Source of the DNA: Chitinophaga pinensis
GTDB lineage: Bacteria; Bacteroidota; Bacteroidia; Chitinophagales; Chitinophagaceae
NCBI GenBank assembly: GCA_943327275.2
Contig: CALPWM020000004.1
Span: 1 to 33,984 of the forward strand
Reading direction: 5' to 3'
DNA: 33,984 nt
Shown here: piece after piece, positions 1 to 33,984 of the stretch
How positions within the stretch are numbered: the first letter of the stretch is position 1
How the letters are laid out: each line of letters begins with the position of its first letter
Notes under the pieces: generated by a model
What the model was told of the DNA's origin: nothing
Database searches by the model: none
Seen by the model: the letters and a program-made list of their open reading frames with translations, nothing else
Program-made: the position numbers and the translations under genes

Positions 1-1
1 A

Positions 2-1144
2 TTCCTTCCTCCCATGGAAATGAACTGCATAGAAAAAATGGTCAAGGAAAACCTGAAAACCAAAATGGGCAGACCGATGATCATTGGCCGTGCTGCCAAC
101 CATACCGCCAAGATTGGTACCCGTGGCCCTTGCCAGTTCCGCAACAAATGCCAGCAGGGTTGTCCTTTTGGAGGCTATTTCAGCTCTAACTCCGCCACCC
201 TTCCTGCAGCCGCAGCCACAGGCAACCTGACCATGCGCACCAATGCCATCACCATTGAAGTGATATACGACAAGGAAACCAAACGTGCCAAAGGCGTTGT
301 CGTTTTGGATACAGAGACAATGAAAACAGAAGAATACTTCGCCAAAATTGTCTTCCTCAACGCATCGACACTCGGCACCACCCATATCCTCCTGAACTCC
401 GTTTCTGATGCCTTCCCCAACGGGTTTGGCAACAGCAGCGAACAGGTTGGGCATAACCTGATGGACCACCACTACGGTGTTGGGGCTTCAGGCGATTTTG
501 ATGGATTCCAGGACCAATACTTCTATGGCAAGAGACCCAATGGCATTTACATTCCTCGATTCCGCAACCTCGATGGCGGCTCCTCTGCCGGCTATGTCCG
601 TGGATTCGGTTACCAGGGTGGCGGCTCAAGGGGCCGTGCCAGTTCCGGAGAAATCGGCATTGAGCTCAAAGAAACCGTTACCGAACCAGGCAACTGGACC
701 ATGGGAATGGGCTCTTGGGGCGAACACCTTCCTTATTACGAGAACAAGGCAACACTCAACAGGGATAAAAAAGATAAATACGGACTGCCAACATTTGATA
801 TCGACTGCGAATTCAAGGAGAACGAAATGAAAATGAGGGTAGACATGAAAAACAGCGCAGTAGAAATGCTGGAAGCCGCTGGCATCAAGAATGTCAAAGC
901 ATACGACAACATGCCGGCTCCAGGGTTCTGTATCCATGAAATGGGAACTGCACGCATGGGCAATGATCCAAAAACATCCGTGCTCAACAAGTGGAACCAA
1001 ATGCATGATGTACAGAATGTCTTCATCACAGACGGTTCTGCCATGGCCTCATCCGCAAATCAAAACCCGTCTGTTACCTACATGGCCCTGACTGCACGTG
1101 CAGTTGATCATGCAGTGGGAGAGTTGAAGAAGGGGAATCTCTAA
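2..1144 (+). CDS. GMC family oxidoreductase, C-terminal part (5' end outside window)
   Basis: Frame stays open to the window edge upstream of the first ATG (FLPPMEMNC...). C-terminal GMC-type motif: CIHEMGTARMGNDPKTSVLNKWNQMHDVQNVFITDGSAMASSANQNPSVTYMALTARA. Confidence 0.88.
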   Translation, partial: FLPPMEMNCIEKMVKENLKTKMGRPMIIGRAANHTAKIGTRGPCQFRNKCQQGCPFGGYFSSNSATLPAAAATGNLTMRTNAITIEVIYDKETKRAKGVVVLDTETMKTEEYFAKIVFLNASTLGTTHILLNSVSDAFPNGFGNSSEQVGHNLMDHHYGVGASGDFDGFQDQYFYGKRPNGIYIPRFRNLDGGSSAGYVRGFGYQGGGSRGRASSGEIGIELKETVTEPGNWTMGMGSWGEHLPYYENKATLNRDKKDKYGLPTFDIDCEFKENEMKMRVDMKNSAVEMLEAAGIKNVKAYDNMPAPGFCIHEMGTARMGNDPKTSVLNKWNQMHDVQNVFITDGSAMASSANQNPSVTYMALTARAVDHAVGELKKGNL

Positions 1145-1147
1145 GAG

Positions 1148-1183
1148 GGTTGAAGAAGTTGAAGGGGTTGAGGAGGTTGAATT
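1148..1183. repeat. Short degenerate 9-bp tandem repeat (consensus GGTTGAAGR), 4 units
   Basis: ggttgaaga agttgaagg ggttgagga ggttgaatt directly after the GMC stop codon. Confidence 0.7.
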
Positions 1184-1194
1184 AGAACCACCCT

Positions 1195-2295
1195 TTAAAT
1201 CTTCTTAATCCTGCTCAGCCACATGATTACGCCAGTAATGGGGAAAGTGGTGGCGAACAGACAGACCAGAAATCCAAGGATCTTGGATGGCAGACCAAAG
1301 ATGGAGCTGGTGTGAACCGGTTTGAAACTGGCGCGGACTTGTTGTCCGATGGGCCTGTCGCTAAATGAAACCGTCTTGAGGTATTGTCCGGAATATTGAT
1401 CGTAATAATGGTTATCGGTGGCCGTTTCATGGATAGCATTGCGTGTAAGCACATTCACCCCAAATACCGCTGAGGAATCTTTTGGAAGGCTAAGGTTATA
1501 GAATACCGCATTCGGAACCCTTGTGTATGCATCCGCAAGCACATCATCAATACCCGCCCTTTCCGTGGAATCAACGATGGTTGAACTTGGGGGCTTGATG
1601 GGATCCTTGGATGAGTTCGTCAAGGTGTAAATGCCATCATTGAACCACTGGAAGCTCCATGCCAATGCAGTGAAGGCAAAAATGAAAAGAAATATTACCG
1701 TATAGATGCCCAGTGCATGGTGAAAATCATATGCAAGCCTTTTCCAGCCGGCCTTCCATTTGATGGAACTGTGCTGCTTCAACATGGCTTTTGTTTTGGG
1801 CCACCACAAAACAACCCCTGTGATCATGATGAACAGAAACAACAAGGTACTCGTACCCATGATCAACTTCCCAATATCCGTACCAAGCAAACGCCTGTGC
1901 ATGTCTTCCACCGTACTGAAAAATGAGTCTGAAAAACTGTAGATTTCGATGATTTTACCGGTATATGGGTCAGCAAATGCCGTCAATTTTTTTGGACTTG
2001 ATTTTTCTCCTTTTTCTGGCATCGTCAGCGCAATCTCAAGGTTCCTGCTGGGATCGGCATAGATCTTCACCCCGCTTACTTTGGCTTCCGGATAGGCTTT
2101 CTTGATTCCGTCTACCACTGTTGCAACCGGCAACTGCAAATCCGACTGCTTCTCCACAAAATACCTGTCGTGGTAAAGGGCATGCTGAAGTTCCTGCTCA
2201 AAAACCAGGATGGATCCTGTAAAACAGGCCATCATGATAAAAATGCCCGAAACAAGGCTGAGGTAAAGATGAATCGTGCGGAAAAATGATTTCAT
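1195..2295 (-). CDS. PepSY-associated TM helix domain protein (iron-regulated membrane protein-like)
   Basis: MKSFFRTIHLYLSLVSGIFIMMACFTGSILVFEQEL N-terminus and multiple TM helices, including ITGVVLWWPKTK. ATG at 2295 preferred over the longer ORF start at 2346. Confidence 0.85.
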   Translation of the reverse strand: MKSFFRTIHLYLSLVSGIFIMMACFTGSILVFEQELQHALYHDRYFVEKQSDLQLPVATVVDGIKKAYPEAKVSGVKIYADPSRNLEIALTMPEKGEKSSPKKLTAFADPYTGKIIEIYSFSDSFFSTVEDMHRRLLGTDIGKLIMGTSTLLFLFIMITGVVLWWPKTKAMLKQHSSIKWKAGWKRLAYDFHHALGIYTVIFLFIFAFTALAWSFQWFNDGIYTLTNSSKDPIKPPSSTIVDSTERAGIDDVLADAYTRVPNAVFYNLSLPKDSSAVFGVNVLTRNAIHETATDNHYYDQYSGQYLKTVSFSDRPIGQQVRASFKPVHTSSIFGLPSKILGFLVCLFATTFPITGVIMWLSRIKKI

Positions 2296-2393
2296 TTGAG
2301 GTCGTTTGTGGTCATGCAAATATAATGAATGGAACCATGGAGGCACATGATTGAAGTCAATCGGGGCCGGTAAGGGTCATATCAACAAGGCCA

Positions 2394-3710
2394 TTACCGC
2401 AATGCAGAGACATCTACACGCGTTGGTGTTTCCTTACCAGAAACAATGCCTTTTGAACTCAGGGCGATGGCTCGGATGATGGCAGCCATGTTCTGCATAT
2501 CAAGTGTTCCTATTTCATCGGAGGCCTTGTGGTAGTTCGGCTCGCTGTCCATCTTGGATGTGGAGATGGTATGTGCAGGAACCCCAAGCCTGGCAAGGGT
2601 TGCATTGTCTGAACGGTAGAACAACTGCTGCGTTGGATAAGGATCCGGATGGAAGGTAAAATCGGTTCCTTTCAGGTTGTTTTGTAAAATTTCGCCCATG
2701 TTTGTTTTCTCAAATCCAGTGATATAGGCACTGTTCTTTCCCCACTTGCTCTCGGTCCCGATCATTTCAATGTTGAACATGGCCATCACCTGTGCAGGAT
2801 CAAATTGCTTTGAAAAATAGGTTGCCCCAAATCCGCCAATCTCTTCTGCAGTGAAGGCGGCAAAGACCAGTGTGCGCTCGTTGTCTTTCAGCTTGCTGAA
2901 ATATTTTGCGAGCATGATCATGGCAGTGGTACCGGCAGCATCATCATTGGCTCCGTTGTAGATGGAGTCGTTGTTCTCCATGTTGCGGGTATTGATGCCC
3001 AGGTGATCATAGTGTCCGGAAAAAATCACATATTCATTGGGTTTTGACTTGCCGGGAATGATACCTACCACATTTGCAAGAGGCATTTCTGTAAGCTCTT
3101 GCGTTGCCTCAATTGTAAAACGACTTGGTATTTCGTTCTGAATGACAAAGACAATGTTTGGTTGGGTTTGATAAAATTGTCCTCCCCTTTGTGTAGCTCT
3201 TGCAAAGATTTGTTCATGGGTACTGTCAACAAATACTATGGTGTTCTTTAAAGAAGATGAATATTTTCTCCACTCGTTTACAAAGTTGGCACCTCTGGGT
3301 ATGCTTGCGATTTCATAACCTGAATTCTCAGTGATGTTTAATGACTTCTGCACTGAATTGATGCTGAATTTGAGCGATTTTGGAACGGTGTTGATGGTGG
3401 TATTTTCTGCGTCAAGGCCCTTGATTTTTATATTGAAAGAAGTGACTTTCGGACGAATCATGGCAAACGATTGCAAGTACGAGCTTCCGTTGTTCCATTT
3501 TTTCAAACCTGTCTGTTCAAATTCAGCAGCAATGAAGTTTGCTGCTTTTTCAATACCAGGTGTGAACGTTCTTCTCCCCTGCATATCATCCGCAGAAAGG
3601 GTACGCTCAATGCGTTCCGTTTCCTTTATGCTGATAACATCAAGCGCTTTTTGTGCAATGGTGGCTGAGGACAGAAGCAGAAGAACAAAGGCTGAACATA
3701 TTTTTTTCAT
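2394..3710 (-). CDS. M28 family zinc metallopeptidase, secreted
   Basis: Signal peptide MKKICSAFVLLLLSSATIAQ; M28 motifs FSGHYDHLG, NGANDDAAGTTAM, AAFTAEEIGGFGA. Start at 3710 preferred over 3746. Confidence 0.88.
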   Translation of the reverse strand: MKKICSAFVLLLLSSATIAQKALDVISIKETERIERTLSADDMQGRRTFTPGIEKAANFIAAEFEQTGLKKWNNGSSYLQSFAMIRPKVTSFNIKIKGLDAENTTINTVPKSLKFSINSVQKSLNITENSGYEIASIPRGANFVNEWRKYSSSLKNTIVFVDSTHEQIFARATQRGGQFYQTQPNIVFVIQNEIPSRFTIEATQELTEMPLANVVGIIPGKSKPNEYVIFSGHYDHLGINTRNMENNDSIYNGANDDAAGTTAMIMLAKYFSKLKDNERTLVFAAFTAEEIGGFGATYFSKQFDPAQVMAMFNIEMIGTESKWGKNSAYITGFEKTNMGEILQNNLKGTDFTFHPDPYPTQQLFYRSDNATLARLGVPAHTISTSKMDSEPNYHKASDEIGTLDMQNMAAIIRAIALSSKGIVSGKETPTRVDVSALR

Positions 3711-3801
3711 GACGAGGATTGAAATGCTTTTAAAAATCGGGGGCAATTCCTTGGCTTAATGATGATGCCTTTCAAGGATTTCAGCGCCAAGATAAAATAA
3801 A

Positions 3802-3830
3802 AAAGGCAGATGGAATGACCATCTGCCTTT
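3802..3830 (-). terminator. Rho-independent terminator downstream of susD-like gene
   Basis: 12-bp perfect stem aaaggcagatgg/ccatctgccttt with 5-nt loop; T-rich on the minus strand after the stem. Confidence 0.8.
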
Positions 3831-3851
3831 GAATGCGATTGAAAATGAAAA

Positions 3852-5540
3852 TCAATAGCCGGGATTCTGTTTCAAATAACCAGGAAGGTTGGATGCACCA
3901 TCGATGGCAGTTTGAGGAATCGGGAAAACGCGCTTGTTCCTGTCTGTGCTGGATTTCTCAGTCCAGGCTGATTCAAACTTTCCAAAACGAACCATGTCTG
4001 TTCTTCTTTGAAGCTCCCAGTACAACTCGAAGCCACGCTCTCTGAAAAGCTGATCCAGGTTCACTGAGGTAAGGGACCTGCCCACACCAGTTGCAGTGCG
4101 TGAAGTTCTTACGGTATTGACATCAGTCAGTGCGGCAGCTGCATCGCCTTTGCGCAGCCTGGCTTCTGCGCGCATGAGGTATACATCACCCAAACGAACA
4201 ATAGGAATATCTGCTTCACCAAAGTTTCTTCCACTCACTGATTTCTTTCCAAACTCAAACTTCAACACGCGGAAACCAGTTGCATAATCACTTCCAACTG
4301 TAGTGAAATCAATTCTTTCAGTATGCAGTACTGGCGTTGTAGGCCTGTTGCGCGTATTGTTGAAAAGCCTGCCTACCCTGAATTTACCGTCAGGGCATTT
4401 TTCAAAAACACCCGCAGTCCTGATCAATCCGAACTGCTGACCACGCAAGATGCCCCTGTCTACCCTGTAAGAAGCAGCATCATAACAAGCTGTTTGTGTT
4501 ACAGGATCAACCGTAATATTCTTTTGATAAAACCTTGGGTCTGCAGCTGCTGGATCTGTAGGTGCATAAGCATCTACCCATGTTCTGTAAAAATCCGGTG
4601 TGATGCCAGGACCGTCGGTTCCGTTGGCACCAGTAAATGATGGGAGCGGAAACTGATCACCTGAAAGGGAAAAATAGGCAAGCCTGTTGTGACCATTCAG
4701 GTCTGCGCGCTGGTCAACTGCAAAAATCAATTCCTTGTTGGTATTGTTTTCGTCATTGAATATTGCCCAGTAGTCAGGAGACAATGCATACTGACCAGAT
4801 GAGATGATTTTAGTGGTATACTCTATCACCTTATCCATGTCCTCATTCTTGAAGGTAAAGCTTGCAGCATATCGATCGCGGTAAACAGCAGCATTCAGGT
4901 GGAGCTTGGCAAGCAGCCCCCAAACACCAGCCTTGGTAAGACGACCCGGTCCGGTGGTGTTGTCCAGCAAAGGCTCCACTTCAAGCAATACCTTTTTCAG
5001 GTATTCAACCGCCTCTTCTCCACGAACAATCTTGGATGTTGCGCCTGGATCCTCTTTAACAAAAATCACACCCCAGAGATCAAGCACCAGCATGTTATAA
5101 TATGCATACATGCCTTTGGCTTCTGCAACATATTTGGCAGCATTAGGATCCTTGCTTCCCTGTAACGAACTGATCGCAGAAACGGCACGAGAGAGGCTTT
5201 GTGTGATCGGGTTCCAGGTATTTCTTACCGGAGCATTGTTACTTGTGGTTTGATGCCTGTGCAAATCAAGGTAGATCCCATTATCACCCCAATCAGTTCC
5301 ACCACGGTAAGGAAGGATGGCCTCGTCTGTTGTGATTTCCTGAAGGGCAAAAAGGCCAGTATGGATGAAAATGTTGGGCAATTGTGCATAGACCGGAGCA
5401 ATGGTTCCGTCTGCAATCTGTTTTTCTGTGAGACCAGTTACGGATGACTCATCAAGAACAGTCTCCTTTAGCTTGGTACAACTTTCTGTCAAGGACAACA
5501 AGCCCAAAACAAAGAGCAGGGTTAATATTCTATTTTTCAT
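3852..5540 (-). CDS. RagB/SusD family nutrient uptake outer membrane lipoprotein
   Basis: Lipobox-like MKNRILTLLFVLGLLSLTESC; SusD C-terminal pattern RLGDVYLMRAEARLRKGD...RERGFELYWELQRRTDMVRFGKF; sits directly after a SusC-like gene. Confidence 0.93.
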   Translation of the reverse strand: MKNRILTLLFVLGLLSLTESCTKLKETVLDESSVTGLTEKQIADGTIAPVYAQLPNIFIHTGLFALQEITTDEAILPYRGGTDWGDNGIYLDLHRHQTTSNNAPVRNTWNPITQSLSRAVSAISSLQGSKDPNAAKYVAEAKGMYAYYNMLVLDLWGVIFVKEDPGATSKIVRGEEAVEYLKKVLLEVEPLLDNTTGPGRLTKAGVWGLLAKLHLNAAVYRDRYAASFTFKNEDMDKVIEYTTKIISSGQYALSPDYWAIFNDENNTNKELIFAVDQRADLNGHNRLAYFSLSGDQFPLPSFTGANGTDGPGITPDFYRTWVDAYAPTDPAAADPRFYQKNITVDPVTQTACYDAASYRVDRGILRGQQFGLIRTAGVFEKCPDGKFRVGRLFNNTRNRPTTPVLHTERIDFTTVGSDYATGFRVLKFEFGKKSVSGRNFGEADIPIVRLGDVYLMRAEARLRKGDAAAALTDVNTVRTSRTATGVGRSLTSVNLDQLFRERGFELYWELQRRTDMVRFGKFESAWTEKSSTDRNKRVFPIPQTAIDGASNLPGYLKQNPGY

Positions 5541-5550
5541 ATTGTTTATT

Positions 5551-8500
5551 TTAGAAAGTTAAGTTTAGTCCGAAAATGATTGACCTGGCCTTGGGATAGC
5601 TAAGCCCATCAATCCCATAAGAAGATACACCATTGATGGTTCTATCGGTGTTTACTTCAGGATCGTATCCATTGTACTTTGTGATCACAAAAAGATTTTG
5701 ACCGGTTACGGAAAGTCGAAGTCCGGAAATCCATTTGCCCATTGCTCCACCGCGGGTATCAAAATTATACCCAAGGGCCATATTGTTCAAACGCAAATAT
5801 GCTCCGTCTTTGAGGTACCTCGAACTGATGGGAGCTGAGTTGTTGATAGACTCCTTTGGAGACCCAACAGCCTCAGGGGTCGTGTTCACACTCTTCGATA
5901 AGCGCAATTTATAGAAATAGGCATTTGCTGTATTGTCGTAAATCTTATTTCCTGAAACACCATTGAAATTGGCAACAAAATCAAATCCTTTGTAGGAGAA
6001 GTTTGCAAAGAATGCATAGATTACTTTAGGAAGTGCAGTGCCCAATGCAAGCCTGTCCTTGTCTCCGCTGATGCCATCGCCATCAATGTCACGGAAGGTA
6101 CTAATGCCATTGGCGTCTAGACCTGTCCATTCCCTAAGAAAGAAAGTACCAATAGGCTGTCCATTGATATAGCCGTTCACAGTGGCAGAGGTCAAACCGG
6201 GTCCTGATGCAGAACCGGATTGAATTACCGAGTAAGGAGAATTTTCAACAAGATTGCTCAGGAAAGCACCATTACCACCAATCGTATATTTTATTCCTGA
6301 TTTGGTCTTGTTCTTATAAGCAAGATCAATTTCCAGACCTGAATTGGTAATGGTCATGTCTTTCACATTGGTCCAGAAAGTCCCTGCAGGCTGAACAGGG
6401 TCTGCTGGAATCACTTCAAGCAGAATGTTGTTGGACAATTTCTTGAAATAATCGATTGATCCTGTAAGTGCGCCTTTCAGCAAGCCAAAGTCCAAGCCCA
6501 CATTGGTTTGGGTAGACACCTCCCATTGGATATCAGGATTGGCCAACCTTGAATAGGTAATCCCTGCAGGATAAGGACCTGTTGCAGCAAGCGGATAACT
6601 GGTGGTACCAGAAACGGCTGATGTGAAAAGTGGTTGGGTGATTTTGGAAGGAATTTCCTGGTTACCCGTTTGTCCCCATCCAGCCCGGAGCTTCAGGTTG
6701 CTGAAGGGTGAGCTTTGCATAAATTCTTCTTCACTGATTCTCCATCCAAGAGAGAAGGATGGGAAATAACCGTATTTGTTGTTGTCCCCAAATTTAGAGG
6801 AACCATCCATCCTGAAATTGGCAGTAGCAAGATATTTGTCTTTGTAGGAATAGTTAACGCGAGAGAAGAAAGACTGCAATTCATTCAATACTGCAAAACC
6901 ATTGGGCCTGTTGTTCGCCAATGTAAGCTCCTGTCCAATGCCTGGATTGTACAATGGCTCAACCGGACCAACAGGAGGGCGGTTGATGCTCCATCCCCTG
7001 CCTTGTACATAAATCTCCTGGTAGGAATGTCCACCCAATGCAGAGAAATTATGGTCCTTGATATTAAAGTTATAGGTCAGGTAGTTTTCAATCAGGGTAT
7101 TCCTGTTGATGGTATTGTATGTTTCAAACCTTCCATCCCTTTGAGGCAGTACGTTGGCTAGAGACTGAACATCTCTGGTGGCGGTAGAATTATCTACCCC
7201 AAGGTTGAGTTTGTACGTAAGGCCGTCAATTATTTTAATGGATGGTGAAATGCTTCCAATGACCCTGTTGATGGTTGTTACATCCTTGTCCAGCTTAAAT
7301 GTGAGCAATGGGTTATTGAACAGCTGGAATGCTGCAATATTGCCCTGTGCATCATATGCTGAATATGTAGGGTTGTTGCTGAGGGCATCGCCAATGACTC
7401 CACCGATGTTGGGGCGCTGTTGTTTGGTGTTGTTTGCGCTGAGGTTTACATCTACAATCAGCCTGTCGTTCAGGAATTTCTGCGTAGCATTAAACCTCCC
7501 TGAATACCTTTTCAGGTCATTGGTTTTGATGATACCCTCCTGGTTTTGCAAACCAAAAGAGGCAAAATAAGTAAGCTTTTCAGCACCACCACTCATGGTA
7601 AGGTTGTGGTTCTGTGTAAGCGCCGTTCTGGTAATTTCCTTTTGCCAGTCGGTATTTCCGCCCTTATCATCAAGGATACCGCCTACTTCAACAACTTTTT
7701 TCCTGAATTCAGCTGCACTATAAACAGGGAGTGCTCTTGTCAGTTCCGATACGCCCACGCTGCTGTTGTAATTCATCACAGATGTACCAGACTTTCCTTT
7801 TTTTGTAGTGATAAGGATTACGCCGTTTGCACCACGTGCTCCATAGATGGCAGTGGCAGATGCGTCTTTCAAGACGTCCATCGTTTCAATATCTGCAGGG
7901 TTGATAAAGTTCAATGGATCGCCTCCACCTGTGCTGGAATTGTCCAACGGAAGTCCGTCAACCACAAAGAGCGGCGTACTTCCTGTACGCACACCACCAG
8001 GGCCCCTGATGCTGATACCCTGGGCAGCACCCGGTTCACCACTTGCAGAAGTTACATTGACGCCGGCTACCTTACCCTGCAATAATTGTTGCGGAGCATT
8101 GATGATACCTTTATTAAACTCTTCAGCACCGACACTTTTTACAGCACCGGTTACATCGCGCTTGCGCTGTGTTCCATAACCAACCACCACTACCTGAGCA
8201 AGGTCTGCAGAAGCTGATTGTAAAGAAAAATTTACAGACGATCTGTCGCCCACAACAATTTCCTGTGAAACGTATCCTACAAAGGATACAACCAAAACAG
8301 CATTGTCGCCGGGGACTGAAATAGAAAAGCCTCCTTGCGCATCTGTCAGTGCACTGGTTTTGGTTCCTTTAACAGCCAGACTTGCCCCGGAAAGCGGTAA
8401 GCCGGTTCCTGCATCAGTCACCTGTCCTTTGATGATACGGTCAAATGCGTTTGAGTAACTTAGTTTCTCCGATGCCATCACCGAATGTGGTGTAGCCAAG

Positions 8501-8574
8501 AGAAAAATAGCTCCCATCAATACAATGCATGATAGCAGTCGAAAACATGCATGAAGCGAAATGCAATTTCTCAT
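5551..8574 (-). CDS. SusC/RagA family TonB-linked outer membrane protein
   Basis: N-terminal carboxypeptidase-like domain (GQVTDAGTGLPLSGASLAVKGT), TonB box/plug VVVVGYGTQRKRDVTGAV, GARGANGVILITTKKGK, C-terminal KARSIIFGLNLTF. Confidence 0.95.
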   Translation of the reverse strand: MRNCISLHACFRLLSCIVLMGAIFLLATPHSVMASEKLSYSNAFDRIIKGQVTDAGTGLPLSGASLAVKGTKTSALTDAQGGFSISVPGDNAVLVVSFVGYVSQEIVVGDRSSVNFSLQSASADLAQVVVVGYGTQRKRDVTGAVKSVGAEEFNKGIINAPQQLLQGKVAGVNVTSASGEPGAAQGISIRGPGGVRTGSTPLFVVDGLPLDNSSTGGGDPLNFINPADIETMDVLKDASATAIYGARGANGVILITTKKGKSGTSVMNYNSSVGVSELTRALPVYSAAEFRKKVVEVGGILDDKGGNTDWQKEITRTALTQNHNLTMSGGAEKLTYFASFGLQNQEGIIKTNDLKRYSGRFNATQKFLNDRLIVDVNLSANNTKQQRPNIGGVIGDALSNNPTYSAYDAQGNIAAFQLFNNPLLTFKLDKDVTTINRVIGSISPSIKIIDGLTYKLNLGVDNSTATRDVQSLANVLPQRDGRFETYNTINRNTLIENYLTYNFNIKDHNFSALGGHSYQEIYVQGRGWSINRPPVGPVEPLYNPGIGQELTLANNRPNGFAVLNELQSFFSRVNYSYKDKYLATANFRMDGSSKFGDNNKYGYFPSFSLGWRISEEEFMQSSPFSNLKLRAGWGQTGNQEIPSKITQPLFTSAVSGTTSYPLAATGPYPAGITYSRLANPDIQWEVSTQTNVGLDFGLLKGALTGSIDYFKKLSNNILLEVIPADPVQPAGTFWTNVKDMTITNSGLEIDLAYKNKTKSGIKYTIGGNGAFLSNLVENSPYSVIQSGSASGPGLTSATVNGYINGQPIGTFFLREWTGLDANGISTFRDIDGDGISGDKDRLALGTALPKVIYAFFANFSYKGFDFVANFNGVSGNKIYDNTANAYFYKLRLSKSVNTTPEAVGSPKESINNSAPISSRYLKDGAYLRLNNMALGYNFDTRGGAMGKWISGLRLSVTGQNLFVITKYNGYDPEVNTDRTINGVSSYGIDGLSYPKARSIIFGLNLTF

Positions 8575-8667
8575 TTTTTTAATTTTAACTTGAAAATATT
8601 TAGAATGGCAAAGGTTAATTTCGGGTATTAGCCCCCTATTAACCCAATACTAAATTATGGTTAATAT

Positions 8668-8698
8668 TTGAAAAAAGTTTGGGCATGGGATACCTTTA
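8668..8698 (+). promoter_or_regulatory. Candidate Bacteroidota sigma-A-type promoter for the SIMPL gene
   Basis: TTG (8668-8670), 20-nt spacer, TAccTTTa (8691-8698); one mismatch to TAnnTTTG; 54 nt before the ATG at 8753. Confidence 0.45.
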
Positions 8699-8752
8699 TG
8701 GAAAGGTCGGATTTGAGCATCCATAAAGATGATAAACCATAAATAATACCAT

Positions 8753-9454
8753 ATGAAAAAATTGATTTTATGCACCTTAATGGGTTTGTTGACCCTTAGT
8801 CTTTCAGCCCAAATGAAGACCTTTTTGGATGTCCCTTATATTGAAGTATACGGAAGTGCAGACACCCTGATTACTCCCAATGAAATCTATATCAGCATCG
8901 TGATTGCCGAGGCGGATGTTAAAAACAAGATCTCTTTGGAAGATCAGGAACGAAAAATGGTAGCTGGCCTAAAATCCCTTGGGATCAATACAGAAAAAGA
9001 ACTGACCACTTCAGACATGCAAAGCAATTTCAAGTATTATGTGCTGAAGCAGAAGGATGTGATGAAGACAAAGTCATACACCCTAAAGGTGGGAGACGCT
9101 GTTTTGGCTACCCGCGTATTCATGAAACTGGAGGAACTGGGCATTGCCAATGCCAACCTGGATCGGGTGGGGCATTCAGATATGGTCAAGCTGAAAAACA
9201 ACTGCAGAACCAATGCCATGAAAAATGCCTACGACAAGGCCAAGGCATTGACAAGCCCAATTGGTGCTTCAGTGGGCGCACCATTGCATATTGCAGATTT
9301 CAGCAATGATGGGGATGGCGCAACGCAACATGCCTTGCAAACTCGGATCAGGGGCATGTCTACACTCAATGAAGTCAAAGAAGAGTTGCCGCAAATAGAC
9401 TTTGAAAAAATCAGGATCAGCATGAATGTGAGCGTCAAATTCATGCTGAAATAG
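8753..9454 (+). CDS. SIMPL (DUF541) domain-containing periplasmic protein
   Basis: Signal peptide; PYIEVYGSADTLITPNEIYISIVI and ALTSPIGASVGAPLHIADFSND resemble SIMPL domain proteins. Confidence 0.8.
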   Translation: MKKLILCTLMGLLTLSLSAQMKTFLDVPYIEVYGSADTLITPNEIYISIVIAEADVKNKISLEDQERKMVAGLKSLGINTEKELTTSDMQSNFKYYVLKQKDVMKTKSYTLKVGDAVLATRVFMKLEELGIANANLDRVGHSDMVKLKNNCRTNAMKNAYDKAKALTSPIGASVGAPLHIADFSNDGDGATQHALQTRIRGMSTLNEVKEELPQIDFEKIRISMNVSVKFMLK

Positions 9455-9476
9455 CATTTTATTTGCCTTTCTGCCG

Positions 9477-9484
9477 TATATTTG
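9477..9484 (+). promoter_or_regulatory. -7 element TATATTTG for tRNA-Leu
   Basis: Exact TAnnTTTG match ending 9 nt before the tRNA 5' end; no clear -33 TTG at standard spacing. Confidence 0.5.
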
Positions 9485-9493
9485 TCCTCCACT

Positions 9494-9577
9494 GCCCAGG
9501 TGGCGAAATTGGTAGACGCACTGTGTTCAGGTCGCAGCGTTCGCAAGGATGTGCTGGTTCGAATCCAGTCCTGGGCA
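9494..9577 (+). tRNA. tRNA-Leu, anticodon CAG (9528-9530)
   Basis: Acceptor stem GCCCAGG/CCTGGGC, long variable arm, anticodon stem CTGTG/CGCAG with loop TTCAGGT, T-loop GGTTCGAATCC; CCA not encoded. Confidence 0.95.
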
Positions 9578-9582
9578 CGAAT

Positions 9583-9692
9583 AAAAAAGTCCTGCACGAA
9601 GTGCGGGATTTTTTTATGGCCGCGACCGAAGCTTGCTTCGGGGAGCGGACAGAAAAAATACCGGGGTGAGCGAAGCGAGCCAGGACTTTTTT
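9583..9692. repeat. 110-bp inverted-repeat element downstream of tRNA-Leu
   Basis: Perfect 12-bp terminal inverted repeats AAAAAAGTCCTG (9583-9594) / CAGGACTTTTTT (9681-9692); internal hairpins at 9589-9610 and 9626-9641 (CCGAAGC-TT-GCTTCGG). Confidence 0.75.
9589..9617 (+). terminator. Probable tRNA-Leu transcription terminator
   Basis: TCCTGCAC-GAA-GTGCGGGA stem (one G-T pair) followed by a run of Ts. Confidence 0.65.
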
Positions 9693-9756
9693 GTTAGTAA
9701 GCCCCCCCGCAGGACAATTGGATCACCGCAGGTAATCCAGTCCTGGACACAAACGG

Positions 9757-10464
9757 CTAAAACAAATCCCTACCATCGGTTACAAGATGCAGGCCATTGA
9801 ACTTCCCTTTGTCAAAGTCAATGCGATTGGCTTTTACTGCCACAGGAAATCTGCCAGTCCCGGCAACCATCTTCAAAGTATTGTTTTTGGTGGAAGAAAA
9901 CTCGATCTTATTGCTGGCGGACTTCTTCAGTGCATTGATGATCTTGCTGTTGATTTTACTGTCTGTTTCCATTTCTGCCACCAGTTGTTCAGCAGTTACC
10001 AAGCCTGTTATCACGAGCAGGTTGTTGCGATTGGCATTGCGCAGCAACACTGGGTTAGGGTGAAGAAAATCTGCATCGCTGAGAAAGTCTGTCAGGCTTC
10101 CCGTTGGCACCACTTCTGTGATGGCGTTTCTATAAGAGATGCTTAGTTTTTTACCGCCGCTGATTGCTGCACTGAAATCAATGGGAGGTATGCCGACGGA
10201 TTGCATCCATTCCTGCACCATGGTGATTCCAATTTGGAAAGCATACTCGTTCTTCTCTGTATCCTTGATGTCGAGGCCGGGATCTTTGGTGATGCGCAGC
10301 TTTTTGTTGCTGTTGAATGCATGCAGGATATTGGCGTAATAAAGTTCTGGCTGGTTGAAACCCTCTTTCAGCCATAGCTGCAGGGGTTTTTGATTGCGGA
10401 CAGGACCGTCGATAAGATCGTAGCCCGCTTCACGGAGGTGTTGCTGCAGGGAGGTGGTTGCCAT
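9757..10464 (-). CDS. Gasdermin-like protein (bacterial gasdermin family candidate)
   Basis: 235 aa. N-terminal HLREAGYDLIDGPVRNQKPLQLWLKEG matches the bacterial gasdermin 'GY.lv.lP...kPLqll' pattern as recalled; followed by GGKKLSISYRNAITEVVPTGSLTDFLSDAD, NNLLVITGLV and GTGRFPVAVKANRIDFDKG in the expected order. Alignment done from memory. Confidence 0.65.
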   Translation of the reverse strand: MATTSLQQHLREAGYDLIDGPVRNQKPLQLWLKEGFNQPELYYANILHAFNSNKKLRITKDPGLDIKDTEKNEYAFQIGITMVQEWMQSVGIPPIDFSAAISGGKKLSISYRNAITEVVPTGSLTDFLSDADFLHPNPVLLRNANRNNLLVITGLVTAEQLVAEMETDSKINSKIINALKKSASNKIEFSSTKNNTLKMVAGTGRFPVAVKANRIDFDKGKFNGLHLVTDGRDLF

Positions 10465-10614
10465 GGTTGTAGCGATAAAATGGTGTCTATAAATATAACA
10501 ATATTTAGAAAGAGAAAAGCTGATGTACTTGTATCATCACAATCCTCCATTTGATCAAATTCCTTGTACAACGAAATCAGCATTTGAATTGAGTGAAGAA
10601 AAATCAGGCAAAAA

Positions 10615-10642
10615 AAAGGTGGTCCGTTTCTGGACCACCTTT
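10615..10642 (-). terminator. Rho-independent terminator downstream of katG
   Basis: 11-bp perfect stem AAAGGTGGTCC/GGACCACCTTT with 6-nt loop, with T-run on the minus strand. Confidence 0.8.
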
Positions 10643-10663
10643 GCAATATCAACAGTATTATTT

Positions 10664-12926
<2,263 letters not shown>

Positions 12927-13111
12927 TCCTTGGTAACTTTATAAAAGCGGAAATGTTCGGATTTTTTACAAAAAAATGATAATTCCTGGGCGAGGCTCAG
13001 ATACCGAAAGCACATAACATTGATAATATCAAATGATACTATCATGAAGCCTCCCCATGATATCAGTGCTGAAATTCTCGTTTAAATAGCCCTCAGCGTA
13101 AACATCTATCC

Positions 13112-14557
13112 CTAAAAATCATATTTCTTCCTTCTCGGGCGAGACAACATCGCAGTTGCTTCCTTGTCTTCTTTCTTGAATTTTTCAGTCTTCGGATCCC
13201 AATAAATTTTGCGCTTCACTTTCATGGCAATCTGGTGCAATAAACAGGTGCTGCAAGAGCGATGCCCCACTTCAATGGGCGCAACAGGCTCTTTCCTGGA
13301 TTTGATACAGTCCAGCCAGTTGGCATGCTGATCAGGACTGTCATATAATTTGGTTTCGTTGGCACCGATAACAGACTGCAGGAGCTTGGGATTGCTGGCA
13401 TCAATGGGTTTCACGCCAGATCCATCGGCAACGGGATCAGAATCGGTAACCCTGTAATTGCCCCTTGTCACCCAAATCCATCCTTCAGTTCCAATGAACT
13501 TGACACCATTGGGAAGCTCGTTGGAAACGGTCATGCGCACGCCATTTTCATAGAGTGCTTCAGTTTTGAAAATGCCATGCACGTCCCAAAGCCCGCTGTA
13601 ATTGGGGTCATCGGTTGGGAAACTGCCATTTCCCCAGACCTCGATGGGTCCGCTGTACTCCATTCCCATTCCCCAATGGGCAATATCGATATGATGGGCG
13701 CCCCATCCTGTAATCATTCCTGCACCAAATTGCTCGCAACGCAACCAGCCTGGCCTGTTGCCTATGCCCCTGGGGCTGGCATCCTGACCATGCACGCGGT
13801 CTTGCGTGTAGTATACTTCAGGTGTTGCACCCAACCAAGCATCATAATCAAGCGTGGCGGGAACGGGCATGATGGCCTTGTTTCCACCGCCAGGATCGCC
13901 AGGAAGACCCACTTCAACACTAACCAATTGACCGATCCTGCCGTTGCGCACCAACTCACAGGCTTTCTTGAACTGTGGCCATGGGCTGACAGAGCGCTGC
14001 TGGCTTCCCATTTGCAGGATCCTGCCGGTTTTCTTGACAGCATTGGCCAATATCCTTCCTTCCTCGATGGTCAATGATGCCGGCTTCTGCAGGTAAACAT
14101 CTTTTCCCGCATTGACCGCATGCACACCCACAATTGCATGCTGGTGATCCGGCAAACTGATGTGCACGGCATCAATATCCTTGTTCTTCAACATCTCCTT
14201 GTAATCGTAATACACCTTGATGTCCCAATCTCCCTTCAATCCTCCGTTGAAAGCTGAGGACCTTATATAATTATTTTTCACTGCAGCAACACCAGCATCA
14301 GCGCGCAACCTGTCTACATCGCAGACAGCCATGATGCGAGCGCCGGCATAGCGGGAAATCCCTGTCATGTCATGCGAAGTAGAAATCCTTCCACATCCGA
14401 TCGATGCAACATTGATCATGTTGCTCGGCGCGTTTTTTCCAAATACGCTGGCAGGAACAATGGTGGGCATCCCACTAAAAAACAGGGATCCCGTGGCCAG
14501 CTTGGCGGAAGTGTTGAGGAAGTTTCTACGGCTTTGCGCTTTATCTAATTTTTTCAT
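13112..14557 (-). CDS. Gfo/Idh/MocA family oxidoreductase with Tat-like signal
   Basis: SRRNFLNTSAKLATGSLFFSG; ASIGCGRIS...RIMAVCDVD; DIDAVHISLPDHQHAIVGVHAVNAGKDVYLQKPASLTIEEGR. Start at 14557 preferred over 14584. Confidence 0.92.
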   Translation of the reverse strand: MKKLDKAQSRRNFLNTSAKLATGSLFFSGMPTIVPASVFGKNAPSNMINVASIGCGRISTSHDMTGISRYAGARIMAVCDVDRLRADAGVAAVKNNYIRSSAFNGGLKGDWDIKVYYDYKEMLKNKDIDAVHISLPDHQHAIVGVHAVNAGKDVYLQKPASLTIEEGRILANAVKKTGRILQMGSQQRSVSPWPQFKKACELVRNGRIGQLVSVEVGLPGDPGGGNKAIMPVPATLDYDAWLGATPEVYYTQDRVHGQDASPRGIGNRPGWLRCEQFGAGMITGWGAHHIDIAHWGMGMEYSGPIEVWGNGSFPTDDPNYSGLWDVHGIFKTEALYENGVRMTVSNELPNGVKFIGTEGWIWVTRGNYRVTDSDPVADGSGVKPIDASNPKLLQSVIGANETKLYDSPDQHANWLDCIKSRKEPVAPIEVGHRSCSTCLLHQIAMKVKRKIYWDPKTEKFKKEDKEATAMLSRPRRKKYDF

Positions 14558-14610
14558 GGCAATGCGATTGTTTTGGTTGGGCAATAATGAATAGGTGCTG
14601 TTGCTGTAAT

Positions 14611-15891
14611 TTACTTGCTTTTTTCGCTTGCGCGATGATTGTTTTGATTTTTATTGAGGGCTATTGCAGGAGGATGGGCGAATCCCTGCCAGGCACTCTC
14701 GGCCTTGGCCTGGTCAAACTTACCATTGAAGACCACCAGCCTGTATTTCAAGACATAGGTTTTGCCGGGCTCCAGCAACCAGTTCCTGTCTTTTGTAGGA
14801 GCAAAACTGAAAAACATATCCCCCCTGCCATTGGTATTCAAGGTCCAGATGCGCATAGGCTCAGGAAAATTATAGTTGGTGGGGTAAGCAAGAAATGCCA
14901 CACCACCGTTATCGTTCCCAGGCAATTCACCCTGAACGATGCACCATTTGGCCCTGCTGCCGTCGGTATCTTTTCTGGTTTTGCCCTCAGACGTCAGTAC
15001 TTCACAATTGGTATTGTTCCAGAATTCAGTGGTTCTCCAGCCCATGCCGGCATAGCGGTATTCAAGAATATTAAACGGACTTTCAGTGGCACAATTCATT
15101 TGAGAGGTGATGTCAACAATATAATAATCCTGGTCTTTCTCGGGTTGATAGACCCTGATGGTTTGCAATTCATTAAGCGCAACTTTTTCACCGCCACCTT
15201 TCTTGAAAACAACATGCTCATGCAGGGCCTGAATTTCTGAAAACACTGGGCCTTCCGTTTTGGAAACCAGTTTCGCAAAACGAACGGTCCCCTTTTTGGC
15301 GTTGAGGTTCCAAAAATCAACCGTGTCCTTTTCAAATGCCACATGCGTCCAGGGATTCCAGATGCCATAATGATGGTAATGATCCGGAGCCTGAATCCTC
15401 GTCAGCTCCTGCCCATGCGGTGTCCAGAGCGGATGGATAAAACCACTTCGTTTGAAAACAGTATCAATTTTTGCAGGGGGATACACCGTTGCATCATTGT
15501 AGCGCAAGAGGTTCTTGTTGTTCGCATTGAAGGTGATATCTGTCGGGCTTTTTATTGCTTTGATGGGATTGAAATTGGATGAAGCAGCAAGCCCCAACAC
15601 ATAGGTAAACTCCGTTTTGCCCTTGGGATTGACCAACCAATGCATGCTTCTTTGCCCTTCATGCTTTATCTGAAAAGCAATGGGAACTTGTCTTTGTCCT
15701 TGCACCTCAAACAAAGCCAGTGCAGAGTCTGCAACATAGCTGAGTTCATCAAGGTTGATGCTTACTGGCACATCAACAAGATTGGTTGTCTTATCGAGCT
15801 TAACAGAGAAGGAAGCAATTTGCTGGGCACTTGTTTGAAAAAAACAAAGCGAAAAACAAGCTGCAAGAAAATAGGAATGCATTTTTTTCAT
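14611..15891 (-). CDS. PmoA-like / DUF6807 family protein, secreted
   Basis: Signal peptide; HPLWTPHGQELTRIQAPDHYHHYGIWNPWTHVAFEKDTVDFWNL resembles PmoA-like proteins. Confidence 0.8.
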   Translation of the reverse strand: MKKMHSYFLAACFSLCFFQTSAQQIASFSVKLDKTTNLVDVPVSINLDELSYVADSALALFEVQGQRQVPIAFQIKHEGQRSMHWLVNPKGKTEFTYVLGLAASSNFNPIKAIKSPTDITFNANNKNLLRYNDATVYPPAKIDTVFKRSGFIHPLWTPHGQELTRIQAPDHYHHYGIWNPWTHVAFEKDTVDFWNLNAKKGTVRFAKLVSKTEGPVFSEIQALHEHVVFKKGGGEKVALNELQTIRVYQPEKDQDYYIVDITSQMNCATESPFNILEYRYAGMGWRTTEFWNNTNCEVLTSEGKTRKDTDGSRAKWCIVQGELPGNDNGGVAFLAYPTNYNFPEPMRIWTLNTNGRGDMFFSFAPTKDRNWLLEPGKTYVLKYRLVVFNGKFDQAKAESAWQGFAHPPAIALNKNQNNHRASEKSK

Positions 15892-15968
15892 GGCAAAGTT
15901 TTAACCCATTAAAGCTAATGAATTATTGGATTGCAGTTGCCATCCTTGCCATTGTAGAGAGGCTTTCT

Positions 15969-17450
15969 TTATTGGGATTCCAACGAAGCCAAATACCGAT
16001 CTGCATTGTCCAAATGCAATTGCCTTTTTTGCTCCGGCATTTTGTCAAAGGTTTTGACAAGCATGCCCAGCCTTGGATTCTGTAAAAAGAAATCACGGTG
16101 AACATGCATAAAACGCCAAAACAATGCATCCCAAACAGCCTGCCATTCACCCTTGGGATAGTCACTCATTTTCATGAGGTAATTGCTGCCACTGATATAG
16201 GGTTTTGTTGACATCAAACCGCCATCGGCAAACTGGCTCATACCATACACGTTGGGTACCATCACCCAGTCATATGCATCAATGAACATTTCCATGAACC
16301 AGCGATAGACCTCGTTAGGATCAAATTCGCAGAGCAACATAAAATTACCGAGCACCATCAGTCTTTCAATGTGATGACAATAGCCTGTCTCCAAAATCTT
16401 TTTAATGGTGATGTCGATGGGCTCAATACCAGTAGTGCCCTTCCAAAACGAAGCAGGAATTTTTCGGGTAAAACCCCAGTAGTTGCGGGTCCTTTCTACG
16501 TTGCCCTTGAGTTCATATACAGCACGAATGAACTCTCTCCAACCAAGGATCTGACGGATGAATCCCTCCAAAGAATTGATGGGAATATCATTTGCGCTTG
16601 CATAGGTCAAAGCCTGGTCAATGACATATGCAGGGGTCAACAAACCAACATTGAGCATGGGCGTCAACACCCCATGGTGAAGAAATATTTCTTTTGCAAC
16701 AATGGCATCCTCATAGGCCCCAAATTCAGCAAACCGCTTGGCGAAAAATTCCTTCAGCCATTGTTTGCTGTCTGCAAAATTGGTTGGATAAATGAATTGA
16801 GTATTGATGCTTCCATAATTGTTTGGAAAATATTGTCTCACATATTGAACAGCCTCTTCGTACAATTCATCCGATTCCAGGAATTGTAGTTTTGGAGGCG
16901 TTTTTCCTTTGGGATATTTCAAACGGTTTTCGTCATCAAATGTCCACTTCCCACCAGTAGGGATTTTATCCGTATCCATCAAAATATTTCTTTGCTGGCG
17001 CTGGTATTTGTAAAAATCAGTCTGGAACATTCTTTTCCTGCCGGAAAAATATTGTGCATTTTCTTCAGCAGTCATCAAAAAAAGCGGAGAAGCATTTTTA
17101 TGGGCATTTAAACCGTGCTTATCGCAGGATTGTTTAATGCGCTTTTCAAGCCATTGATCTGTTGTATCAATGTACTCAAATGAATCAATGCCAGTTGATT
17201 TGATATGGGCAACCAGTTTCCTTATATCAGACAAATCATTGAAAGCATCGATGTACTCAACATGTATATTGAGAGAAGCAAGGTGGCTTTGATAGGCCTT
17301 CATGCTGGCGCGATGAAACAGAATTTTCTGTTGATGAAAATTATATTGTTTGAAATAAAGCCATTCTTCAACAAGGTAAATGGTATCACATTTTTCGAGG
17401 AGGGGATTTTGCTCAAAAAGTTGATGCGGAAAAAGAATGCCTATCCTCAT
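15969..17450 (-). CDS. Cryptochrome/photolyase family protein, FeS-BCP/PhrB-like (COG3046 type), lacking the canonical cluster cysteines
   Basis: MRIGILFPHQLFEQNPLL N-terminus; HHIERLMVLGNFMLLCEFDPNEVYRWFMEMFIDAYDWVMVPNVYGMSQFADGGLMSTKPYISGSNYLMKMSDYPKGEW. Confidence 0.9.
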   Translation of the reverse strand: MRIGILFPHQLFEQNPLLEKCDTIYLVEEWLYFKQYNFHQQKILFHRASMKAYQSHLASLNIHVEYIDAFNDLSDIRKLVAHIKSTGIDSFEYIDTTDQWLEKRIKQSCDKHGLNAHKNASPLFLMTAEENAQYFSGRKRMFQTDFYKYQRQQRNILMDTDKIPTGGKWTFDDENRLKYPKGKTPPKLQFLESDELYEEAVQYVRQYFPNNYGSINTQFIYPTNFADSKQWLKEFFAKRFAEFGAYEDAIVAKEIFLHHGVLTPMLNVGLLTPAYVIDQALTYASANDIPINSLEGFIRQILGWREFIRAVYELKGNVERTRNYWGFTRKIPASFWKGTTGIEPIDITIKKILETGYCHHIERLMVLGNFMLLCEFDPNEVYRWFMEMFIDAYDWVMVPNVYGMSQFADGGLMSTKPYISGSNYLMKMSDYPKGEWQAVWDALFWRFMHVHRDFFLQNPRLGMLVKTFDKMPEQKRQLHLDNADRYLASLESQ

Positions 17451-17509
17451 GTTCGATTGAATTGTTGTTTATGCAACAGATAGGAATACAAATAGTTTCC
17501 GGTGGATGG

Positions 17510-19012
17510 TTATTTTGTTTTTCGGGTTGAAGTCCTTCTGCCTGAAGTATTGACGTGCTTGCTTAAAATCCTGCTGCCTTCTGTTTTAACGGCAGTTGTT
17601 TTTTTGAAACCCCAGACCTGATCACTGGCTGTTTTGCGTGTGGCCTCAATGTCTACAATGGGGTTGGGATAGTCCTTGCCAATAATCACCTGATAAAAAT
17701 CCTGTTCCATTGCACTCATTTTCCAGGGCTCGTGTATCAGCGCTGCAGGAACATTTTTTAATTCGGGCATCCATTGCTTGATGAATACACCCTCCGAATC
17801 ATGATCTTCTGAATTTTTGAGGGGGTTATAGATCCGAATGGTATTGATGCCTGTAACACCAGACTGCATTTGCAATTGAGGATAGTGGATGCCAGGTTCG
17901 TAATCCAAAAACTGTCTCGCCAAAAAATGAAGGTCGCGCCAGTCTTGCCAGAGATTGAAGACAAAAAAAGAAACCACCATGGCCCTCATCCTGAAATTGA
18001 TATAGCCTGTTTCTACCAAACAACGCATGCAGGCATCCACAATCGGCACTCCGGTTTTGCCTTCCTGCCAGGCCTTGATATAGTCTTCGTTCCTGGGTTT
18101 TACAATGGTATCGTAAGCGGAGTTGATGTTGTAAAATTCCATGCGGCATTCATCTTCAAATTTTTGCATGAAATGACAATGCCAATGCAAGCGCGAAATA
18201 AAATTTGAAAGCGCCCTTTTGTTGCTGGCCAGCGCATAGTGCTGAGCAGTATGCTGAAAGACCATACGCATGCTGATGTTGCCATAACTGAGGTAAGGCG
18301 AAATCCTGCTGCATCCTTTCCGGCTCAATGCCGGCTTGGAAATGTATTTTGAATAGTTGACATAACGTTCCGATAAAAAACTCTTCAGGTATTTCCAGGC
18401 AAAGGTTTCACCACCGTGTTGGAAAGAGGGATGCGGTGTTCGGATGGCAGGATCAAGCTCAGGCCCCTTGATATTATCATAGATTGCATCATCCAACAAA
18501 ATGGTCTTTAGGTTTTGTAAGTCTAATGGTTGTGCTGCCTGCAGCATGGTCTCTTTCCAGCGCTGTTGCCATTCTTTTCTGGACTTCAGTTTTCTGACAA
18601 CACCATTGTGACGGGATTCTTTCCAGACAATATTGTTGATGGAGCAATATTCCTTCACAGCAAGATCCCTGTCGTAGGTAATTTTATTCCCAATTTCCTG
18701 GTGAGAAAAAATCGCCTTGATTGTATACTCTTGATTCAATGCTTGAAAAACAGGAACCACCTCTTGGTGAAAAATATGGATGCGCGCATGGATGCCATCC
18801 AGTTTGGATTGCATGTCTTGCAAGGATTGGTAGACAAAACGCCAATGACGCGTATCACTGTCATCATAGTTCATTACCGATGGCTCAAAACAATAGACCA
18901 GCAAAATGGGTAATCCATTCGCTTGTGCCAAGGTAAGCGGCTCGTGGTCCGTGAGCCGCAAATCACGCTTGAACCAAACGATGGCAATGTCTTGTTTTTC
19001 CGCTTTGTCCAT
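17510..19012 (-). CDS. Cryptochrome/deoxyribodipyrimidine photolyase family protein (two-domain)
   Basis: [22 protein letters not shown]-terminus; [64 protein letters not shown]; basic C-terminal tail. Confidence 0.93.
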
Positions 19013-20119
19013 TTACTTGCGGTATTGGGCGTACAAGGGTTTTTCCATTCTTTTCCAGTAAGCAAAAAATGATGGGTGGTAACCGGTAACCTTGTCTGAT
19101 ATCCAGTCTCTGGGATCTTCCTGCCCCTTGTATCCAATGTTCAAAGGATGCTCTTTGTAATAGATTTCTTTGATGTTGTGCTGATGACATAGCTGATCAA
19201 AAGATCCGACATAAACCTGCATGCTGGGGATGTTCTTGCTCAGGGCCAGCATGAATTCCATGCAGTGATTACTCACAGGATAGTTGTTGAAAAATTCGGG
19301 ATCCAGCAACAAGATGCGGTTACACGATTCATTTGCATGCCAAAGCGGATCCAGGTTATAATAATTGTACACAAATGTTGGGCGCTGCTGGTCAATCTGC
19401 AGCGGAGCAGCATCGGGCAGGATTGTTTGCAGGGATACAGTTTGCGTGTCCTTCAAATGCTGTGGGCAATCTGTTGTTTCAAACTGCTCATAAGCTTTGT
19501 CCAGGAAAGTATTCAACTGATTTGTATGCGCATATTTGTTGATATTCTCCTGGTTGGCATAATATTTTTTCGAGCTGTTGGCACCCGCAACCCATTGCCA
19601 ACTGCAGGCATTGCTGGCCCAATCTCCATCCAGCAGGTGATAGTACATCCACCGGGCTGGGTGCAGCCAATGCGAGTGTGCGATGTTGCAAGCCACCGAT
19701 GCTGTGTACATCCTGCAGTGGTTGTGCATGTAACCTGTGGCATAGAGCTGGCGGATGGCAGTATCAATCGCTTCGATACCCGTAATGGCCTCGAGGATGG
19801 CGGAAGAAATTGCATGGTTGCTGACTGGCTCCTGCGGATGCTTGATGTCTTCATTCAGGTTTTTCACCTGCCCCACCCGTTGAAAATAATCCCTCCAGCA
19901 CAATTCTTTGACAAAAGATTCAATTTGGTTGATGGTATAGCCTTTCGACATGACATGATCAAGCACTTGTTTGGTGCTGATCACACCCCTTGAAATATAA
20001 GGAGACAGATAACTGACATCGCCATCCACAAAATTCCTTGTTTTGCCATACTTCAGCGGGTCGATGGCATCTATACGTTCAAGAATGGTTTGATAATCGG
20101 TGGCAAAGCCCAGTTGCAT
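19013..20119 (-). CDS. Photolyase-type FAD-binding domain protein with C-terminal extra domain
   Basis: SYLSPYISRGVISTKQVLDHV, WRDYFQRVG, TGIEAIDTAIRQLYATGYMHNHCRMYTASVACNI, LLDGDWASNACSWQWVAGANSSKKYYANQENINKY. No N-terminal antenna domain; stop codon directly abuts the next gene start. Confidence 0.88.
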   Translation of the reverse strand: MQLGFATDYQTILERIDAIDPLKYGKTRNFVDGDVSYLSPYISRGVISTKQVLDHVMSKGYTINQIESFVKELCWRDYFQRVGQVKNLNEDIKHPQEPVSNHAISSAILEAITGIEAIDTAIRQLYATGYMHNHCRMYTASVACNIAHSHWLHPARWMYYHLLDGDWASNACSWQWVAGANSSKKYYANQENINKYAHTNQLNTFLDKAYEQFETTDCPQHLKDTQTVSLQTILPDAAPLQIDQQRPTFVYNYYNLDPLWHANESCNRILLLDPEFFNNYPVSNHCMEFMLALSKNIPSMQVYVGSFDQLCHQHNIKEIYYKEHPLNIGYKGQEDPRDWISDKVTGYHPSFFAYWKRMEKPLYAQYRK

Positions 20120-20360
20120 CTGATGACTGATTTGATGGGGTGATGAAGTAACTGCAGTTGTCAGACGAGAAGGCTGACAAACTCAATTGTAGAAGTAAAC
20201 AACAAAAACTGGAGAGTTTAGTTCTTAAACACCCAGTTCACCAATTTTCTGTTCAAAATACAGCTCAACTTCCGTGTTTGGACGTGTTTTACTTCCGAAG
20301 CTTGCAGGGAATTGGATGATTCACCAATTGGGGCAGGCAGATTTTTCCTGAAAAGCAAAG

Positions 20361-20556
20361 ATTGCCTTGTATTTTATCTTTTTTGCCATCATCATTGCCT
20401 TGTATTTTCTCGTTTTAAATAAAATTACCTTGGTTAAAGAAAGCGTTTTGCTTAAATTACCCCATTTTTAATACATCTTAATTGTCATTTTACCCCAACT
20501 TTATGACATATATAATTAAAATCTACCCTAACTTTGTTACATGTTTAAACGTCAGT
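20361..20556 (+). repeat. Degenerate ~33-bp-period motif array (ATTRCC/TACCCY...) ending at the ATPase start
   Basis: ATTGCC/ATTACC-like motifs at 20361, 20394, 20424, 20456, 20489, 20522 (spacings 33, 30, 32, 33, 33). First two units share 15 identical nt (ATTGCCTTGTATTTT); last three share TACCCYA..TTT...ACAT. Confidence 0.55.
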
Positions 20557-21911
20557 TGTTACATGAACTGGAAAAATGGGCCATCAAAGACAACCGGAAG
20601 CCCCTCGTCATAAGGGGTGCCAGGCAGGTTGGAAAAACAACATTGGTAAATGAATTTGCCAAGCATTATGCACAGTATATCTATTTGAACCTGGAGCTTA
20701 ATGAAGATAAAGAGCCATTCGAGGAATTCACGTCCATTGAAAATTTGGTAAGTGCCCTGTTCTTTTTAAAAAACAAGACATTATCCCAAAAAAGCAAAAC
20801 GCTGATCTTCATCGACGAAATCCAGGAAGTACCCAAGGCATTAAACATACTCCGCTATTTTTTCGAGTCTGTCCCTGAAATTTCAGTTATCGCCGCAGGA
20901 AGTATGTTGGAGACATTGTTTGACAAGAACATCAGTTTTCCAATTGGCCGGGTTGAATACAAAGTAATCAGACCTGTTTCGTTTCCAGAATTTCTCTCTG
21001 CCATAGGAGAAACAGCTGCCCTGAAGGAATTGACCCAAATACCACTTTCAAAATTTGCACATTCAAAACTCCTAGGATTATTTCACAAGTATGCTTTGAT
21101 TGGGGGGATGCCTGAAGTGGTGGAACATTATGCAACCCATAAGGACCTTGTTGCATTGGCTCCCATCTATGATGCACTGATCAATGGCTATTTACAAGAT
21201 GTAGAAAAGTATGCATCAAGCAATGCGCAAATACAACACATTCGTCATTGTATTCAAGCGTCATTTTCTCAGGCTGGTAAGAGAATAAAATTTGAAGGTT
21301 TTGGAAATTCGGCATACAAGTCTCGTGAAATGGGGGAAGCATTGCGAACGTTGGAAAAGGCATTGTTACTGCAACTGAATTACCCTAATACTACAGCCAC
21401 GCTACCGATAGTTCCTGACTTAAAAAAGTCTCCACGCCTTCAGATTTTAGACACAGGATTATTAAACTATTATGTTGGCTTGCAAAGAGATATCATAGGC
21501 ACAAAAGATTTGAACAGCATTTATCAGGGAACAATGATAGAGCATCTTACAGGCCAGGAATTACTGGCACCACAATTCAATGCACTGAGTGCTTTGCAGT
21601 TTTGGGTAAGAGAAAACAAGGGGTCTACTGCCGAAGTGGATTATATATATCCTTACGAAGGGCTGATCATTCCAATCGAGGTTAAGTCGGGCAAGGAAGG
21701 AACCTTAAAATCCTTGCATAGTTTCATGGACATCGCTCCTCATGATATGGCCATTCGATTGTATGCTGGTGAAGTAATGATAACTGAGGCAGTTACCCCA
21801 AATGGGAAAAAATACAAATTACTCAACCTTCCATATTTTCTTTCCTCCCAAATTGAAAATTATATCTCTTGGTTTAGACGAATTGGTTTGGTCGAAAAAT
21901 CCAATGATTGA
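20541..21911 (+). CDS. ATP-binding protein (AAA_14/DUF4143 family)
   Basis: Walker A IRGARQVGKTTLVNEFA; Walker B LIFIDEIQEVP; GRVEYKVIRPVSFPEFL; C-terminal STAEVDYIYPYEGLIIPIEVKSGKEGTLKSL nuclease-like fold. Confidence 0.93.
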   Translation: MFKRQLLHELEKWAIKDNRKPLVIRGARQVGKTTLVNEFAKHYAQYIYLNLELNEDKEPFEEFTSIENLVSALFFLKNKTLSQKSKTLIFIDEIQEVPKALNILRYFFESVPEISVIAAGSMLETLFDKNISFPIGRVEYKVIRPVSFPEFLSAIGETAALKELTQIPLSKFAHSKLLGLFHKYALIGGMPEVVEHYATHKDLVALAPIYDALINGYLQDVEKYASSNAQIQHIRHCIQASFSQAGKRIKFEGFGNSAYKSREMGEALRTLEKALLLQLNYPNTTATLPIVPDLKKSPRLQILDTGLLNYYVGLQRDIIGTKDLNSIYQGTMIEHLTGQELLAPQFNALSALQFWVRENKGSTAEVDYIYPYEGLIIPIEVKSGKEGTLKSLHSFMDIAPHDMAIRLYAGEVMITEAVTPNGKKYKLLNLPYFLSSQIENYISWFRRIGLVEKSND

Positions 21912-21983
21912 TCCATGAGTTCTTTCTGCAATTGGGACTACATCGAATGGATTTTTGCTTAACAAACTTATTTGATCAACCAA

Positions 21984-22922
21984 CTATCGTTTGGTGGCCG
22001 AAGCCATCCACGTCGCTGCATTTGACAATATCTGCATGACTTTTTCCTCCTTAAACACTGGAAATGTTTCATGTCCTGGCCTGAAGTAAAAAACCTTTCC
22101 TTTTCCAAGGTTCCAGAGCATCCCCGACCTGAACCATTCGCCTTTTTCCCAGGTTTCTTCAAACAGCACCTGATCTGGTGCAGGCACATGAAAAGGTTCA
22201 TTGTACATTTCAGTCTGTGGAATCATGAAATTCTTTGGTAAGCCTTTCATGATGGGATGGTTGGGCTGCAAAACATTTACATTGCTTGGTTTCCCATCAT
22301 TTCTAACGGATGGAAAACAACAAATGGGCAGATGAACCTCTGCTGTTTTATGTCCATCAGGAAACCTCCTCTCAACCATATATGGCGTGATTCTTGAATC
22401 GTATTTTGGGATGGTATACTGTTTTGTTGGAGATATAAATTTGAGATCTTCCTCTTTAAAGGTTCCGTCTGCCATTATCCTGATCTTGGTGATTTCATTC
22501 ATCGCCTGAACAAACGGCGTTGCCCAATGTGCTGAATGTAGGGCAATGAACGACAATTTTCCGGCCTTGATTCTTTCAACAATATCCTTTCCTTTTTGAG
22601 GAGATATCTCTGCTTGCTTAACATGACCCCACCAGATCAACACGTCTGTTTCGTTGAGTAAACTTTCTGAAATTCCTTGCTCAGCTTCATTTAATCCTGA
22701 AGAAACAACTGTAAATGCCGGATTCTTTTTCAATTGTTCTGCGATACAGTTTCCCAGAAAATTATCATAGGCTTCCTTTTCTGCATCGGATCTTTCATCC
22801 CAAATGAGAATGCGAATTTTTTTTGCATTTACTGGGACTGCATTCAGGTATGAAGGCATAAGCAATGCTGAAGCGGCAGCAATGGATGTGTTTTTTAAAA
22901 ACAAGCGTCTTTTATTTTCCAT
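21984..22922 (-). CDS. ThuA domain-containing protein
   Basis: RRLFLKNTSIAAASALLMPS signal; IRILIWDERS, DVLIWWGHVKQAEISPQKGKDIVERIKAGKLSFIALHSAHWATPF; FYFRPGHETFPVF. Confidence 0.9.
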   Translation of the reverse strand: MENKRRLFLKNTSIAAASALLMPSYLNAVPVNAKKIRILIWDERSDAEKEAYDNFLGNCIAEQLKKNPAFTVVSSGLNEAEQGISESLLNETDVLIWWGHVKQAEISPQKGKDIVERIKAGKLSFIALHSAHWATPFVQAMNEITKIRIMADGTFKEEDLKFISPTKQYTIPKYDSRITPYMVERRFPDGHKTAEVHLPICCFPSVRNDGKPSNVNVLQPNHPIMKGLPKNFMIPQTEMYNEPFHVPAPDQVLFEETWEKGEWFRSGMLWNLGKGKVFYFRPGHETFPVFKEEKVMQILSNAATWMASATKR

Positions 22923-22962
22923 GATTTACTATTGAAAGTTATCAAAATTTTCTGCCGTTTTC

Positions 22963-23766
22963 TCAATCCTCCAACACCTTCATCACCACCCGAAACCCAA
23001 TATCAGCCTGGGCCTTGGTATAGGATTTTTCGCTGGAGATGCGAACCTGATAGGCAGGGTCCTGAAAGCTTCCGCCCTTGGCGATGCCGTTTTCTTCAAT
23101 CATCTCTGCTACATTTCCACACATGTTGTACAAGCCAAATGAGTTGGGATAAAAAGATTGGATGGGGGAAAGAATATAGGTCTGCTGATCAGCGTTGATT
23201 TCATTGTACCTGTTGCTCGATGAATCAAAAACAAAATTGGTATGCTTGAAATTGCACAAATACTGTTTGCGATTGTTTTGAACAAAACCAGTTCCCCAGG
23301 TATACATTTTTGAAGTATCTCCTTTGTTCGCGGCAAAAATCCATTCCTCTTTACTGGGCAATTTGAACACCACTTTTTTATGCTTGCGGTTTGGATACTC
23401 ATGGTATTTTTCAGTCAGCCATTGGCAATATTGAAGGGCAGCTTCGTAGCTCACACCAACAACTGGATATTGATCATAGCTGGTATGGCGAAAATAAAAT
23501 TGAACAAGTGGGGAGGCGATTTGTGGATTGGCTTTCCAGACCAGCGTGTCAGGAAAGCAATGGTTGTATATGCCAGTTTTTTTGTTGCTCAACAAATCAG
23601 CGAGGAAGTTGCGATAGTCCAGATTGGAAACTTCATATTTTGAAACATATAAATCCTTCTGCGTTTTTACAAAATTTGATTTGATGTTTTTCAGGGCAAG
23701 CGGCTGATCTTCTATGATAGAAAATGAAACCAATGCGATGAAGCCAATACTGAAAGCCAATTTCAT
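22963..23766 (-). CDS. SUMF1/EgtB/PvdO-type formylglycine-generating enzyme family protein
   Basis: YVSKYEVSNLDYRNFL, PVVGVSYEAALQYCQWL, KLPSKEEWIFAANKGD, GLYNMCGNVAEMIEENGIAKGGSF, ADIGFRVV. Confidence 0.88.
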   Translation of the reverse strand: MKLAFSIGFIALVSFSIIEDQPLALKNIKSNFVKTQKDLYVSKYEVSNLDYRNFLADLLSNKKTGIYNHCFPDTLVWKANPQIASPLVQFYFRHTSYDQYPVVGVSYEAALQYCQWLTEKYHEYPNRKHKKVVFKLPSKEEWIFAANKGDTSKMYTWGTGFVQNNRKQYLCNFKHTNFVFDSSSNRYNEINADQQTYILSPIQSFYPNSFGLYNMCGNVAEMIEENGIAKGGSFQDPAYQVRISSEKSYTKAQADIGFRVVMKVLED

Positions 23767-23800
23767 AAAGGGCTGATTTGATCCTTATAAAGTTACGCGT

Positions 23801-23829
23801 TTGCCATCTCCCAATAATCTCTATTTTTG
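23801..23829 (+). promoter_or_regulatory. Candidate Bacteroidota sigma-A-type promoter for PQQ dehydrogenase
   Basis: TTG (23801-23803), 18-nt spacer, exact TAnnTTTG (TATTTTTG, 23822-23829), 21 nt before the ATG at 23851. Confidence 0.55.
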
Positions 23830-23850
23830 GTTTTAACAAGCGCTTGTCTG

Positions 23851-26019
23851 ATGAGTACAATCAAATACTATTTTTCTGTTGCCTTGCTTATTTGCACAGC
23901 AATGCTCGGTTGCATTTCATCGGGCTTGCATAAAACCTATACAGATTGGCGGGTTACGGGTGGCGGCAAGGAAAACCTGCATTACTCCTCCATCAAACAA
24001 ATTGATACCAACAACATCCAAAACCTTGAAATTGCCTGGATCTATCATACTGAAAACAAGGACCAGAAGCGCTTTGGTGCCATGGAATGCAATCCCATCA
24101 TCATCGATTCTGTGATGTTTGGTGTTTCGCCCAGGCTAAAACTCTTTGCGATCAATGCCAGTACTGGAAAAGAACTTTGGACATTCAATCCTGCAGATTC
24201 TGTTGCCAACAAGACCTGGCACCGCAACAGCGTTAACATGAATCGGGGTGTGGCGTATTGGGCTGAGGGTGAAGACAAACGCATCATCTACACAGTTGGT
24301 CCGGTGGCCATGGAAGTGAATGCATCAACTGGTAAATTGATCAGCAGTTTTGGGAACAATGGCGGCATCAACCTTGCCGCAGGGCTGGGTAGGGATTCCA
24401 CCAAAGTATTTGTTGCGCCCACCTCTCCTGTGATGGTCTACAAAAACCTGTTTTTCCTGAGTGGCCTGGTGGGTGATGAAACCCCCGGTCATATCCGCGC
24501 TTTTGATGTGAAAACAGGTCAGCAAAAATGGATTTTTCATACCATCCCTTATCCCGGCGAAGCCGGTCATGAAACCTGGGAAGACAGCACGGCGTATAAA
24601 TACATGGGCTCCACCAACAGCTGGGCGGGTTTTAGCCTGGACGAGAAAAGAGGAATTCTTTTTGCGCCCACCGGCAATCCTTCCAACGATTTTTATGGCG
24701 GTGGCAGGCTGGGGATGGGGCTCTATGGCAACTGCCTGCTGGCCATCAATGCTGAAACAGGAAAACTGATCTGGCATTTCCAGACAGTGCACCACGATGT
24801 CTGGGACTTGGACCTTCCAGCACCTCCTGCCCTGATCACGGTAAAGCACAATGGCAAAATGATTGATGCAGTGGCACAAACAACCAAAACCGGATTTGTA
24901 TTCCTGTTTGATCGTGAAACGGGTAAACCGCTTTTTCCGGTGGATGAAGTACCTGTTGATTACATGAGTCCACTCAAAAACGAAAAACTTTGGCCTACCC
25001 AGCCCATGCCCCGTTTGCCCAAACCCATTGTAAGACAGGCTTTCAACCATGCTGATTTGAACAAGTTGGTCAGCGACTCCAGCTACCGCAACATCGAAAA
25101 AAGATTCCTGGGCTATCGTTCAGGAAAAATGTTCAACCCACCATCAACTGAGGGAACCATTGTTTTACCGGGATACGATGGCGGTGCAGAATGGGGCGGT
25201 CCTGCTTTTGATCCTGCAACAAAACTGCTTTATGTCAATGCCAATGAAATGAGCTGGGTCTTGAACATGGTTGAAAACAAGCCGGATAAGAAAACGGTAA
25301 AAACAAAACTTGAAGCTGGCACAACACTCTACAGCCAGCATTGCATGGGCTGTCATGGCCCCGAAAGGCTTGGTGGTGGCGATTATCCGTCCATCATGGG
25401 TGTTGAGAAAAAATATACAACGGAGACATTCAACCAGCTGATCACTACGGGAAGAAGAATGATGCCGGGCAACAACAGCTTGAGCAGCGAGGAAAAAAAT
25501 GCCATTGCTGCTTTCATCCTTGACATCAAGGATGAACAGAAGAAACCATTTACTGGATCGGACACAAAAGAAGGAGTGGCTCAAAAACAAGGTTATGGGT
25601 TCACGGGTTACAACAAATTTTTAACCCCTGAAGGTTTCCCTGCGATCCAGCCACCCTGGGGTTCATTAACCGCCATCAACATGAATACGGGCCAACATGA
25701 ATGGAAAATACCGCTGGGAGAATTTGAATCATTGAAGGCGAAAGGCATTCCAACAACCGGCCGCGAAAACTATGGCGGACCCGTGGTTACAGCTGGTGGC
25801 CTTGTTTTCATTGGCGCCACTGCTGACGGAAAATTCAGGGCCATCAACAAACGAACAGGAAAAATCCTTCTTGAACTGGACCTACCCGCTCCGGGCGTAG
25901 CAACGCCTTCCGTTTATGCAGTGAATGGAAAACAATATATCGTCATCGCCTGCGGTGGCTCAAAATGGGAAGGCAAATCCAGCGATGCCTATGTGGCGTT
26001 TGCGTTGAAGGATCAATAA
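23851..26019 (+). CDS. PQQ-dependent dehydrogenase (quinoprotein) lipoprotein with internal cytochrome c domain
   Basis: Lipobox MLGC; propeller repeats (LFAINASTGKELWTFNP, WIFHTIPYPGEAGHETWED, HDVWDLDLPAPPALI); heme motif CMGCHG at the centre of an internal segment. ATG at 23851 preferred over the TTG start at 23827. Confidence 0.92.
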   Translation: MSTIKYYFSVALLICTAMLGCISSGLHKTYTDWRVTGGGKENLHYSSIKQIDTNNIQNLEIAWIYHTENKDQKRFGAMECNPIIIDSVMFGVSPRLKLFAINASTGKELWTFNPADSVANKTWHRNSVNMNRGVAYWAEGEDKRIIYTVGPVAMEVNASTGKLISSFGNNGGINLAAGLGRDSTKVFVAPTSPVMVYKNLFFLSGLVGDETPGHIRAFDVKTGQQKWIFHTIPYPGEAGHETWEDSTAYKYMGSTNSWAGFSLDEKRGILFAPTGNPSNDFYGGGRLGMGLYGNCLLAINAETGKLIWHFQTVHHDVWDLDLPAPPALITVKHNGKMIDAVAQTTKTGFVFLFDRETGKPLFPVDEVPVDYMSPLKNEKLWPTQPMPRLPKPIVRQAFNHADLNKLVSDSSYRNIEKRFLGYRSGKMFNPPSTEGTIVLPGYDGGAEWGGPAFDPATKLLYVNANEMSWVLNMVENKPDKKTVKTKLEAGTTLYSQHCMGCHGPERLGGGDYPSIMGVEKKYTTETFNQLITTGRRMMPGNNSLSSEEKNAIAAFILDIKDEQKKPFTGSDTKEGVAQKQGYGFTGYNKFLTPEGFPAIQPPWGSLTAINMNTGQHEWKIPLGEFESLKAKGIPTTGRENYGGPVVTAGGLVFIGATADGKFRAINKRTGKILLELDLPAPGVATPSVYAVNGKQYIVIACGGSKWEGKSSDAYVAFALKDQ

Positions 26020-26146
26020 AAATCAATTGACTTTTATTGTGAATTGAGCATTGGGTTTAACTATAACATTTCTATAAACCTTTTTCCATCTGCAAGTGGT
26101 TAACTTGGAGTTTGCAAAACCGCAACCATTCCAAAACACCAAAACA

Positions 26147-26683
26147 ATGTACATGCGAATTTTTTTGATGGCCTTACTGGTTTTTTATTTCATCAACGCC
26201 AAAGCTCAATCCATCCCCGTCAATACCGGCAGCAATTTCAAGGCCTCAGATGCCAAAATTTTTTTGGACCACCACAACAAGGTGCGTGCTGAAGTGGGTG
26301 TGGGTAAACTGGCATGGAGCAGCTCGCTTTCAAACTATGCACAATCCTGGGCCAATGAACTTGCTGATAAAAAATGCAAGATGAAGCACAGCAAATGCGT
26401 TGATGCAAACGGAAGAATCCTGGGTGAAAATATTTTCTGGGGAAGTTCTTCCGCTGTCTATGGAACCCTGGATGCCTCCAAATCCTGGTACGAGGAAAAA
26501 GCATATTACAATGGAAAGCCAATCGGTGAAAACAGGGGGAAAATGATTGGTCACTACACCCAAATGGTTTGGAAGAGCACCCGTGAAGTGGGAGCAGGCG
26601 TTGCCTACTGCCCCAGTGGTGCAATCATTGTGGTGGCCAGCTACCATCCCGCAGGAAATATTGTTGGATCGGTTCCGTATTGA
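26147..26683 (+). CDS. CAP (SCP/PR-1-like) domain secreted protein
   Basis: Signal peptide; FLDHHNKVRAEVGVGKLAWSSSLSNYAQSWANELA, LGENIFWGSS, IGHYTQMVWKSTREVGAGVAYCPSGAIIVVASYHPAGNIVG. Start at 26147 preferred. Confidence 0.93.
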   Translation: MYMRIFLMALLVFYFINAKAQSIPVNTGSNFKASDAKIFLDHHNKVRAEVGVGKLAWSSSLSNYAQSWANELADKKCKMKHSKCVDANGRILGENIFWGSSSAVYGTLDASKSWYEEKAYYNGKPIGENRGKMIGHYTQMVWKSTREVGAGVAYCPSGAIIVVASYHPAGNIVGSVPY

Positions 26684-26694
26684 AAAACACATCA

Positions 26695-27870
26695 TTAGAG
26701 CATCCCACTCAGCATCGACATCATGTCTTGTAATGGTATGGCCATGATCTGGCTTCCCATTGAAAACTGATCAGCCCCGGCATATACAACGAATTTTTTT
26801 TTCGCTTTGATATCATCAACGCCAATATGAAATCCTTTGGATACTGTTGGATTGGAACTCCTTTTGATCTCGATCGCCCACAGCTGCTGGTGGGTAATTT
26901 CTATCACAAGGTCTATTTCTGCGCCTTGTGCAGTCCTGTAAAAATAAAAGTTGAAATGAGAAGGTGATACTGCCATAAGGTTTTCAATCACAAATCCTTC
27001 CCAACTGCCTCCCACTAAGGGATGGCCCAATAAGGAATTGATCTCACCGATGTTCAACAAGGCATGGGCTATACCACTGTCCCTAACATAGACCTTGGGC
27101 ATTTTCACCAGCCTCTTTCCTGCATTGAAGGCATAAGGCTTCAAGCGTCGGACCAGCAATAGATCAACCATCAGGTCGAGATAACGGTTTGCCGTTGTCA
27201 CAGACACATCGATTCCCCTTGCCAAGGCAGACATGTTGATGATTGAACCTTGCTGATGCGCCAACATGGTCCAAAACCGGCCCAATGTTTCTGCAGGAAT
27301 GCGCGGGCCGATTTGCTGGATCTCCCTTTCAAGATAAGTGCGTATAAAATTTGTCCTCCAGACCAAACTCTGTCTTTCATTTTTTGCAAGCAGGCTGTCA
27401 GGAAATCCTCCGCGCAACCAAAGATCGTTCAGCCCTGTTGAACCGCTTGGATTCAATTCCAATAGATTGAGAGGGTGCAACTCAAGGTAAGCAATCCTTC
27501 CAGCCAGCGATTCACCAGATTGCCTCAACAAATCCATTGAAGCGGATCCGAGGAAAAGGAAGAGACCATTTCTTCTGCCCTGCCTACGTTGTTCATCAAT
27601 GATTCCCCGAATGGTTGAAAAGATTTCGGGTACCCGCTGGATTTCATCCAAAATCAGCAATTTATCCTGGTTTTCATGGTAAAAGGCGGGAAAATCGACC
27701 ATTTTTGCCTTATCCAGGCTATTTTCCAAATCCAAATACAATACCTTTTCTTTTGGCATAAAGCTTAGAGCAAGGGTAGTTTTGCCCACCTGGCGGGGGC
27801 CCAACAATGCTACAGCGGCATTATTGGAAAGTGCTTCCTGTAAAATAGGTTCTAGTCGTCTATCAATCAT
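26695..27870 (-). CDS. ATP-binding protein (AAA_14/DUF4143 family), second copy
   Basis: Walker A LLGPRQVGKTTLALSF; LLILDEIQRVPEIFSTIRGIID; LFLFLGSASMDLLRQSGESLAGRIAYLELHPL; C-terminal GAEIDLVIEI...WAIEIKRSS. Confidence 0.93.
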   Translation of the reverse strand: MIDRRLEPILQEALSNNAAVALLGPRQVGKTTLALSFMPKEKVLYLDLENSLDKAKMVDFPAFYHENQDKLLILDEIQRVPEIFSTIRGIIDEQRRQGRRNGLFLFLGSASMDLLRQSGESLAGRIAYLELHPLNLLELNPSGSTGLNDLWLRGGFPDSLLAKNERQSLVWRTNFIRTYLEREIQQIGPRIPAETLGRFWTMLAHQQGSIINMSALARGIDVSVTTANRYLDLMVDLLLVRRLKPYAFNAGKRLVKMPKVYVRDSGIAHALLNIGEINSLLGHPLVGGSWEGFVIENLMAVSPSHFNFYFYRTAQGAEIDLVIEITHQQLWAIEIKRSSNPTVSKGFHIGVDDIKAKKKFVVYAGADQFSMGSQIMAIPLQDMMSMLSGML

Positions 27871-27907
27871 CCATGTAAATTTACCACAATTTGTTAAATT
27901 TACATGG
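27871..27907. promoter_or_regulatory. 13-bp perfect inverted repeat abutting the second ATPase start codon
   Basis: CCATGTAAATTTA (27871-27883), 11-nt spacer, TAAATTTACATGG (27895-27907); ORF start codon at 27868-27870. Confidence 0.6.
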
Positions 27908-28027
27908 TTAATCTGAAAAAGATTCTGCCCAAATCTTCCTGAAATACAAGTTCAATACTTCAAATTTTTATTGTGAAACAAAATTTCACCCATTTGAATG
28001 ATATTGCAGCAATACAAGTAGAAACCG

Positions 28028-29242
28028 ATGAAAATACTGATTACTGCAGACTGGCACCTTGGGAAGAAACTGCACATGGAGGACTTTGGCCAGGACATGG
28101 CCCTGTTCCTGGACTGGCTGCTCAGGTACATCGGGGAAAATGAAATTGATCACCTGTTGGTGGCCGGGGACATCTTTGACCAGAGCAATCCTTCCAACGA
28201 GGCCACCAAGCAATACTATGATTTTCTTGTGCAGCTGCCTGCCAAGGGTTGTAGGGCGATTGTCACCTCCGGCAACCACGATTCCCCCTCATACCTTGAT
28301 ACGCCTTCATCCCTTTTGCATTCGCTTGGAACAACCGTGGTGGGCCGGTTTCCCGGAATGGATCAGGTTGAAAAAATATTGATCCCTATTGCCAACCGGT
28401 CAGGCAAGACCGAAGCCATTGTTGCCGCCATCCCATTTCTCCAGGACCGTTTCATCCGCCAGGTGGGCGAGAGCGAGGGCATCAAGGAAATCGACATCAA
28501 AATCCGGGAGGGCATGCGCAAGGTTTTCAAGGGCATCGGCGATGAAATGAAAAAACGATTCCCCGACCAATTGCATATCGGCATGGCGCACCTCCACGCC
28601 CAAGGCACAAAAGCCAGCGAAGCGGAAAGAGAAATCCAAATAGGCAATGAATTGGGCATTCCCTCAGATGCACTGGACCAGTTTGATTACCTGGGATTGG
28701 GGCATATCCATACCGGACAGCCTGTGCTCGAAGGGAAGATCCATTATGCCAGCAGCCCCATTTCACTGGGTTTTTCCGAAAACGTTTACAAGCACAAGAT
28801 CATCCAATTGGATATTGAAGGGAACAGTTTCAAACAGAGTTTCATCCCCGTTCCAAGATTCAGGTCGCTTTACCAGGTCAAAGGAACCATGCAGGAAGTG
28901 GAGGAAAAAATGGCCTTGCTAAAATGTAAATACGATCTGACGGCCCTGCTAGACCTTTCCATCGATGAACCAATTTTTGATCCAAAGCTCATGCCAAGGA
29001 TTGAAGCATTGAAAAATGAAATGGCTGGTCGGAACCTTAAAGTCGTCAGCCAGCGGGTGATTTTTCGTGACAAATCCAGCAGCAGAAAACTCGGAACCCT
29101 GGCGCATGACAGGGTAAATGACCTTCAACCCGCCGCCGTTTTTGAAAAGATCATTGAAGGGCGGGAAGAGAATGAAGAAAAAACCGCACTCAAAGACCTT
29201 TTCAACACCATTCTTGCTGACGCAACCCAACAACAACCATGA
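28028..29242 (+). CDS. sbcD: Exonuclease SbcCD subunit D
   Basis: MKILITADWHLGKKLHMEDFG, HLLVAGDIFDQSNPSNEA, AIVTSGNHDSPSYLDTPS, FDYLGLGHIHTGQPV; overlaps sbcC by 4 bp (ATGA). Confidence 0.96.
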   Translation: MKILITADWHLGKKLHMEDFGQDMALFLDWLLRYIGENEIDHLLVAGDIFDQSNPSNEATKQYYDFLVQLPAKGCRAIVTSGNHDSPSYLDTPSSLLHSLGTTVVGRFPGMDQVEKILIPIANRSGKTEAIVAAIPFLQDRFIRQVGESEGIKEIDIKIREGMRKVFKGIGDEMKKRFPDQLHIGMAHLHAQGTKASEAEREIQIGNELGIPSDALDQFDYLGLGHIHTGQPVLEGKIHYASSPISLGFSENVYKHKIIQLDIEGNSFKQSFIPVPRFRSLYQVKGTMQEVEEKMALLKCKYDLTALLDLSIDEPIFDPKLMPRIEALKNEMAGRNLKVVSQRVIFRDKSSSRKLGTLAHDRVNDLQPAAVFEKIIEGREENEEKTALKDLFNTILADATQQQP

Positions 29243-32200
29243 AAATACTCAAGCTGAATTTCAGCAATATCAACTCTCTGAAGGGAGAATTCAGTATCGA
29301 TTTTGAAAGCCCCGAACTGGCCAGTGCGGGACTCTTTGCCATTACAGGGCCAACTGGCGCTGGCAAGAGTTCCATCCTCGATGCCATCACGTTGGCATTG
29401 TATGGTTATACGGCAAGGTTCCAGGAGATCACGAAAACAACCATTGAAGATGAAAAGGGAATCATCACGAAGGGCACAACTGAATCTTATGCAACCATCA
29501 CTTTTCAGGTCAATGGCGAAACCTATCGCTCACAGTGGTCGGCGGGCTTGACCCGTTCCGGAAAGCTGAGTAAAATCCTGTTGAAAGTCAGCAAGCAGGA
29601 GGATGGTGAATTCAAAGCGATCACCGATAAACTGAAAGATTCAAGGGCCGAGATCATCAAGATCATTGGCCTTTCACAGGAGCAGTTCACACAGGCCATC
29701 GTCCTGAGCCAGGGCAAGTTTGATGAATTCCTCAAGGCCCAGAAAGCCGACCGATACAAGCTCCTGGAAATCATCACAGGAACCGTACTCTTCCGGGAAA
29801 TTGGAAAAATGGCTTTTGAGCGACACCGTGAAGTCAAGGAAAGGATCAGGCAGTTGACCGACACCATGGGGGCGATTGAGGTATTTTCTGAAGCAGAGAT
29901 TGCTGAAATTGAAATAAAAAAACAGGCCCTGTTGACTGAGCATCAAGATGGAGAGAAATTATTGGCAGTACTCAGCAACAAAATCAAAACAAAGCAAGAC
30001 ATTGCTTCATTGCATAATACGCTTACACTGCTGGAAGAAGAAAAAGAGAAAATTGCAAAAGAGGAAACAGCACTTGCAGGGGCCATGGAACGCCTTCGTG
30101 ATTTTGAAAAAACTGCCCCATTGATGAAGCAATGGAATGAACTTCAATCCATGCAAAAGGATTTGTCGGATGAACAAAAGGCAATTGAAGAGGCGTCTTC
30201 ATCGCTAAAGATTTTGATGGATGAAAGGGCTGGGGTGATCAACTCCTTTTCAAACGCCAGTGGAAAAACAACAGATGAGCATGGGTTTGTTGCTGCATTG
30301 GATGCTTTTTTCAACTTGTTGGATGGCATGGATAAAAACATCGCCACGCTGGAAACGGAAGTCAGCACAATAAGATTGTCCTTGGCCAATTTCATCAATA
30401 CCCTTCCTGACAAAACAAGAACAATTCTAAAACCGATCAGCGCTGATACTGCCCAGTTGAAAAAATACGTATTGGGGCAACAAGAGGTCCTACGTAAAAA
30501 TGTATTGTCGGATGCTTTCAGTCAAGGCAATTTGCAGGATTCCATCACAGCGCAGCAAAGCAGGATCACTGAACTCAGCAACTGTCTGACCATTGCTGTA
30601 CTTGTGCAAAAAAATGAAGACGACAAAAAAAAGAATAATGAAGAAGTCGTCGACCTGACAAATCAAATCAATGGATTTCATACATCGGTCCGGGCATTGG
30701 ATTCAACCATTGATGAAGAAAACGCTGCGCTGGAGGTTTTGCTAAAAGCGGTTGAGGCTAACAATGCCATCATGTCCATGGACATCCACCGGCAAGCGTT
30801 GATCGATGGAAACCCTTGCCCCTGCTGCGGTTCAACCTCCCACCCTTATGCCATCAACCTTCCAAAGCTGAACAATGCGTTGCAAGAAGACTATAACAAA
30901 AGGAAAGAAGCCAATGAGCGGAACATCAATGTAAGAAGAGAAACAGAAACAGCAATCGCGCTGTTGGAGAGGGATAAGCTCAACAAAGAAAAAAATATTG
31001 AAGGCATCAACAGCGAGTTGGCAACAAGTAAAGATGATCTGAAGCATCGTTTGCAGGCATGTGCATTGCCTGAAACCACAGACCAGGAAATGATCAAACA
31101 ATCCATAACCCAGTCTGAAGAAAATATCCGGGTGATCAGGCTGCACCAGGAGTGGGAGATTGTTGAGGACAGCCTGATCCAATTCATCAAAGACATGGAA
31201 GTTTTTCAGCAAAAGCAATCGGGCTTGAACAACCTGAAAAAAGAAAGGTCTGAAATATTTAAAGAAGATTCCATCAGCGTTTTCAGGGATCATCTGAAGC
31301 AGCGTTGGACAAGAATCGAAACGTCAATTTTGACGCAACAAGAAAACATTCAAAAGGCTTCCTCGTCAATAGAAACCCTTCAGGCATCAATAAAAAAAGA
31401 GGACATTTCCTTTGAAGCATCAATGCTGAAAAATGGGTTTGCAAACAGGAATGATTTCATGAAGGCCCTGGCAGATGCAGACACCATTCAATCAACAAAA
31501 CAGCTGATTGATGATTTCAAAAAAAGGAAAGATCAACATGCCGGACAACTGATCCAAGCCAACAAAGACCTGCTGTCCAAACAGTCCATGGATGACGTTT
31601 CGTCTACCCTTGAAGCCCTTTTGTCGACAGAAAAAGAACAGAAGGGTTTACAAGACAAGAACCTGCTTGAGCAGGGGAAGATCATTGAATCGCTTTTAAA
31701 GGATACTGAAAACAAGCAACAGCACCAGGGCATTTTGAATCAACTGGCGCTGATGGAGAAGGAAGAAAATATTTACAATATCCTCAACAACTATATTGGT
31801 GATGCCAACGGCAACAAGTTCAACAACATTGTACAACGCATCACCATGCGCCATCTATTTAGCCTTGCAAACATTCGGCTTGAAACATTGATGGAAAGAT
31901 ACCAATTGGAGTTGGGATCAGAGGATGATGAAGACAGCATCTGGGTAGTGGATACGCACATGGGAGATGAATGGAGAACGATTGACAGTGTGTCTGGTGG
32001 TGAGCGTTTTGTGATTTCACTGGCCCTAGCCTTGGCATTGAGCGATATGGCTTCCCAAAATGTAAGGATTGATTCCATGTTCATCGATGAAGGCTTCGGC
32101 ACGCTCTCTCCCGATGACCTTTACAATGCCATTGCTATGCTTGAGCGCATGCAAGTGGAAGGCGACAAACTGGTGGGCATCATCAGCCATGTTGAAAGCC

Positions 32201-32313
32201 TGAAAGAAAGGATCGGCACTCAGATCCTGGTGGAGAAATTACAAAATGGCGAAAGCATGCTCTACTTGAAATGCAATGAAGAGAAGAGGGGTTTGAAAAT
32301 CAATTTAAACTAA
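29239..32313 (+). CDS. sbcC: Exonuclease SbcCD subunit C (SMC-like ATPase)
   Basis: Walker A FAITGPTGAGKSSILDAITLALYG; zinc-hook NPCPCCGSTSHP; signature SVSGGERFVISLALALALSD; Walker B MFIDEGFGTLSPD. Confidence 0.96.
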   Translation: MKILKLNFSNINSLKGEFSIDFESPELASAGLFAITGPTGAGKSSILDAITLALYGYTARFQEITKTTIEDEKGIITKGTTESYATITFQVNGETYRSQWSAGLTRSGKLSKILLKVSKQEDGEFKAITDKLKDSRAEIIKIIGLSQEQFTQAIVLSQGKFDEFLKAQKADRYKLLEIITGTVLFREIGKMAFERHREVKERIRQLTDTMGAIEVFSEAEIAEIEIKKQALLTEHQDGEKLLAVLSNKIKTKQDIASLHNTLTLLEEEKEKIAKEETALAGAMERLRDFEKTAPLMKQWNELQSMQKDLSDEQKAIEEASSSLKILMDERAGVINSFSNASGKTTDEHGFVAALDAFFNLLDGMDKNIATLETEVSTIRLSLANFINTLPDKTRTILKPISADTAQLKKYVLGQQEVLRKNVLSDAFSQGNLQDSITAQQSRITELSNCLTIAVLVQKNEDDKKKNNEEVVDLTNQINGFHTSVRALDSTIDEENAALEVLLKAVEANNAIMSMDIHRQALIDGNPCPCCGSTSHPYAINLPKLNNALQEDYNKRKEANERNINVRRETETAIALLERDKLNKEKNIEGINSELATSKDDLKHRLQACALPETTDQEMIKQSITQSEENIRVIRLHQEWEIVEDSLIQFIKDMEVFQQKQSGLNNLKKERSEIFKEDSISVFRDHLKQRWTRIETSILTQQENIQKASSSIETLQASIKKEDISFEASMLKNGFANRNDFMKALADADTIQSTKQLIDDFKKRKDQHAGQLIQANKDLLSKQSMDDVSSTLEALLSTEKEQKGLQDKNLLEQGKIIESLLKDTENKQQHQGILNQLALMEKEENIYNILNNYIGDANGNKFNNIVQRITMRHLFSLANIRLETLMERYQLELGSEDDEDSIWVVDTHMGDEWRTIDSVSGGERFVISLALALALSDMASQNVRIDSMFIDEGFGTLSPDDLYNAIAMLERMQVEGDKLVGIISHVESLKERIGTQILVEKLQNGESMLYLKCNEEKRGLKINLN

Positions 32314-32330
32314 GATTGTATATTTATTTC

Positions 32331-32663
32331 ATGAAAACACTATTCTTCCTTATATCCCTTTTTGCCATGCAGCAAACCATGGCCCAAAAAATCTTTACAG
32401 TGGATTATGAAAGCCAGGCAGATGTAAAGGTGTTTGTGGTGAAATACGAAAGCCAGACAGACCTGAAAGTGTTCAAAGTAAAATATGAAACGCAGGCAGG
32501 CGATAATGATGGTAAATGGTTTTTTACTCAGTACCAAAGTCAGGCCAAAAAGAAGATATATTTTGTCAAATATGAAAGCCAGGCAGATGTAAAAATATTT
32601 TTTGTTGACTATGAGTCACAGGCCGGCTGGAAGAACAATCAAAAAAAGCATTTCTTTTATTGA
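32331..32663 (+). CDS. Small secreted YESQA-repeat protein (DUF6150-like)
   Basis: Signal peptide MKTLFFLISLFAMQQTMAQ followed by six ~13-16 aa repeats [DKQ]Y[EQ][ST]Q[AT]. ATG at 32331 preferred over TTG at 32316. Confidence 0.7.
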   Translation: MKTLFFLISLFAMQQTMAQKIFTVDYESQADVKVFVVKYESQTDLKVFKVKYETQAGDNDGKWFFTQYQSQAKKKIYFVKYESQADVKIFFVDYESQAGWKNNQKKHFFY

Positions 32664-32709
32664 TAATCTTGGCCAATCTGTTAACTGCGCCAGTCCAGGG
32701 AAATAGCTG

Positions 32710-33795
32710 TTATTTTCCGCCTTCGATGATGGCTTTGTAGGCCGGTTTCCGCAAATAGTTTGCATCAAAAGGCAAGGGGTAATCGGGTGCGCCCTGCCAG
32801 GACGATACCCAGGAATCAGCATCCCCGACATTCCAGGTGGTGATGCCAAATTGCTGGGCTTTTGGAATGGCAGTGTTATACGCCTTAACAACAAATCTGA
32901 ACCTATCTGCCTGTTGAACGGCAAGCGCATCAGTAAAAACAAGCCCTTGCACCTTGTTGATATTTACACGCACATCCAATTCTGAAATATGCACTTTAAG
33001 ACCGGTGCCTGCAGCAAAGGCCATGGCGGCATTGATGTTGGCATCGGACTGGGTATGGGTCATGTGAAACTGCATGCCAACACCATGGATGGGGACGCCC
33101 CTTGTCTTGAAGGAATTGACAAGGTTTGCTATGGCAGTTCGTTTTGCACTGCTGTATTCATGACCATAATCATTATAGAACAAGATTGCGTCTGGGTCTG
33201 CTTCATGCGCGTACTGGAAGCACCTTGCGATATAATCCGGTCCAAGATTTTTGACCCAAACATTGGGCCTGATGGTCCCGTCATCGTTGAAATATTCATT
33301 GACCACATCCCATGAAGCAACCTTTCCTTTGAAATGCGCAACGACGGTTTGGATATGCGTCTTCAACATGTTCTCCCAGGCGATGGAATCACCTGAAAAA
33401 TTGGTCACCCAAGCCGGTAAATATTGATACCAGTTTAAGGTATGGCCATGAAGTCGCTTGCCGTTTTTCTGTGCGAAATCAACCAGATAATCCGCATCCG
33501 CCCAATTGAATGTGTTTTCTGCGGGATGTAGGGCACGAAATTTCATCGCATTTTCTGCAGTAATGCTGTTGAATTCTTTGGAAACCACCTCACTGTACTT
33601 TGCATTGTTTTTCATCCTCCCAATGCCAACAGAAGCCCCCATCGGAAAAGGCATATATTGGTAAAGATTGGTATCTGCAACAGAAAATTGAGGAGAAGGG
33701 AATGAAATTGTTCCGGCTGATGCAGACACCACTTGCGGGACAGCTGTCCAGAAAAAGCAAAACATCAGCAGAAAATTTAGCAACTGTTTTTTCAT
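32710..33795 (-). CDS. Endo-1,4-beta-xylanase, glycoside hydrolase family 10
   Basis: FNSITAENAMKFRALHP, GHTLNWYQYLPAWV, VASWDVVNEYFND (acid/base Glu), HISELDVRVN (nucleophile Glu), FGITTWNVGDADSW; signal peptide. Confidence 0.96.
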   Translation of the reverse strand: MKKQLLNFLLMFCFFWTAVPQVVSASAGTISFPSPQFSVADTNLYQYMPFPMGASVGIGRMKNNAKYSEVVSKEFNSITAENAMKFRALHPAENTFNWADADYLVDFAQKNGKRLHGHTLNWYQYLPAWVTNFSGDSIAWENMLKTHIQTVVAHFKGKVASWDVVNEYFNDDGTIRPNVWVKNLGPDYIARCFQYAHEADPDAILFYNDYGHEYSSAKRTAIANLVNSFKTRGVPIHGVGMQFHMTHTQSDANINAAMAFAAGTGLKVHISELDVRVNINKVQGLVFTDALAVQQADRFRFVVKAYNTAIPKAQQFGITTWNVGDADSWVSSWQGAPDYPLPFDANYLRKPAYKAIIEGGK

Positions 33796-33866
33796 TCGTT
33801 CAATGAATTTGGCTTTAGTAAATATAGTGAATAAGGTTTTGAGCTATTCATTTACAGTTCAAAAAT

Positions 33867-33974
33867 CCCCTCCTGGACAGGAGGGGTGGCACGAAGTAGA
33901 ATGCACCGAAGGTGCAGGCGAATGAGTGCCGGGGTGGTGGATGCAACTCATCAATGGTGAATTCCACCACCCCG
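33867..33974. repeat. Multi-hairpin intergenic repeat (REP-like), may continue past window edge
   Basis: Three consecutive hairpins: CCCCTCCT-GGAC-AGGAGGGG (33867-33886), GCACC-GAA-GGTGC (33903-33915), and a 12-bp stem CGGGGTGGTGGA/TCCACCACCCCG (33930-33941 / 33963-33974). Confidence 0.65.
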
Positions 33975-33984
33975 CCTCGGCCGA

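Follow-up and report, generated by a model that had tools for sequence, protein, structure and literature searches.

The window, a stretch of 33,984 nucleotides from Chitinophaga pinensis, harbors at positions 9757-10464 (-) an open reading frame (ORF) that runs from ATG to stop and encodes a 235-aa protein, which by residue count has no cysteine and is placed in the gasdermin family by NCBIfam NF051890, PADLOC bGSDM and a PDB profile match to 8sl0/7n51. Gasdermins are proteins that punch holes into membranes and kill cells. The ORF is genuine and not a chance reading frame, as pairwise dN/dS values of 0.04-0.11 among close homologues mark it as a maintained coding gene and its profile matches are strong (E 7.6e-33 for NF051890 and 2.3e-21 for PADLOC bGSDM). 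Every motif quoted for a 235-aa protein in an earlier, sequence-only reading of this DNA is present in it. Alignments of 15 and 26 sequences delineate a conserved N-terminal block at residues 10-31 (LREAGYDLIDGPVRNQKPLQLW; 10372-10437, -), in which positions are invariant or nearly so and within or upstream of which no cysteine occurs, and a last conserved core block at residues 206-217 (FPVAVKANRIDF; 9814-9849, -), where the low-confidence predicted model has strands at 204-212 and 214-217. The core is followed by a short C-terminal tail, residues 218-235 (9760-9813, -), which is conserved in 26/26 homologues.

The gene lies between a tRNA-Leu(CAG) gene (9494-9578, +), the conserved left border of a variable slot, and katG (peroxidase; 10664-12880, -). 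A repeat of the tRNA-Leu 3'-end is found beside the gasdermin slot (9734-9750, +), 172 bases downstream of the copy at 9562-9578, with which it has 16/17 bases in common, and resembles an att trace. After katG, a consensus scan places a terminator-like hairpin with an 11-pair stem and a T run (10615-10642, -), a call that rests on position and stem length, the scan having found 6 such hairpins versus 4.1 in shuffled sequences; it suggests that the gasdermin gene is not transcribed from the katG transcript. The two neighbours named in the sequence-only reading, tRNA-Leu and katG, are both present here; however, among the loci read a tRNA adjoins the gasdermin gene in the window genome only, with none in 15 other gasdermin loci, and katG is a neighbour in only some loci. 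A redox link to katG was rejected, given the lack of cysteine, the katG adjacency in some genomes only and the terminator-like hairpin between the genes. Elsewhere in the window, tandem photolyase-family genes encode a deoxyribodipyrimidine photolyase-related protein and a DNA photolyase (15969-19012, -).

Family membership and predicted fold

At 114 bits, the match to NF051890 (prok_gasdermin) exceeds the curated cut-off of 100 bits. A single-sequence search of the PDB returned the bacterial gasdermins 8sl0 and 7n51 as best matches (E ~0.003), and with a 15-sequence profile the 8sl0/7n51 chains were matched at 7e-10 and 1e-9. No gasdermin match to the window protein was obtained in a Pfam search; the matches to RDV-p3 and AdeT1_2, which are weak and under the cut-offs, and those to Shiga toxin A-chains, which extend over ~60 residues at E-values of 0.13-0.48 and are also under the cut-offs, were discarded as chance.

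AlphaFold models, built on seven sequences for the window protein and for a Flavobacterium homologue that is 48% identical to it (L024), are of low confidence (mean pLDDT of 49.6 and 51.6, respectively), and in both of them confidence is lowest in the tail. The structure search proposed in the sequence-only reading points to bacterial gasdermins even so, with Runella gasdermin 7n52 as the top PDB match of the window model (E 1.5e-3) and bacterial gasdermins occupying PDB ranks 1-6 for the low-confidence L024 model (probability 0.98-1.00), whereas the Trichoplax gasdermin, at rank 7, was not significant. A viral structure search returned nothing significant.

From the agreement of NF051890, PADLOC bGSDM, the PDB profile and the homologue fold match, the window protein can be firmly assigned to the bacterial gasdermins, which upholds the earlier identification as gasdermin-like, while its structural detail is not firm. 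NCBIfam already has a name for the family, which hence is not a new one; the window protein and its clade pass the curated cut-off and belong to it in the same way, yet the family name does not cover the solo, cysteine-free and short-tailed traits of this clade.

Distribution and shared traits of the clade

Two groups of Bacteroidota yielded 26 distinct relatives in genome searches, the named homologues coming from Chitinophagaceae metagenome bins and Flavobacterium isolates, and in the tree the Chitinophagaceae group is separate from the flavobacterial one. The gasdermin is found in 10/42 genomes of the window's genus and, over the cut-off, in 13/200 genomes from the genus to which the Flavobacterium homologue belongs and 3/399 genomes of a phylum sample, with many of the carrier genomes being incomplete bins. 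The proteins have 233 (17 of the 26), 234 (one) or 235 aa (eight), and not one of their 6075 residues is a cysteine, so that the absence stated earlier for the window protein is confirmed and extended to 26/26 homologues. Cysteine makes up 0.76% of the window neighbours, which corresponds to a 17% chance of finding none in one such protein, hence the window protein would not stand out by itself and the notable feature is that cysteine is missing throughout the clade, bearing in mind that the 26 sequences are related and therefore not independent. As they recur in all 26 homologues, spread over two groups of Bacteroidota, the length, the lack of cysteine, the short tail and the lack of a recognisable linked protease are, by sequence comparison, marks of a clade and not a quirk of the window contig.

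The binned genome G006 carries two diverged gasdermins, which represent the two subtypes of the clade, lie in separate places (L011 6422-7126 and L019 14017-14721) and are 67-91% identical to the window protein; the other carriers, some of which are incomplete genomes, have one gasdermin match each. Carriage by phages or plasmids was rejected, as no match to the window gasdermin was present in the phages, plasmids and viral contigs searched.

A variable slot

In the close relative G446, the same flanks are found (90-100% identity over window 6936-9578 and 93% over 10612-13078), and ~0.7 kb of unrelated DNA replaces the gasdermin interval between them. A recombinase-like protein (L047; Pfam Recombinase at E 0.005, under the cut-off) adjoins the same tRNA in G004, and the second gasdermin subtype flanks katG on its opposite side in G006 and, in G446, adjoins the same Gfo/Idh gene. 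Judged from the gasdermin-free site, the recombinase-like gene, the tRNA repeat and the positions of the second subtype, the gasdermin gene behaves like a one-gene accessory insert in a variable tRNA-Leu/katG slot, and its patchy presence together with the G446 site fits accessory cargo.

Neighbouring genes and proteases

Bacterial gasdermins are understood as cleavage-activated and protease-paired, although a linked protease is typical and not universal. Family searches detected no peptidase family beside the gasdermin gene in any locus read; the lack of an adjacent protease described for the window thus applies to recognisable proteases both there and in the other loci read, where the comparison of homologue neighbourhoods suggested earlier gave the same result. 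The neighbours across loci are mostly metabolic or without assigned function and include katG, SIMPL, Gfo/Idh oxidoreductase, Fic, HTH, amino-acid permease, PhoPQ-related, beta-helix, DUF4494, Mpo1-like, DUF3754, DUF2199, META, HSP20, RlmL, GH25, GH3 and GDSL-lipase genes; several are without a family match and could be unrecognised partners. No partner gene common to all gasdermin loci was found, and no defence island was recognised around them. Peptidase C14 (caspase-like) was undetected in 20 of the 25 genomes that carry the gasdermin, among them the full set of ten from the window's genus (G097 and G656, with identical coordinates, were counted once), and in the other five it is encoded on a different contig or >200 kb from the gasdermin. 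This genome-wide search was for Peptidase C14; general serine proteases are near-universal and so would not discriminate.

In many flavobacterial loci, a gene for an Mpo1-like lipid enzyme adjoins or is near the gasdermin gene (L024 8788-9258, with equivalents in L025, L072, L073 and L075-L079), which may be plain shared gene order. Separately, L032 6756-9017 (G120; also in L081) includes a predicted lipoprotein of 306 aa whose gasdermin match is weak (NF051890 E 4e-6, 27 bits and under the cut-off; PADLOC bGSDM 1.2e-4), directly downstream of an exported protein resembling papain-like cysteine proteases (PDB 3ois, E 4.8e-6), possibly an exported gasdermin-protease pair. The start of a 283-aa protein encoded within L082 1438-3579 (G164) resembles a signal peptide; this protein is 24% identical to the L032 lipoprotein, also matches gasdermins weakly (NF051890 E 4.7e-5; PADLOC bGSDM 1.2e-4) and precedes an exported protein bearing a HEYGH metalloprotease-like motif.

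The C-terminal tail

In classical bacterial gasdermins, caspase-like or other proteases cut at a site ~20 residues before the C-terminus (PMC9612521), and it is the C-terminal peptide, together with palmitate on an N-terminal cysteine, that keeps the core inactive (PMC9612521, PMC10989679). The C-terminus of the present clade approximates the consensus FP[IV]A[VI]KA[SN]R[IL]D[FY]D..[RK]F..L.LVTD....F and typically ends in L-V-T-D-x4-F, with Asp230 and the last residue, Phe235, invariant in 26/26 homologues. Past the FPVAVKANRIDF block, 18 residues remain in the window protein, so that the very short tail of the sequence-only reading is borne out, but not its count of ~15. In the A1 profile, window residue 215 is aligned to residue 227 of both 7n51 (266 aa) and 8sl0 (237 aa), and past this end of the aligned core the window protein has 20 residues, the longer Vitiosangium chain (7n51) 39 and the shorter one (8sl0) 10. 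Relative to 7n51, the window protein would have hardly any space for a distinct cleavable loop; its tail, where the models are poor, may act as a latch or may form the last part of the core.

Proposed mode of action and alternatives

The family, the clade-wide length, the lack of cysteine, the conserved tail, the lack of a linked recognisable protease, the purifying selection and the variable slot are read directly from the sequences. The explanation that we favor, at a probability of about 0.5, is a gasdermin that acts as a single-gene effector, has no dedicated protease linked to it and is restrained by its short tail or by dimerisation. As family membership leads one to expect, the cytoplasmic effector would oligomerise into pores in the inner membrane, and these would kill or arrest the cell; the family and the patchy distribution suggest that this is probably abortive defence against phage. 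The protein may be silenced by the short tail at its own C-terminus, with Phe235 packing where the inhibitory peptide and palmitate sit in classical gasdermins, or alternatively by non-covalent dimerisation through the membrane face. Release would proceed without a dedicated linked protease, via direct sensing of infection or of a membrane signal, a mode of control for which the missing parts are the sole argument. The more specific version, in which the clade is activated without proteolysis and the Phe-ending tail is a reversible latch directly responsive to infection or a membrane signal, is put forward tentatively.

A tail latch or non-covalent dimer ranks above an unlinked protease, which we regard as a doubtful but serious alternative. 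The protein would then be a conventional cleavage-activated gasdermin that is cut by a general serine or quality-control protease encoded elsewhere, and the 18-residue tail an unusually short inhibitory peptide, in keeping with the site at ~20 residues from the C-terminus at which known gasdermins are cut (PMC9612521), to which the conserved tail comes near in length. In its favor, the surveys covered linked peptidases and C14 and not the general proteases to which such an enzyme would belong. Against it, known systems are typically protease-linked and no linked peptidase family occurs in the loci read, C14 is undetected in most carriers, and compared to 7n51 there is little space for a cleavage loop.

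It is unlikely that the protein consists of the gasdermin domain only, is always competent for insertion and depends for its control on how strongly it is expressed or on a partner, be it an RCD-1-like pair or an antitoxin. A length of 233-235 aa is close to that of RCD-1-2 (244 aa) and TrichoGSDM (250 residues) (PMC12881547, PMC12547243), and G006 does carry two diverged copies; however, most genomes have a single copy, no partner gene is common to all loci, and the coexistence of the two variants in G006, a binned genome, makes it less likely that mixed variants kill automatically. Still less probable is a gasdermin fold that no longer forms lethal pores and serves elsewhere, for example in regulated export or in membrane repair: the patchy distribution and variable slot fit accessory effectors better than housekeeping genes, and core gasdermin features are kept at the profile level, against which stand the lack of recognised defence genes beside the gasdermin and a recurring non-defence neighbourhood that includes the Mpo1-like lipid enzyme in several Flavobacterium genomes. 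Finally, a chance resemblance of an unrelated family to gasdermins, as the Pfam result and the low confidence of the window protein's own model could be taken to mean, is very improbable, since two independent profile libraries, the PDB sequence profile and the fold search concur.

Comparison with known gasdermins

Most bacterial gasdermins have a palmitoylated N-terminal cysteine. The solved structures, from Vitiosangium (7n51/8sl0), Bradyrhizobium (7n50) and Runella (7n52), belong to the same family as the window protein by profile and match the low-confidence model of its homologue by fold, and like the window protein they are without a large C-terminal domain. In contrast to them, the window protein has neither the N-terminal palmitoylation cysteine (and no cysteine at all) nor a linked protease, and it continues for ~20 residues beyond the point where the aligned core stops, compared with 39 in 7n51.

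Cleavage-independent gasdermins have been described in eukaryotes, namely in Trichoplax, where control is by a disulfide dimer, and in Neurospora, where RCD-1 forms a two-variant pore (PMC12547243). TrichoGSDM and RCD-1-1/RCD-1-2 are of similar size (244-257 aa), have no C-terminal domain and do not need cleavage (PMC12547243, PMC12881547), although their fold similarity to the homologue model is weak. The disulfide switch of TrichoGSDM is inapplicable to the window clade, as 26/26 homologues are without cysteine. RCD-1 has an obligatory diverged partner, whereas the window clade usually has one copy per genome and two only in G006, and since most genomes are single-copy, the two-variant mode is unlikely as well.

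In a literature search with partial coverage of the primary gasdermin papers, such that an earlier account is possible, no account of solo or protease-less, cysteine-free and short-tailed bacterial gasdermins was found. The clade would offer a compact single-gene system in which to study how gasdermins are silenced, and the homologues in Flavobacterium isolates make testing feasible. A coherent clade without a linked protease, a palmitoylation site or a full inhibitory peptide would suggest that gasdermins are controlled by other means in bacteria too, as they are in fungi and Trichoplax.
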